DNA of 64,000 nt from Leptothrix sp. (in: b-proteobacteria) (GTDB lineage Bacteria > Pseudomonadota > Gammaproteobacteria > Burkholderiales > Burkholderiaceae_C). The position numbers and the translations under genes were made by a program. Positions within the stretch are counted from its first letter, which is position 1; each line of letters starts with the position of its first letter. Positions 1-64,000 of the stretch are shown one piece after another. Under the pieces are notes generated by a model. It searched no databases, was not told the origin of the DNA, and worked only from the letters and a program-made list of their open reading frames with translations. The stretch covers positions 1-64,000 of the forward strand of contig PNKD01000001.1 of NCBI GenBank assembly GCA_013822265.1. The letters are read 5' to 3'.

Positions 1-56
1 CGCGGCGGTTACTGATCCACCCGACACAGCGGCGCCGCATGGCGCTGCAGGCAACG

Positions 57-81
57 AAGGGCACCCCAGGGTGCCCTTTTT
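57..81 (+). terminator. Rho-independent terminator of an off-window upstream gene
   Basis: AGGGCACC-CCAG-GGTGCCCT stem-loop followed by a T run (read directly). Confidence 0.7.
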
Positions 82-181
82 GTTTGGCGCGCCGTTCGGC
101 GCGAGATTTGGCGCCAGACGCTGGACTGCGCCATGGCGTCTGGGCCCGGGCAGAAGGGGCCCGGCACCGGCCTTTGGATGT

Positions 182-490
182 TCAGTAACGCTCGGGGCGC
201 AGCACGGCCACTGCACTGAAGTACAGCGCCACGGCATAGTGCGGCGCGTAGCGTGCCAGCACATGCTCGGCGATCGCATCGGCCACCTCGGCGTCGCAGA
301 TCACGCGCAGCTCTATCGTGCGGTCGGCCTCCCAGGCGCCTTCGCGCACGCCCTCGTGGCCACCGCCGTGCACTTCGGCGACGGTCCAGCCCTGGGCGCC
401 GCGTTCGCGGGCGTCGCGCACCAGCGCTCTTTCGAGCACGGCCTCGGCCACGATGACGAGCAGGGTCTTGGGGTGTTTGGACAGCGTCAT
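182..490 (-). CDS. P-II-like/SbtB-like small signalling protein (102 aa)
   Basis: MTLSKHPKTLLVIVAEAVLERALVRDARERGAQGWTVAEVHGGG...; ATG overlaps the stop region of the SbtA-like gene; P-II-like ferredoxin-fold pattern with a T-loop-like GGG. Confidence 0.7.
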   Translation of the reverse strand: MTLSKHPKTLLVIVAEAVLERALVRDARERGAQGWTVAEVHGGGHEGVREGAWEADRTIELRVICDAEVADAIAEHVLARYAPHYAVALYFSAVAVLRPERY

Positions 491-1425
491 GCGGTGAGCC
501 TCTGCGCCAGGCCGATGTACAGCGGGATGCCGATCACGATGTTGAACGGAAACGTGACACCCAGGGCTGCCGTGATCGACAGCGCCGCATTGGCCTCGGG
601 CACGGCGATGCGCATCGCCGTCGGCGCAGCGATATAGCTGGCGCTGGCGGCCAGCGTCGCCAGCAGCGCCACGCCGCCGGTCGACAAACCCAGCGCCAAC
701 CCCGTGAACGCACCTGCCACGGCCAGCAGTGGCGGCACGGCCAGGCCGATCACGAACACGGCGGCGCCGAAGCGCCGCACCTCGGCCAGCCGGCCGCCGG
801 CCACCAGCCCCAGTTCCAGCAGGAACAACGCCAACACGCCCTTGAACGGGTCGATGAACACGGCCTTGATCGGCGCCGTGCCCTCCACGCCCGCCACGGC
901 GCCTATGGCCAGCCCGCCCAGCAGCAGCAGCACGCTCTTGCCAAAGAGCACGTCGCGCGCCACCTGGCGCCACGGGCCACGCCCGCCCGGATGGCCCAGC
1001 CGCGCCAGCAGGATGCCGGCCACGAGACCGGGGGCCTCCATCACCGCCACCCAAAGCGCGGCGTGGCTCTCATGCGCAATGCCCTGGCGCGCCAGCGCCG
1101 CCGACGCCACGGCAAAAGTGACGACGCTGACCGAGCCGTAGTGCGCTGCCAGCGCCGCTGCATCGGCGCGCCCCAGCCGCAACGCCCGGCCCAGCGGGAA
1201 CAGCGCGAACGGAATGGCGAAGCCCAGCGCCATGCAGGCCGCCACCTGCGGCGCCAATGCGCCCAGCGGCTGCTTGCTGAGCTCGATGCCGCCCTTCAGG
1301 CCGATGGCCAGCAGCAGGTAGATCGAAAGCGTTTCGTACAGCGCCTCGGGCAGGCGCAGATCGCTCTTGACGAGACGCGCCACCACGCCCAGCAGGAAGA
1401 AGAAGACGACGACGTCGATCATCAC
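487..1425 (-). CDS. sbtA: SbtA-like sodium-dependent bicarbonate transporter family permease
   Basis: Hydrophobic 312 aa protein, 'YETLSIYLLLAIGLKGGIELSK' and 'AAHYGSVSVVTFAVA' typical of the SbtA/DUF897 family. Confidence 0.8.
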   Translation of the reverse strand: MMIDVVVFFFLLGVVARLVKSDLRLPEALYETLSIYLLLAIGLKGGIELSKQPLGALAPQVAACMALGFAIPFALFPLGRALRLGRADAAALAAHYGSVSVVTFAVASAALARQGIAHESHAALWVAVMEAPGLVAGILLARLGHPGGRGPWRQVARDVLFGKSVLLLLGGLAIGAVAGVEGTAPIKAVFIDPFKGVLALFLLELGLVAGGRLAEVRRFGAAVFVIGLAVPPLLAVAGAFTGLALGLSTGGVALLATLAASASYIAAPTAMRIAVPEANAALSITAALGVTFPFNIVIGIPLYIGLAQRLTA

Positions 1426-1505
1426 GATGCAGTGATGCTGTCACGGCGCGCCAAGGCCCCGCCTGGCCGAGGCCCGACGCCCTGCACGTTGCGCATGCGC
1501 CGGCG

Positions 1506-2282
1506 TCAGACGCGGCGCGGCTTGCGGCCGCGGCGTGCCATCAGGCGGTCGAACAAGGCGTTGGGCAGCAGGCGCAGCAGCTTGGCCACGACGCCCATCT
1601 GCCAGGGGATCACGACGTAGCTGCGCCCTGCCTGTATGGCCCGGAAAGCGCGTTCGGCGAAGGCCTCGGGCACCATCAGGAAGGGCATGCGGTAGGGGTT
1701 GCTCGCGGTCAGCGGCGTGGCCACGTAGCCCGGCAGCAGCGTCACCACCTGCACGCCGGCGCCACGGCACTCGACACGCAGGCTCTCGCAGTAGGCCACC
1801 ACGCCGGCCTTGCTGGCGCAGTAGGCACCGTGTCCCGGCAGCCCGCGGATGGCCGATACGCTGGCCACGCCCACCAGCCGGCCGCTGCCGCGCTCGCGCA
1901 TGCCTTGCAGGAACGGATGGAAGGTGGCCGCCAGCCCGAGGTTGTTGAGTGCGAACATGTCGCGCATCACCGCGAGGTCGCCGCGTTCGGCTGTGTCCAT
2001 GCCGACGCTCACGCCGGCGCACGCAATCACCACGTCGGGCAGGCCCTGGCTTGCGACGCAGGCCTGCCCTGCCGCGATGATGCTGTCGGGCACCGCGACA
2101 TCGGCGGCATAGGCCTCGCACCGATCGGGCCCCAGGCCTTGCGCTGCCGCCCAGGCCTGCAGTGCCTCGCGGCGCCGCGCCACGACAGCGAGCCGCCAGC
2201 CCGCTGCAGCATAACGGGCCGCCAGGGCCTGGCCGATGCCGCTGGAGGCCCCGGTGACGAAAACCAGCGGCGGCGCGCTCAC
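1506..2282 (-). CDS. SDR family oxidoreductase
   Basis: VFVTGASSGIGQALA (TGxxxGIG) and YCASKAG (YxxxK); GTG start at 2282 chosen to avoid overlap with lptC. Confidence 0.85.
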   Translation of the reverse strand: MSAPPLVFVTGASSGIGQALAARYAAAGWRLAVVARRREALQAWAAAQGLGPDRCEAYAADVAVPDSIIAAGQACVASQGLPDVVIACAGVSVGMDTAERGDLAVMRDMFALNNLGLAATFHPFLQGMRERGSGRLVGVASVSAIRGLPGHGAYCASKAGVVAYCESLRVECRGAGVQVVTLLPGYVATPLTASNPYRMPFLMVPEAFAERAFRAIQAGRSYVVIPWQMGVVAKLLRLLPNALFDRLMARRGRKPRRV

Positions 2283-2367
2283 GACGACGCGCCTGTGCGC
2301 TGACCGACAGCGCGCCTCGCCCATGCGTGGGCCCGTGCGCGTGCCCTTGCGCGTGCCCGTCGGCCCT

Positions 2368-3060
2368 TCATCGCAGCGACCCGGCCGCGGCACGCGGCGC
2401 CAACTCGGCCCGCATCGGGCCGGCCAGGTCGAGCCTGCGCGCCGCGTGGTCGTAGTCCAGGCCCCCGGCGCGCCACTCGTTGCTGCCCACGCGCACCCGC
2501 ACGGGCAGGTGGCTGCGCACGCGCTCGGTCACCAGGAAGGCGTGCAGGAACTCGCTGCGCATCTGCACCGGCGCGCCGTTGGCGTCGGTGCTGAGGATCT
2601 CGGCGCCACCGATGAGCTGCAGCTCGCTGCCATCGCCGTTGCCTAGGGCCTGGCGCGCATGGGCGTCGGTCACTCGCCCGTCCTCGGCCACGGCATGGAT
2701 CCTCGCATCGTCGATCTCGATGCGGTCGGGGGCCGGGAAGTGCCGCATGCGCGCGCCCTCGATGCGCAAGCGCATGCGGCCGGCGGCATCGAAGCGCTCG
2801 AGCGCGAAGCTGCTCATCGTGTAGTCGGGCTCGTTGCTCACCGGCCGCTCTTCGGCCGCGGTGAGGGGCCGCGGCGAGTTCTTCACCAGCCACCAGGTGG
2901 CCAGCGCCAGCATCAACATCAGCAGCAAGGGCAGGTAGGCCGACAGCGCCTCGCGCAGGCGCAGGTGCCAGGGCATGCGCGGGCGTGGCGGGCGGCCACG
3001 CGCCGGCCCGAGCGAGATCGGCACCTCGGGCAGGTCGGGCAGGTGCAGCTCGACGCTCAT
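2368..3060 (-). CDS. lptC: LPS export ABC transporter periplasmic protein LptC
   Basis: Single N-terminal TM, 'NEPDYTMSSFALERFDAAGRMRLRIEGARMRHFPAPDRIEID', adjacent to kdsC/kdsD. Confidence 0.85.
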   Translation of the reverse strand: MSVELHLPDLPEVPISLGPARGRPPRPRMPWHLRLREALSAYLPLLLMLMLALATWWLVKNSPRPLTAAEERPVSNEPDYTMSSFALERFDAAGRMRLRIEGARMRHFPAPDRIEIDDARIHAVAEDGRVTDAHARQALGNGDGSELQLIGGAEILSTDANGAPVQMRSEFLHAFLVTERVRSHLPVRVRVGSNEWRAGGLDYDHAARRLDLAGPMRAELAPRAAAGSLR

Positions 3061-3109
3061 GCGACGGTGGGTTCTCGATCGGCCAGGCGCGGCGCTAGCG
3101 GCCCGACGA

Positions 3110-3712
3110 TCAGGCGCCGTCCAGCGTCTGCAAGTGACCGTGCAGCAGCGCCGAGTAGCGCCCGGCCGCGATCAGCAGCAGGTCACAGAACTCGCGCGCC
3201 GCGCCGTGCCCGCCCGCGGCGGCGGTGACGTGGTGGGCCGCGGCCTTGACTTCGGCGTGGGCGTTGGCCGGCGCGCAGGCGAAGGCCGCGCGCGTGAGCA
3301 GCGGCAGGTCGGGCCAGTCGTCGCCGATGGCCGCCACCTCGTGCCAGCCCAGCCCCAGCGCGCCCAGCAGCGCTTCGGCGGCCACCCGCTTGTCGTGGGC
3401 GCCGTAGACGGCGTGTGCCAGGCCGAGGTCGGCGACGCGCCGGCGCACGGCGGCCGAGTCGCGGCCGGTGATCACCAGCGGCTCGATGCCGCCCATCTTC
3501 AGCAGCTTCAGGCCGTGGCCGTCGAGCGTGGCGAAGGCCTTCACCGTCTCGCCATGCTGGTCGATGTAGATGCGGCCGTCGGTGAGCACGCCGTCGACGT
3601 CGAAGATCGCCGCCTTCAGCCCCAGGCCGCTGCCCTGGGCGCGCAGCAGCAGCTCGGGCGCGAAGCTCAGCGCGGGGGCGGGCAGCGGGCGCTGCGGGTC
3701 GGGGGTGTCCAT
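3110..3712 (-). CDS. kdsC: 3-deoxy-D-manno-octulosonate 8-phosphate phosphatase (KdsC)
   Basis: [21 protein letters not shown] motif, [10 protein letters not shown], order kdsD-kdsC-lptC. Confidence 0.9.
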
Positions 3713-3717
3713 CACGG

Positions 3718-4767
3718 TCAGATCACCTTGGCCCGCATCAGGTCGTTGGAGTTCAGCGCGCCCACCAGGCGCCCCTCGGCGTCGACCACCAGCACGCTGG
3801 TGACGCGGCACCGCTCCATCACGTCCGCCGCGTCGACGGCCAGCGCGTCGTCGCGCACCAGGTGCGGCTGGCGGTGCATCACCTGCTCGGCCGTGAGCGC
3901 GCGCAGGTCGGCGCCGCTCTCGATGCGGCGGCGCAGGTCACCGTCGGTGAAGATGCCCAGCGGCCGCCGGTCGGGGCCGGTCACGGCGGTGAAACCCAGG
4001 CCCTTGGCGCTCATCTCGCGCAGCAGTTCGCCGAAGCTGGCTGCCGGCGGCACGCTGGGCACGGCGTCGCCGCTGCGCATCAGGTCGTGCACGTGCATCA
4101 GCAGCTTGCGCCCCAGGCTGCCGCCGGGGTGCGAGCGCGCGAAGTCCTCGGGCTTGAAGCCGCGCGCGTCGAGCAACGCCACCGCCAGTGCGTCGCCCAG
4201 CGCCATCTGCGCCGTGGTGCTGGCAGTGGGCGCCAGGTTCAGCGGGCAGGCCTCTTCGTCGACGGCGCTGTTGAGCACGATGTCGGCATGGCGGGCCAGC
4301 GTCGATTCGGCGCGCCCGGTCATCGCGATGAAGGTCACGCCCAGCCGCCGCAAGGCCGGCAACAGCGCCGCCAGCTCATCGCTCTCGCCGCTGTTGCTGA
4401 TGGCCAGCACCACGTCGCCCGGCATCACCATGCCGAGGTCGCCGTGGCTGGCCTCGGCCGGGTGCACGAACATCGCCGGCGTGCCGGTGCTGGCCAGCGT
4501 GGCAGCGACCTTGCGGCCGATGTGCCCGCTTTTGCCCATGCCCATCACCACCACGCGGCCGCGGCAGCCCAGCACCGCCGCCACGGCGCACACGAAGGCG
4601 TCGTCCAGGCGAGCGGCCAGGGCCGTCAACGCGCGGGCCTCGATCTCGAAGGTGCGGGCGGCCATGCGCAGCGCACGCGGGCGGTCCAGGGCGGAGGCGG
4701 TGTCCAAGGTGGTGGGGCGGCGGGCCAGGGAGTACGCCCGCGGGAGCGTCGAATACGATCGAGCCAT
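3718..4767 (-). CDS. kdsD: Arabinose-5-phosphate isomerase KdsD (SIS + CBS domains)
   Basis: [43 protein letters not shown]-terminal CBS pair. Start codon uncertain. Confidence 0.9.
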
Positions 4768-4780
4768 TCTAGGCACCCCC

Positions 4781-6790
4781 TTGGCGGCCTTGGCGACCAC
4801 CCTCGAACTCGTCCTGCTGTACCTGATCGCCGCGGTGCTCGGCGTGGTGGCCTGTCGTTCGCTGAAGCTGCCGCCGATGCTGGGCTACCTGGTGGTCGGC
4901 GTGCTCATCGGCCCGAACGCGCTGGCACTGGCCCGCGACACCGCCGGCGTGAAGTACCTCGCCGAGTTCGGCGTCGTGTTCCTGATGTTCGTCATCGGGC
5001 TCGAGTTCAACCTGCCCAAGCTGAAGAGCATGCGCACTCTGGTCTTCGGCCTCGGGCTGAGCCAGGTGGTGCTGACCATCATCGGCACGCTGGCCGGCCA
5101 CATGATGCTGGTGGCCGCCTATGTCGGCATCTTCGGCGAAGCCTGGCGCATGGGCTGGCAGGGTGCGGTGGTGCTGGGCGGTGCCATCGCCATGAGCTCC
5201 ACGGCCATCGTCGTCAAGCTGATGGCCGAGCGGCTGGAGCTCGAAAGCGAGCACGGCCGCCGCATCATGGGCGTGCTGCTGTTCCAGGACCTGGCCGTGG
5301 TGCCGCTGCTGGTGCTGATTCCGGCGCTGGGCAGTTCGGGCGAAGACCTGGCCATCGCCATGAGCCTGGCCGCGCTGAAGGCCGGGGCGGTGCTCACGGT
5401 GCTGCTGATGGGCGGCCAGCGCGTGATGCGCTGGTGGCTCACGCTGGTGGCGCGGCGCAAGAGCGAAGAGCTCTTCATGCTCAACCTCCTGCTCGTCACG
5501 CTGGGCCTGTCCTACCTGACCGAGCACGCCGGCCTCAGCCTGGCGCTGGGCGCCTTCGTCGCCGGCATGCTGGTGGCGGAAACGGAATACAAGCACCAGG
5601 TCGAGACCGACATCCGGCCCTTCCACGACGTGCTGCTGGGCCTGTTCTTCATCACCATCGGCATGAAGCTCGACTGGCGGCCCGTGCTCGACCAGTGGCC
5701 GCTGGTGCTGCTGCTGTCGACGTTGCCGTTGCTGGCCAAGTTCGTGCTGGTGGCCGCACTCGCGCGCGCCTTCCACGCCGCGCCCGGCGTGGCGCTGCGC
5801 ACCGGCCTGTACCTGGCGCAGGCGGGCGAGTTCGGCTTCGTGCTGCTGACCCTGGGCGCCGACCGCGGCCTCGTCTCGCCCGAGTGGATGAGCCCCATCC
5901 TGGCCAGCATGGTGATGTCGATGCTGGCCACGCCCTTCCTGATCATGCACAGCAACCGCATCGTCAACCGGCTGAGCGCCAGCGACTGGCTGATGCAGTC
6001 GGTGGCGCTGACCACGATTGCCAGGAAGTCCATCGCCACCGAGCGCCACATCATCATCTGCGGCTACGGCCGCAGCGGCCAGAACCTGGCCAGCCTGCTG
6101 GTACCCGAGCGCATCCCCTACATGGCGCTCGACCTCGACCCCGACCGCGTGCGCCAGGCCGCCGCCGCCGGCCAGAGCGTGGTCTTCGGCGACGCCGCCC
6201 GCCTGCCCAGCCTGATGGCCGCCGGCCTGGCGCGCGCCGCGGCGGTAGTCGTGAGCTACCACGACACGCCGTCGGCGCTGAAGATCCTGAGCCTGGTGAA
6301 GGCCCACGCGCCGCGCGTGCCGGTGATCGTGCGCACCATCGACGACGCCGACATCGAGAAGCTGCGCGCCGCCGGCGCCACCGAAGTCGTGCCCGAGGCC
6401 ATCGAAGGCAGCCTGATGCTGGCCGGCCATGCGCTGGCGCTGATGGGCGTGCCGATGAAGCGCGTCATCCGCATCACCAGCGAGGCGCGCGACGCGCGCT
6501 ACAGCCTGCTGCGCGGTTACTTCCACGGTGCCGACGACGACACCGCCAACGAACACGAGCAGGCGCGGCTGCAGAGCGTGACCGTGCCCGAGGCGGCGCG
6601 CTGCGTCGGCCAGACACTGGAGGAGCAGGCCCTGCACGCGGTGGGCGTGAGCGTGGTCTCGGTGCGCAGCACCCTCGGCGGCGTGCTGCCGCCACGGCCC
6701 GGCCACGTGCTGGCCTCCGGCGACACCCTGGTCTTGTCGGGGCGACCCGAACCCCTTGCCCTGGCCGAGGAAAAGCTGTTGCGGGGGTGA
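4781..6790 (+). CDS. Kef-type K+/H+ antiporter with RCK/TrkA-N domain (monovalent cation:proton antiporter-2 family)
   Basis: [34 protein letters not shown]...; [15 protein letters not shown] nucleotide-binding motif; TTG start at 4781 or 4790. Confidence 0.88.
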
Positions 6791-6897
6791 TCCCGCAACA
6801 CGACCCTGCCGGCCCCGGCGTGCCCGACGTCGTACGGGCCTGGGTGGCATGTGACCGACGAATCGCGGCAAACCGCACGCTGCCTATCATCGCTGCC

Positions 6898-7455
6898 ATG
6901 AACGCCGACCCCATCGCCGCGCCCGCCGACTACATCCGCAGCCACATCCGCACCGTGCCGCACTGGCCGGCGCAGGGCGTGATGTTCCGCGACATCACGC
7001 CGCTGCTGGCCAACCCGCGGGTATTCCGCGTGCTCATCGACCAGTTCGTGCACCGCTACTTCGACGTCCAGCCCAGCGCCATCGCCGGGCTCGACGCGAG
7101 GGGCTTCATCATCGGCTCGGTGGTGGCCTACGAACTGAACATCGGCTTCGTGCCCATCCGCAAGAAGGGCAAGCTGCCCTTCACCACGGTGGCCGAGACC
7201 TACGAACTCGAGTACGGCAGCGCGACCGTGGAACTGCACACCGACGCCGTGAAGCCCGGCGACCGCGTGGTGCTCGTCGACGACCTCATCGCCACCGGCG
7301 GCACCATGATGGCCGGCCGCCGCCTGCTCGAGCGATTGGGCGCGCAGGTGCTCGAGGGTGCGGCCATCGTCGACCTGCCCGAGCTGGGCGGCTCGGCGAA
7401 GCTGCGCGAATCGGGCCTGCCGCTGTTCACGCTGGTCGACTTCGCGGGCCACTGA
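6898..7455 (+). CDS. apt: Adenine phosphoribosyltransferase
   Basis: [20 protein letters not shown]-binding motif; FRDITPLL; full length. Confidence 0.95.
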
Positions 7456-7485
7456 GATTGGGCCGCGCGACGCGAGGGCGCGCGT

Positions 7486-8904
7486 TCACTTGCCTATGCA
7501 GAAGCTGCCGAAGATCACCCCCAGCAGGTCGTCGCTGCTGAACTGCCCCGTGATCTCGCCTAAAGCGCGGTGCGCCAGCCGCAGCTCCTCGGCCAGCAGG
7601 TCGAGCGCGGCGTCGCGCAGCGCGGCCTGGGCCTGCGCCTGCCGCAGGTGCTCGCGCGCGCGCTGCAGCGCGTGCACATGGCGGCGGCGCGCGATGAACA
7701 GGCCTTCGGGCGCGGCCTGCCAGCCCGCCTGCGCCAGCAAGGCCTGGCGCAGCGCATCCAAGCCCTGGCCGGTGCGGGCCGACAGGGTCAGCGCCGCTTC
7801 TGGCAGCGCCGGCACCTCGGCCACCGGCAGGTCGGCCTTGTTGTAGACCTGCAGCAGCGGCACGCCGGCCGGCAGCTGGGCACGGATGGCCGCATCGGCT
7901 GCCTCGTAGCCCGGCTCGCCCGCACGCGACAGGTCGTGCAGGAAGACCACCGCATCGGCCTGCCCTATGGCCTGCCAGCTGCGGTCGATGCCGATGCGTT
8001 CGACCTCGTCGGCGGCCTCGGTGTCGTGGCGCAGGCCGGCGGTGTCGGTGATGTGCAGCGGCACGCCCTCGATCTGTATCGTCTCGCTGACGCGGTCGCG
8101 CGTGGTGCCGGGGATGGGCGTGACGATGGCCAGCTCGGCGCCCGCCAGCGCGTTCAACAGGCTGCTCTTGCCGACGTTGGGCTGACCGGCCAGCACCACG
8201 CGCAGGCCTTCGCGCAGCAGCGCACCCTGGCGTGCGCGGGACAGGGCGTTGTCCAGTGTGGCCAGCAGGCCGTCGAGCTGCGCCCGCGCGCCGGCTTTCT
8301 CGAGGAAGTCGATCTCTTCTTCAGGAAAGTCGAGCGTGGCCTCGACCAGCATGCGCAGATGCACGATGCGCCCGCCGAGCGCCGTGACCTCGGCCGAGAA
8401 GGCGCCGCTGAGCGAGCGTGCGGCCGAACGCGCGGCGGCCTCGGTGCTGGCGTCGATGAGATCCGCCACGGCCTCGGCCTGGGCGAGGTCGATCTTGTCG
8501 TTGAGGAAGGCGCGTTCGGTGAACTCGCCGGGATTGGCCAGACGCAAGCCCGGCATCGCCTGCAGGCAGCGCGCCAGCAGCAGCTGCAACAGCACCGGGC
8601 CGCCGTGGGCCTGCAGTTCGAGCACGTCTTCGCCGGTGTAGGAGTGGGGCGCCGGGAAGTGCAGCGCTAGGCCGTGGTCGAGCGTCTCGCCTTCGGCGCC
8701 CAGGAAGGGCAGCAACGTGGCCTGACGCGGCATCGGCAGCCGGCCGCACAGCGCCATCACCAACGGCGAAAGGTCGCGCCCCGAGGCGCGCACGATGCCC
8801 ACCGCGCCGCGGCCCGGGGCCGAGGCGATGGCCACGATGGGGTCGCGGTGACGGCCGGCGCCCGGCGCCGGGGCGCGGGCTTGTTCGGGCAGTGCGTTGC
8901 GCAT
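7486..8904 (-). CDS. mnmE: tRNA uridine-5-carboxymethylaminomethyl(34) synthesis GTPase MnmE
   Basis: [23 protein letters not shown]-terminal FCIGK. Confidence 0.97.
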
Positions 8905-9090
8905 CGGCGGTGGGCGGCGCAACGGGTCAGCAGATGGCGCGGGTGGAGTACCGCAAGGCCGGTAAAGGCTTGTTGTCGGTACTCCCGAGCCGGCGCTGTT
9001 CGAGCCGGGTCACCCGCATGGGCGGATATTCGGCCCTGGGCGCACTCACCTCAACCCCTGGGGAGGGGGCAGCCCCGGGCCAAGCGTGCG

Positions 9091-10782
9091 CTATTTCCCG
9101 AGCACGCCGAGCTGCTTGTTGATGAACCACTGCTGCGCGATCGACAGGATGTTGTTCGTCAGCCAGTACAGCACCAGGCCGGCCGGGAAGAAGAAGAACA
9201 TGAAGCCGAAGGCCAGCGGCATGAACCACATCATCTTGGCCTGCATGGGATCGGGCGGCCTCGGGTTCAGCCACACCTGGAACAGCGAGCTCAACGTCAT
9301 CAGCACCGGCAGGATGAACCAGGGGTCCATCGCCGCGAGATCGGTGATCCAGCCAATCCACGGCGCGCCGCGCATCTCGACGCTGCTCAGCAGCACCCAG
9401 TACAGCGCGATGAAAAACGGCATCTGCACGAAGATCGGCAGGCAGCCGCCCAGCGGGTTGACCTTCTCTTCGCGGTAGATGCGCATCATGGCCTGCTGCA
9501 TCTCTTGCGGCTTGTCCTTGTAGCGCTCGCGCAGCTCGGTCACCTTGGGCGCGACCGCCTTCATCTTGGCCATGCTGCGGTAGGCGCTGGCGTTGAGCCA
9601 GTAGAACGCGATCTTCAGCACCACCACCAGGCCGACGATGGCCCAGCCCCAGTTGCCCAGGAAAGCGTGCAGCTGCGTCAGCAGCCAGAACAGCGGCTTG
9701 CTCAGCACCGTCAGCCAGCCGTAGTCCTTCACCAGTTCGAGCCCCGGCGCCAGCGCGGCCAGCTTGTTCTCTTCCTGCGGCCCGGCAAACAGCACCGATT
9801 CGTGGCTGCGCGTGGCGCCGGGCGCCAGTTCGCCCAGCGGCAGCACCATGGCCACGGTGTAGTGGTTGTCCGAGACCTTGGCGGTGCGGAACTCGCGCGG
9901 CCCCGGGGCCGCGACCAGCCAGGCCGATGCGAAGTAGTGCTGCACCATCGCCACCCAGCCGTTGTCGGCCGTCTTGTCGTGGCTGGCGCTGCCCTTGGCG
10001 ATGTCCTTGAAGTCGACCTTGGTGAACTTGCTGGCCTCGGTGTAGATGGCCGGGCCGGTGAAGGTGAAGTAGAAGCTGCTCTCGCCTTCGGGCGGGTTGC
10101 CGTCGCGCGCCAGCTGCAGGTAGAGCTGCGGCGTCACCGGCACGCTGCTTTCGTTGGTGACCTCGTGCTTGACGGCGATGGTGTACTCGCCGCGCTTGAA
10201 AGTGAATATCTTGGCGAGCTTGCGGCCATCGACGGCCGGCGACTCGAAACGAAGCGTCAGTTCTTTCGCCCCCGCGGCCAGCGTGCGCGTGCCCGGCACC
10301 ACACTCATCTGCGTGAAGTGGTTGGGCAGCGACACACCGGCCTGCGCCGACACCAGGCCCGTCTGCGCCACGTACAGGCGCTTGGCGCTCAGGTCGAGCA
10401 GCACGACGTTGCGCTTGTCGTCTACCGCATCGCGGTAGGCCAGCAGTTCCAGGTGCACCAGGTTGCCGCCCTGGCTGTCGAACACGGCCTTGACGACGTC
10501 GGTGGTGATGGTCACGCGCTCGCTCGTGGGCGTTGCCACGGCGGGCACGCCCGGCAACGCGGGCGCGGCGCCCGTGGCGGCGGGCACGGCGGCGGCCGGG
10601 GCCGGCACGCCGGCCGCCGAAGCCGCGCTGGGCTGGGGCCCGCTGCCGGCACCGGCGACCGACCTCGACTGGCCACCGCCGAACATCGAGGGATGGCCCG
10701 TGTGCTTCTGCCACGCGTCCCAGATGAGGACGAGCGACATGGTAAAGACCACCCAGAGCAGGGTGCGGCGAATATCGTTCAT
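9091..10782 (-). CDS. yidC: Membrane protein insertase YidC
   Basis: MNDIRRTLLWVVFTMSLVLIWDAWQK; Oxa1-like C-terminal domain; canonical oriC-proximal order. Confidence 0.97.
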   Translation of the reverse strand: MNDIRRTLLWVVFTMSLVLIWDAWQKHTGHPSMFGGGQSRSVAGAGSGPQPSAASAAGVPAPAAAVPAATGAAPALPGVPAVATPTSERVTITTDVVKAVFDSQGGNLVHLELLAYRDAVDDKRNVVLLDLSAKRLYVAQTGLVSAQAGVSLPNHFTQMSVVPGTRTLAAGAKELTLRFESPAVDGRKLAKIFTFKRGEYTIAVKHEVTNESSVPVTPQLYLQLARDGNPPEGESSFYFTFTGPAIYTEASKFTKVDFKDIAKGSASHDKTADNGWVAMVQHYFASAWLVAAPGPREFRTAKVSDNHYTVAMVLPLGELAPGATRSHESVLFAGPQEENKLAALAPGLELVKDYGWLTVLSKPLFWLLTQLHAFLGNWGWAIVGLVVVLKIAFYWLNASAYRSMAKMKAVAPKVTELRERYKDKPQEMQQAMMRIYREEKVNPLGGCLPIFVQMPFFIALYWVLLSSVEMRGAPWIGWITDLAAMDPWFILPVLMTLSSLFQVWLNPRPPDPMQAKMMWFMPLAFGFMFFFFPAGLVLYWLTNNILSIAQQWFINKQLGVLGK

Positions 10783-11132
10783 GGAAGTTTCCGGGTCGGG
10801 GATTGCGGCGCGGCGTTCTCGGCAGGCAGCGCGGCGTCAGGGGTCAGGCCCAGGCGGCTGAACAGCCCCGCCATCGGGCGCGGCAGATTCTCGGGCACGG
10901 CGTCACAGCCCCCTTCGCACCAGGGGTGACAACGCAGGATGCGCCATCCGGTGAGGGCCGTGCCGGCCAGGGCACCGTGGCGCTCCAGCGCCTGCAGTGC
11001 AAAGGCCGAGCAGGTGGGCTCGAAACGGCAGGCATTGCCCAGCCACGGCTTGAGCAGCAGGCGGTAGCCGCGTACCAGCTGCATCAGCAGCCGGCGCGGC
11101 CAGGTGACGAGGTGGGACCAGAACTCGCTCAT
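10779..11132 (-). CDS. yidD: Membrane protein insertion efficiency factor YidD
   Basis: YRLLLKPWLGNACRFEPTCSAFALQALERHG; between rnpA and yidC. Confidence 0.95.
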   Translation of the reverse strand: MSEFWSHLVTWPRRLLMQLVRGYRLLLKPWLGNACRFEPTCSAFALQALERHGALAGTALTGWRILRCHPWCEGGCDAVPENLPRPMAGLFSRLGLTPDAALPAENAAPQSPTRKLP

Positions 11133-11135
11133 GGA

Positions 11136-11579
11136 TCAGCGCTGACCGCGCACGAAGAGTTGGTCGAGTTCGAGGCGGGCAGCCAGCTGCAGCGCCTGCG
11201 AGCGCGCCGAAGGAAACGCGCTGACCGCGTAACCCTGGCGCAGCCGAACCAGCCACAGTCCGCGCGGCAGCGCGGCTTCGTGGCGTTCGAAGGCGCCGCG
11301 CACCTGCCGCTTCAACAGACTGCGCGTGACGGCTCGCCGCGCGTGCCGCTTGGGCACCACGCAGCCCAGCCACCAGTCGGTCGGGCAGTCATCCACAGGC
11401 TGGGGGCAAACCGGTGCAGGCCCTGTGGACAACTTGTCCACTACCGGCGGCCTGACAGGCGACTGGGGCCGCTGCGGCAACGCCGCCACGTGATGAACGG
11501 CGAAGTGCGTGCTTCGCGCCCAGGGTTTGGCGCCCAGCAAGCGTTCGAAGTCCGCCTTGTTGACAAGGCGGGTGGGCAT
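11136..11579 (-). CDS. rnpA: Ribonuclease P protein component with inserted linker
   Basis: LGCVVPKRHARRAVTRSLLKRQVR signature; between rpmH and yidD. Confidence 0.92.
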   Translation of the reverse strand: MPTRLVNKADFERLLGAKPWARSTHFAVHHVAALPQRPQSPVRPPVVDKLSTGPAPVCPQPVDDCPTDWWLGCVVPKRHARRAVTRSLLKRQVRGAFERHEAALPRGLWLVRLRQGYAVSAFPSARSQALQLAARLELDQLFVRGQR

Positions 11580-11637
11580 GGATGCTCCGGGGCGCCGAAA
11601 TGAGGTGTCGGAGACGGTTGCGGTCAGACCGCCCCGC

Positions 11638-11772
11638 TCAGACGGCCAGACGCTTGCGGCCCTTGGCGCGGCGAGCGTTGATCACCGCCCTGCCGCCGCG
11701 GGACTTCATGCGGACCAGGAAGCCGTGGGTGCGGGCGCGGCGGATCTTCGAGGGTTGATAGGTGCGCTTCAT
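11638..11772 (-). CDS. rpmH: 50S ribosomal protein L34 (44 aa; below the ORF-track cutoff)
   Basis: Manual translation [44 protein letters not shown]. Confidence 0.98.
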
Positions 11773-11939
11773 GGCGGGCTCCGGTCGGTCTTGGAAAGGG
11801 CGGTCAGGGTGGCTTCGGGGGCGGATCGTCGTCTCGAACCGGGCGCCTGTCGGTCAGCCGGGCCTAGCGCTGCTTGTGCGGCTTTGCCGCACCGCCCGGC
11901 CCGAAAGGCCAGGCTCTTCCGCCAGGAAGATGAGTTCGG

Positions 11940-12101
11940 GAAACCCACGATTACAGCAAAAAAACCTAATCACGTCAAACACTTGCACCACAGACCGCGG
12001 CATCGCCCGGGCTTGACGCCGGCGCCGAATGTGTGGATAACTACGTTCCGCCGCGCTGGAGGGACCTCAGGATTGGCGGCTCTCACAACAAGATATCCAC
12101 A
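11940..12101. promoter_or_regulatory. Putative oriC core: AT-rich stretch plus DnaA boxes upstream of dnaA
   Basis: Perfect DnaA box TGTGGATAA at 12032-12040, ATATCCACA at 12093-12101, AT-rich run (acagcaaaaaaacctaatcacgtcaaac) near 11953-11980; rpmH/dnaA divergent intergenic. Confidence 0.75.
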
Positions 12102-13520
12102 ATGAGCTCAGATCTCTGGTCACGCGGCTGCGAGCGCCTTGCCGCCGTGCTGCCTGAACAACAATTCAATACCTGGATTCGCCCGCTGGCACCGGCGCTG
12201 CGTGACATGGGTTGCGCCGGCACCGTCGACGTAGTCGCCGTACAGGTGCCCAACCGCTTCAAGCTCGACTGGATCCGGTCGCAATACGCCGGCCACATCG
12301 AATCGGCGCTGACCGAAGTGGCGGGCCACCCCGTGCGCCTCGAGCTGACCTTGGCGCCACGCACTGAGCCCCTGCCCGGCACCGCCGAGCGCCACCTCGC
12401 CAACGGTGCGCCCGCCAACGCCGCACTGCTGGCCAGCCAGGCGATAGAGCGCGCCGGCCAGGCCCGCGCCGGAGGCGCGCCGGTGGCGCCGGCGGCCACC
12501 ACGCACCGGCTTAACACCGCCCTCACCTTCGACACCCTGGTGGCCGGCCGTGCCAACCAGATGGCCCGCACCGCCGCGCTGCACGTGGCCGGCGCGCCGG
12601 GCGTCATGTACAACCCGCTGTTCATCTACGGCGGCGTCGGGCTGGGCAAGACCCACCTCGTGCACGCGGTGGGCAACGCGCTGCTGAAGGACCGCCCCGA
12701 CGCCCGCGTGCTCTACCTGCACGCCGAACAGTTCATCAGCGACGTCGTCAAGAACTACCAGCGCAAGACCTTCGACGAACTCAAGGCCAAGTACCACAGC
12801 CTGGACCTGCTGCTCATCGACGACGTGCAGTTCTTCGCCGGCAAGGACCGCACGCAGGAAGAGTTCTTCAACGCCTTCGAGGCCCTGCTGACCAAGCGCG
12901 CGCACATCATCATGACCAGCGACACCTACCCCAAGGGATTGGTGGACATCGACGAGCGCCTGACCAGCCGCTTCGACGCCGGCCTCACGGTGGCCATCGA
13001 ACCGCCCGAGCTCGAGATGCGCGTGGCCATCCTGATGCGCAAGGCCACGGCCGAGAACACCGAGATGCCCGAGGACGTGGCCTTCTTCATCGCCAAGAAC
13101 GTGCGCGCCAACGTGCGCGAACTCGAAGGCGCACTGCGCAAGGTGCTGGCCTACAGCCGCTTCAGCCACAAGGACATCAACATCGCGCTGGCGCGCGACG
13201 CGCTGAAAGACCTGCTGAGCATCCAGAACCGGCAGATCGGCGTCGAGAACATCCAGAAGACGGTGGCCGACTTCTACAAGATCAAGGTCGCCGACATGTA
13301 CAGCAAGAAGCGCCCGGCCAGCATCGCCAGGCCGCGCCAGATCGCGATGTACCTGGCCAAGGACATGACCAAGAAGAGCCTGCCCGAGATCGGCGAGCTC
13401 TTCGGCGGCCGTGACCACACCACCGTGCTGCACGCCGTGCGCAAGATTGGCGCCGAACGCACCACCAACCCCGAACTGAACCAGCAACTGCACGTGCTGG
13501 AGCAGACGCTCAAGGGGTGA
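12102..13520 (+). CDS. dnaA: Chromosomal replication initiator protein DnaA
   Basis: [45 protein letters not shown] signature. Confidence 0.98.
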
Positions 13521-13611
13521 GCGGCCACCAGGGCACCCGCAGGCCCCTTTGCGAGGCGAGCGGCAGCGAAAAGACGCCGCGCCGCGTCACAATCCGGGGT
13601 ACTGCAAAGCC

Positions 13612-13648
13612 TGTGGAGAAAACCGGCACAACCGTGGTCTTGTCCACA
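13612..13648. promoter_or_regulatory. DnaA-box-like pair in the dnaA-dnaN spacer
   Basis: TGTGGAGAA (13612-13620) and TTGTCCACA (13640-13648), each one mismatch from TTATCCACA/complement. Confidence 0.5.
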
Positions 13649-13818
13649 GCCGCAGGCCCGGCGCCAGGCTTGTCCCCGTTGGCACTACAGCGGCAACCGG
13701 TGCCCGCCCACAGGCTTGCACAGTTTCCAAGTCGTTGATCGGTAAGACGAAAATCGCGTTGTCCCCAGTTCCGGGCCGGCTCTACCAGCTACTACCAAGT
13801 TTAAAAAGAGGAAAAGGC

Positions 13819-14928
13819 ATGATCGTTCTCAAAGCGGCCCAGGCGAATCTCCTCGAAGCCTTGCAGTCGGTGGCGGGCATCGTCGAGCGCAGGCACACGC
13901 TGCCCATCCTGGCCAACGTGCTGCTGCGAAAAAACGGCCCCAGCATCGAGTTCACGACCAGCGACCTCGAGATCCAGGTGCGCACCAACGCCGAACTCGG
14001 CGGCGACGCCGGGCAACTGGCCACCACCGTGGGCGCGCGCAAGCTCATCGACATCCTGCGCAGCCTGCCGGCCGAGCAGACCGTGACGCTCAGTGCCGCC
14101 CAGAACAAGCTCACGCTGCAAGGCGGCAAGAGCCGCTTCACGCTGCAGACGCTGCCGGCGGATGACTTCCCCCTCGTCAACGAGAGCGTCGACTTCGGGC
14201 CCACCTTCAGCGTGCCGCAGAAGACGCTGCGTGAACTGATCAACCAGGTGCACTTCGCGATGGCCGTGCACGACATCCGCTACTACCTCAACGGCATCCT
14301 GTTCATCGCCGAAGGCAAGACGCTGACGCTGGTGGCCACCGACGGCCACCGCCTCGCGCTGGCCCAGGCCCAGCTCGAGCAGGACGTGCCCAGCAAGCAG
14401 GAAGTCATCCTGCCGCGCAAGACCGTGCTCGAGCTGCAGCGCCTGCTCAAGGACGAAGAAACCGCCATCGAGATGCGCTTTGCCAACAACCAGGCCAAGT
14501 TCAACTTCTCGGGCATGGAGTTCGTCACCAAGCTCGTCGAAGGCAAGTTCCCCGACTACAACCGCGTCATCCCCAAGAACCACAAGAACGTCGTCGTGCT
14601 GGGCCGCGCGCCGCTGCTGGCCAGCCTGCAGCGTGCCGCCATCCTGACCAGCGACAAGTTCAAGGGTGTGCGCGTCAACGTCGAACCCGGCCTGCTGCGC
14701 ATCGCCAGCAGCAACGCCGAACAGGAGGAGGCCAAGGAAGAGCTGGAGATCGACTACGAGGGCGACGCCATCGAGATGGGCTTCAACGTCACCTACCTCA
14801 TCGATGTGCTGGCCAACTGCCCGCACGACATGGTGAAGCTCGAGCTGCAGGACAGCGCCGCCAGCGCGCTGTTCAGCGTGCCCGAGCAGCCTGGTTTCAA
14901 GTACGTCGTGATGCCCATGCGCATCTAG
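13819..14928 (+). CDS. dnaN: DNA polymerase III beta subunit (sliding clamp)
   Basis: MIVLKAAQANLLEALQSVAGIVERRHTLPILANVLL...; C-terminal YVVMPMRI. Confidence 0.98.
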   Translation: MIVLKAAQANLLEALQSVAGIVERRHTLPILANVLLRKNGPSIEFTTSDLEIQVRTNAELGGDAGQLATTVGARKLIDILRSLPAEQTVTLSAAQNKLTLQGGKSRFTLQTLPADDFPLVNESVDFGPTFSVPQKTLRELINQVHFAMAVHDIRYYLNGILFIAEGKTLTLVATDGHRLALAQAQLEQDVPSKQEVILPRKTVLELQRLLKDEETAIEMRFANNQAKFNFSGMEFVTKLVEGKFPDYNRVIPKNHKNVVVLGRAPLLASLQRAAILTSDKFKGVRVNVEPGLLRIASSNAEQEEAKEELEIDYEGDAIEMGFNVTYLIDVLANCPHDMVKLELQDSAASALFSVPEQPGFKYVVMPMRI

Positions 14929-17664
<2,736 letters not shown>

Positions 17665-17679
17665 GGAGCTGGTGTCGTT

Positions 17680-18140
17680 GCGCGCTACTTTCAACTGTTC
17701 GGGCTGCAGCCTCACCGGACCGTTGGCTTCAAGCTGTCCAACGACCCTTTCTTCATCGAGAAGCTGCGCGACCTGGTCGGCCTGTAGCTGAGCCCGCCCG
17801 ACAACGCGCTGGTGATCTGCGTGGACGAGAAGAGCCAGTGCCAGGCGCTGGAGCGCACGCAGCCGATGCTGCCCATGGGCTTGGGCTATGTCGAGGGCGT
17901 CACGCACGACCACAAGCGCCACGGTACGACCACGTTGTTCGCGGCGCTGAACGTGCTCAAGGGCGCGGTGCTGGCTACAAAGCCATCGGCGGTGGCTCGT
18001 TCACCAGCGTCAAACAACGCGTGCGGCGCATCGATCACTTCGTCACGGCGTGCAACACGAACGGCAAGCCCTTCAAGTGGACTGCCACCGCAGACTCGAT
18101 CCTCGAAAAGCTGCATCGACTTTGCTCACGTATCAGCGGG
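17680..18140 (+). pseudogene. IS630-type transposase remnant (in-frame stop and internal deletion)
   Basis: [78 protein letters not shown], then in another frame [20 protein letters not shown]; middle segment absent. Confidence 0.8.
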
Positions 18141-18326
18141 AAGAGACGCTGTGAGGTTCTTGACGGTCGCTCCCTGCCACCTCAGTCACCCGACCTTGAA
18201 GGTTGAGTGTCGGCATTGTGAGGAACAGCGGTCACTGGGCGGCGTCACTTCGCGGGCAGCCTGCGGCCCGTTGCCGACGTTGCTTCGCGCCGGGTCTCGT
18301 GCTTCGCGCATGCCTGCCTTCGGGCA

Positions 18327-18349
18327 GGCCGAGGGTGTTGGGTGGGCTG
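18327..18349 (+). repeat. Copy 1 of a 23-bp dispersed repeat GGCCGAGGGTGTTGGGTGGGCTG
   Basis: Identical 23-mer recurs at 39593-39615. Confidence 0.85.
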
Positions 18350-18398
18350 ATCCTGCGCAGATGCCTGCGCGCCGCGGCGCGCCCCCCGGCGCGCCGCC

Positions 18399-19322
18399 TC
18401 AGTCGCGCCGCCCGTCGGCGTGCAGCGACAGGATGTCCACGGCCGCGCGGTTGCACGGCGTGGGCACGCCCAGGCGGCGGCCGCGCTCGACGACGTCGCC
18501 GCTGAGCCAGGGCAGCTCGAGCCGGTTGCCGCGCTCCAGGTCGTGGTGCATCGACGAGGTCATGGTCTCGGGCAGCGTGTCGGCAAAGGCCAGCCGGTTC
18601 TCGGCGTACTCGGGCGGCAGCGCCACGCCTTCGGCGCGCGCCACCTTCACCACCTCGTCCATCACGTCGTGCAGGAAGGCGTGGGCCCGCGGGTGCGCGC
18701 GGATGCGGCCTATGGGCAGCCGGGCCAGCGTCGTCGTCGCCGACAGGCCGACGAGGAACACGAACTTCTCCCACTGCGCATGGCGGATGCGGGTGCTGAG
18801 ATCGTGGTCGATGCCGGCCTCGGCGCAGGCGGCGGCAAAGGCCTGCATGCGCGGGCTCGCGCTGCCGTCGAACTCGCCGAACACCAGCCGTGCCATCGTG
18901 CCGCCGTGGCGGATGACGCCGGGCTCGGCGATGTGCGAGGCGATGTAGCCCACGCCGCCGGCGACATGGCGCGCGCCCAGTGCCTCGCGCAGCAGGTCGT
19001 CCTTGACGACGCCGTTCTGGAACGACACCACCACGGTGTCGTCGCCCAGCAGCGGCCACAGCGACTGCGCGGCGTCGATGGTGTCCCAGAGCTTGACGCC
19101 GAAGAGCACGAGGTCGGCGCGGGCGATCTCGGACGGGTTCTCGAAGGCGCGCACCTGCGGCAGGTGCAGGTCGCCCAGCGGGCTCAGCACCCGCAGGCCG
19201 TGCTTGCGCATGGCCTGCAGGTGCGCGCCGCGCGCGACGAAGCTGACCTCGTGCCCGGCCTGCGCCAGGCGGCCGCCGAAGTAGCCGCCGACCCCGCCGC
19301 TGCCCATGATGGTGATGCGCAT
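18399..19322 (-). CDS. panE: Ketopantoate reductase family (ApbA/PanE) 2-dehydropantoate 2-reductase
   Basis: [48 protein letters not shown]. Confidence 0.85.
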
Positions 19323-19402
19323 TTCAGTACCGCCCGGCCGTTCCGAAGGCACTGAGAGCCCCCGCGCGGGGCTGCGAACCGAGTGGGCTTGCGGGTCTCA
19401 TT

Positions 19403-20722
19403 TCAATCAGCCTTTCTGCCGAATGCCGGGTCGATGCGCAGCAGCGCCGCCGCCGCGAAGGACGGCACCGTGGCCACGCAGGTCCAGACGAAGAAGTTGA
19501 AGTAGCCCAGCTGCGTCTGCAGCCAACCCGCGCCCATGCCGGGCAGCATCATGCCCAAGGCCATGAAGCCCGTGCACAGCGCGTAGTGCGCGGTCTTGTG
19601 CGGGTTCTCGCCGCCGGCGCCGTCGCTGCCCGGCGCGCCGTCGTGGCCGCCGGCGACCATCAGCATGTAGACCATGAAGGCCGTGAAGCCCAGGCCATAG
19701 CCGAACTGCTCGATGGCCACCGCGCCGCTGACCAGCCACAGACTGCCCGGCTGCGCCCAGGCCAGCGCCACGAACACGGTGTTGGGCAGGTGCATGCACA
19801 GCACCAGCGGCCACAGCAGCTTCTTCAGGCCGCCGCGGCTGACGAGCCAGCCGCCCAGCAGCCCGCCGATGGTCAGCGCGGCCACGCCCACGGTGCCGTA
19901 GGCGATGCCCACGTCCTGTGTCGTCAGCCCCAGGCCGCCGGCGGCCACCGGGTCGAGCATGAACGGCGTCACCAGCTTCAGCAGCTGTGCCTCGGCGAAA
20001 CGGTAGAGCAGCAGGAAGGCCAGCAGCCGCACGATGCCGGGGCGGCGGAAGAAGGCCGCGAAGACGGTGGCGAAGTCGGCCCAGAAGGTGGCGCTGCGCG
20101 GCGCCGGCCGGTCGCTGGCCGGCCGCGGCAGCGCCCACTGGTGCCAGGCTGCGGCCGCCACGAACAGCAGTGCCATCAGCCCGAACACCCAGGCCCAGGC
20201 CAGCGCCACCTGCCCGGTGCGCTGCTGCAGTTGCCCGGCCAGCACGACGAGCCCGCCCTGGCCGCCGATCATCGCCAGCCGGTAGAAAGTGCTGCGCACG
20301 CCGACGAACGCGGCCTGCGCCGCCGGCGGCTGGGCCAGCATGTAGAAGCCGTCGGCGGCGATGTCGTGGGTGGCCGAGGCAAAGGCCATGAGCCAGAAGA
20401 TCACCAGTGTGGTCTGCAGGAAGGCCGGCGCCGGCACCGCCAGCGCCACGCCGGCGAGCAAGGCGCCGACGACGAACTGCAGCCCGACGATCCAGCGCCG
20501 CTTGGTGCCCAGCAGGTCGACCAGCGGGCCCCACAGCGGCTTGATGACCCAGGGCAGGTAGAGCCAGCTCGTGAGCAGCGCGATCTCGGTGTTGCCGACG
20601 CCGAGGTTCTTGTACATGACCACGGCCAGCGTCATCACCGTCACATAGGGCAGGCCCTGGGCGAAGTACAGCGTGGGGATCCAGCGCCAGGGGCGCGCGG
20701 CGGTGAGCGAGGAAGGAGCCAA
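19403..20722 (-). CDS. MFS transporter, AmpG-like
   Basis: WIPTLYFAQGLPYVTVMTLAVVMYKNLGVGNTEIALLTSWLYLPWVIKPLWGPLVD and ATHDIAADGFYM typical of AmpG/PAT relatives; TTG start proposed. Confidence 0.8.
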   Translation of the reverse strand: MAPSSLTAARPWRWIPTLYFAQGLPYVTVMTLAVVMYKNLGVGNTEIALLTSWLYLPWVIKPLWGPLVDLLGTKRRWIVGLQFVVGALLAGVALAVPAPAFLQTTLVIFWLMAFASATHDIAADGFYMLAQPPAAQAAFVGVRSTFYRLAMIGGQGGLVVLAGQLQQRTGQVALAWAWVFGLMALLFVAAAAWHQWALPRPASDRPAPRSATFWADFATVFAAFFRRPGIVRLLAFLLLYRFAEAQLLKLVTPFMLDPVAAGGLGLTTQDVGIAYGTVGVAALTIGGLLGGWLVSRGGLKKLLWPLVLCMHLPNTVFVALAWAQPGSLWLVSGAVAIEQFGYGLGFTAFMVYMLMVAGGHDGAPGSDGAGGENPHKTAHYALCTGFMALGMMLPGMGAGWLQTQLGYFNFFVWTCVATVPSFAAAALLRIDPAFGRKAD

Positions 20723-21010
20723 GTGCAGCGTGGTCGGTGGGTGGACGGGCCGATGGACGGGCGCGCGGCTCAGGAACGCCGCGACGCAATGTTCACATGC
20801 TTCCGGCCGCCCGCCGGCGGGTTGCCAGCTGCCGGCGGTGTTGTGCGCACGCCGCACGGCGGCCGATATCGCCGCGTGCAACTCACAAACATGGTTATTC
20901 CCGATTTGCCGATCTATGCTGGGCTCACAACACTGTTCCAGTATGTGCCGCTGCATGCGGCGAACCGGCCTCGAGACCGGTCGTCCCCACAACCCCGAGA
21001 GGAACACCGG

Positions 21011-23878
21011 ATGAAACTGAAGACCGTCGTCGGCAGCCTGGCGCTGCTGGGCCTGGCCAGCCACGCCCTCGCCCAGACCCCACCCGCGCCGCAGCGCATC
21101 ACCATCACCGGCTCGAGCATCAAGCGCATCGCCGACGAGGGCGCGCTGCCGCTGCAGGTGATCAGGCGCGCCGACCTCGACCGCGACGGCATCACCAGCG
21201 CCGAACAGGTCATCCTGAGCCTCAGCACCAACGGCAATGGCCTGGACAACCTGGCCAGCAATGCCGACGTCGTGGGCGGTGCGCAGCGCGGCAACAACGG
21301 CGCCACCAGCGCCAACCTGCGCGGACAGGGCAGCAATGCGACGCTGATCCTGCTCAACGGCAGACGGGTCGCGGCGCACGGCCTCAACGGTGGCGTCGTC
21401 GACCTCAACCAGATCCCGATGGCGGCCATCGACCGCATCGAGGTGCTGAAGGACGGCGCCAGTGCCATCTACGGCACCGACGCCATCGGCGGCGTCATCA
21501 ACTTCATCATGCGCACCGACTTCACTGGCGGTCTGGTGCGCGCCACGGTCGACGTCACCGAGGCCGGTGGCGGCAACATCTTCAGCGGCAGCGTGGCCGG
21601 TGGATTCGGCAGCCTGGAGCGCGATGGCTTCAACCTCATCGCCACGCTCGGCGTGACAGAGAACAAGGCGCTGCGCGGCGACCAGCGCGACTTCGTCAAC
21701 ACCTTCCAGCCGAACCGCGGCCTGAGCGTGGACACACGAGGCACGCCGTTTGCCACGCTGTTCCCACTCGCCGGCACGCTGTTCCCGACTGCTGCGGCCT
21801 TCCCCAACATTCCAGGCACGACCACGGCCGCGGGTGGCGGCCTGAACGTGCTGGACCTGCCCGGCGGGCCGGGCTGCGGCGCCATCAGTGGCATGGCGCC
21901 TTACGACGAGCTGCTGTGGAACGTGCCCAGTGCCGCCCTGGCCTGTGCCTGGGACACCGGCCGCGCCGTCGTGTTGCAGCAGCCGGTCACCAGCACCAGC
22001 CTGGTGGCACGCGCCACCTTCAAAGCCGGCGATCACTACCTTGCCGCCGAACTGACGGCCTCGCAGACCGACTCGGCCAAGCGCTTCTCGAACGTCCAGA
22101 TCACGCCCAACACGACCACGCAGCAGTTGCGCTTCCCGCGCAACGCCAACAGCCAGGCGGCCTACGACGAAGTCTTCAATCGCCTGCGGGCGGCCTTTCC
22201 TGCCAACATCACCGAAGCCCAGCGCGATCAGCCCTTGGCCTACCGCTGGCGCTGCATCGAGTGCGGCCCGCGGGAACAGGAGACCGAGGCCGACACGCAG
22301 CGCCTGGCGCTCACCGCCGAAGGTCCGCTCTTCGCGGGCTGGGACTACCGCGCCGGACTGGTGCAGTCCAAGAGCGAGGCCAAGAGCACGCTGGGCAGCG
22401 GCTACTACTTCCGCGGCACCACCGCCACCGGCCTATCCGACGGCGGTGCGGGCATCATCCCGGCGCTGAACAGCGGCCTGGTCAACATCTTCCTGCTGCC
22501 TGGCCAGGTGCAGAGCGCGGCCGGCCTGGCAGCCCTTGAAGCGGCGTCGGCGCGTGGCGTGGTGCTGTATGGCGGCGAGTTCACGATGCAGCAGCTCGAC
22601 GTGTCGGCCAGCGGCGCCGTGTTCAGGCTGCCGGGCGGCAATGCGATGGCGGCGGTGGGCGTAGACCTGCGTACCGAGAAGTACAGGTTCAACGGCGACG
22701 AACGCGAGGCCGCGGCACGACGTGTCATCGTGGCCGCGCCCTTCGACCAGGACAACGTGCTCAGTGGCGTGAAGCGCGACGTGAACGCCATTTACGGCGA
22801 ACTGCTGCTGCCGCTGACGCCGACGATGGAAACCACGCTGGCGGTTCGTCAGGACAGGTACGACGGCTTCGGGACCACCACCAACCCCAAGGTGTCCGGC
22901 CTCTGGAGGCCCAACAACCAGTTCCTGCTGCGTGGCAGCTACAGCACCGGCTTTCGCGTGCCCACGTTCAACCAGCTCTACAACGGATCGGCTGCCTCGC
23001 TGTACACCGGCACGGCGCTGGTAGACCCGCTGACCTGCCCCGGCGGCCGCCCGAACGTCACGGATCCGGGCTGTGCCTTCATCGACCGCGCAGCCGACAT
23101 CATCAACGGCGGCAAGCCCGACCTGGGGCCCGAGGAAGCCAAGATGGGTTCAGTGGGTTTTGTCTGGGAACCGCTGCCGAGCTTCAGCGTGGGCCTGGAC
23201 TGGTGGAGCATCCAGCGCCAAGGCACGATACAGACGCTGTCGCTGACGCAGCTGATCGACAACTACGCGCAGTTCCCCGAGCGTTTCATCCGCAACGCCC
23301 AGAACACGCTGGTCGCCGTGGACGCACGCTGGGCGAACGCGGGTGAAACCGAGACCGACGGCCTCGAAGTCAGCCTGCGCGGCGGCTTCGACGCCGTGGG
23401 CGCGCGCTGGACCGCCGGCATGGACGGCACCTACCTGCTGAAGAAGCGCTCGCGCGTGGTCCCCGGCGTCAACTGGGGCCCGAGCGAAATCGGCCGCTTC
23501 ACCTTCGGCGGCGACCTGGGTCTGCGCTGGAAACACGGCGCCTTCATCACCTACAAGCGCGGTGACTGGAGCAGCACCTTCAGCCAGACCTACCGCGCCG
23601 GCTACAACGACCAGGTGCTGCCAGGCGTCGCCGCGGGCCGCGTCTCGCCGCCCGACTACAAGCCCAAGGTCGACGCCTATGTCACCTACAACCTGGGTGT
23701 CACATGGAGCGGCATCAAAGGCCTGACGCTGACCGGCTTGGTGAAGAACCTGTTCGACACGGACCCCCCGTTCGCCATCACCTACGACAGCAACTTCGGC
23801 AGCGGCAGCAGCTGGGAGCCGCGCGTGGCCGACCCGCGTGGCCGCGCCTTCGCCGTCACGGCCCAGTACCGCTTCTGA
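21011..23878 (+). CDS. TonB-dependent outer membrane receptor
   Basis: Signal peptide; LRGQGSNATLILLNGRRVA, IDRIEVLKDGASAIYGTDAIGGVINFIM plug; terminal aromatic F (QYRF*). Confidence 0.93.
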   Translation: MKLKTVVGSLALLGLASHALAQTPPAPQRITITGSSIKRIADEGALPLQVIRRADLDRDGITSAEQVILSLSTNGNGLDNLASNADVVGGAQRGNNGATSANLRGQGSNATLILLNGRRVAAHGLNGGVVDLNQIPMAAIDRIEVLKDGASAIYGTDAIGGVINFIMRTDFTGGLVRATVDVTEAGGGNIFSGSVAGGFGSLERDGFNLIATLGVTENKALRGDQRDFVNTFQPNRGLSVDTRGTPFATLFPLAGTLFPTAAAFPNIPGTTTAAGGGLNVLDLPGGPGCGAISGMAPYDELLWNVPSAALACAWDTGRAVVLQQPVTSTSLVARATFKAGDHYLAAELTASQTDSAKRFSNVQITPNTTTQQLRFPRNANSQAAYDEVFNRLRAAFPANITEAQRDQPLAYRWRCIECGPREQETEADTQRLALTAEGPLFAGWDYRAGLVQSKSEAKSTLGSGYYFRGTTATGLSDGGAGIIPALNSGLVNIFLLPGQVQSAAGLAALEAASARGVVLYGGEFTMQQLDVSASGAVFRLPGGNAMAAVGVDLRTEKYRFNGDEREAAARRVIVAAPFDQDNVLSGVKRDVNAIYGELLLPLTPTMETTLAVRQDRYDGFGTTTNPKVSGLWRPNNQFLLRGSYSTGFRVPTFNQLYNGSAASLYTGTALVDPLTCPGGRPNVTDPGCAFIDRAADIINGGKPDLGPEEAKMGSVGFVWEPLPSFSVGLDWWSIQRQGTIQTLSLTQLIDNYAQFPERFIRNAQNTLVAVDARWANAGETETDGLEVSLRGGFDAVGARWTAGMDGTYLLKKRSRVVPGVNWGPSEIGRFTFGGDLGLRWKHGAFITYKRGDWSSTFSQTYRAGYNDQVLPGVAAGRVSPPDYKPKVDAYVTYNLGVTWSGIKGLTLTGLVKNLFDTDPPFAITYDSNFGSGSSWEPRVADPRGRAFAVTAQYRF

Positions 23879-23906
23879 GCGCGGCCTGAAGCCCGGCTGC
23901 CGACTC

Positions 23907-23930
23907 GGGGCCTCCGCGGAGGCCCCTTTC
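23907..23930 (+). terminator. Rho-independent terminator after the TonB receptor
   Basis: GGGGCCTCC-GC-GGAGGCCCC then TTTC (read directly). Confidence 0.75.
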
Positions 23931-23955
23931 CTTTGGCGCAACCAGAGCCACGCCC

Positions 23956-24378
23956 GTGCTCAAGCTCCTGCTGCGAAAGCGCGCCACGCTGCTGCCCACG
24001 CTGCTGCCCACGCTGCTGGGCGTGACGCTGGCGGCCTTCGCGCTGATCCGGCTGATCCCGGGCGACCCGATAGAGATCATGGTCGGCGAGCGGCGCCTGG
24101 ACGAGGCCGCGCGCACCGCGCTGATGGCGCAGCTGGGGCTGGACCAGCCGCTGCACCCCTACACGCAGGCGCTGCTGTCGGCCGCGCCGGCGCTGCAGGC
24201 GCAGGGCCGCGGCCAGCGCGTGCCGCTGCGCGGCGAAATGCCCAGCCCGCTGGCGCCGCCGCCGGGCTGCGCCTTCCACGCCCGCTGCCCGCTGGCGATG
24301 GCGCGCTGCCGCGGCGAGGCACCGGCGCAGCGCGAGGTGGGCGGGCGCCGGGTGGCGTGCCACCGGGTCGGCGGCTGA
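23956..24378 (+). pseudogene. Chimeric remnant: DppB-like permease N-terminus fused in frame to a DppF-like ATPase C-terminus
   Basis: [47 protein letters not shown] joined to [13 protein letters not shown]...[28 protein letters not shown]. Confidence 0.85.
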
Positions 24379-24459
24379 GCGGCGCCGGCGCAGGCCGCTC
24401 CACTAAACTGGGCCGCAACGCCATTCCCGGCCTCGGCTGGCTCGGCCTCACCACCCGCC

Positions 24460-25509
24460 ATGCAAGACCCCGCCCTCGACCAGACCCTGCTCGCCGCCGT
24501 CGCCGCCCAGGACTTCGCCGCCACCGCCGACTCGTGGCAGCACGATGCCCCGATCGGGCACCACCCCAGCATCGACCTCGCGCTGGCCGTCTTTCCGCCC
24601 AAGGGCGCACCGCGCTGGGCCAACGTGCTCTTCTCGCGCGAGCACCCGCAGGGCGTGGTGGCCGACATCGGCGACAGCGCGGGCTCGGTGCGCAACGTGC
24701 AGTTCATGGCCGACATGCGCAACGAACGCGGCGAATCCATCGCCTGGCTGCCCGGCGCCGACTGGGCCACGCTGCATTTCCAGCCGCTGGCCGGCAACGG
24801 CCCGCTGCGACTCGTCGCGCCCTACCCGGCGTCGCTGCTCAAGCTGATGGTCGCCGTCGGCGTGGCCCTGGCCTTCGACCGCGGGCTGTGCGACTGGCCC
24901 GCCGCGCTCGAAGCCATGCTCGTCGTCAGCGACAACGGCAGCACCAACGAGTGCGTGGCGCTGCTGCACCGCTGCGGCGCCATCGACCTGCTGAACGGGG
25001 CGCTCGCCGAGCGCGGCCTGGCGACGCTGCAGCTCCACGGCACGACGCCCGCCGGCGGCTGGCGCAACGCCGACGGCGCCGGCGTCGGCCAGATTCACAT
25101 GACCGCCTGGGACAGCGTGCGCCTGCTCTGGCTGCTGGACGCCGACACGCCCCCGCCGCCGTGGCTGCCTGCCGGCACGCCCACGCTGCTGGCGCCGGCC
25201 AGCGCGGCGCGCCTGATCGCCGCGCTGCAGCGCCAGAAGCACGACGAGATCCTGTCGTCGGGCGCGCTGCGCCACCTGCCGGGCTGGCCGCGCGGGCTGC
25301 CCGACGCGCCGGTGTTCGCGCACAAGACCGGCAGCACCGACAACTACGCTGCAGATGCCGGCATCGTGCGCCAGGGCGACACGCACTACATCGTGGCCGC
25401 GCTCACCAGCCTGGGCCGCCGCTACGCGCCGGTGGCCGCGGCCTCGACGACCTGGCGCCTGCCGGCGCTGGGCGCCACGGTGCACCGCATCGCCAAGGCG
25501 CCGGCTTGA
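24460..25509 (+). CDS. Serine hydrolase, class A beta-lactamase/PBP-like fold
   Basis: SLLK (SxxK), VVSDNGST (SDN), HKTGS (KTG) in correct order and spacing. Confidence 0.8.
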   Translation: MQDPALDQTLLAAVAAQDFAATADSWQHDAPIGHHPSIDLALAVFPPKGAPRWANVLFSREHPQGVVADIGDSAGSVRNVQFMADMRNERGESIAWLPGADWATLHFQPLAGNGPLRLVAPYPASLLKLMVAVGVALAFDRGLCDWPAALEAMLVVSDNGSTNECVALLHRCGAIDLLNGALAERGLATLQLHGTTPAGGWRNADGAGVGQIHMTAWDSVRLLWLLDADTPPPPWLPAGTPTLLAPASAARLIAALQRQKHDEILSSGALRHLPGWPRGLPDAPVFAHKTGSTDNYAADAGIVRQGDTHYIVAALTSLGRRYAPVAAASTTWRLPALGATVHRIAKAPA

Positions 25510-26489
25510 ACACGGTCGGCGGCAGGCCTTTCGCGGGCTATCCGGCCCTGCCGCCGGGCAGCCTGATCGGCGTCATCGCACCGGCCGGCTCGGTCGAGCC
25601 CGAGCGCCTGGCCGAAGTGCCGGCGCTGTACGCGGGCTTCGGCTACCGCTGCCGTGTCTACCCCGGCTGCGCCCTGCGCAGCGACTACCTGGCCGGCCCC
25701 GACGCGGTGCGCCTGGCCGACCTGCACGCCGCGCTGGCCGACGACGAGGTGGCCGCGCTGCACGCGATACGCGGCGGCTACGGCTGCATGCGCATCGTCG
25801 ACGGCGTCGACACGGCGCTGCTGCGCGCCCACCCCAAGCTGCTCGTCGGCTACAGCGACCTCACCGCGCTGCACGCGCTGTGGGCGCGCGAGGGCCTGCC
25901 CACGCTGCACGCGCCCATGGCCGCATCGGACATGCTCGATCCCGGCCGCCTTGCTTCGCATGACAGCGACCGCGACGCCCTCTTCACGCTGCTGCAACGC
26001 GGCCTGCGCGCCGGCGACGTGCTGGCGCCGGCGCTCGAGGCCTCGCCGCTGCGCGTGGGCGGCCGCACCACGGGCCGGCTGATCGGCGGCAATCTCAGCC
26101 TGGTGGCGGCACTGCTGGGCACGCCCTGGGCCTGGAGTGCCCGCGGCGCGCTGCTGTTCCTGGAGGACGTCAGCGAAGACCTCTACCGCGTCGACCGCCT
26201 GCTGACGCAGCTGCGCCTGGCCGGCGTGTTCGACGCCGTGGCCGGCATCGTGCTCGGCAGCTTCACCGAGGCCGAGGCACCCGCCGCGCTGCTGCACGAC
26301 ATGCTGCTGCCGCTGTGCCGGGCGCAGCGCAAGCCGCTGCTGGCCGGCTGGCCTGCCGGCCATGGCACGCCCAACCGCCCGCTGCCGCTGGGCCTGCTGG
26401 CCGAGCTCGATGCCGACGCCGGCACCCTCACGCTGCGCCAGACCTTGCTGCAGGCGCCGGCGCGCACACCGGTGCAAGCCGCAAAATAG
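25506..26489 (+). CDS. LD-carboxypeptidase (peptidase S66, LdcA-like)
   Basis: IGVIAPAGSV...AIRGGYGCMRIVD...KLLVGYSDLTALH; TTG start overlapping the upstream stop region. Confidence 0.87.
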   Translation: MNTVGGRPFAGYPALPPGSLIGVIAPAGSVEPERLAEVPALYAGFGYRCRVYPGCALRSDYLAGPDAVRLADLHAALADDEVAALHAIRGGYGCMRIVDGVDTALLRAHPKLLVGYSDLTALHALWAREGLPTLHAPMAASDMLDPGRLASHDSDRDALFTLLQRGLRAGDVLAPALEASPLRVGGRTTGRLIGGNLSLVAALLGTPWAWSARGALLFLEDVSEDLYRVDRLLTQLRLAGVFDAVAGIVLGSFTEAEAPAALLHDMLLPLCRAQRKPLLAGWPAGHGTPNRPLPLGLLAELDADAGTLTLRQTLLQAPARTPVQAAK

Positions 26490-26526
26490 CGCGCTCACTC
26501 CGCGCGCCCGCCGCCGCCACGCCACC

Positions 26527-27456
26527 ATGACCGCACCTCCCCTGGCCAGCCTCGGCCCCGCCGTGCAGACGACGACGCTGCACTCCCTGCCCCTGATCGC
26601 GCGCGGCAAGGTGCGCGACCTCTATGCCGTCGGCACCGACCGCCTGCTGATGGTGGCCAGCGACCGCTTGAGCGCCTTCGACGTGGTGATGAAGGCGCCC
26701 GTGCCCGGCAAGGGCCGGCTGCTCACCGAGATGGCGCTGTTCTGGTTCGACCTCCTCGAGGACGTGGTGCCCAACCACCTCAGCGGGCAGGCGCCCGAGA
26801 GCGTGGTCGCGCCCGACGAGGTGGCGCAGGTGCGCGGCCGCGCCATGCTCGTCAAGCGCCTGACGCCGCTGCCCTGCGAGGCCGTGGTGCGAGGCTATGT
26901 CGCCGGTTCGGGCTGGAAGGAATATGCGCAGCGCGGCACCGTCTGCGGCATCGCGCTGCCCGCCGGGCTGGCGATGACGACGCCGCTGGCCGCGCCCATC
27001 TTCACGCCCGCCACCAAGGCCGCCGTAGGCGACCACGACGAGAACATCTCGTTCGCGCAGCTCGAGGCCCTGCTGGGCGCCGCGCGTGCGGCCGAGGTGC
27101 GCGACACCGCGATCCGCATCTACGAGGCGGCGCGCCGCTACGCCGCGGCGCGCGGCATCGTCATCGCCGACACCAAGTTCGAGTTCGGCCTCGACGAGCA
27201 CGGCACGCTGACGCTGATGGACGAGGTGCTGACGCCCGACTCGTCGCGCTTCTGGCTCGCCGACGAACTGGCGCAGGGCCGCATCGTCGCACTGGACAAG
27301 CAGCCGCTGCGCGACTGGCTGGCCAGCACCGGCGTCACCGGGGGCGCAGAGCAGGCCGCGCTCGAGCTGCCCGCGCACGTCGTCCTGGGCGTGCACGAAC
27401 GCTACGCGCGCGCCCACCGCCTGCTGTGCGGCCTGCCGCCGGCAGCCGGCGAATGA
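26527..27456 (+). CDS. purC: Phosphoribosylaminoimidazole-succinocarboxamide synthase
   Basis: IARGKVRDLYAVGTDRLLMVASDRLSAFDV; EFGLDEHGTLTLMDEVLTPDSSRFW. Confidence 0.96.
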   Translation: MTAPPLASLGPAVQTTTLHSLPLIARGKVRDLYAVGTDRLLMVASDRLSAFDVVMKAPVPGKGRLLTEMALFWFDLLEDVVPNHLSGQAPESVVAPDEVAQVRGRAMLVKRLTPLPCEAVVRGYVAGSGWKEYAQRGTVCGIALPAGLAMTTPLAAPIFTPATKAAVGDHDENISFAQLEALLGAARAAEVRDTAIRIYEAARRYAAARGIVIADTKFEFGLDEHGTLTLMDEVLTPDSSRFWLADELAQGRIVALDKQPLRDWLASTGVTGGAEQAALELPAHVVLGVHERYARAHRLLCGLPPAAGE

Positions 27457-28421
27457 TCAGCAACCGCAACCTGCGCACGCACCGCATCGCCGGGCTCGAG
27501 GGCGGCGCGGCCGGCCCGCGGCTCATCGTCACCGGCGCCGTGCACGGCAACGAGACGGCGGGCACCAAGGGCATACGCCGCGTGCTGCACGAGATCGACG
27601 GCGGCGACATCGAGATCGTGCGCGGCAGCGTGACCTTCGTGCCGGTGTGCAACCCGCTGGCCTACAACCAGATGCGGCGCATGGGCGACCGCAACCTCAA
27701 CCGCCGGCTGCAGCCCACCGCCACGCCGCAGGACAACGAAGACCGCATCGCCAACCAGCTGTGCCCGCTGCTGGCCGCGCACGACGTGCTGCTCGACCTG
27801 CACAGCTTTCGCAGCCCCGGCGCGCCCTTCGTGATGCGCGGCCCGGCCGACAACCGCGACGCGCTCGAGCCCTTCGCGCACGCCGCGGCCGAGGCGCGGC
27901 TGGCCGCCCACGTCGGCGTGCAGCGTGTCGTCGAAGGCTGGATGGCGGCCTTCGCCGAAGGCGTGGCCAGGCGCAAGGCGCGCGGCCTGACACCGGGCGC
28001 GGTGCACGAAGACCCGAGCTACGGCGTCGGCACCACCGAGTACATGCGCAGCCAGGGCGGCTACGGCGTGACGCTCGAATGCGGCCAGCACGACGACCCG
28101 GCCGGGCCCGACGTGGCCTACTTCGCGATCCGCCAGACGCTGGCGCTGCTGGGCCTGGCCGACATCACGCTGGTGCCGCCGGCGCGGCCCTTCGAGTGCC
28201 TGGCGCTGGCCGAGGTGGTCGACCGCCATGCCGAAGGCGACCGCTTCGTCAAGCCCTGGACCAGCTTCGACCCCCTGGCCGAGGGTGAGCTCATCGCGGT
28301 GCGCGCCGACGGCAGCGAACTGCGTGCGCCGCAGCCGGGCTACATCGTCTTCCCCGACGTCGGTGCGCTGCCGGGGCACGAGTGGTACTACCTGGCGCAG
28401 GCCAGCGCCCGGCCGCTGTAG
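27453..28421 (+). CDS. Succinylglutamate desuccinylase/aspartoacylase family metallo-deacylase
   Basis: VTGAVHGNETAGTKG zinc-binding motif, LLDLHSF, TLECGQH. Confidence 0.85.
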   Translation: MISNRNLRTHRIAGLEGGAAGPRLIVTGAVHGNETAGTKGIRRVLHEIDGGDIEIVRGSVTFVPVCNPLAYNQMRRMGDRNLNRRLQPTATPQDNEDRIANQLCPLLAAHDVLLDLHSFRSPGAPFVMRGPADNRDALEPFAHAAAEARLAAHVGVQRVVEGWMAAFAEGVARRKARGLTPGAVHEDPSYGVGTTEYMRSQGGYGVTLECGQHDDPAGPDVAYFAIRQTLALLGLADITLVPPARPFECLALAEVVDRHAEGDRFVKPWTSFDPLAEGELIAVRADGSELRAPQPGYIVFPDVGALPGHEWYYLAQASARPL

Positions 28422-28450
28422 CCGCGCAGCGCCAGGCCTGGGGGCCAACA

Positions 28451-29123
28451 TCAATCGGGTTTGATGCCCGCCCGGGTGACGACGTCCTTCCAGACCTTCT
28501 GCTGCTGCGCGATATAGGCCGCGAACTCCTCCGGTGGCCCGCCGCCGCCGGCCGCGCCGTCGGCGGTGAGGCGCGCGGTGACGGAGTGCGCTTTCATGGC
28601 CTTCAGGCGCTCTTCCTGCAAGCGCTTGACGATGTCGCGCGGCGTGCCGGCCGGCGCCAGGAGGCCGTACCACGGCGAAGTCCCGAAGTCCTTGAAGCCC
28701 ATCTCGGCCACGGTGGGCACGTCGGGGGGGGGGGATGACGAAGAGCTTGGGCACCTTGGCCAGCAGCGTGACGGGGACGAAGTCCCGGTTCACGTCGTAG
28801 GGCTGGTTGGGGAAGATGTAGGGCTTCACCGCCAGCGAGCCGACGTGGCCCAGGATGAGGGGGTGGCCGTCGGGCTTGGGCTTGGCCACCTCCTGCATCG
28901 CCGGGATGCCGGCACCGCCGCCCTTGTTGCCGACGAAGACCGTCTGGCCCGGTTGTTTGCTCAGTTCGTGGGCCACCGTGCGGGCAACGAGCTCGCTCGT
29001 GCCGCCGGGCGCGAAAGGCACGACGAAACGCACGCTCTGGGTCGGCCAGGCCGCCTGGGCGCGCCCCAGCGTGGGCAGGGCCAGCGCCGATGCGGCCAGC
29101 ATGGTGCGGCGTGGCTGGGTCAT
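28451..29123 (-). pseudogene. Bug/TctC-type tripartite tricarboxylate receptor, internally deleted and frameshifted
   Basis: N-part MTQPRRTMLAASALALPTLGRAQAAWPTQSVRFVVPFAPGGTSELVART...KLFVIPP in one frame; C-part DVPTVAEMGFKDFGTSPWYGLLAPAGTP in another; junction is an 11-nt G/C homopolymer at 28724-28734. Confidence 0.85.
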
Positions 29124-29228
29124 GGGCAGTCTGCGGCGTCTGTTCGTCGTGGTGGGGCCGGGTCTCGGGGCCGCGCCGTCCACGGCGCCTCGGCCGCGAC
29201 GGCTGTGGCGTGACGGGATAATCCGGCC

Positions 29229-30416
29229 ATGCCGAGCAAACGTGTGGTGGTGGGCTTGAGCGGCGGGGTCGACTCCGCGGTCACGGCCTACCTGCTGAAA
29301 GCGCAGGGCCACGAGGTGGTAGGCATCTTCATGAAGAACTGGGAGGGTGACGACCGACCCGCAGGGCCGGGCGGCGACGACGGCTGCTGCTCCAGCAACG
29401 CCGATTTCGTCGATGCCGCCGCGGTGGCCGACGTGCTGGGCATAGAGATCGAGCACGTCAACTTCGCCGCCGAATACAAGGACCGCGTCTTCGCCGAGTT
29501 CCTGCGCGAGTACGCCGCCGGCCGCACGCCCAACCCCGATGTCCTCTGCAACGCCGAGATCAAGTTCAAGGCCTTTCTCGACCACGCGATGCGGCTGGGC
29601 GCCGAGTGCATCGCCACCGGGCATTACGCCAGGGTGCGTGACCGCGACGGTGTCTTCGAACTGCTCAAGGGGCTGGATCCGGCCAAGGACCAGAGCTACT
29701 TCCTGCACCGCCTGAACCAGGCCCAACTCGCGAAGACACTGTTCCCGGTGGGTGAGCTGCACAAGACCGAGGTGCGGCGCATCGCCGCGGAGATCGGCCT
29801 GCCCAATGCGAGGAAGAAGGACAGCACCGGCATCTGCTTCATCGGCGAGCGGCCCTTTCGCGACTTCCTCAACCGCTACCTCAGCCACGCGCCCGGGCCC
29901 ATGGTCGACGAGCACGGGCGCGAGCTCGGGCGCCACGTGGGCCTGAGCTTCTACACGCTGGGCCAGCGCCAGGGCCTGGGCATAGGCGGTACGGCCGGCG
30001 GCGCCTGTGCCGGCGGCCTGCACGCGCCCTGGTACGTGGCGCACAAGGACGTGGCGAGCAACACGCTGCACGTGGTGCAGGGCCACGGGCACCCGTGGCT
30101 GCTGTCGGGCTGGCTGGAGGCCGAGGACTGCAGCTGGGTCGCCGGCACCGCACCGGCGCCGGGCCGGCTGGCGGCCAAGACGCGCTACCGCCAGGCCGAC
30201 GCCGCCTGCACGCTGGCCGCCACGGCGGCCGGCTTCCGGCTCGACTTCAGCAGCCCGCAGTGGGCCGTGACGCCGGGCCAGAGCGCCGTGCTCTACGACG
30301 GCGAGGTCTGCCTGGGCGGCGGCGTGATCGCGCGTGCCGCCAGGCCCGAAGTGACGCCGGCGCGCGCGCCGTCGGCACCGCGGCGGCGCAGCCGCCGGCC
30401 GGCCCGCAGCGGCTGA
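29229..30416 (+). CDS. mnmA: tRNA 2-thiouridine(34) synthase MnmA
   Basis: [50 protein letters not shown]. Confidence 0.97.
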
Positions 30417-30466
30417 TCGCCGCCGGCGCGCCTCAACCCCCGGCGTGCGGTGCCGATACCTCACGC

Positions 30467-31096
30467 ATGCCCCGCTTCGCTTTCCCCTCGCGGCACGCGC
30501 TCGCCGCCGCTGGCGCGCTGCTGCTCGCCAAGCTGCCGGCCCCGGCGGCCACCGTCGAAGTGACGGTGCTGGGCAGCGACGGCCGGCCGCTGCCCGAAAC
30601 CGTGGTCTTCCTCGAATCGCGCCAGGCCGCTGCCGCGGCACATCCGCTGCCGGCGATCGAGATCGCCCAGGTCGAGCGCCGCTTCGTGCCACGGGTGACG
30701 GTGGTCACCACCGGCACCGCGGTGAGCTTTCCGAACCGCGACACCGTGCGCCACCACGTCTACTCGTTCTCGCCGGTCAAGCCCTTCGAGCTCAAGCTCT
30801 ACGCCGGCACGCCGGCGACCCCGGAGAGCTTCGACAAGCCCGGCATCGCCGTGCTCGGCTGCAACATCCACGACGCCATGGTCGCCTGGGTGGTGGCGGT
30901 GGAAACACCGCATTTCGCGATCGCCGGCGCCCATGGCACGCTGCGCCTGGACATGGTGCCGCCGGGCCACTACCGGCTGCGCAGCTGGCACGCCGGCCTG
31001 CCCCCCGGCACCGCCGCCGCCACCGAGGCGCTGGTGGTGCCGGCCGGCGGTGCTCGTGTGCAGGTCAAGCTGCCGCTGACGGCCGCGGCGCCGTGA
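30467..31096 (+). CDS. Secreted cupredoxin/plastocyanin-like protein
   Basis: Signal peptide; VTTGTAVSFPNRDTVRHHVYSFSP...GIAVLGCNIHDAMVAWVVAVETP (H...C..H Cu-site pattern). Confidence 0.85.
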   Translation: MPRFAFPSRHALAAAGALLLAKLPAPAATVEVTVLGSDGRPLPETVVFLESRQAAAAAHPLPAIEIAQVERRFVPRVTVVTTGTAVSFPNRDTVRHHVYSFSPVKPFELKLYAGTPATPESFDKPGIAVLGCNIHDAMVAWVVAVETPHFAIAGAHGTLRLDMVPPGHYRLRSWHAGLPPGTAAATEALVVPAGGARVQVKLPLTAAAP

Positions 31097-33492
31097 GCGG
31101 CTTGCGGCGCTGGTGGGCGCGGCGGCTGTCGTCGCGCATCTTCACGCTCTTCTTCGGGCTGCTGCTGGCCGTGCAGCTGACGGTGCTGGTGGTCGTCGAC
31201 AGCAGCGTCGGCCGCAACGCGCGCCAGCTGCTGGCCGCCGAACTCGTCACCGGCCAGAGCGTCTGGGAAGAACTGCTCAAGCAGCGCGCCGGCACGCTGA
31301 CGCTGGGCGCCTCGGTGCTGGCGCAGGACTTCGGCTTTCGTGCCGCCGTCAACTCCATGGACATCGACACGCTGCGCTCGGCACTGGGCAACCACGGCGA
31401 CCGTGTCAAGGCCACCGTGACGGCCATGCTGGCGCCCGACCTGTCGCTGCTGGCCGTGGCCGAGGGTCAGGACGACGCCGTGGCGCGCGCGCTGCAGCCG
31501 CTGATCCCCGGCCTGGCGCAAAGCGGCAACGCCCTGGCCGTGGTCGGCGAGCTGCCCTACCAGCTGGTGATGGCACCGGTGCGCTCGCCGCTGCTGAGCG
31601 GCTACGTCGTGATGGGCTTCGCGCTCGACCAGGCGTTGCTGCGCGACATGAAACGTGTCTCCGGCCTCGACGTGGTGATGCTGGTGCGCGCGCCGGCGGG
31701 CCGCGAGCGCGCCCCGCTGGCGACGCTGGCGGCGTCCGACACCGGTGCGCTGCTGCTTCACGGCGCGGCCGGCCCCGAGCTGCCGCTGGCCGCCGGCCCG
31801 CACCTGCTGCGCAGCATGACACCCGCCGACGGCCCCGGCGGGCGCCTGCGCGTCGTGCTGCTGCGCGCGGTGGCCGACGCGGTCGCGCCCTACCGCCCGC
31901 TGCAGGCCACGCTGGCCGCTCTGACGCTGGCGGCGCTGGCGCTGGCGCTCGTCGTGAGCCTGGCCACCGCGCGCCGCGTGACGACGCCGCTGCGTTCGCT
32001 GGTGCGCGCCAGCGAGCGGGTGGGCCGCGGCGACTACGCCCAGGCGCTGGAGCACACCCATCGCGAGGACGAGATCGGCGAGCTGGCGCGCTCCTTCGAC
32101 CACATGCGCGTGAGCATCGCGAGCAACGAGGACGCCATCCGCAAGCTGGCCTTCTGGGACCCGCTGACCGGCCTGCCGAATCGCGCGCAGTTCCGCGACG
32201 CCGTGCAGGCCGCGATCGCGGTGGCCGCGCAGGGTCACACGCCGGTGGCGGTGGTGATGCTCGACCTCGACCGCTTCAAGCATGTCAACGACGTGCTGGG
32301 TTATGCCTTCGGCGACCGCCTGCTCAAGGGCGTGGCGGCACGGCTGGCCGCGCACCCGCTGTGCCGGCAGGGCCTGGTGGCGCGGCTGTCGGGCGACGAA
32401 TTCGCGCTGCTGCTGCCGCGCTGCGGCGCCGTGCAGGCGCTGGCCGTGGCCGAGGAAGTGGCGCTCGTCTTCCACCTGCCGCTCAAGCTCGATGACCACA
32501 CGGTCGACGTCGCTGCCGGCTTCGGCGTGGCCTGCTTCCCCGAGCATGCCGGCGACGTCGACACCCTGATCAACCACGCCGAGGTGGCGATGTACGCCGC
32601 CAAGCGCAAGACGCGCATGGCCATGGTCTACGACCCGGCCACCGACGCCGCCAGCGCGCTGACGCTGTCGCTGCTGACCGAGCTGCGCCACGCGCTGGAG
32701 CATGACGAGCTGCGCCTGTTCCTGCAGCCCAAGATCGCACTCAACGGCCCGCGCGCCGGCGAGTTGGTGGGCGCCGAGGCGCTGGTGCGCTGGCAGCACC
32801 CGCAGCGCGGCATGGTGCCGCCGATGGAGTTCATCCCGTTTGCCGAGCAGACCGGCTTCGTGCGCCAGCTCACGCTGTGGATGCTGGAGGCCACCGCACG
32901 CGAGTGGCCGCGGCTGCAGGCGCTGGGCCTGGAGCGCGTGTCGGTCAACCTGAGCACGCGCGACCTCATGGACCAGGAGCTGCCGGCCAAGCTGCGGGCG
33001 CTGCTGCAGCGCCACCCGATGCCGGCACAGGCGCTGTGCCTGGAGATCACCGAGAGCGCCATCATGGACGAGCCGCAGCGCGCCGAGGCGACGCTGAACG
33101 CGCTGAGCGAGGCCGGCTACAAGCTCAGCATCGACGACTTCGGCACCGGTTACTCGAGCCTGGCCTACCTCAAGCGCCTGCCCGTGGACGAGCTGAAGAT
33201 CGACAAGAGCTTCGTGATGGCGATGGGGCGCGACGAGGACGACGCCAAGATCGTGCGCAGCACCATCGACCTGGCGCACAACCTGGGCCTGACCGTGGTC
33301 GCCGAGGGGGTCGAGAACGCCGCCACGCTGGCGCGCCTGGCGGCGCTGGATTGCGACGAGGGCCAGGGATACCACATGAGCCGGCCGCTGCCGGCCGGCG
33401 AGATGACGGCCTTTGCCGACCAATGGGCCGGGCGCACGCCGGCCGCGGCGCCGACAGCGCGAGCGACCCCCTCGGCGGCGGCCCTGGTCTAG
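31093..33492 (+). CDS. Membrane sensor HAMP-GGDEF(SGDEF)-EAL protein
   Basis: Two TM segments, HAMP, LSGDEFALLLPR, AEALVRW, DDFGTGYSSLAYL; GTG start overlaps the upstream stop. Confidence 0.92.
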   Translation: MSGLRRWWARRLSSRIFTLFFGLLLAVQLTVLVVVDSSVGRNARQLLAAELVTGQSVWEELLKQRAGTLTLGASVLAQDFGFRAAVNSMDIDTLRSALGNHGDRVKATVTAMLAPDLSLLAVAEGQDDAVARALQPLIPGLAQSGNALAVVGELPYQLVMAPVRSPLLSGYVVMGFALDQALLRDMKRVSGLDVVMLVRAPAGRERAPLATLAASDTGALLLHGAAGPELPLAAGPHLLRSMTPADGPGGRLRVVLLRAVADAVAPYRPLQATLAALTLAALALALVVSLATARRVTTPLRSLVRASERVGRGDYAQALEHTHREDEIGELARSFDHMRVSIASNEDAIRKLAFWDPLTGLPNRAQFRDAVQAAIAVAAQGHTPVAVVMLDLDRFKHVNDVLGYAFGDRLLKGVAARLAAHPLCRQGLVARLSGDEFALLLPRCGAVQALAVAEEVALVFHLPLKLDDHTVDVAAGFGVACFPEHAGDVDTLINHAEVAMYAAKRKTRMAMVYDPATDAASALTLSLLTELRHALEHDELRLFLQPKIALNGPRAGELVGAEALVRWQHPQRGMVPPMEFIPFAEQTGFVRQLTLWMLEATAREWPRLQALGLERVSVNLSTRDLMDQELPAKLRALLQRHPMPAQALCLEITESAIMDEPQRAEATLNALSEAGYKLSIDDFGTGYSSLAYLKRLPVDELKIDKSFVMAMGRDEDDAKIVRSTIDLAHNLGLTVVAEGVENAATLARLAALDCDEGQGYHMSRPLPAGEMTAFADQWAGRTPAAAPTARATPSAAALV

Positions 33493-34571
33493 AGCCGCGC
33501 GCCGGGCCCCGCGTGCACGGGCGGCATCGGAAAGGCCGCGATCGCCGCCAGCGCGGCGTCGCGCTGCGCCGCGGGCAGGAAACTGTGTCGTGCCGCCGCG
33601 GCGGCCATGGCCAGCAGGTCGACCTCGTCGAGCGTGGTGTGCCGCAGCAGCGCCGCGGCTTCCTGGCTCTGGTCGATGCAGCTCATGAGCCGGTTGTCGG
33701 TGTGGTAGCTCAGGCTCACGCCGGCACGCCACAGATCGGCGATGGGGTGGGTCTCCAGCGACTTGGCGGCGCCGGTGTGCACGTTGCTCGTCGGGCAGAC
33801 CTCCAGGTGCAGCCCGCGCGCGCGCACCTCGTCGATCATCCAGCGCCGCGCCGGGTCGCGCAGTGCGTCCACCAGGTGCACGCCGTGGCCGATGCGCGTG
33901 GCGCCGTGGTCGGCGGCTTCGAGCACGCGCTCCGCGGCGTCGGCCTCGGCGGCGTGCAGCGTGATCGCCAGGCCGGCTTCGCGCACCAGCCGCAGCGCCG
34001 CCGCATGCTGGGCCGGCGGGTGACCGAACTCGGCGCCGGCGAGGTCGAAGCCGACCACGCCGCGGCCCTGGTACTCGAGCGCCAGCCGCGCCGCACGCTC
34101 GGTCTGTGCCGGCGGCAGGTGGCGCATGGCGCAGACGATGAGGCCGCACTTCTCGCCCAGCGGCAGGCGGCTCCTGGCCAGGCCGGCCAGCAGCGCCTCC
34201 AGCGTGGCCTCGCCCGAGACGCCGTGGTCCTCGAACAGCAGCGGCGCGATGCGGAACTCGGCCAGCACGGCACCCTCGGCGGCGGCGTCTTCGGCAGCCT
34301 CGAAGGCCACGCGCTCCATCGCCGCCGGGCTCGCCATGGCCTCCACGGTGAGCGCAAAACCCTCGAGGTACTTCACCAGGCTGCCGGCGTGGGCGTTGGC
34401 GTCGAACCAGGCGGCCAGCCCGGCCACGGTGTCGGCGGCCGGGCGGATGCCGCGCTGGTGCAGCAGTTCGAGCAGCGTGGCCACGCGCAGGCCACCGTCG
34501 AGGTGTTCGTGCAGCAGCACCTTGGGCAGCTGGCGGGCGCGGGCCAGGGGATCGCCGAGCGGGGTCGTCAT
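33489..34571 (-). CDS. add: Adenosine deaminase
   Basis: LPKVLLHEHLDGGLR, LAITLHAAEAD, RIGHGVHL, LEVCPTSNVHTGA, SYHTDNRLMS. Confidence 0.93.
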   Translation of the reverse strand: MTTPLGDPLARARQLPKVLLHEHLDGGLRVATLLELLHQRGIRPAADTVAGLAAWFDANAHAGSLVKYLEGFALTVEAMASPAAMERVAFEAAEDAAAEGAVLAEFRIAPLLFEDHGVSGEATLEALLAGLARSRLPLGEKCGLIVCAMRHLPPAQTERAARLALEYQGRGVVGFDLAGAEFGHPPAQHAAALRLVREAGLAITLHAAEADAAERVLEAADHGATRIGHGVHLVDALRDPARRWMIDEVRARGLHLEVCPTSNVHTGAAKSLETHPIADLWRAGVSLSYHTDNRLMSCIDQSQEAAALLRHTTLDEVDLLAMAAAAARHSFLPAAQRDAALAAIAAFPMPPVHAGPGARL

Positions 34572-34711
34572 GGCTCGATGCTAACCACGGACATGCAGGC
34601 GGCCGGCACGGCGGTGGCCGCCGTCCACCCCCGAAACCGCGGGTGAACCGCGGCGGCCGGGCGGCGCGAGTCTTGCTATCCTGCCCCACCTCGATCGGAG
34701 ACCGCACGCCC

Positions 34712-35722
34712 ATGTTCCGCCTGCCCCGCAAGACCGTCGCCACGGCCACCGCCGCCGCGCTGCATGCCGCCATCGCCGCGGCCGCCCTGGGGGCCGCGCA
34801 CGGCAGCGCGCAGGCCGAACCCGCCGTCATCTACGACATGGGCGGCAAGTTCGACAAGAGCTTCAACCAGGCCGGCTTCGAAGGCGCCGAACGCTGGAGG
34901 AAGGAGACCGGCAAGCCCTACACCGAGTTCGAGATCAGCAACCCCGCGCAGCGCGAGCAGGCGCAGCGCCGCATGGCGCAGCGCGGCGCCGACCCCATCG
35001 TCGGCATCGGCTTCAGCCAGGGCAGCAGCATGGAGAAGGTGGCCAAGGACTTCCCGAAGCTGAAGTTCGCCGTCATCGACGCCGTCGTCAAGCTGCCCAA
35101 CGTGCAGAGCATCCTGTTCAAGGAGCAAGAGGGCAGCTTCCTCGTCGGCATGATGGCCGCGATGGCCAGCAAGACCGGCAAGGTGGGCTTCGTCGGCGGC
35201 ATGGACATCCCGCTCATCCGCCGCTTCCAGTGCGGCTTCGAGCAGGGCGCGAAGTACGCCAACCCGAAGGTGGAGACCAGCGCCAACATGACCGGCACCA
35301 CACCCACCGCCTGGAACGACCCGGCACGCGGCGCCGAGCTCGCCAAGGCGCAGTTCGCGGCCGGCGTCGACGTGATCTTCGCTGCCGCGGGCGGCACCGG
35401 CCTGGGCGTCTACCAGGCCGCCAAGGATGCGAAGAAGCTGGCCATCGGCGTCGACAGCAACCAGAACCACGTGCAGCCGGGCACCATGCTCACCAGCATG
35501 GTCAAGCGCGTCGACGTGGCCGTCTACCAGGCCTTCAAGGGGGTCACGCCCGGCGTCACCAGCCTGGGCCTGAAGGAGGGCGGCGTCGATGTCGCGCTCG
35601 ACGAGCACAACGCCAGGCTGGTGACGCCCGAGATGAAGAGGCGCGTCGACGCGGCGCGCGCCGACATCGTCGCCGGCAAGATCCAGGTCATCGACTTCAT
35701 GGCGAACAACGCCTGCAGGTGA
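34712..35722 (+). CDS. BMP family ABC transporter substrate-binding protein (nucleoside-type)
   Basis: PAVIYDMGGKFDKSFNQAGFEGAERW; KVGFVGGMDIPLIRRFQCGFEQGAKY. Confidence 0.92.
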   Translation: MFRLPRKTVATATAAALHAAIAAAALGAAHGSAQAEPAVIYDMGGKFDKSFNQAGFEGAERWRKETGKPYTEFEISNPAQREQAQRRMAQRGADPIVGIGFSQGSSMEKVAKDFPKLKFAVIDAVVKLPNVQSILFKEQEGSFLVGMMAAMASKTGKVGFVGGMDIPLIRRFQCGFEQGAKYANPKVETSANMTGTTPTAWNDPARGAELAKAQFAAGVDVIFAAAGGTGLGVYQAAKDAKKLAIGVDSNQNHVQPGTMLTSMVKRVDVAVYQAFKGVTPGVTSLGLKEGGVDVALDEHNARLVTPEMKRRVDAARADIVAGKIQVIDFMANNACR

Positions 35723-37293
35723 TGCCGGTGCAGGCTGTGGTTGCTGCCACGGGGGCCTCGCGGCCCCCGGCTGTCTTGATGCGCGGCATCGACAAGCGCT
35801 TCGGCGCCGTGCACGCCAACCGCGCCGTGCAGCTGCGCGTGGCGCGCGGCACGGTGCACGGCATCGTGGGCGAAAACGGGGCCGGCAAGAGCACGCTGAT
35901 GTCCATCCTCTATGGCTTCTACGAGGCCGATGCGGGCGAGATCGCCATCGACGGCAGGCCGGTGCGCATCAAGGGCTCGCGCGAGGCGATAGGCCTGGGC
36001 ATCGGCATGGTGCACCAGCACTTCATGCTCGTCGACACGCTGAGCGCGCTCGACAACGTGATGCTCGGCGCCGAGCCCTCGTGGCGGCTGGACGCCGCGC
36101 GCGCCGAAGTGCGCGCCCGGCTCGACACGCTGATGCACGACACCGGCCTCGTGGTGGCGCTGGACACGCTGGTGGCCGACCTGCCGGTGGGCGAACGCCA
36201 GCGGCTGGAGATCCTCAAGGCGCTGTTCCGCGGCGCGCGCATCCTCATCCTCGACGAGCCCACCGCGGTGCTGACGCCGCAGGAGACCGACCAGCTCTTC
36301 GACACCCTGCGCGGCCTGCGCGCGCGCGGCACCACCGTCTTGCTGATCACGCACAAGCTGCGCGAGATCATGGCGCTGTGCGACGCGGTGACGGTGATGC
36401 GCGGCGGCCAGGTGGTGCTCGACGCGGCCATCGCCGACACCAGCATCGACGGCCTGGCCGAGGCCATGGTGGGCCGGCGCGTCAACCTCGGCCGCCGCGG
36501 CGCCGCCGCGCAGCCCGGCGCCGTGCTGCTGGCGGCGCGCGGCCTGGGGCTCAGCGACGAGCTGGGCGTGGCGCGGCTGGCCGACGTCTCGCTGCAGCTG
36601 CGCGCCGGCGAGATCGTCGGCGTCGCCGGTGTCTCGGGCAACGGCCAGAGCGAGCTGCTCGACGTGCTCTCGGGCCTGCAGGCGCCCGACCAGGGCGAGA
36701 TGACGCTGGGCGGCAAGACCTTCACGCCCGCGCACTGGCTGAGCCCGCGCCGGGCGCGTGCGCTGCACCTGGCGCACGTGCCCGAAGACCGCCACCGCCG
36801 CGGCATGGTGCTGCCGTTCGAGGCCTGGGAGTCGGCCGTGCTGGGCTACCAGGGCCGGCCACGCTACAGCCGCGGGCTTTTCGGCTGGATGCGCCGCCGC
36901 CCGATGCACGACGACACCGCCGCGATGATGGCGCGCTATGACGTGCGGCCGCGCAACCCGGCGCTGCGCAGCAGCAAGTTCAGCGGCGGCAACCAGCAAA
37001 AGCTGGTGCTGGCGCGCGAGGCCCAGCTCTTCGACCAGCCGCCGCAGGTGCTGCTGGTGGGCCAGCCGACCCGTGGCGTCGACATCGGCGCCATCGAGTT
37101 CATCCACGGCCGCCTGCGCGAGATGCGCGACGCCGGCGGTGCGGTGCTGGTGGTGTCGTCCGAGCTCGACGAGATCCTGGCGCTCGCCGACCGCGTGATC
37201 GTGATGAACGCCGGGCGCATCGCCGGCGAACTGCCTATCGATCAATGCAGCGAAGCCGCGCTGGGCCGGCTGATGGGCGGGGCGGGCCACTGA
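35722..37293 (+). CDS. ABC transporter ATP-binding protein (two ABC modules, nucleoside-type)
   Basis: VGENGAGKSTLMSILYG Walker A; second module VSGNGQSELLDVLSG; FSGGNQQKLVLARE. Confidence 0.93.
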   Translation: MPVQAVVAATGASRPPAVLMRGIDKRFGAVHANRAVQLRVARGTVHGIVGENGAGKSTLMSILYGFYEADAGEIAIDGRPVRIKGSREAIGLGIGMVHQHFMLVDTLSALDNVMLGAEPSWRLDAARAEVRARLDTLMHDTGLVVALDTLVADLPVGERQRLEILKALFRGARILILDEPTAVLTPQETDQLFDTLRGLRARGTTVLLITHKLREIMALCDAVTVMRGGQVVLDAAIADTSIDGLAEAMVGRRVNLGRRGAAAQPGAVLLAARGLGLSDELGVARLADVSLQLRAGEIVGVAGVSGNGQSELLDVLSGLQAPDQGEMTLGGKTFTPAHWLSPRRARALHLAHVPEDRHRRGMVLPFEAWESAVLGYQGRPRYSRGLFGWMRRRPMHDDTAAMMARYDVRPRNPALRSSKFSGGNQQKLVLAREAQLFDQPPQVLLVGQPTRGVDIGAIEFIHGRLREMRDAGGAVLVVSSELDEILALADRVIVMNAGRIAGELPIDQCSEAALGRLMGGAGH

Positions 37294-37294
37294 A

Positions 37295-38404
37295 ATGACC
37301 CAAGAGGTTGAACTGCCGCGCTGGATGGACGTGGCGCTGCTGCCGCTGGTCAACCTGGGCATTGCGCTGCTGGTGGCCGGTGCCGTGGTCGCCCTCGTCG
37401 GCTTCCAGCCCGGCCAGGTGCTGGCGCTGCTGCTCGAGGGTGCGTTCGGCTCGCAGGCCGGCATCAGCTACACGCTGTACTACGCCACCACCTTCGTCTT
37501 CACCGGGTTGGCCGTGGCGGTGGCCTTCCACGGCGGGCTGTTCAACATCGGCGGCGAGGGCCAGGCCATCCTGGGCGGGCTGGGCGCCGGTCTCGCGGCG
37601 CTGGGCCTGGCCGACACGCTGCCGGCCTGGCTGGTGCTGCCGCTGGTGGTGCTGGGCGCGGCGCTGCTGGGCATGGTGTGGGCGGCCATCCCCGGCGCGC
37701 TGCAGGCCTGGCGCGGCAGCCACACCGTCATCACCACCATCATGTTCAACTTCATCGCCTCGGCGCTGCTGGGCTGGCTGCTGGTGGGCCCGCTCAAGGA
37801 GGCCGGCAACATGACACCCGAGAGCCGCGCCTTCGGCGACGCGGCGCACGTGCCGGGGCTGCACGAGGCGCTGGCCTGGCTGGGCGTCGAGTGGCCGCGC
37901 ACGCCGCTCAACCTGAGCCTGCTGCTGGCCCTGGCCGCCGCGGTGCTGGTGTGGCTGGCGCTGTGGAAGACACGCGGCGGCTACGCGCTGCGCGCGGTGG
38001 GCTTCGCGCCCGACGCGGCGGTGTACGGCGGCATCCGGCCCAAGGGGTTGATCGTGGCGTCTATGGCCGCCTCGGGCGCACTGGCCGGGCTGGTGGGCGT
38101 GAACGAGATTGCCGGCGTGCACGGCCGCCTGCTGCCCGACTTCGTCGCCGGCGCCGGCTTCGCGGGCATCGCCGTCAGCCTGATCGGGCGCAACCACCCG
38201 CTGGGCATCGTCGGTGCCGCGGTGCTGTTCGGCGCGCTGTACCAGGGCGGCTCGGAGCTGGCGTTCGAGATCAACGGCTTCAGCCGCGACATGGTGTTCA
38301 TGCTGCAGGGGCTGATCGTGCTGTTCGCCGGCGCCATGGCGCAGGTGGCGGCGCCGGCGCTGTTCAAGGCCTGGCGCGCGTTCGGGGGCGGCCGCCATGG
38401 ATGA
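37295..38404 (+). CDS. ABC transporter permease (BMP/nucleoside type)
   Basis: GGLFNIGGEGQAILGGLGAG; TVITTIMFNFIASALL. Confidence 0.92.
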   Translation: MTQEVELPRWMDVALLPLVNLGIALLVAGAVVALVGFQPGQVLALLLEGAFGSQAGISYTLYYATTFVFTGLAVAVAFHGGLFNIGGEGQAILGGLGAGLAALGLADTLPAWLVLPLVVLGAALLGMVWAAIPGALQAWRGSHTVITTIMFNFIASALLGWLLVGPLKEAGNMTPESRAFGDAAHVPGLHEALAWLGVEWPRTPLNLSLLLALAAAVLVWLALWKTRGGYALRAVGFAPDAAVYGGIRPKGLIVASMAASGALAGLVGVNEIAGVHGRLLPDFVAGAGFAGIAVSLIGRNHPLGIVGAAVLFGALYQGGSELAFEINGFSRDMVFMLQGLIVLFAGAMAQVAAPALFKAWRAFGGGRHG

Positions 38405-39365
38405 GGTCTTCATCGGCACGCTGGTGGCCAGCACGCTGCGCGTCTCGGTGCCGCTGATCCTGTGCGCGCTGGCCGGTGTGCTGAGCGAGCGCTCGGGCGT
38501 CATCGACCTCGGCCTCGAAGGCAAGATGCTGCTCACGGCCTTCGCCACCGCGGCGGTGGGCGTGGCCAGCGGCTCGCTGGCGCTGGCGCTGTTGGCGGCG
38601 CTGGGCGTGGGCGTGGCGCTGTCGATGCTGCACGGCTACGCCTGCGTCAGCCACGGCGGCGACCAGGTCGTGCTGGGCGTGGCCATCACGATGATCGCCG
38701 GCGGCCTTTCGGTGGTGCTGGGCATCGCCTGGTTCGCTCAGGGCGGGCAGACGCCGCCGGTGCCCGAGGCCGTGCGACTGGGCCGCTGGTTCGTCGGCGC
38801 CGGCGAGGGGGTGGCGCAGCTGCCGCTGGTGGGCAAGGCCTTGTCGCTGGCGCTGTTCGGCCACAACCTGATGGTCTACGGCGCGCTGGCCGCGGTGGCC
38901 GGCGTGTGGTGGCTGCTGTACCGCACGCGCTTCGGGCTGCGCCTGCGCGCCACCGGCGAGAACCCGACCATGGTCGACGCCGCCGGCGTCGGCGTGAAGG
39001 CGCTGCGCTACCAGGCGCTGGCGCTCAACGGCGTGCTCAGTGCGCTGGCCGGCGCCTACCTCGTGGTCGCGCAGAACCCCAGCTTCATCCCCAACATGAC
39101 GGCCGGCCGCGGTTTCATGGCGCTGGCGGCGATGATCTTCGGCAAGTGGCACCCGGTGGGCGCGCTGTGGGCCTGCCTGCTGTTCGGCTTTCTCGATGCC
39201 GTCTCGATCCGCATGCAGGGCGCCGAGCTGCCCCTCGTCGGCGCCGTGCCGGTGCAGTTCATCCAGGCCCTGCCCTACGTGCTGACCGTGGTGCTGCTGG
39301 CCGGTTTCATAGGCCGCAGCGTGGCGCCGGCGGCGCTGGGCCGGCCCTATGTCAAGGAGCGCTGA
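38397..39365 (+). CDS. ABC transporter permease (BMP/nucleoside type)
   Basis: LSERSGVIDLGLEGKMLLTAFATAAVG; overlaps the previous permease. Confidence 0.92.
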   Translation: MDEVFIGTLVASTLRVSVPLILCALAGVLSERSGVIDLGLEGKMLLTAFATAAVGVASGSLALALLAALGVGVALSMLHGYACVSHGGDQVVLGVAITMIAGGLSVVLGIAWFAQGGQTPPVPEAVRLGRWFVGAGEGVAQLPLVGKALSLALFGHNLMVYGALAAVAGVWWLLYRTRFGLRLRATGENPTMVDAAGVGVKALRYQALALNGVLSALAGAYLVVAQNPSFIPNMTAGRGFMALAAMIFGKWHPVGALWACLLFGFLDAVSIRMQGAELPLVGAVPVQFIQALPYVLTVVLLAGFIGRSVAPAALGRPYVKER

Positions 39366-39465
39366 GGTGGTGAGGTTCTGCGCTGGCGGCCCGGTGCGGT
39401 CGTTCGTTGCTTCGGCTGGATCGGCGTGCATGCCTCTGCGCAGGATCAGGCCGCCGGGGTGCTCT

Positions 39466-39677
39466 GCTGCGTTCATGTCCCCCGGCCTGGGCTTGGCCCA
39501 GGCCTCCTCCTTTACTTCACTCCGCAGAGCACGCCACCGTCCTGATCCGGCGCCGGCAGAGGCGCGTTTGCAGGGGCGCCACGATGGGTGGTGGCCGAGG
39601 GTGTTGGGTGGGCTGCGGAGTGAAGTAAAGGAGGAGACGGCGACCGTCAGGTCGACGTCGGGGGACATGAACGCAGC
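39466..39677. repeat. Nested inverted-repeat element (outer 19-bp arms, inner 24-bp arms, side hairpins)
   Basis: GCTGCGTTCATGTCCCCCG (39466-39484)/CGGGGGACATGAACGCAGC (39659-39677); CTCCTCCTTTACTTCACTCCGCAG (39504-39527)/CTGCGGAGTGAAGTAAAGGAGGAG (39613-39636). Confidence 0.9.
39593..39615 (+). repeat. Copy 2 of the 23-bp dispersed repeat GGCCGAGGGTGTTGGGTGGGCTG
   Basis: Identical to 18327-18349. Confidence 0.85.
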
Positions 39678-39829
39678 CGCCCACCCAACGGCCTTGGCCT
39701 GTCGTGATGCACGAACGCGTGAGCCGCGGACGATGTCGTCATCGACCGTGCGCAACGGGCCGAAACTCGACATGACGCAATCGGGCATCGAGCGCCGCAT
39801 TTCGCGCCCCGCATGCCGGAGCAAATGAG

Positions 39830-40240
39830 ATGAGCATGTTGGATCACCAGTCGGCCCTCATCGCCGCCGCCCGCGCCGCGCGCGCCATGGCGCATGCCCC
39901 CTACTCGCGTTTTGCCGTCGGCGCCGCAGTGCTCGACGAGCAGGGCCGCATTCACGCCGGCTGCAACGTCGAGAATGCGGCCTACCCGCAGGGTTGGTGC
40001 GCAGAAGCCTCGGCGCTGTCGGCGATGGTGATGGCCGGCGGCCGTCGCGCCGTGGCGGTGGCGGTGTGCGCGGTGGCGCCGCAACCCGTCACGCCCTGCG
40101 GCGGCTGCCGCCAGAAGCTGCGCGAGTTCGCCGCCGACGACTGCCCCGTGTGGGCCGCCGACGAAAGCGGCCTGCGTGCCGCCTACACCCTGGGCGCGCT
40201 GCTGCCGCACAGCTTCGGCCCCGATCACCTGCCCGAATGA
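39830..40240 (+). CDS. cdd: Cytidine deaminase
   Basis: PYSRFAVGAAVLDEQGRIHAGCNVENAAYPQGWCAEASAL; PCGGCRQKLREF. Confidence 0.95.
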   Translation: MSMLDHQSALIAAARAARAMAHAPYSRFAVGAAVLDEQGRIHAGCNVENAAYPQGWCAEASALSAMVMAGGRRAVAVAVCAVAPQPVTPCGGCRQKLREFAADDCPVWAADESGLRAAYTLGALLPHSFGPDHLPE

Positions 40241-40244
40241 GCGC

Positions 40245-41057
40245 ATGAACGAACACGTCGCATCCTCCGCCGCCACGCTGCAACAGCGCCTGGGCCCGGC
40301 ACCCGCCATCGCCGTGCTGCTGGGCTCGGGCTGGGCGCCTTTCACCGATCAGGTGCAGGGCGCCACCGACCTGCCTTATGCCGAGCTGCCGGCCTTCCCG
40401 GCGCTGGCCGTGGGGGGCCACAAGGGCCTGGTGCGCGTGGGCGCGGTGGGCGGCAAGCGCGTGGCCGTGCTCGCCGGCCGCAAGCACGCCTACGAGACCG
40501 GCCACGCCGACGGCATGCTGGGCGCCATCCGCAGCCTGGCCGCCTGGGGCGTGAAGCTGCTGCTGCAGACCAACGCCGCCGGCAGCATGGACGCCGCCAT
40601 GCGCCCGGGCGAACTGATGCTGATCAGCGACCACCTCAACGTCGTGCAGCGCTCGCCGCTGATCGGCGAGGCCGGCGACGCGCGCTTCCAGGACATGTCG
40701 TCGGCCTACGACCCGGCGCTGCGCGCGCAGGCCGTGGCCGCCGCCGGCACCATGGGCACGGCGCTGCACGAAGGCGTCTACGCCTGGGTGCTGGGGCCGC
40801 AGTTCGAGACACCGGCCGAGATCCGCATGCTGCGCGCCTTCGGCGCCCAGGCCGTGGGCATGAGCACGGTGCCCGAGACCATCATCGCCCGCCACGCCGG
40901 CATGAAGGTGCTGGCGCTGTCGATGATGACCAACATGGCCGCGGGCATGGACAACGAGGTGCTCAGCCACGCCCACACCCTGGCCACCGCCAACGCCGCC
41001 AGCGCACGCGCGGTGGCCACCCTGGCCGCCGTGGTGCAGGCCCTGGAGATCCGATGA
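40245..41057 (+). CDS. Purine-nucleoside phosphorylase
   Basis: AVLLGSGWAPF; LLQTNAAGSMDAAMRPGELMLISDHLN; GPQFETPAEIRMLR. Confidence 0.93.
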   Translation: MNEHVASSAATLQQRLGPAPAIAVLLGSGWAPFTDQVQGATDLPYAELPAFPALAVGGHKGLVRVGAVGGKRVAVLAGRKHAYETGHADGMLGAIRSLAAWGVKLLLQTNAAGSMDAAMRPGELMLISDHLNVVQRSPLIGEAGDARFQDMSSAYDPALRAQAVAAAGTMGTALHEGVYAWVLGPQFETPAEIRMLRAFGAQAVGMSTVPETIIARHAGMKVLALSMMTNMAAGMDNEVLSHAHTLATANAASARAVATLAAVVQALEIR

Positions 41058-42733
41058 TGAAACTCGCACGCAACACCGTCTTCCGCGCAAGCTTGCGCCT
41101 GGCGCTGCCGGCCGTGGCAGCCGCCGTGCTGGCCGGTTGCGCCAGCTTGTTGCCGCCACCCGAGCCGGTGAAGGTCAAGGTGCTGGCCATCAACGACTTC
41201 CACGGCAACCTCAAGCCGCCGCAGGGGGGCATCCGCCTGCGCGACGCCGCCGGCAAGCTGGTGCCGGTCGAAGCCGGTGGCGCCGAGCACCTGGCCACGG
41301 CGGTGGCGCAGATCCGCGCCAAGAACCCGAACCATGTCTTCGTCGCCGCCGGCGACCTCATAGGTGCCACGCCGCTGCTCAGCGCGCTGTTCCGCGACGA
41401 ACCGACCATCGAGTCGTTGAGCCTGATGGGGCTGGAAGTCAGCGCCGTGGGCAACCACGAGTTCGACAAGGGCGCGGCCGAGTTGCTGCGCATGCAGCAC
41501 GGAGGCTGCGTGCCCGAGAGCTGCAAGGGCCCGGCGCCCTTCGCCGGCGCCAGGTTCCAGTACCTGGCGGCCAGCACCATCGACGTGAAGACCGGCAAGA
41601 CGCTGCTGCCGGCGACCTTCGTCAAGACCTTCCAGGGCATCCCGGTGGGTTTCATCGGCCTTACGCTGAAAGGCACGCCGGCCATCGTGGCGCCCGCGGG
41701 CGTGGTCGGCCTGCGCTTCGACGACGAGGCCGAGACCGTCAACCGCCTGGTGCCCGGGCTGCAGAGTCAGGGCGTGCAGGCCATCGTCGTGCTGATCCAC
41801 GAAGGCGGCGTGCCCACCGGCGACTACAACGAGTGCCCGGGCATCAGCGGGCCGGTCGTCGACATCGTCAAGAAGCTCGACAAGGCGGTGGACGCGGTGA
41901 TCAGCGGCCACACCCACCGCGCCTACAACTGCCGCATCGACGGCCGCCTGGTCACCAGCGGCGACAAGTACGGCACCATCGTCACCGAGATCGACCTCGT
42001 GCTCGACCCGGCCACGCGCGACGTCATCAGCGCCACCGCAGACAACGTCGTCGTGCGCCCCGCCAGCTTCGCGAAGGACCCTCGGCAGACGACGCTGATC
42101 GCGCAGTACGAGAAGCTGGCCGCGCCGCTGGCCGGCCGCGTGGTGGGCCAGCTCGGCGCGCCGCTGCCGCGCCAGAACAACGCCGCCGGCGAGAACCCGC
42201 TGGGCCAGGTGATCGCCGACGCGCAGCTCGCCGCCACGCGCGATGCCGGTGCGCAGCTGGCCTTGATGAACCCGGGCGGCATCCGCGCCGCGCTGGACAT
42301 GCCGGCCGATGGCCAGGTGCGCTACGCCGACCTGTTCGCCGTGCAGCCCTTCTACAACAACCTGATGACGATGACGCTCACCGGCGCGCAGCTGCTGCAG
42401 CTGCTGGAAGAGCAATGGTCCAACCGCAACGACGGCGGCCGCGTGCTGCACGTGAGCCAGGGCTTCAGCTACAGCTGGGACGCCAAGGCGCCCGTCGGCC
42501 AACGCATCGTGCCCGGCAGCGTGCGCATCAACGGCCGGCCGCTCGACCCGGCGGCCGACGTGCGCATCACCGTCAACAGTTTCCTGGGCGGCGGCGGCGA
42601 CAACTTCCAGGTGCTGCGCCAGGGCCGCGACCGGCGCACCGGCATGATGGACGTCGACGCGCTGGAGCTCTACGTCAAGGCCAACCCGACGCTGGCGCCG
42701 GGGCCGCTGAACCGCATCACGCGGCTGAACTGA
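41054..42733 (+). CDS. 5'-nucleotidase family metallophosphoesterase (lipoprotein)
   Basis: Lipobox-like VLAGCAS; KVLAINDFHGNLKPP; VGNHEFDKGAAELLRM; SGHTHRAYNC. Confidence 0.92.
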   Translation: MMKLARNTVFRASLRLALPAVAAAVLAGCASLLPPPEPVKVKVLAINDFHGNLKPPQGGIRLRDAAGKLVPVEAGGAEHLATAVAQIRAKNPNHVFVAAGDLIGATPLLSALFRDEPTIESLSLMGLEVSAVGNHEFDKGAAELLRMQHGGCVPESCKGPAPFAGARFQYLAASTIDVKTGKTLLPATFVKTFQGIPVGFIGLTLKGTPAIVAPAGVVGLRFDDEAETVNRLVPGLQSQGVQAIVVLIHEGGVPTGDYNECPGISGPVVDIVKKLDKAVDAVISGHTHRAYNCRIDGRLVTSGDKYGTIVTEIDLVLDPATRDVISATADNVVVRPASFAKDPRQTTLIAQYEKLAAPLAGRVVGQLGAPLPRQNNAAGENPLGQVIADAQLAATRDAGAQLALMNPGGIRAALDMPADGQVRYADLFAVQPFYNNLMTMTLTGAQLLQLLEEQWSNRNDGGRVLHVSQGFSYSWDAKAPVGQRIVPGSVRINGRPLDPAADVRITVNSFLGGGGDNFQVLRQGRDRRTGMMDVDALELYVKANPTLAPGPLNRITRLN

Positions 42734-42750
42734 ACACCGGGCGGGCAGCC

Positions 42751-44088
42751 GTGACGGGCAGCGAGTCCATCCCCCGCATCATCGCCACCAAGCGCGACGG
42801 CGGTGTGCTGGGCACGGCGCAGATCGAGGCCTTCGTGCACGGCCTGGCGCACCCGCAAGGCCCGGGCGCCTGGAGCGACAGCCAGGCCGCCGCAATGGCC
42901 ATGGCCATCGTGCTGCGCGGCATGAGCCGCGACGAGACCGTGGCGCTGACACGCGCCATGACCCACAGCGGCGAGGTGCTGCGCTGGGCCGCCAGCGGGC
43001 TGCATGGGCCCATCCTCGACAAACATTCCACCGGCGGCGTGGGCGACAAGGTGAGCCTGATGCTGGCACCCATCGTCGCGGCCTGCGGTGGCGTGGTGCC
43101 GATGATCAGCGGCCGCGGCCTGGGCCACACCGGCGGCACGCTGGACAAGCTGGAAGCACTGCCCGGCTACACGGTGGACCCGCCGCGCGAGCGCCTGCTG
43201 GCCACGCTGCACGACGCCGGCTGCGCCATCGTCGGCGCCAGCGCCACGCTGGCGCCGGCCGACCGGCGGCTCTACGCGATACGCGACGTCACGGCCACGG
43301 TGGAGAGCGTGCCACTGATCACCGCCAGCATCCTGAGCAAGAAGCTCAGCGCCGGGCTGCAGGGCCTGGTGCTCGACGTCAAGGTGGGCAGCGGCGCGAT
43401 GATGGCCACGCTGGACGCCGCCCGCGTGCTGGCGCGCAGCCTGGTCGAGGTCGCCCGCGGCGCCGGCCTGCCGGCGCGGGCGCTGATCACCGACATGAAC
43501 CAGGTGCTGGGCACCACCGCCGGCAACGCGCTCGAGGTGCAGGAGACGCTGGACTACCTGAGCGGCGCCGCGCGTGAACCGCGGCTGCACGCGCTGACGC
43601 TGGCGCTGGCCGGCGAGATGCTGCAGCTGGGCGGCCTGGCGGCCAGCGCCGAAGCCGGCGCGGCGATGGCCACGCAGGTGCTGGACGGCGGTTTTGCGGC
43701 CGAACGTTTTGCGCGCATGGTGGCCGCCCTCGGCGGCCCGCGCGACGTGCTGCGTGACGCGCAGCTGCCCATCGCCCCCGTGCAACGCCCCGTGCCGGCG
43801 CTTCGCGACGGTTTCATCACCGGCATGGACGTCCGTGCCATCGGCCACGCGGTGGTGGCGCTGGGCGGGGGCCGTGCGTTGCCGGGCGATGTGGTCGACC
43901 CGCGTGTCGGGCTGGCGCGCATGGCGGCGCTGGGCGCCGCCATGCGCGCCGGCGAGGCGCTGGCCTGGGTGCACGCGGCCGATGAAAGCGCTGCAGCGCG
44001 CGCCATCGCCGCGGTGCAGGCCGCCGTGGTGCTGGACGACCGCCCCCCGCCGGCCCCGCCGCTGGTCGTCGAGACCGTCGGCGGCTGA
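42751..44088 (+). CDS. deoA: Thymidine phosphorylase
   Basis: DKHSTGGVGDKVSLMLAPIVAACGGVVPMISGRGLGHTGGTLDKLEALPGY; GTG start. Confidence 0.95.
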   Translation: MTGSESIPRIIATKRDGGVLGTAQIEAFVHGLAHPQGPGAWSDSQAAAMAMAIVLRGMSRDETVALTRAMTHSGEVLRWAASGLHGPILDKHSTGGVGDKVSLMLAPIVAACGGVVPMISGRGLGHTGGTLDKLEALPGYTVDPPRERLLATLHDAGCAIVGASATLAPADRRLYAIRDVTATVESVPLITASILSKKLSAGLQGLVLDVKVGSGAMMATLDAARVLARSLVEVARGAGLPARALITDMNQVLGTTAGNALEVQETLDYLSGAAREPRLHALTLALAGEMLQLGGLAASAEAGAAMATQVLDGGFAAERFARMVAALGGPRDVLRDAQLPIAPVQRPVPALRDGFITGMDVRAIGHAVVALGGGRALPGDVVDPRVGLARMAALGAAMRAGEALAWVHAADESAAARAIAAVQAAVVLDDRPPPAPPLVVETVGG

Positions 44089-44148
44089 ACTTCGCGCCGC
44101 AGCGGCGGCCTCTGTCGAACCCGCCAACCCGCCGCGGCCAACGCTCGG

Positions 44149-45267
44149 CTACTGCGCCAGCTCGACGAGCGGCGCGGGCACGTTGGACTGCGTGATCGGC
44201 AGCACGACCCTGAAGGTCGTGCCCCCACCGAGCCGGCTTTCGACCTCGATGCGACCGCGGTGCTTGCGCACGATGCTGTACGACAGCGACAGGCCCAGCC
44301 CCGTGCCCTTGCCGACCGCCTTGGTGGTGAAGAAGGGGTCGAAGATGCGGGTCAGGTTCTCGGGCGCGATGCCTTCACCGGTGTCGCGAACCTCCACGCA
44401 GACCTCGCCTTCGCCCAGCATGCGCGTGGCCAGCACGATCTGCCCGCGTTTGCCCTCCAGCGCATGTGCGGCATTGACCAGCAGGTTCATGAAGACCTGG
44501 TTCAGCTGCGATGCCAGGCATTCGACCATCGGCAGCGCCCCGTACTCGCGGCTGACGTCGGCGACGTACTTGATTTCGTTGTGCACGATGTTGAGCGTGC
44601 TGTCCAGCCCCTTGTGCAGGTCTGACCATTGCCAGGCGTGCTCGCCGACATGGGAGAAGTCCTTCAGGTCCTGAACGATGCGCTTGACGCGCCGCACGCC
44701 GTCGGCGGATTCGTCGAGCAGCGGGACCATGTCTTCGCGCAGATACTCGAAGTCGGACTCGGCCAGCGCGCGTTCCAGGCACAACTGCGCCGCGGGCCCG
44801 AGTTCGGCCTTGTGCTCGAGTACCAGGTTGACGATGCGCAGCAGGTTGTCGACGTAGCGCCGCAGGCTGCTCAGGTTCGACGCCACGAAACCGATCGGGT
44901 TGTTGATCTCGTGCGCCACGCCCGCTGCCAGCTGGCCGATGGAGGCCATCTTCTCCGACTGCAGCAGCTGGTTGTGCGCCTCTTCGAGCCTGGCGATCAG
45001 GGCCTGCTGCTCCTCGGTCTTGAGCTGGAGCGCGTCCCGCGAGCGCTGGCGCTCCTGCAACTCCACGCGCAGCTGGGCGTTGCGCTCGTTGAGCTCACGC
45101 GACATCAGCTCGAGCGAGCTTCCGATCGACATGCGCTCGCTGTCGGCGTCGGCATACGCCTGGCTGACGGCCGCCAGCAGCGGTGCGAGCTGCGCGTCAC
45201 CGGCCAGGGCCTCGAGCCGGCAGCCGCGCAGCTGCCGTTCGAGCAGATTGTGGTGTTCGATGGTCAC
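44149..45267 (-). CDS. Soluble sensor histidine kinase (HisKA-HATPase_c, N-terminal coiled coil)
   Basis: KMASIGQLAAGVAHEINNPIGFV H-box; DTGEGIAPENLTRIFDPFFTTKAVGKGTGLGLSLSYSI. Confidence 0.93.
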   Translation of the reverse strand: MTIEHHNLLERQLRGCRLEALAGDAQLAPLLAAVSQAYADADSERMSIGSSLELMSRELNERNAQLRVELQERQRSRDALQLKTEEQQALIARLEEAHNQLLQSEKMASIGQLAAGVAHEINNPIGFVASNLSSLRRYVDNLLRIVNLVLEHKAELGPAAQLCLERALAESDFEYLREDMVPLLDESADGVRRVKRIVQDLKDFSHVGEHAWQWSDLHKGLDSTLNIVHNEIKYVADVSREYGALPMVECLASQLNQVFMNLLVNAAHALEGKRGQIVLATRMLGEGEVCVEVRDTGEGIAPENLTRIFDPFFTTKAVGKGTGLGLSLSYSIVRKHRGRIEVESRLGGGTTFRVVLPITQSNVPAPLVELAQ

Positions 45268-45447
45268 GATGCCGTGCTTTCGGCACCGGCCGTGAAAGCT
45301 GCAGCAAGGGGCTCGCAGGTACCGACGAAAGGCCCGCGCGTGTCAAGTCCTTCACGGTTGCGGGTGACTCGCCTGGCCGCACGCGCCGATAACCAGAAGC
45401 AGGCCCCGCCCTTGGGCCGCCACCCGCTCCACGCCCCCCACTTCCCC

Positions 45448-48399
45448 ATGCCCTTGGCGCCAGACCTTCCGATGCTGCAGGCCCTGATCGGCGCTGAAAT
45501 GCCCGACGGCGACGCACTGCGAATGCTGGATGCAGCACCCGTAGGCCTGTTCGTCGTGCAGGACGATCGGGTGGTCTATGCCAACTCGGCCTTCTGCACG
45601 CTGATCGGCTGGCCGTCGCAGGACTTGCTCGGCCAGGCCTATGAGGTCATCACGAGCCCGGAGCAGCGCGAACACTCGCGGTCAGTCGTGCGCCGCCGCC
45701 TCGCCGGCCGCGTCTCGCAGCCAGGCCTGTTCCGATGCCTGCGTCGCGATGGCCACAGCTTCGACACACGGGCGCACACCGCGCTCGTCAACTTCCGCGG
45801 CCGGCCGGCGGTGCTGACGACGGTGTCCGACCCGACCGACCTGAACGACGCCGTGACGCAGTCGCGCTGGAGCGAAGGCATGCTCGAGCGCACCGAGCAG
45901 TTGTGCCGGACAGGTTCGTTCGAGATCGAGCTGCCCGAGGGGCGCCTGCAGCTGTCGCGCGGCCTGCGCAGTCTGGTCGGCCTGCCCGAGGACACCGCCA
46001 AGACCGCCCTGCTCGACGACTGGCTGATCGTGCCCGAGGAAGAGCGCGCCTTCGTGGCCGGCATCTGGCGCAACGCCGTGCCCGAGGAGTCCTTCGAGTT
46101 CCACCACCGGGTGGAGTGCCGAGACGGCACGCGCCTGACCGTGCTGCACCGTGGCGTGCTGCATGCCCGCGCCGGCAACGCCGCGGGGCTGCGCGGCGTG
46201 GCGCTGCTGCAGGACATCACCGCGCAGTGCGAAGCCGAGCGCCAGCTGCTGGAGGTCACCAATAACAACGAGATCACCGGGCTGCCCAACCGGGGCCACT
46301 TCCTGGACCAGGTCGACGCGGCCATGCACGCCGCCCGCTGGAGCGGCGGCGCCTTCACGCTGCTGGCCATCGACGTGGCGCGCATTGCCGAGATCAAGGC
46401 CAGCATGGGTTTCGGCGCCGGCGACACGCTGGCCATGGCGGTGGCGGCGCACCTGAAGCAGGCCAGTCTGGACGGCGAGCTCGTGGCCCATCTGGCCGAC
46501 ACCGAATTCGCGCTGCTCGTCGAGCACGAACCCGACCTCGCGGCCGACACGCTGCGCCAGCGCGCGCTGAGCGTCAAAGCCGAGCTGGGAGGCGCCGTCC
46601 GACTGGCGGTGACCGACATCTTCCCGGACTGCGTGATCGGGTTGGCCACCTACCCGCTGCACGGCGAGACGGCCTCCGAACTGCTCGAACACGCACAGAC
46701 GGCACGACAGGATGCCGCGGCCCTCGGTGGGGTGGCCTTCTTTGCCCACGAGTCCAGCGCGCGGGCGATGCGCGCGATGCAGATCGAGTCCGGGCTGCGG
46801 CAGGCGCTGGACAACGACGACCTGCAACTGGCCTACCAGCCGCAGGTCGACCTGGGCACGGGCACGATCTTCGGCGTCGAGGCCCTGGTGCGATGGACTT
46901 CCAAGCAACTGGGGCCCGTCTCGCCGGCCGAATTCATTCCCATTGCCGAACAGAGCGGGCTCATAGGCAGGCTGGGCGACTGGGTGCTGCGCGAGGCCTG
47001 CCGCCAGGCGGCGGCCTGGCGCCGCGAGGGCCTGCCGGCGCTTCGCGTCAACGTGAACCTGTCGCCCGCACAGCTGCAGCGGCCCGACCTCGCACGGCAC
47101 ATCCAGGCCATCCTGGTCGAGGCGGGCATCGACCCCTCGTGCCTGGGCGTCGAGCTGACGGAGAGCATGGCCATGGCCGACGCCACCCGGGCCGCCGCCG
47201 TGCTGAGCGAGATCAGGGCCGTGGGCATCAAGATTTCGCTCGACGACTTCGGAACCGGTCACTCCAGCCTGAGCTGCCTGCGCAGCCTGCCGATCGACGT
47301 CGTGAAGGTCGACCGCTCGTTCGCCCACGACGTGACGGCCGCGCCCGAGGACGTGTCGGTCACGCGCGCCATCATCAACATGGCCCATGGCCTGCACATG
47401 AGCGTGCTGGTGGAAGGGGTCGAAACCGAGAGCCAGCTGGCCCTGCTGGCGGCCAGCGGCTGCGACAGCTTCCAAGGCTTCTGGTTCAGTCGGCCCGTCG
47501 ATGCGGCGGCGCTGGCCCAGATGCTGCGCGAACGGCGGTCGATCCCGGCGCGCTATGTCTCGGGCAGTGCGGTCGTGCGCACCTTGCTGCTGGTCGACGA
47601 CGAGGAGAACATCCTGTCGGCGCTGAAGCGGCTGTTTCGACCCGACGGTTATCGCATCGTCACCGCCACCGGGGCCACCGAAGCGCTGCAGCGCCTGGCC
47701 GAACACCCCGTCGACGTCATCGTTTCCGACCAGCGCATGCCCGGCATGACCGGCGTCGAGCTGTTGCGACGCACGAAGGAGCTGTACCCCGAAACGGTGC
47801 GCATGGTGTTGTCGGGCTACACCGACCTGCAGTCGATCATCGATGCCGTCAACGAAGGCGCGATCTACCGCTTCCTGACCAAACCCTGGGACGACGAGCG
47901 GCTGCGCGCCCATGTCGCCGAGGCCTTCAAGCACAAGGCCCTGGGCGACGAGAACCGGCACCTGGCACGGCAGGTGGGAAGCGCCAACGCCGAACTGGCG
48001 GTGCTCAACGAGCGCCTGGAACACGCCGCGGCGCAACAGCGCGAGCGCTCGCGCCTGATCGCCACCAGTGCGGGCGGCATGCGCGACATGCTGGACAGGC
48101 TGCCGGCCGCCGTGCTGGGCCTGGATGACGAAGGCAGCATCGGCTACATCAACGTGGCCGCGTCGGAGCTGCTGGCCGGCTACGGCGGCGTGCTCGGCGG
48201 CAGCCTGTCGCAGGTGCTGCCGGCCGGGCTCAACGCCATGCTGGCCGATGACGCCGATGCGCAGCGTGACATCGTCGTCGACGGGCAGCGACTGCAGGCC
48301 GTGAAGCGGCGTATCGGTGCGGGCGCAGGCGAACACTTCACGGTGCTCGTGCTCATGCCGAAGTCGGCCGACGCCTGTCTTGGCGAGTGCCCCTCATGA
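45448..48399 (+). CDS. PAS-GGDEF(degenerate)-EAL-REC(-PAS) protein
   Basis: PAS start APVGLFVVQDDRVVYANSAFCTLIGW; GGDEF replaced by LADTEF; VEALVRW and DDFGTGHSSLSCL intact; REC VDDEENIL...SDQRMPGMTG...FLTKPWDD. Confidence 0.9.
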   Translation: MPLAPDLPMLQALIGAEMPDGDALRMLDAAPVGLFVVQDDRVVYANSAFCTLIGWPSQDLLGQAYEVITSPEQREHSRSVVRRRLAGRVSQPGLFRCLRRDGHSFDTRAHTALVNFRGRPAVLTTVSDPTDLNDAVTQSRWSEGMLERTEQLCRTGSFEIELPEGRLQLSRGLRSLVGLPEDTAKTALLDDWLIVPEEERAFVAGIWRNAVPEESFEFHHRVECRDGTRLTVLHRGVLHARAGNAAGLRGVALLQDITAQCEAERQLLEVTNNNEITGLPNRGHFLDQVDAAMHAARWSGGAFTLLAIDVARIAEIKASMGFGAGDTLAMAVAAHLKQASLDGELVAHLADTEFALLVEHEPDLAADTLRQRALSVKAELGGAVRLAVTDIFPDCVIGLATYPLHGETASELLEHAQTARQDAAALGGVAFFAHESSARAMRAMQIESGLRQALDNDDLQLAYQPQVDLGTGTIFGVEALVRWTSKQLGPVSPAEFIPIAEQSGLIGRLGDWVLREACRQAAAWRREGLPALRVNVNLSPAQLQRPDLARHIQAILVEAGIDPSCLGVELTESMAMADATRAAAVLSEIRAVGIKISLDDFGTGHSSLSCLRSLPIDVVKVDRSFAHDVTAAPEDVSVTRAIINMAHGLHMSVLVEGVETESQLALLAASGCDSFQGFWFSRPVDAAALAQMLRERRSIPARYVSGSAVVRTLLLVDDEENILSALKRLFRPDGYRIVTATGATEALQRLAEHPVDVIVSDQRMPGMTGVELLRRTKELYPETVRMVLSGYTDLQSIIDAVNEGAIYRFLTKPWDDERLRAHVAEAFKHKALGDENRHLARQVGSANAELAVLNERLEHAAAQQRERSRLIATSAGGMRDMLDRLPAAVLGLDDEGSIGYINVAASELLAGYGGVLGGSLSQVLPAGLNAMLADDADAQRDIVVDGQRLQAVKRRIGAGAGEHFTVLVLMPKSADACLGECPS

Positions 48400-49427
48400 G
48401 CGTGGCGCGCATCGACGGCCCAGGCGCCGAATCCACCGGCACGCCGCGCTCGCCGCTGTCGCACCTGTTCAGACACAGCCTGCGGCTGGGCCAGACCCAC
48501 CCGACGCTGCACCTGGTTCGTCAGCATCGCGGCGACACGTCGCCGCTGCTGGCCGTGCCCGCCGGCGCGGCGGCCCAGCCGCCGCGCGCGCCGGTGCTTG
48601 CCGCCACGCTTCACCAACGGGTGACCGAGCTGCCGCCGCTGCCCCAGGCGGTGATGCAGGCCCTGTCTGCCGTGGGCCAGGAGCGGGTGTCCATCGACGA
48701 ATGCACCCAGCACATCGAGCACGACCTCGCACTGGCCACGCAGACGCTCACGCTCGCCAACTCGCCCTTCTTCGGCGTCTCGGGCCGCGTCGCGACGATC
48801 TCCGACGCCATCCACATCCTCGGGCTGCGCACCCTGGCGCAACTGCTTGCGACAGCGGCCGTCACCAGCCGCTTTGCCGGGTTGCGCAGCAGTGGCATCG
48901 ATACGAAGGGCTTCTGGCGCCACGCCATCGCCACGGGCATCGCGGCACAGGCGATCGCCCTGCTGCGCGACTTCGACCCCGCACAGGCCTTTCTCGCCGG
49001 CCTGCTGCACGACGTGGGGCGCCTGGCGCTGGCGACGCAACACGGCGACGAGCTGGTGGCTACGGTGGATTGGGCGCACGGTGCCGACGCACCGATGCTC
49101 GACGCCGAGCGGGCGGTTCTGGGGCTGGACCACACCGAGGCCGGCGTCACGATCGCGTCGTATTGGCGTTTTCCGCAGGGGGTCATCGACGCCATTGGTG
49201 GCCACCATGCCCCGCCTGCCGGCGGCCCGGTCACGCTGGCCGATGTCGTGCACGCCGCCGACGCCTTGGTGCATGGGCTCAACCTGACGGGTGACGTGCA
49301 CGAAGCCGTGCCCGGCATGGACCTGAACTCGTGGGCGCGCCTCGGGCTCACGGCAGAGCAGGGCTTGTCGGTGCTGTCGACGGCCGAGGCCGGCGCCAAC
49401 AGCCTAGGCCAATCGCTCGGGTGCTGA
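48396..49427 (+). CDS. HDOD domain protein
   Basis: LPPLPQAVMQALSAVGQERVSIDECTQHIEHDLALATQTLTLANSPFFG; GLLHDVGRLAL. Confidence 0.88.
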   Translation: MSVARIDGPGAESTGTPRSPLSHLFRHSLRLGQTHPTLHLVRQHRGDTSPLLAVPAGAAAQPPRAPVLAATLHQRVTELPPLPQAVMQALSAVGQERVSIDECTQHIEHDLALATQTLTLANSPFFGVSGRVATISDAIHILGLRTLAQLLATAAVTSRFAGLRSSGIDTKGFWRHAIATGIAAQAIALLRDFDPAQAFLAGLLHDVGRLALATQHGDELVATVDWAHGADAPMLDAERAVLGLDHTEAGVTIASYWRFPQGVIDAIGGHHAPPAGGPVTLADVVHAADALVHGLNLTGDVHEAVPGMDLNSWARLGLTAEQGLSVLSTAEAGANSLGQSLGC

Positions 49428-49466
49428 CGCCGTGCGCAACCACCGCACCGCACGGGCGCATCGATC

Positions 49467-50816
49467 ATGAGTGCCGCTGAGCCCCACTCCGCGCTGCAGC
49501 CGGGCCCGCCGCCCGACGATCCGGGGTCGCCTCGGCAGGCCACCGTACTGTGCGTGGACGACGAGCCGCACATCCTGTCGGCCCTCAGGCGCAGCCTGCG
49601 CCCGGCGGGGCTGGAAGTGGTGTGCGCCCAGAGCGCGCCCGAGGCGCTGGAGATGCTCGCGCGCACGCCCATCGACCTCGTCATCTCCGACATGCGCATG
49701 CCCGGCATGGACGGCGCCCAGTTGCTGGGGCAGGTGCACGGCCGCTGGCCCGAGGTCGTGCGCATCCTGCTCACCGGCCACGCCGACATTGCCTCGGCGG
49801 TGGCGGCAATCAACCAGGGTCGCATCTTCCGCTACCTGCACAAACCCTGGAGCGACGCCGAACTGCAGGGCGCCGTGCAGGAAGGCCTGGCGCAGGGGGC
49901 CGGGCGTCGCGAGGCCGAGCGCCTGCGCGCCTCGTCGCTGCAGGAAACCGACGCCCTGCGTGTTCGCAACGCCGATCTCGAGCGGCGCGTCGAGGCACAG
50001 ACGACCGAACTGCACGCCAGCCAGCGGTCGCTCAAGCGTCACTACCTCAAGGCCGTCAAGGCCTTCTCCAACCTGACGGGGCTGCGCAGCAGTGCCTTGG
50101 CCGAGCACAGCAAGCGGGTCGCCGAACTCGCGCGCGACATCGCCCGCGCCATGGCGCTGCCCGAAGACGCCGTGCTGCAGGTCTTCGTGGCCGGCATGCT
50201 GCACGACGTGGGCATGATCGGCCTGCCCGACACCTTGATGAAGAAGCCGGTGGCGCGCCACTCGCAAGAAGAACGCACGGCGTACCAGAGCCACTGCGTG
50301 CGGGCCGAACAGTCCCTGGCCGATCTCGACGATCTGCAGGCGCTGCTGCCGATCATTCGCAGCCACCACGAACGCTTCGACGGCCAGGGTTATCCGGACA
50401 AGCTGGCCGGTGCAGCGATCCCGCTGGCCGCGCGCATCGTGGCCGTGGCCGACACCTTCGACGAGCTTCAGGGCGACCACCTGGCAGGCGTGGCAGTGAC
50501 CCGCGAAGAGGCCCGCATGCTGATGCGCAAGGGCCGCGGGTCCCAGTTCGATCCCGAGGTGCTGGACGTCTTCCTGCACATCACCGAACCCGAGACACCC
50601 AAGGTCGCTGCCAGCATGGTGCTGCCGACCGAGGCGCTGGACGCGGACATGGTGCTGGCGCGAGACCTGGTCTCGGCCCGCGGCGTGCTGGTGCTGACCG
50701 CCGGCCATAGGCTCACGTCGTCATTGATCGCCCGCGTCAGGGAATTCGAGTTGCGCGAAGGCAGCAAGCTCGAGGTTCACGTCCGATCCCGAGGTACGCC
50801 ATGGCAAGCATCCTGA
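49467..50816 (+). CDS. REC-HD-GYP response regulator (putative c-di-GMP phosphodiesterase)
   Basis: VLCVDDEPHILSALRR; SDMRMPGMDG; MLHDVGMIGLPDTLM; HHERFDGQGYPDKLAG. Confidence 0.92.
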   Translation: MSAAEPHSALQPGPPPDDPGSPRQATVLCVDDEPHILSALRRSLRPAGLEVVCAQSAPEALEMLARTPIDLVISDMRMPGMDGAQLLGQVHGRWPEVVRILLTGHADIASAVAAINQGRIFRYLHKPWSDAELQGAVQEGLAQGAGRREAERLRASSLQETDALRVRNADLERRVEAQTTELHASQRSLKRHYLKAVKAFSNLTGLRSSALAEHSKRVAELARDIARAMALPEDAVLQVFVAGMLHDVGMIGLPDTLMKKPVARHSQEERTAYQSHCVRAEQSLADLDDLQALLPIIRSHHERFDGQGYPDKLAGAAIPLAARIVAVADTFDELQGDHLAGVAVTREEARMLMRKGRGSQFDPEVLDVFLHITEPETPKVAASMVLPTEALDADMVLARDLVSARGVLVLTAGHRLTSSLIARVREFELREGSKLEVHVRSRGTPWQAS

Positions 50817-51226
50817 TCGTCGACGACGAACCCGAGGTCCTCGCCGCGCTGCGGCGGGCACTCCGACAGCAATTCGGCGCCGGGCTCTCGTGCGAGACCT
50901 GCAGCAACGGCATCGACGCCCTGGGCCGCGCGCGCGAACAGCGCTTCGACGTCGTGATGGCCGACCTGCACATGCCCGAGCTCGACGGCATCGGCCTGCT
51001 GACGCTGATCGCCGCCATCCAGCCCGACGCGGTGCGCATGATGATGACCGGCGCCAACGACTTCGAGACCGCACAGCGCGCGATCAACGAGGCCGGCGTC
51101 TTTCGCTACCTGTGCAAGCCCTGGACGCCGCAGGAGCTGGCCTCGCACCTGACGGCGGCGCTGGCGCAGGCGGCCTCGTGCCAGCGTGCGCTGGACGCGG
51201 GCACGCGGCACCGTCAAACGCCGTAA
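50801..51226 (+). CDS. Single-domain response regulator
   Basis: ILIVDDEPEVLAALRRALR; ADLHMPELDGIGLL; FRYLCKPWTPQEL. Confidence 0.92.
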   Translation: MASILIVDDEPEVLAALRRALRQQFGAGLSCETCSNGIDALGRAREQRFDVVMADLHMPELDGIGLLTLIAAIQPDAVRMMMTGANDFETAQRAINEAGVFRYLCKPWTPQELASHLTAALAQAASCQRALDAGTRHRQTP

Positions 51227-53616
51227 GGCACCCAGACGTTCTTGACCTGCACCGCCTGTTCGAGCACGGCACGTGGGTCGCCCAGCGTCGCGGCTGCGCC
51301 GGCGCCGACCCAGGTGCGCTTGAGGTTGCTCACCGACAGCGCCTCCATGCGCCTGCACTGCGCCGGCGTGGCCGCGGGCCACCACAGCGCGTCGACGTCG
51401 GCATGGGCGGCCAGCACGTCGGCCAGCGTATCCGGGTCGCCGGTGACGAGGTTGACGACGCCGGCGGGCACGTCGCTGGTGTCCAGCACCTGGTAGAGCT
51501 CGGCGGCCACCAGCGGCTGGCGCGACGAGGGCACGGCGACGACGCGGTTGCCCATCGCGATGGCCGGGGCCACGAGCGCGATCAACCCCAGCAGCGGCGC
51601 GTCGTCGCCGGCCACCAGGCCCAGCGTGCCGACGGCCTCGTGCAGCGCCAGCGTCACGCCGTGCATCGGCGGCTGGTGCACGGCGCCGTCGTACTTGTCG
51701 GCCCAGGCCGCGAAGTCGAAGAGTCGTTCGACGCTGGCCTGCACCTCGGCCGCGGCGGCTCTCGGGCCGCTGAAGGGCTCGAGCACGCCGACGAAACGCG
51801 CGCGCTGGGCCTGCAGGTTCTCGGCCAGGTAGTACAGCACCTGGGCGCGGCCGTGGGCGCTTTGCCGCTCCCAGCCGGCGGCGGCGCGCGCCGCCTCGAC
51901 GGCGTTGCGGATGTCCTTGCGGTTGCCCTCGGGCACCAGGCCCAGCAGCTGGTCGCCGGCACGCACCTCGCGGCTGTAGCCGCTGTCGGGACGCACCTGC
52001 TTGCCGCCCACGTAAAGCTTGGCCGTGCGGTCGATGGCGTCGGGGTCGGCGGCCCGCAGCCTCGTGCCCGCCGGTGCCGCCGCGGCGGCTCTGGCCGCAC
52101 TCGCGGCCTGGGCCTTGCCCGGCCTGGCGGGCGCCGCGGCGCGCGGCTTCAGGTACTCGCGCAGGCCCTCGCGCCCGCCCTCGCGGCCGTAGCCCGACTC
52201 GCGCACGCCGCCGAAGCCGCAGGCGGCGTCGAACTGGTTGGCGGTGTTGACCCACACCACGCCGGCCTTGATGCGCGGCGCGATCTCCAGCGCCAGCGTG
52301 ATGCTCTCGCTCCAGACGCAGGCGGCGAGGCCGAAACGCGTGTTGTTGGCCAGCTCCACGGCCTCGCCCGGCGTGCGGAAGGTCTGCACCGTCAGCACGG
52401 GGCCGAAGACCTCGTGCTGCACGATCTCGCTGGCGGTGTCGACGCCGCTGACCAGCGTCGGCGGGAAGTAGCAGTGCGTGCCGGCCGGCAGCTCGGTGGC
52501 GCAGGCCTGGAACACGCTGGCGCCGGCGGCGCGCGCACGCTCGACGAAGCCGCTGACACGATCCCACTGCGTGCGGTCGACCAGCGCGCCCATGTCGGTG
52601 CTCTTGTCCATCGGGTCGCCGACGCGGATCTTGGCCATGCGCGTGCGCAGCTTGTCCAGCAGACGATCGGCCGTGCCCTCGTGCACGAGCAGGCGCGAAC
52701 CGGCGCAGCAGACCTCGCCCTGGTTGAACCAGATGCTCTCGACGATGCCCTCCACCGCGGCGTCGAGGTCGGCGTCGGCAAACACCAGGTAGGGGCTCTT
52801 GCCGCCGAGTTCCAGGCTCAGCTTCTTGCCGCTGCCGGCGGTGGCATGGCGGATCAGCCGTCCGACCTCGGTGCTGCCGGTGAAGGCGATCTTGGCGATG
52901 CCCGGGTGGGCGGTGATGGCCTGGCCCACGGCGCCATCGCCGCTGACGAGGTTGAAGACACCGTCGGGCAGGCCCGTCTCCTGGCAGATCTCGGCGAACA
53001 GCAGCGCGGAGAGCGGCGTCTGCTCGGCCGCCTTGAAAACCACGGTGTTGCCGCAGGCCAGCGCCGGCGCCACCTTCCAGGCCAGCATCAGCAGCGGGAA
53101 GTTCCAGGGCACGATCTGGCCCACCACGCCCAGCGCCTCGTGGCCCGGCATCTCGCGCGGCAGCAGCTGCGCCCAGCCGGCGTGGTGATAGAAGTGGCGC
53201 ACGGCCAGCGGCACGTCGGCGTCGCGCGTCTCGCGGATGGCCTTGCCGTTGTCCAGCGTCTCCAGCACCGCGAACAGCCGCGCGTGCTTCTGCAGCGCGC
53301 GCGCCAGCGCGTAGAGGTGGCGCGCGCGGCCATGGCCGCCCAGCGCCTGCCAGGCCGGCAGCGCCGCCTGCGCGGCCGCCACGGCGGCGTCGACGACGGC
53401 AGCGTCGCCCTGCGCCACGGCAGCGAGCACCTGGCCGTTGGCCGGGTTCACGCTGTCGAAGTGATGCGTGCCGGCGACGGCGCGCCCGGCGATGAAGTGG
53501 CCGAAACGGCGCTCGTGGCGCACCAGCCAGGCCTGTGCCGCGTCGGCGCTTTCGGGGGCGGGGCCGTAGTCCATGGTGGCGAGGATGTCTTGTAGGGTGG
53601 GCATGGGAGGGATCAT
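51214..53616 (-). CDS. Two-domain aldehyde dehydrogenase, ALDH16-like
   Basis: N-terminal ALDH with KLSLELGGKSPYLVF and NQGEVCCAGSRLLV; C-terminal second ALDH-like module without the catalytic-Cys motif; 800 aa. Confidence 0.9.
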   Translation of the reverse strand: MIPPMPTLQDILATMDYGPAPESADAAQAWLVRHERRFGHFIAGRAVAGTHHFDSVNPANGQVLAAVAQGDAAVVDAAVAAAQAALPAWQALGGHGRARHLYALARALQKHARLFAVLETLDNGKAIRETRDADVPLAVRHFYHHAGWAQLLPREMPGHEALGVVGQIVPWNFPLLMLAWKVAPALACGNTVVFKAAEQTPLSALLFAEICQETGLPDGVFNLVSGDGAVGQAITAHPGIAKIAFTGSTEVGRLIRHATAGSGKKLSLELGGKSPYLVFADADLDAAVEGIVESIWFNQGEVCCAGSRLLVHEGTADRLLDKLRTRMAKIRVGDPMDKSTDMGALVDRTQWDRVSGFVERARAAGASVFQACATELPAGTHCYFPPTLVSGVDTASEIVQHEVFGPVLTVQTFRTPGEAVELANNTRFGLAACVWSESITLALEIAPRIKAGVVWVNTANQFDAACGFGGVRESGYGREGGREGLREYLKPRAAAPARPGKAQAASAARAAAAAPAGTRLRAADPDAIDRTAKLYVGGKQVRPDSGYSREVRAGDQLLGLVPEGNRKDIRNAVEAARAAAGWERQSAHGRAQVLYYLAENLQAQRARFVGVLEPFSGPRAAAAEVQASVERLFDFAAWADKYDGAVHQPPMHGVTLALHEAVGTLGLVAGDDAPLLGLIALVAPAIAMGNRVVAVPSSRQPLVAAELYQVLDTSDVPAGVVNLVTGDPDTLADVLAAHADVDALWWPAATPAQCRRMEALSVSNLKRTWVGAGAAATLGDPRAVLEQAVQVKNVWVPYGV

Positions 53617-53708
53617 GTCGGGTGTCTGCGGTTCCGTGTCGCAAGTGCAGCGCAGAAGCGATCAAGCTTCCCGCCACGGAACCGGCTCTGCCGGGCCGTA
53701 GGCGGACG

Positions 53709-53748
53709 GCCCCCTTGGGGGGCAGCGAGCGCCAGCGAGCTTGGGGGC
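53709..53748. repeat. G/C-rich palindromic intergenic element between deoC and ALDH
   Basis: GCCCCCTTGGGGGGCAGCGAGCGCCAGCGAGCTTGGGGGC; internal direct repeat AGCGAGC. Confidence 0.55.
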
Positions 53749-53752
53749 TCCA

Positions 53753-54724
53753 TCACGGCATCGCGTGGCGATGCGCGGCGCTGTAGTGGCCGGTGACGTG
53801 GTGCTCGAGCTGGCGCTCGATGTCGGTGAGCAGGCTGCTGGCGCCGAAGCGGAACCGCTCGGGCTGCAGCCAGCGCGGCCCCAGCTCCTCCTTCATCAGC
53901 GCCAGGTACTGCAGCGCCGTCTTTGCCGCCGAGATGCCGCCGGCGGGCTTGTAGCCCACCACCTGGCCGGTCTCGGTCTCGAACTCGCGGATCGCGCGCA
54001 CCATCACCAGCGACACGTCCAGCGTGGCGTTGACGCCTTCCTTGCCGGTGCTGGTCTTGATGAAGTCGGCGCCGGCCATCATCGCCACCCACGAGGCGCG
54101 GGCCACGTTCTCCAGCGTCTGCAGCTCGCCGGTGGCGAGGATGGCCTTCAGGTGCGCGTCGCCGCAGGCCGCGCGGTAGGCGGCGATCTCGTCGTACAGC
54201 GCCTGCCAGTCCTGCGTCAGCGCGTGGCGGCGGCTGATGACGATGTCGACCTCCTGCGCGCCGGCGGCCACGCTGAGCTCGATCTCGCGCAGCTTGGTCT
54301 CCATCGGCGTCTGGCCGGCCGGGAAACCCGTGGACACCACCGCCACCGGGATACCGCTGCCGGCCAGCGCGGCCACCGCCTCGGCCACCATCTCGTGATA
54401 GACGCACACGGCGCCCACGCGCAACGCGGGCAGGCCCAGCGCCGCCAGCAGGTCGGCGCGCAGCGGCTGGCGCGCCTTGGCGCACAGGCGGCGCACGCGG
54501 CCGGGCGTGTCGTCGCCAGCCAGCGTGGTGAGGTCCATGCACTGCACGGCCTTCACCAGCCAGGCCGCCTGGTACAGCTTCTTCACCGAACGGCTGGCGT
54601 TGAGCACCGCCACGCGCCGCGCCACCGCCGGCTGGTTGACGCGTGCGGCGCGCACGCGCGCCAGGTCGAGCGCGGTGCCGGCGTTCAGCCGGGGGTGGTT
54701 GGGGTCAGCGGCATCGGCGCTCAT
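53753..54724 (-). CDS. deoC: Deoxyribose-phosphate aldolase
   Basis: AVVSTGFPAGQTPMETKLREIE; EVDIVISRRHAL; GADFIKTSTGKEGVNAT; GYKPAGGI. Confidence 0.95.
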   Translation of the reverse strand: MSADAADPNHPRLNAGTALDLARVRAARVNQPAVARRVAVLNASRSVKKLYQAAWLVKAVQCMDLTTLAGDDTPGRVRRLCAKARQPLRADLLAALGLPALRVGAVCVYHEMVAEAVAALAGSGIPVAVVSTGFPAGQTPMETKLREIELSVAAGAQEVDIVISRRHALTQDWQALYDEIAAYRAACGDAHLKAILATGELQTLENVARASWVAMMAGADFIKTSTGKEGVNATLDVSLVMVRAIREFETETGQVVGYKPAGGISAAKTALQYLALMKEELGPRWLQPERFRFGASSLLTDIERQLEHHVTGHYSAAHRHAMP

Positions 54725-54959
54725 GCAGAGGCACTCCAGGGGAGTTCGGGCAGGGCCGCGCAGCATAGCCTGAGGCGCTGACGGCAGCGTGGCGCAGCAC
54801 GGCCGCGAGGCCGGTGCGCCGCCTTGAGCTCACGCTGGCGCTGGCCGTGGCGCCCGCCCTGCGTGCCGGCGCCGGCCCGGCCGCCGGCGCCCAAGAGGTG
54901 CGCGTGGGCGTCCACCTGCCGCCAGACAGCGCTGCTGTCCGCGATCGACGGCAAGCTGA

Positions 54960-55140
54960 TGGCCTGGAGCTCCAGGCCGAGGTGGCCGAGGTGGCCGACA
55001 CGCTGACCGAGGACAAGGCGCTGTGCCTGAGCGCCGGCATGAACGACTTCGTCATCAAGCCCTACTCGCGGGAGCTGCTGCTGGGCACGCTGATGCACTG
55101 GCTGCAGCGCACGCCGCGGGCGGCGGGCACGAGCGCCTAA
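54960..55140 (+). pseudogene. Response-regulator receiver-domain C-terminal fragment
   Basis: DKALCLSAGMNDFVIKPYSRELLLGTLMHWLQR is the C-terminal third of a REC domain; no phospho-acceptor portion upstream. Confidence 0.65.
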
Positions 55141-55179
55141 GATCCCGCATCGCCCCAGCGGCTCTGCACGCCACACGCC

Positions 55180-57393
55180 ATGAAACGAACCCCTCTCCTG
55201 CACCTGGCGGCCTGGCTGGTTTCGGGTTGGCTCATGGCCAGTGCGGCCGGCGCGGCCGGTGCGGCGGCGGCCCAGGCGGCGCCGCCGCCCGGCCTGCCGG
55301 TGGCCCCCGTGAACAACGTGGCCGAGACCTTCTTCGGCACCCCCGTCGACGACCCCTACCGCGCCTTCGAAAACACCAAGGCAGCGGCCGTCGCCGCCTG
55401 GATGAAGGCGCACAGCGAGCACGCGCACAAGACGCTGAAGGCCATCAACGGCCGCGATGCCTTCCGTGCCGCGCTGGAGCGTTACGACGCCGGCGCGCCG
55501 GCGCGCGTGGCCAGCGTCACGCGGCTGGCCGGCGACGTGTATTTCTTCGAGCGCCGCGGCGTCAAGGAAGACCAGTTCAAGCTCTACATGCGGCGCGGCC
55601 TGCAGGGCACCGACCAGCTGCTGTTCGACCCCGAAAAGCTGAAGAAGGCCACCGGCAAGCCGCACGCCATCAACTACTACACGCCGTCGCCCGACGGCCG
55701 CTGGGTGGCGGTGGGCGTCTCGGCCGCGGGCTCGGAAGACGCCGTGCTGCGCGTGCTGGACACACGCAGCGGCCGCCAGGTCGGCCCGCTGCTGCCGCGC
55801 GTGCAGTTCGGCGGCATCGCCTGGACACCCGACAGCCAGCGGTTCTTCTTCAACCGCATGCAGGCGCTGAAGAAGGGCGCGCCGGCCACCGACAAGTACC
55901 AGCGCAGCATGGTCGGGCTGATGCGCCCGGGCGCCGGCGAGAAGGGCATTCGCACCATCGTGCGCGCCGGCGACCCCGGCGAGTTGCAGATGCCGGCCAC
56001 CGAGTTCCCGATCGTGGGCGTGCTGCCCGACGGGCGCGTGATCGCGCGTGCCATCGACGGCGTGTCGCCCGAGTTCAGCGCCTGGCACACCACGCTGCCG
56101 GCGCTGCTGGCCGGCAAGCCGGCATGGAAGAGGCTCTTCGCCAAGGAAGACGGCATCACCGAGGTCGCGGTGCAGGGCGAACGTGTCTACGCACTCAGCT
56201 TCAAGGGCGCCTCGCGCTACCGGCTGCTGGGCGGGCGCATCGCCGACTTCAGCCCCGCCACGGCACGCGTGCTGGTGCCCGAGAGCGCGCGCGTGCTCAC
56301 CGCCATGGCCGCCGCCAGCGACGGCCTGTACCTGCAGGCGCGCGAGGGCAACGTGCAGCGCCTCTACAGGCTGGCCTACGGCGACGACGCCGCGCCGCAG
56401 GAGGTGCAGCTGCCGGTGCTGGGGGCCTTCAGCCTGGCCAGTGCGCAGAGCGACCTGCCGGGCCTGCTGGTCGAGCTGCAGAGCTGGACACGCGCGCGCC
56501 AGGTCTATGCCGTGGCCGCCGACGGCGCCGTGTCCAACACCGGCCTGCAGCCGGCCGGGCCCTTCGACGCGCCGGCCGACATCGTGGCCACCGAGGTGCT
56601 GGTGAAGAGCCACGACGGCACGATGGTGCCGATGTCGATGATCCACAAGCAGGGCGTGAAGCTCGACGGCAGCAACCCCACGCTGCTCTACGGCTACGCC
56701 AGCTACGGCATCACCGAGGAGCCCTTCTTCAGCATCGGCCGCCTGGCCTGGATGGACGCCGGCGGCGTGTTTGCCATCGCCAACCCGCGCGGCAGCAGCG
56801 TGTTCGGGCGCGAGTGGCACGAGGCCGGCAAGCAGGCCACCAAGCCCAACACCTGGCGCGACTTCATCGCCTGCGCCGAGTGGCTGGTGGCGAACAAGTG
56901 GACGACGCCGGCGCGGCTGGGCATCTGGGGCGGCAGCGCCGGCGGCATCCTGGTGGGCCGCGCCATGACCGAGCGCCCCGAGCTCTTCGCCGCTGTGGTG
57001 CCCGAGGTCGGCTCGCTGGACATGGTGCGCATGGAGACCACGCCCAACGGCGTGCCCAACATCCCCGAGTTCGGCAGCCGCAAGACCGAGGCCGGCTTCC
57101 GCGCGCTGCTGGCCATGAGCACCTACCATCACGTCAAGGACGGCACGCGCTACCCCGCCGTGCTGCTGACCCACGGCGTCAACGACCCGCGCGTGGAGGT
57201 CTGGAACACGACCAAGACGGCGGCGCGGCTGATGGCCGCCAGCAGCTCGGGCAAGCCGGTGCTGATGCGGCTGGACTACGACTCGGGCCACGGCATAGGC
57301 AGCACCAAGACCCAGGTCTTCGACGAGCGCGCCGACATCTTCGCCTTCCTGATGTGGCAGTTCGGCATGCCGGGGTACACGCCCAGGCCCTGA
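55180..57393 (+). CDS. Prolyl oligopeptidase family (S9A) serine peptidase
   Basis: Signal peptide; DPYRAFENTKAAAVAAWMKAHS; WGGSAGGILVG (GxSxGG); DYDSGHGIGSTK. Confidence 0.92.
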   Translation: MKRTPLLHLAAWLVSGWLMASAAGAAGAAAAQAAPPPGLPVAPVNNVAETFFGTPVDDPYRAFENTKAAAVAAWMKAHSEHAHKTLKAINGRDAFRAALERYDAGAPARVASVTRLAGDVYFFERRGVKEDQFKLYMRRGLQGTDQLLFDPEKLKKATGKPHAINYYTPSPDGRWVAVGVSAAGSEDAVLRVLDTRSGRQVGPLLPRVQFGGIAWTPDSQRFFFNRMQALKKGAPATDKYQRSMVGLMRPGAGEKGIRTIVRAGDPGELQMPATEFPIVGVLPDGRVIARAIDGVSPEFSAWHTTLPALLAGKPAWKRLFAKEDGITEVAVQGERVYALSFKGASRYRLLGGRIADFSPATARVLVPESARVLTAMAAASDGLYLQAREGNVQRLYRLAYGDDAAPQEVQLPVLGAFSLASAQSDLPGLLVELQSWTRARQVYAVAADGAVSNTGLQPAGPFDAPADIVATEVLVKSHDGTMVPMSMIHKQGVKLDGSNPTLLYGYASYGITEEPFFSIGRLAWMDAGGVFAIANPRGSSVFGREWHEAGKQATKPNTWRDFIACAEWLVANKWTTPARLGIWGGSAGGILVGRAMTERPELFAAVVPEVGSLDMVRMETTPNGVPNIPEFGSRKTEAGFRALLAMSTYHHVKDGTRYPAVLLTHGVNDPRVEVWNTTKTAARLMAASSSGKPVLMRLDYDSGHGIGSTKTQVFDERADIFAFLMWQFGMPGYTPRP

Positions 57394-57411
57394 GGTTGCG
57401 CCGGCCGCGCC

Positions 57412-57978
57412 TCAGCCTCGTCGGGTGCGGCGCCTTGGCGCGGCGGCGGCCGGCCGCATGTCCAGCAGCCGCGGGCGCGGGCCTTCGCCGTGCATGTAGT
57501 CGGTGCCTTCGAAGAGGCCGATCTGCTTCAGGCTGCGCACCATGATCTTGCCGCTGTCGGGGTAGGTGCAGACCTCGTGCGGGTCGTTGACGCCGACGCC
57601 CAGGTAGACCAGGTCCTCGTCGAAGGGGTTGGCGATCTGGTGCGCGGTGCCGGTGCCGGCCGGGCACGAGATGCAGTCGCCGGGGACGATCTCGCGCACC
57701 TCGTCGCCGTAGCGGAAGAGCCCGCGGCCCGACAGCACGTAGAAAACCTCGTCCTCGCGCGCATGGGCGTGGAAGGGGCAGCCCGAGCGCCCCGGCGGCA
57801 CGCGCGACAGGTTCATGCCCAGGCGCACGCCGCCCGCCTTGCCCAGCGCATCGAGCGCCGGGGTCAGCGGCTTGTAGGCGCAGCCCCAGTGGGCGGCGTC
57901 CATCTGCACGGTCTCGGGCGCGTCGGCGACGTTGACGATGTGGGCCGCCGCGGGCGGTGTCGGTTTGGATGTCTTCAT
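57412..57978 (-). CDS. Cupin domain-containing protein
   Basis: GCPFHAHAREDEVFYVLSGRGLFRYGDEVREIVPGDCISCPAGTGTAHQIANP. Confidence 0.9.
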   Translation of the reverse strand: MKTSKPTPPAAAHIVNVADAPETVQMDAAHWGCAYKPLTPALDALGKAGGVRLGMNLSRVPPGRSGCPFHAHAREDEVFYVLSGRGLFRYGDEVREIVPGDCISCPAGTGTAHQIANPFDEDLVYLGVGVNDPHEVCTYPDSGKIMVRSLKQIGLFEGTDYMHGEGPRPRLLDMRPAAAAPRRRTRRG

Positions 57979-58027
57979 GGCCTCGTTGCCCTCGTTGCGG
58001 CTGCTGTGATCGGGGGGCGCTCGCGTG

Positions 58028-58540
58028 TCACCCGCCGTCGAGCGGGTCGACGCGGCGGAAGGTGACGACGTAGCCGCGCGCACCCAGGAAACGCACGCCG
58101 CGCCCCAGCCCAGTGGCGCGGTGTAGGTCAGCACGCGCAGGTCGCCCTGCCACTGGCTCAGGCGGTAGGGCTCGCGCTCGGCGTTCCAGCCCAGGTGGCC
58201 GGGCACGGCAGCGGTGGCGCGGTAGGCCGGCAAGCCGGCGACGAAGGCGAACTTGTGGATGTCGGTCAGGATTTCCGCCGGGTCGGCCGCGAGGCCGATG
58301 CCCGGCGTGGTGTAGCGCCAGCGCGTGGTGGCCAGGTACTGGCTGTCGGGGGGTCATGTACGGCGCTTCGCTGCCACCCACGAAGCAGCGGCTGCGCCGC
58401 GCCAGCGTCAGCGCCTTCAGCGGCGTGGCCTGGCCGTCGGCGGCGCGGCCGTAGGCCTGCAGCCGCGTGCCGCCGGCGCCGGCGCCGGCGCCGGCGCCGG
58501 CCGGGCGCCGAAGACGCGCAAACGCAGCCCCCGTGCGCAT
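58028..58540 (-). pseudogene. Remnant of a secreted beta-propeller domain protein (frameshifted and truncated)
   Basis: RSRCFVGGSEAPYMTP / DSQYLATTRWRYTTPGIGLAADPAEILTDIHKFAFVAGLPAYRATAAVPGHLGWNAEREPYRLSQWQGDLRVLTYTAPLGW / GVRFLGARGYVVTFRRVDPL in alternating frames. Confidence 0.75.
58472..58501. repeat. Hexanucleotide (CCGGCG)n tandem repeat, about 5 units
   Basis: cgccggcgccggcgccggcgccggcgccgg read directly. Confidence 0.85.
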
Positions 58541-58801
58541 GATCTCGCTGCCCCTCTGCAATGGAACGATCACTATCCCACAGGCTTCGCGGCTGTCAAT
58601 GACGGCCCGAACCGCCCTGGCACCATCGACGACAAGACCCCCGTGTCTACGGCGGCCGGCGCGGGGCGCGCTGGCTGCGTGCCGGGGTGGTGTGCGTGCT
58701 GTACGGCATCGCCCCGGCCGTGGCGATGCTGGCCATGGCCCTGTGGGCGCTGCTTTTTTCGAGCCTGTGGCCGAGTCCGCCCGAGGCGCTGTGGCGCGGG
58801 T

Positions 58802-59539
58802 TCAGCGGGCCGCGCGGACAGCATCCCACTGGGCGGCGAGATCGACGAAGTCGGCCGCGACGACGTCGAACACGCCGTCGCTGCAGGCCTGCATCGCCCC
58901 GCCCGGCCCGTTCTCCAGTGGCCGCGGCACATAGGCCGTGCGCAGGCCGCAGGCCGCGGCCGCGCGCAGGTCGGCCGGGTGGCAGGCCACCATCATCACC
59001 TCTTGCGGCGGCAGGCCGAGCAGGCGCGCCGCGCCGAGGTAGACCTCGCGGTCGGGCTTGTAGTGGCCGAAGAGCTCGGCGCTGAGCACGGCGTCCCAGG
59101 GCAGGCGGCCGTTTTTCGCCATCGCCACCAGCAGTGACAGGTTGCCGTTGCTCAGCGTGGCGATGGTGACGTGGCGCTTGAGCTGCACCAGCCCCGCCAC
59201 GCTGTCGGGCCAGGGCTGCAGGCGGTGCCAGGCGCGGTTGAGGTCGGCCGCATCTTCGTCGTCGAGGGGGACGCCGCGCTCGGCCAGCAGACCGTCGAGG
59301 ATGCGCCGGTGCAGGCCGTCGATGTTGGTCCACGGCAACTCGCCGCTGCGCACCTGCTGCATCGCCGGCGCGTAGCCGGCACGCCAGGCCAACGCGAACT
59401 CGCCGCCGTCCACCGGCAGGCCACGGCGCTGCACCTCGGCGGCGATGCTGCCGTACCAGTCGACCACGGTACCGAAGACGTCGAAGCACAGCGCGCGCAC
59501 TTCGCGCAGCGCGGGCGGGGGCAGGGGCGAAAGGGCCAT
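58802..59539 (-). CDS. Haloacid dehalogenase type II (HAD superfamily)
   Basis: VRALCFDVFGTVVDWYGSIAAEVQRRG; TLSNGNLSLLVAMAKN; HYKPDREVY; MVACHPADLRAAAACGLRTAYVPRP. Confidence 0.9.
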   Translation of the reverse strand: MALSPLPPPALREVRALCFDVFGTVVDWYGSIAAEVQRRGLPVDGGEFALAWRAGYAPAMQQVRSGELPWTNIDGLHRRILDGLLAERGVPLDDEDAADLNRAWHRLQPWPDSVAGLVQLKRHVTIATLSNGNLSLLVAMAKNGRLPWDAVLSAELFGHYKPDREVYLGAARLLGLPPQEVMMVACHPADLRAAAACGLRTAYVPRPLENGPGGAMQACSDGVFDVVAADFVDLAAQWDAVRAAR

Positions 59540-60245
59540 GGCGGGGGCTCCAGACGGCGTGGGCGAGGTCGGCGGCGGCGCCGCGACGACGGGCGAACTG
59601 TGCCACCCCCTAGTTCCTGCGCCCAGATGCCGCCCTGCGTGACGCCTGCGTGACGCAGCGCCGCCCAGAGTCGACCCCGTCTTCACCCCGCGGGAGCCGG
59701 CGATGGCCACGCTGCAGAACACATCTTCCACCGCCGCGCGCTGGCGCCCCCTCAACCTGGCCACGCCGGGCACGCTGGCGGCCGTGGCCGAGATCGACCT
59801 GCCGCCCGGCGGCAGCCCCAGCCACGTGCACCCGCAAGGCGGCTTCAACGCCGAAGTGCGCAAGCCGGAGCCAGCGCGCACCATGGTGGTCGACGAATGG
59901 CCGGCCGTGCAGGCCAGCCTGGACGCCGGCCAGCCGGGGCGCGGCCGCTGGGACGCTGCCGCCGGGCGCCTGAGCTTCACGCGCGAACTCGGCGCTGCGT
60001 ATGCGCAGGAGTGGCCCGGCACGCGCAGCGGCGGCCTGAACTTCGACGGTGATTTCCGCGAACGCGGGCAAGGCGTGCTGCAGGCCACGCGTTATCGGTG
60101 GCTGGCGCGGCTGGGCACGGCGGCACGCGAATCGGTGCGGGCTTTCAACCGCCTCGGTCGGCCGGCAACCGTGCGCGCCTACGCGCCCGACGACGCGGTG
60201 CGCGCATCACCGCTGCTCACCGTCACGGCCGCGGGGAGACCTGCC

Positions 60246-63200
60246 ATGCAACGCATCCTGGCCCTCATCGTTTCGACCTGGCTCACCCTGTTGGCTGCCT
60301 GCGGCGGCAGTGGTGACACCAGTCCCCCCTTGTCCGAGCCGCGCGCCGCCGGCCTGGCCGTGCTGGGCACGGCCGGCGGCCGCGTGCTCGGCGTCGACGG
60401 TGCCTCGGTCGAGGTGCCGGCCGGCGCGCTGCGCGGCGACGCCAGCGTCAGCATCGCGCGCGACGACACCGGCGCGCCGCCGCTGCCGTCGCGGTTCGTC
60501 CCCGCCAGCAGCACCTTCGCCGTCACGCCGCACGGCCAGAACTTCGGCCAGCCGGTGACGGTGCGCATCCCCTACGACGCATCGGCGCTGCGCGCCGACC
60601 AGCGCCCGGCGGTGATGAAGGGCATGCCCGGCCAGCGCTGGCAGCTGCTGCTGGACGCCGTGGACGAAGGCGGCACGGTCGCGGTACAGGTGCAGAGCCT
60701 GTCGTACTTCGTCGTCGTGCCGGTGCCGCGCACGGGCTTCTTCTTGCCGCTGCCACCGGCCCAGCCCGACCCGACCGTGGCCGTGGTGACAGCGCAGTTG
60801 CAGAACGCCTGGAACACGCTGCCGCTGACCGGCAACCCCGCCCGCCTGGTGCTGCAACAGGCCGCCGACGACCCGGCGCAAGTGCGCGTGAACGTGCGCA
60901 TCGGCAGCCAGTCGGCTTTGGCACAAAGCTGCCGCGGCCAGTTCTCGGTTACCAGCGAAACCACCAGCGCCGTCATCTACCGCCTGCCCAGCGACGGCAA
61001 CGCCGGCGGCATCAACCGTGTCGCCGCCGACCCGGCGTCCCTGCGTGGCAACCGCCTCGCCGCTTACGTGCCGAACGAAGCCGACTGGCTGACCTGGGGC
61101 GACGTGGCCACCCCCATCGCCTTGGACACCACCTACACCTCCACCGAGACGGTGAACGCCGCGCTGAGCCAGTGGAACCCGCCCGCCCCCGACCCGTGGA
61201 CCGGCGTGCCGACCACCGACCTGCCCGGCAACGCGGTGGTCGACAGCTGGGCGACGATGCAGCGGCTGGCGCTGTTCTGCAGCGAAGGCTGGAACGGCTG
61301 GGAGATTCCGATCTCCGCCCAGGCCCTGCTGGTGGCGCGCGGTTTTGCCATCGACGACCTGCTGATCACCGCGCACCCGCCGGCGACGTTGAACCGCCTG
61401 CCCGGGCAGCTGGTGAATCAGCGCGCCGGGTGGGTGTCGCCGGTGCCCGCGTTCTCGATCTGGCAGCAGCGCGCGCGCGGTGCCAGCCTGTGGGCCGCGG
61501 TGCCGCCGCCGCAGTACGTCACGCTCGAGTTCCCGCCCGGCATCTGGCAGGTAGAGAGCAGCACCGGCGGCGACCTGTACGGCACCGCCCGCACCACCGA
61601 CGACGGCACCATCTACCGGCTGCGCGTGTGCACCAGCACGTTGCCGGTGCGCTGCGCCTACAGCCGCGAAATGCAGCTGCGCGTGTCGAGCAACTTCCCG
61701 CCGCCGGTCATCACCACGCAACCGCTCGGGCGTGTCTACAACGTCGGGCAGATGGTCGACATGACCGTCGCCTACCGCGGCCTGCCGCTGCCCACGGGCG
61801 TGGTCTGGCAGACCCGCATGGCCGACAGCGAGTCCTGGGCCGACGTGGGCGCCGGCTATCGCAGCGGCACGCCGGCCTACATCCGCCCGGGCGACGAGTC
61901 GGCGACCGACCGCCTCAGCGCCTTGCAGCCGCTGACGCTGGCCGACCGCGGGCGCCAGTTCCGCGCCACCTACACCACGGTGGCCGGCACGGCGACGAGT
62001 GATGCCGCCACGATCCAGATCACGACCGGCCAGGCACCGCCCGTCTTCACGGCCCAGCCGGCGCCGGCCACGGTCACGAGCGGCAGCGCGGTGCTTTTCG
62101 CCACCGCGGTCAGCGGCGCGCAGCCGATGTCCTACCAGTGGACCTTCAACGGCGTACGCATCCCCGGTGCGAATGGCCCGCTGCTGACGCTGAACAGCGT
62201 CAACGCCGCCAACGCCGGCCTGTACCAGCTGGAGGCGAGCAACGTCGAGGCGACCGTGCTCAGCACGGCGGCGCAGCTGACCTTGACGCAGGGCGCGAAC
62301 ACCGGCACGCCGCCGGTCATCACGGGCCAGCCGGCGTCGCTGACGGTGCCCGCGGGCACATCGGCCAGCTTCGCGGTCTCGGCCGGCGCCGGTGCGCTGG
62401 CCTACCAGTGGCAGCGCGACGGCGCCAACATCGCCGGCGCGACCGCCGCCGTCTACACCATCGCCAGCGTGGGTGACGCCGACCGCGGTGCCTATGCGGT
62501 GCTGGTGTCCAACACCAGCGGCGTGGCGGGCAGCCAGGTCGCCCAGCTCAACGTCACCGCCGGCAGCGCACTCGCCGCCCCGACCCTCACCACGGCACCG
62601 GTCGGCCTGGCGGTCCAGATCGGCCAGCCGGCACTGCTGGCGGTGGGCGCCAGCGGCAGCGGGCCGCTGACCTACCGCTGGCGACGCTTCGGCGTCGACG
62701 TGCCCGGCGCTGAATCGCCCGTGCTGCGCATCGCCTCGGCACAAGCCGGCGATGCTGGCGACTACACGGTGACGGTGAGCAACGGGGTCGGCAGCGTGAG
62801 CAGCGACGCCGCGGCTCTGGTGGTGACGCCGGCGCCCGGTGCTCCTGCCATCACCACGCCGCTGGGCAACCGCTCGGTCCCCGAAGGCCAGCGGGCCACG
62901 TTCAGCCTGGCCGTATCCGGCAACCCGACGCCGCAATGCCAGTGGACCCGCAACGGCGTGGCCATCCCAGGGGCCATCGCCTGCATCGGCTACACCACGC
63001 CAGACACCACCAGCGCCGACAACGGCACGCTCTACAACGTGGTCGTCTACAGCCCGGGCGGTGTGGTCTTCGGCAATGGCGCGGTGCTGACCGTGACGCC
63101 AGCCCCGGCCGTGCCCGTCATCACCCAGGACCTGGCCGACGTCACGGCACCCGAAGGCGGCACCGCCACCTTCAGCGTCGGGGCCAGCGCCAACGGGCCG

Positions 63201-64000
63201 CTGTTCCACTACTGGGTTCGCATCGGCGCGCCGACCTCGCCGCTGGGTGGCAGCAACTTCGTCATCGGCCCGCTGCAAGCCAGCGACGACGGCGCGACGG
63301 TGCGCGTGATCGTCTGCAACGGCCCCATCGCCGACAACCGCTGCGTGACCAGCCGCGATGCCAGGCTCACCGTGACCCCTGCCGTCCCCGCCAACGCCCT
63401 CACCGCCACGCAGATCGTCGCCGGCCAGGAATGGAGCATGGTGCTGCGGCCCGATCGCAGCGTGTGGGCCTGGGGTCAGTACGTTCGCAACGACGGCACC
63501 GTGCAGTACGCCAACCTGCTGACGGCCAACCAGGCGCAACGTCCGGTGCGCATGTACCCGACGGTGCTGACCGACGTGCGCGCCATCAGCGGCTGGTTCA
63601 ACGGCTACTGGGCGCTGAAGGGCGAGCCCGGCAGCACGGGCAGCCGCGTGCTGCACTGGGGCCGCGCTTTCGCCGGCTCCGATGGCCGCGGCGGCGACGG
63701 CAACGGCAGCCTCGGCAGTTCGATCCCGCCGCGCGACAACGAAACGGTGCCGGTGGAAGTGCTGGAACGCGTGAACGACGTGCCGCAGCCGGTGGACCGC
63801 GTCTGCGCCATCGCCGGCGGTGGCGAGCAACTCGCCATGATCCGCGCCATCAACAGCAGCGGCGCCACCACCGACTGCAACGCGGGTTCGGCCAAGACCG
63901 TGTGGTTCGTCGGCTCGCTGCTCGCGCGCGGCTACGAGTCCACCGGCGTCGCCTTCGCGATGCCCGGCCTGCCTGTCGATTCCCCGCCGGCGCTCATCTT
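60246..64000 (+). CDS. Large lipoprotein: ZU5-like N-terminus, tandem Ig-like domains, RCC1-like C-terminus (truncated by window end)
   Basis: MQRILALIVSTWLTLLAACGGS lipobox; repeated 'SYQWTFNGVRIPGANGPLLTLNSVNAANAGLYQLEASN'-type Ig units; ATQIVAGQEWSMVLRPDRSVWAWGQY RCC1-like. No stop before the window end, so missing from the ORF track. Confidence 0.85.
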   Translation, partial: MQRILALIVSTWLTLLAACGGSGDTSPPLSEPRAAGLAVLGTAGGRVLGVDGASVEVPAGALRGDASVSIARDDTGAPPLPSRFVPASSTFAVTPHGQNFGQPVTVRIPYDASALRADQRPAVMKGMPGQRWQLLLDAVDEGGTVAVQVQSLSYFVVVPVPRTGFFLPLPPAQPDPTVAVVTAQLQNAWNTLPLTGNPARLVLQQAADDPAQVRVNVRIGSQSALAQSCRGQFSVTSETTSAVIYRLPSDGNAGGINRVAADPASLRGNRLAAYVPNEADWLTWGDVATPIALDTTYTSTETVNAALSQWNPPAPDPWTGVPTTDLPGNAVVDSWATMQRLALFCSEGWNGWEIPISAQALLVARGFAIDDLLITAHPPATLNRLPGQLVNQRAGWVSPVPAFSIWQQRARGASLWAAVPPPQYVTLEFPPGIWQVESSTGGDLYGTARTTDDGTIYRLRVCTSTLPVRCAYSREMQLRVSSNFPPPVITTQPLGRVYNVGQMVDMTVAYRGLPLPTGVVWQTRMADSESWADVGAGYRSGTPAYIRPGDESATDRLSALQPLTLADRGRQFRATYTTVAGTATSDAATIQITTGQAPPVFTAQPAPATVTSGSAVLFATAVSGAQPMSYQWTFNGVRIPGANGPLLTLNSVNAANAGLYQLEASNVEATVLSTAAQLTLTQGANTGTPPVITGQPASLTVPAGTSASFAVSAGAGALAYQWQRDGANIAGATAAVYTIASVGDADRGAYAVLVSNTSGVAGSQVAQLNVTAGSALAAPTLTTAPVGLAVQIGQPALLAVGASGSGPLTYRWRRFGVDVPGAESPVLRIASAQAGDAGDYTVTVSNGVGSVSSDAAALVVTPAPGAPAITTPLGNRSVPEGQRATFSLAVSGNPTPQCQWTRNGVAIPGAIACIGYTTPDTTSADNGTLYNVVVYSPGGVVFGNGAVLTVTPAPAVPVITQDLADVTAPEGGTATFSVGASANGPLFHYWVRIGAPTSPLGGSNFVIGPLQASDDGATVRVIVCNGPIADNRCVTSRDARLTVTPAVPANALTATQIVAGQEWSMVLRPDRSVWAWGQYVRNDGTVQYANLLTANQAQRPVRMYPTVLTDVRAISGWFNGYWALKGEPGSTGSRVLHWGRAFAGSDGRGGDGNGSLGSSIPPRDNETVPVEVLERVNDVPQPVDRVCAIAGGGEQLAMIRAINSSGATTDCNAGSAKTVWFVGSLLARGYESTGVAFAMPGLPVDSPPALI

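Follow-up and report, generated by a model that had tools for sequence, protein, structure and literature searches.

The closest described systems are the REP/BIME/REPIN repeats and their RAYT (TnpA-REP) transposase. These palindromes occupy extragenic sites in high copy number as inverted doublets and as singles, fold as strand-defined hairpins and are seldom placed between divergent genes; individual REPs are 20–40 bp long, with a GTAG/GGAG-type tetranucleotide at the foot and sequence-conserved, species-specific hairpins. Integron attC sites are imperfect palindromes with unpaired conserved bases, a variable stem sequence and strand-specific folding. MITEs are short and non-autonomous and are bounded by terminal inverted repeats. 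TIRtron/TIRYT repeats are dimeric and self-complementary and bear a G-rich GGGGWSAS motif (Di Nocera, 2013; PMC3733652); they form subclass 2.1 in PMC6006769, and Y1 loci carrying repeats of their own are described in the same literature (PMC3733652; PMC6006769).

The element described here lies between a nucleoside-type ABC transporter permease gene and the cytidine deaminase gene cdd, and shares with the REP/BIME/REPIN repeats each of the features of site, copy number, palindromic build, pairing, strand and gene context named above. The sequence-only reading had called it REP-like, which is apt for its behaviour, with a palindromic unit that occurs outside genes in inverted doublets; the sequence tag and the transposase that define REPs are both missing, and for this reason membership of REP/REPIN is not claimed. 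Instead of a short tagged unit with a sequence-conserved hairpin, it has a unit of ~85–120 nt with covarying stems and an invariant loop common to beta- and gammaproteobacteria, and no linkage to RAYT, in that no cognate gene flanked by the repeat was found. TIRtron/TIRYT repeats are alike in their dimeric self-complementary build, and GGGGWSAS is close to the GGGGGACA[TC] of the element, but its units do not flank Y1 genes. Like MITEs, it is short and non-autonomous and has terminal inverted repeats, the last in the genus of the window only; unlike them, it has a conserved interior fold and ends that vary from genus to genus, and it lacks an autonomous partner; a target duplication is not clear. 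The imperfect palindrome, variable stem and strand-specific folding are shared with attC sites, but the conserved columns of the unit contain no GTTRRRY/RYYYAAC boxes and the units as a rule lie outside cassette arrays. No Rfam family matched above its gathering threshold, the sub-threshold hairpin matches being mostly to microRNA models. Searches by sequence and by topic of the literature, subscription papers and preprints excepted, found no description of the element and returned chance sequence matches only; it is apparently undescribed and akin to REP/REPIN by behaviour.

The stretch of DNA that was analysed (the window, 64 kb) belongs to a draft genome of 4.38 Mb in 251 contigs. The permease gene and cdd are spaced by 464 bp in it, and the coordinates of the features found there are collected in Table 1. 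Two nested pairs of inverted arms had been reported from the letters, at 39466–39484/39659–39677 (19 bp) and 39504–39527/39613–39636 (24 bp). Both were found to be perfect in a letter-by-letter check; elsewhere in the 64-kb window no 19-mer has an exact inverted counterpart at a distance of up to 400 bp. The hairpin GGCCTGGGC-TTG-GCCCAGGCC in the left spacer (39484–39504) and GACGGCGACCGTC in the right spacer (39636–39648) are likewise present as described, and the complementarity of the left flank (39432) with the apical region (39541) proved to be the outer stem of the left unit. The arms are thus real, but the anatomy is that of two divergent self-folding units and not of one nested palindrome, and the extent originally given (39466–39677) is the core alone of a longer element. 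A single unit is present as two inverted copies, A on the minus and B on the plus strand, and the nested arms are formed by the conserved strands of their internal loops; the 5' ends of the units face each other and the units point outwards. Each unit consists of a long outer stem, the sequence of which is free to change, a near-invariant internal loop (GAAGTAAAGGAGGAG/CGGGGGACATGAGCG) and a variable apical hairpin. In the decayed relative elsewhere in the window, 18327–18349 is identical to 39593–39615, and 18341–18374 matches 39422–39455 in reverse.

Table 1. Coordinates of the element, its parts and related features. Positions are those of the window unless a locus is named. R1 is the covariance model, built from 77 rows that include units A and B of the window themselves; fold z scores are against dinucleotide shuffles.
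Feature	Position	Strand	Evidence or remark
Whole element, 382 bp	~39384–39765	.	Bounded by imperfect 23-bp terminal inverted repeats; fold z -12.1 (DNA)
Left terminal inverted repeat TGGCGGCCCGGTGCGGTCGTTCG	39384–39406	+	3 mismatches to TTTCGGCCCGTTGCGGTCGTTCG; chance expectation 0.00
Right terminal inverted repeat TTTCGGCCCGTTGCGCACGGTCG	39743–39765	-	Terminal-repeat search
Structured unit A, folded strand minus	39435–39553	-	R1 106 bits, E 5e-23; fold z -7.1 (RNA)
Structured unit B, folded strand plus	39587–39708	+	R1 94 bits, E 4e-20; fold z -4.6 (RNA)
Unit A internal loop, 5' strand, CTGCGGAGTGAAGTAAAGGAGGAG on minus	39504–39527	-	Alignment and letter check
Unit A internal loop, 3' strand, CGGGGGACATGAACGCAGC on minus	39466–39484	-	Alignment and letter check
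Unit A variable apical hairpin	39484–39504	-	Letter check; apical hairpin pairs (helix 5) covary
Unit B internal loop, 5' strand	39613–39636	+	Alignment and letter check
Unit B variable apical hairpin	39636–39659	+	Fold
Unit B internal loop, 3' strand	39659–39677	+	Alignment and letter check
Centre between unit 5' ends	39554–39586	.	No sequence conserved across elements, no promoter-like site
DNA missing at orthologous junction of ~20 congeners	39366–39829	.	Insertion with additional flank of up to ~80 bp
Nucleoside-type ABC transporter permease (BPD_transp_2), flanking gene	38397–39365	+	
Cytidine deaminase (cdd), flanking gene	39830–40240	+	
Decayed relative	18263–18385	.	Left terminal repeat and outer stem flanks kept, palindromic middle deleted
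Y1_Tnp-like gene next to dGTPase-like gene	L271 1435–2124; L272 1159–1827; L273 1411–2070		

The fold was evaluated on an alignment of 77 diverse units. The RNAalifold consensus comprised a long outer stem, a small inner helix and the apical hairpin, with double changes in 31 of its 32 pairs; with three internal-loop pairs added, double-sided changes were seen in 32 of 35. Paired cells amounted to 95.1%, compared with 62% in shuffles and 36–40% when the alignment was slid, and double-change cells numbered 802 against 220 in shuffles; the rows are related by descent, and this relatedness is removed by the slide control and not by the shuffle control. The stem varies freely and the loop, which includes AAAGGAGGAG and CGGGGGACA, is near invariant. 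Loop variants co-occur (AAGT with ACATGA, AGGT with ACACGA, AAAT with ACATTC), and a joint exchange of A46/G76 for G/A links the two purine-rich loop strands. This very strong compensatory change bears out the earlier suggestion of a structured RNA or single-stranded DNA element. G-T pairs exceeded A-C about sevenfold in the outer stem (153:21) and by 22:3 in the inner hairpin. The excess in the outer stem indicates that selection acts on the fold of the GAAGTAAAGGAGGAG-bearing strand, and compensatory change together with G-U/G-T on one strand alone characterizes a strand-specific folded element. The excess fits RNA and single-stranded DNA alike and is not proof of the latter. A variant unit in G437 (L311 517–805) keeps the CGGAGTGAA/TGAACGCAG foot and has TAAGAATTTGG in place of the G-rich loop and apical hairpin.

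Among the unit pairs, 79 of 80 were divergent, with a core-to-core distance of mostly 100–108 bp, and the centre, down to ~10 nt in the stretch examined, had no common sequence. Solo units, dispersed in Pseudoxanthomonas, and decayed copies make it less clear where the mobile unit begins and ends. The outer ends differ by genus (TTTCGGCCCGTTGCGG in the genus of the window, TTCAGGGCGCG in Variovorax) and the units are the same; the conserved part is the unit and not the end.

Copies were sought by BLAST, as the sequence-only reading had advised. A second copy was found in the same genome (contig C197, 82% identity over query 13–359), and 19 of 61 relatives contained the element. In one congener (G027) the copies are 84–96% identical over ~305–340 bp and have unrelated flanks, i.e. 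the element is dispersed within genomes. The permease gene and cdd overlap or sit 0 to ~40 bp apart in ~20 congeners, giving the orthologous junctions free of the element that had been looked for; the junctions of G018 and G003 hold a copy from a different subfamily. Complete Variovorax megaplasmids have elements in the tauA–tauB, mgtC–mgtA and ghrA–GNAT intervals. The ghrA–GNAT interval, filled elsewhere in Variovorax, measures 5 bp in Variovorax strain SRS16, and two further strains (CP138516 and CP070344) keep short remnants there. CP138516 was rejected as an empty site, being a deletion across the palindrome at CCCC microhomology. From the filled and empty sites and the CCCC-bounded deletion it follows that the element arrives by insertion and leaves by palindrome-driven deletion. 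The proposal of a non-autonomous palindromic mobile repeat is upheld by the second copy, the many copies in congeners and the empty orthologous site, and a single copy without conserved structure is excluded by the further copies and the conserved fold. In a search for target-site duplications, TGAG at 39363–39366 and 39826–39829 is a possible, unproven 4-bp duplication, and none was consistent among 11 G027 copies. The repeat shows how operons such as those for nucleoside uptake and taurine uptake become split by inserted hairpins.

With the covariance model, units were detected in 36 of the 60 genomes listed under the genus, and the matches per genome ranged from 0 to at least 60; 60 candidates were scored per genome and the counts are lower bounds. 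In the family, units occurred in 183 of 401 genomes and 80 of 141 genera; ~46% of the sampled family genomes thus carry the repeat, yet it has no Rfam model. A phylum-wide sample gave units in 11 of 399 genomes, confined to this family and one other, probably Xanthomonadaceae. Among the matches listed were Hydrogenophaga, Rhodoferax, Variovorax, Aquabacterium, Methylibium, Sulfurisoma, Luteimonas, Pseudoxanthomonas and Lysobacter. By gene-pair type, 50 of 72 elements lay between codirectional, 17 between convergent and five between divergent genes, as called with a purpose-written, heuristic GC-periodicity gene caller and with a few elements counted in both orientations. The 40 neighbour genes from 40 loci were ordinary, most having Pfam matches at E 1e-8, and included no transposase, integrase or reverse transcriptase. 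Spread by phage or plasmid was rejected: there were no phage or viral-contig matches to the element, and the plasmid matches were three Variovorax megaplasmids alone. In L037, L057 and L062 (Hydrogenophaga/Rhodoferax) the unit adjoins a LigB-type dioxygenase gene, and some of these copies may be inherited at one site.

On balance and with moderate confidence, we favour a non-autonomous mobile palindromic repeat, a very large REPIN-like element moved in trans via its strand-specific folded units. A fixed-strand fold, inverted doublets, extragenic dispersal and unconserved ends are as expected of a REPIN-like single-stranded DNA repeat with a trans-acting enzyme. Such a protein would recognize the single-stranded DNA form of the folded unit, which the lagging-strand template, for instance, could provide, and would copy or move the doublet into extragenic sites. 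Recognition would be through the invariant internal loop; the ends are discounted as the signal because they differ between genera. Two inverted, divergent copies of the unit, each folding on one strand, would offer a correctly folded unit on either strand and would also allow the element to fold, over its entire length, into a single long hairpin. Within an operon, transcript processing or stability is probably affected by the hairpins. Against this reading, no enzyme that moves the element was found, several element-rich genomes have no RAYT/Y1 gene at the cut-off, and neither target duplication nor the limits of the mobile unit are clear. Somewhat more tentatively, the element may represent an undescribed class of mobile repeat, carried by much of one betaproteobacterial family and also present in another (probably Xanthomonadaceae), with the strand-specific fold as the mobility signal and an enzyme distinct from RAYT and from every transposase found so far; for such a class, the paired A/G swap in the G-rich loop hints at tertiary or quadruplex-like contacts. 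The covariation is strong enough for the recogniser to be looked for directly.

The main rival is a role at the RNA level, which we regard as rather unlikely. The folded molecule would then be RNA, a selected UTR structure acting as an exonuclease barrier or as a protein-bound mRNA element and spread somehow, and read-through from either side would always give one correctly oriented unit. The strand-specific G-U excess, the RNA-like internal loop with its non-canonical covariation and the frequent position between codirectional genes (e.g. tauA–tauB, mgtC–mgtA and permease–cdd) all suit this explanation, but the centre has no conserved promoter-like site, there is no Rfam relative, presence is patchy and tied to no gene family, and copies also lie between convergent genes.

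Less probable again is a conventional MITE, in which a DDE transposase would act on the terminal inverted repeats and the structured units would be cargo. In its own genome the 23-bp terminal repeat is element-specific, occurring at the two copies and in one match with two mismatches, which was placed by eye in apparent coding sequence. Congeners also have elements with the same ends and other structured cargo: in L306 (471–1085), L307 (154–668), L313 (478–948), L314 (480–873) and L315 (471–981) the cargo bounded by these terminal repeats is a different one, large and palindromic. That of L306, L307 and L315 includes a structured stretch with conserved CCCTGCGATGCTCGG...GAACTCGCTGCG...GCGAGTCAG, alone or paired with the unit, and no Rfam match was obtained for this alternative cargo of congeners. 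However, other genera share the units and not the ends, target duplication is inconsistent and the covariation would be left unexplained. Neither was an autonomous element with the same terminal repeats present in 60 same-genus genomes, the paired ends all being <650 bp apart. A candidate autonomous element from a 2.5-kb unit pair in R. gelatinosus (L119/L178) was discarded, as it consists of two separate singles among small hypothetical genes. R. gelatinosus DSM 1709 has, at L119 4100–7400, single units with small antitoxin-like and hypothetical genes around them and attC-resembling sequences adjacent.

It is very improbable that the element is a true REP/REPIN or TIRYT-associated repeat, mobilized by a Y1 (HUH) tyrosine transposase; such an origin is largely refuted. 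The inverted doublets, solo units and extragenic sites agree with it, as does the resemblance of the 3' loop strand GGGGGACA[TC] to GGGGWSAS of TIRYT repeats (PMC3733652; PMC6006769), but the GTAG tag is absent and a unit was near only one of 46 PF01797 loci, a set that includes weak sub-cut-off matches and some re-fetched (overlapping) loci; that one was itself a weak match with the HUH motif apparently lost. A covariance search around Y1_Tnp loci gave no intact Y1 gene flanked by the unit, and at several Y1 loci of these genomes the repeats are GGGGTCAGA instead. At the curated cut-off, no RAYT/Y1 gene is present in the element-rich genomes G018, G024, G012, G430, G434, G446 and G445. The only Y1-like gene close to a unit, that of G018 beside a dGTPase-like gene, was rejected, being a weak PF01797 match with HUH apparently lost; weak matches of this sort are present in element-free genomes too. 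In three congeners a Y1_Tnp-like gene of 219–229 aa, the HUH motif of which is apparently lost, adjoins a dGTPase-like gene (Table 1); it looks like a domesticated RAYT relative.

Contigs often terminate at such palindromes, as an assembly artefact would have it, but this explanation and that of a plain transcription terminator are already refuted by the presence of the element in complete records (the Variovorax megaplasmids), by covariation across genera and by the lack of a U-tract terminator, neither a promoter nor a terminator having been found in the element. The contig breaks in the draft genomes of this group are accounted for by the repeat.
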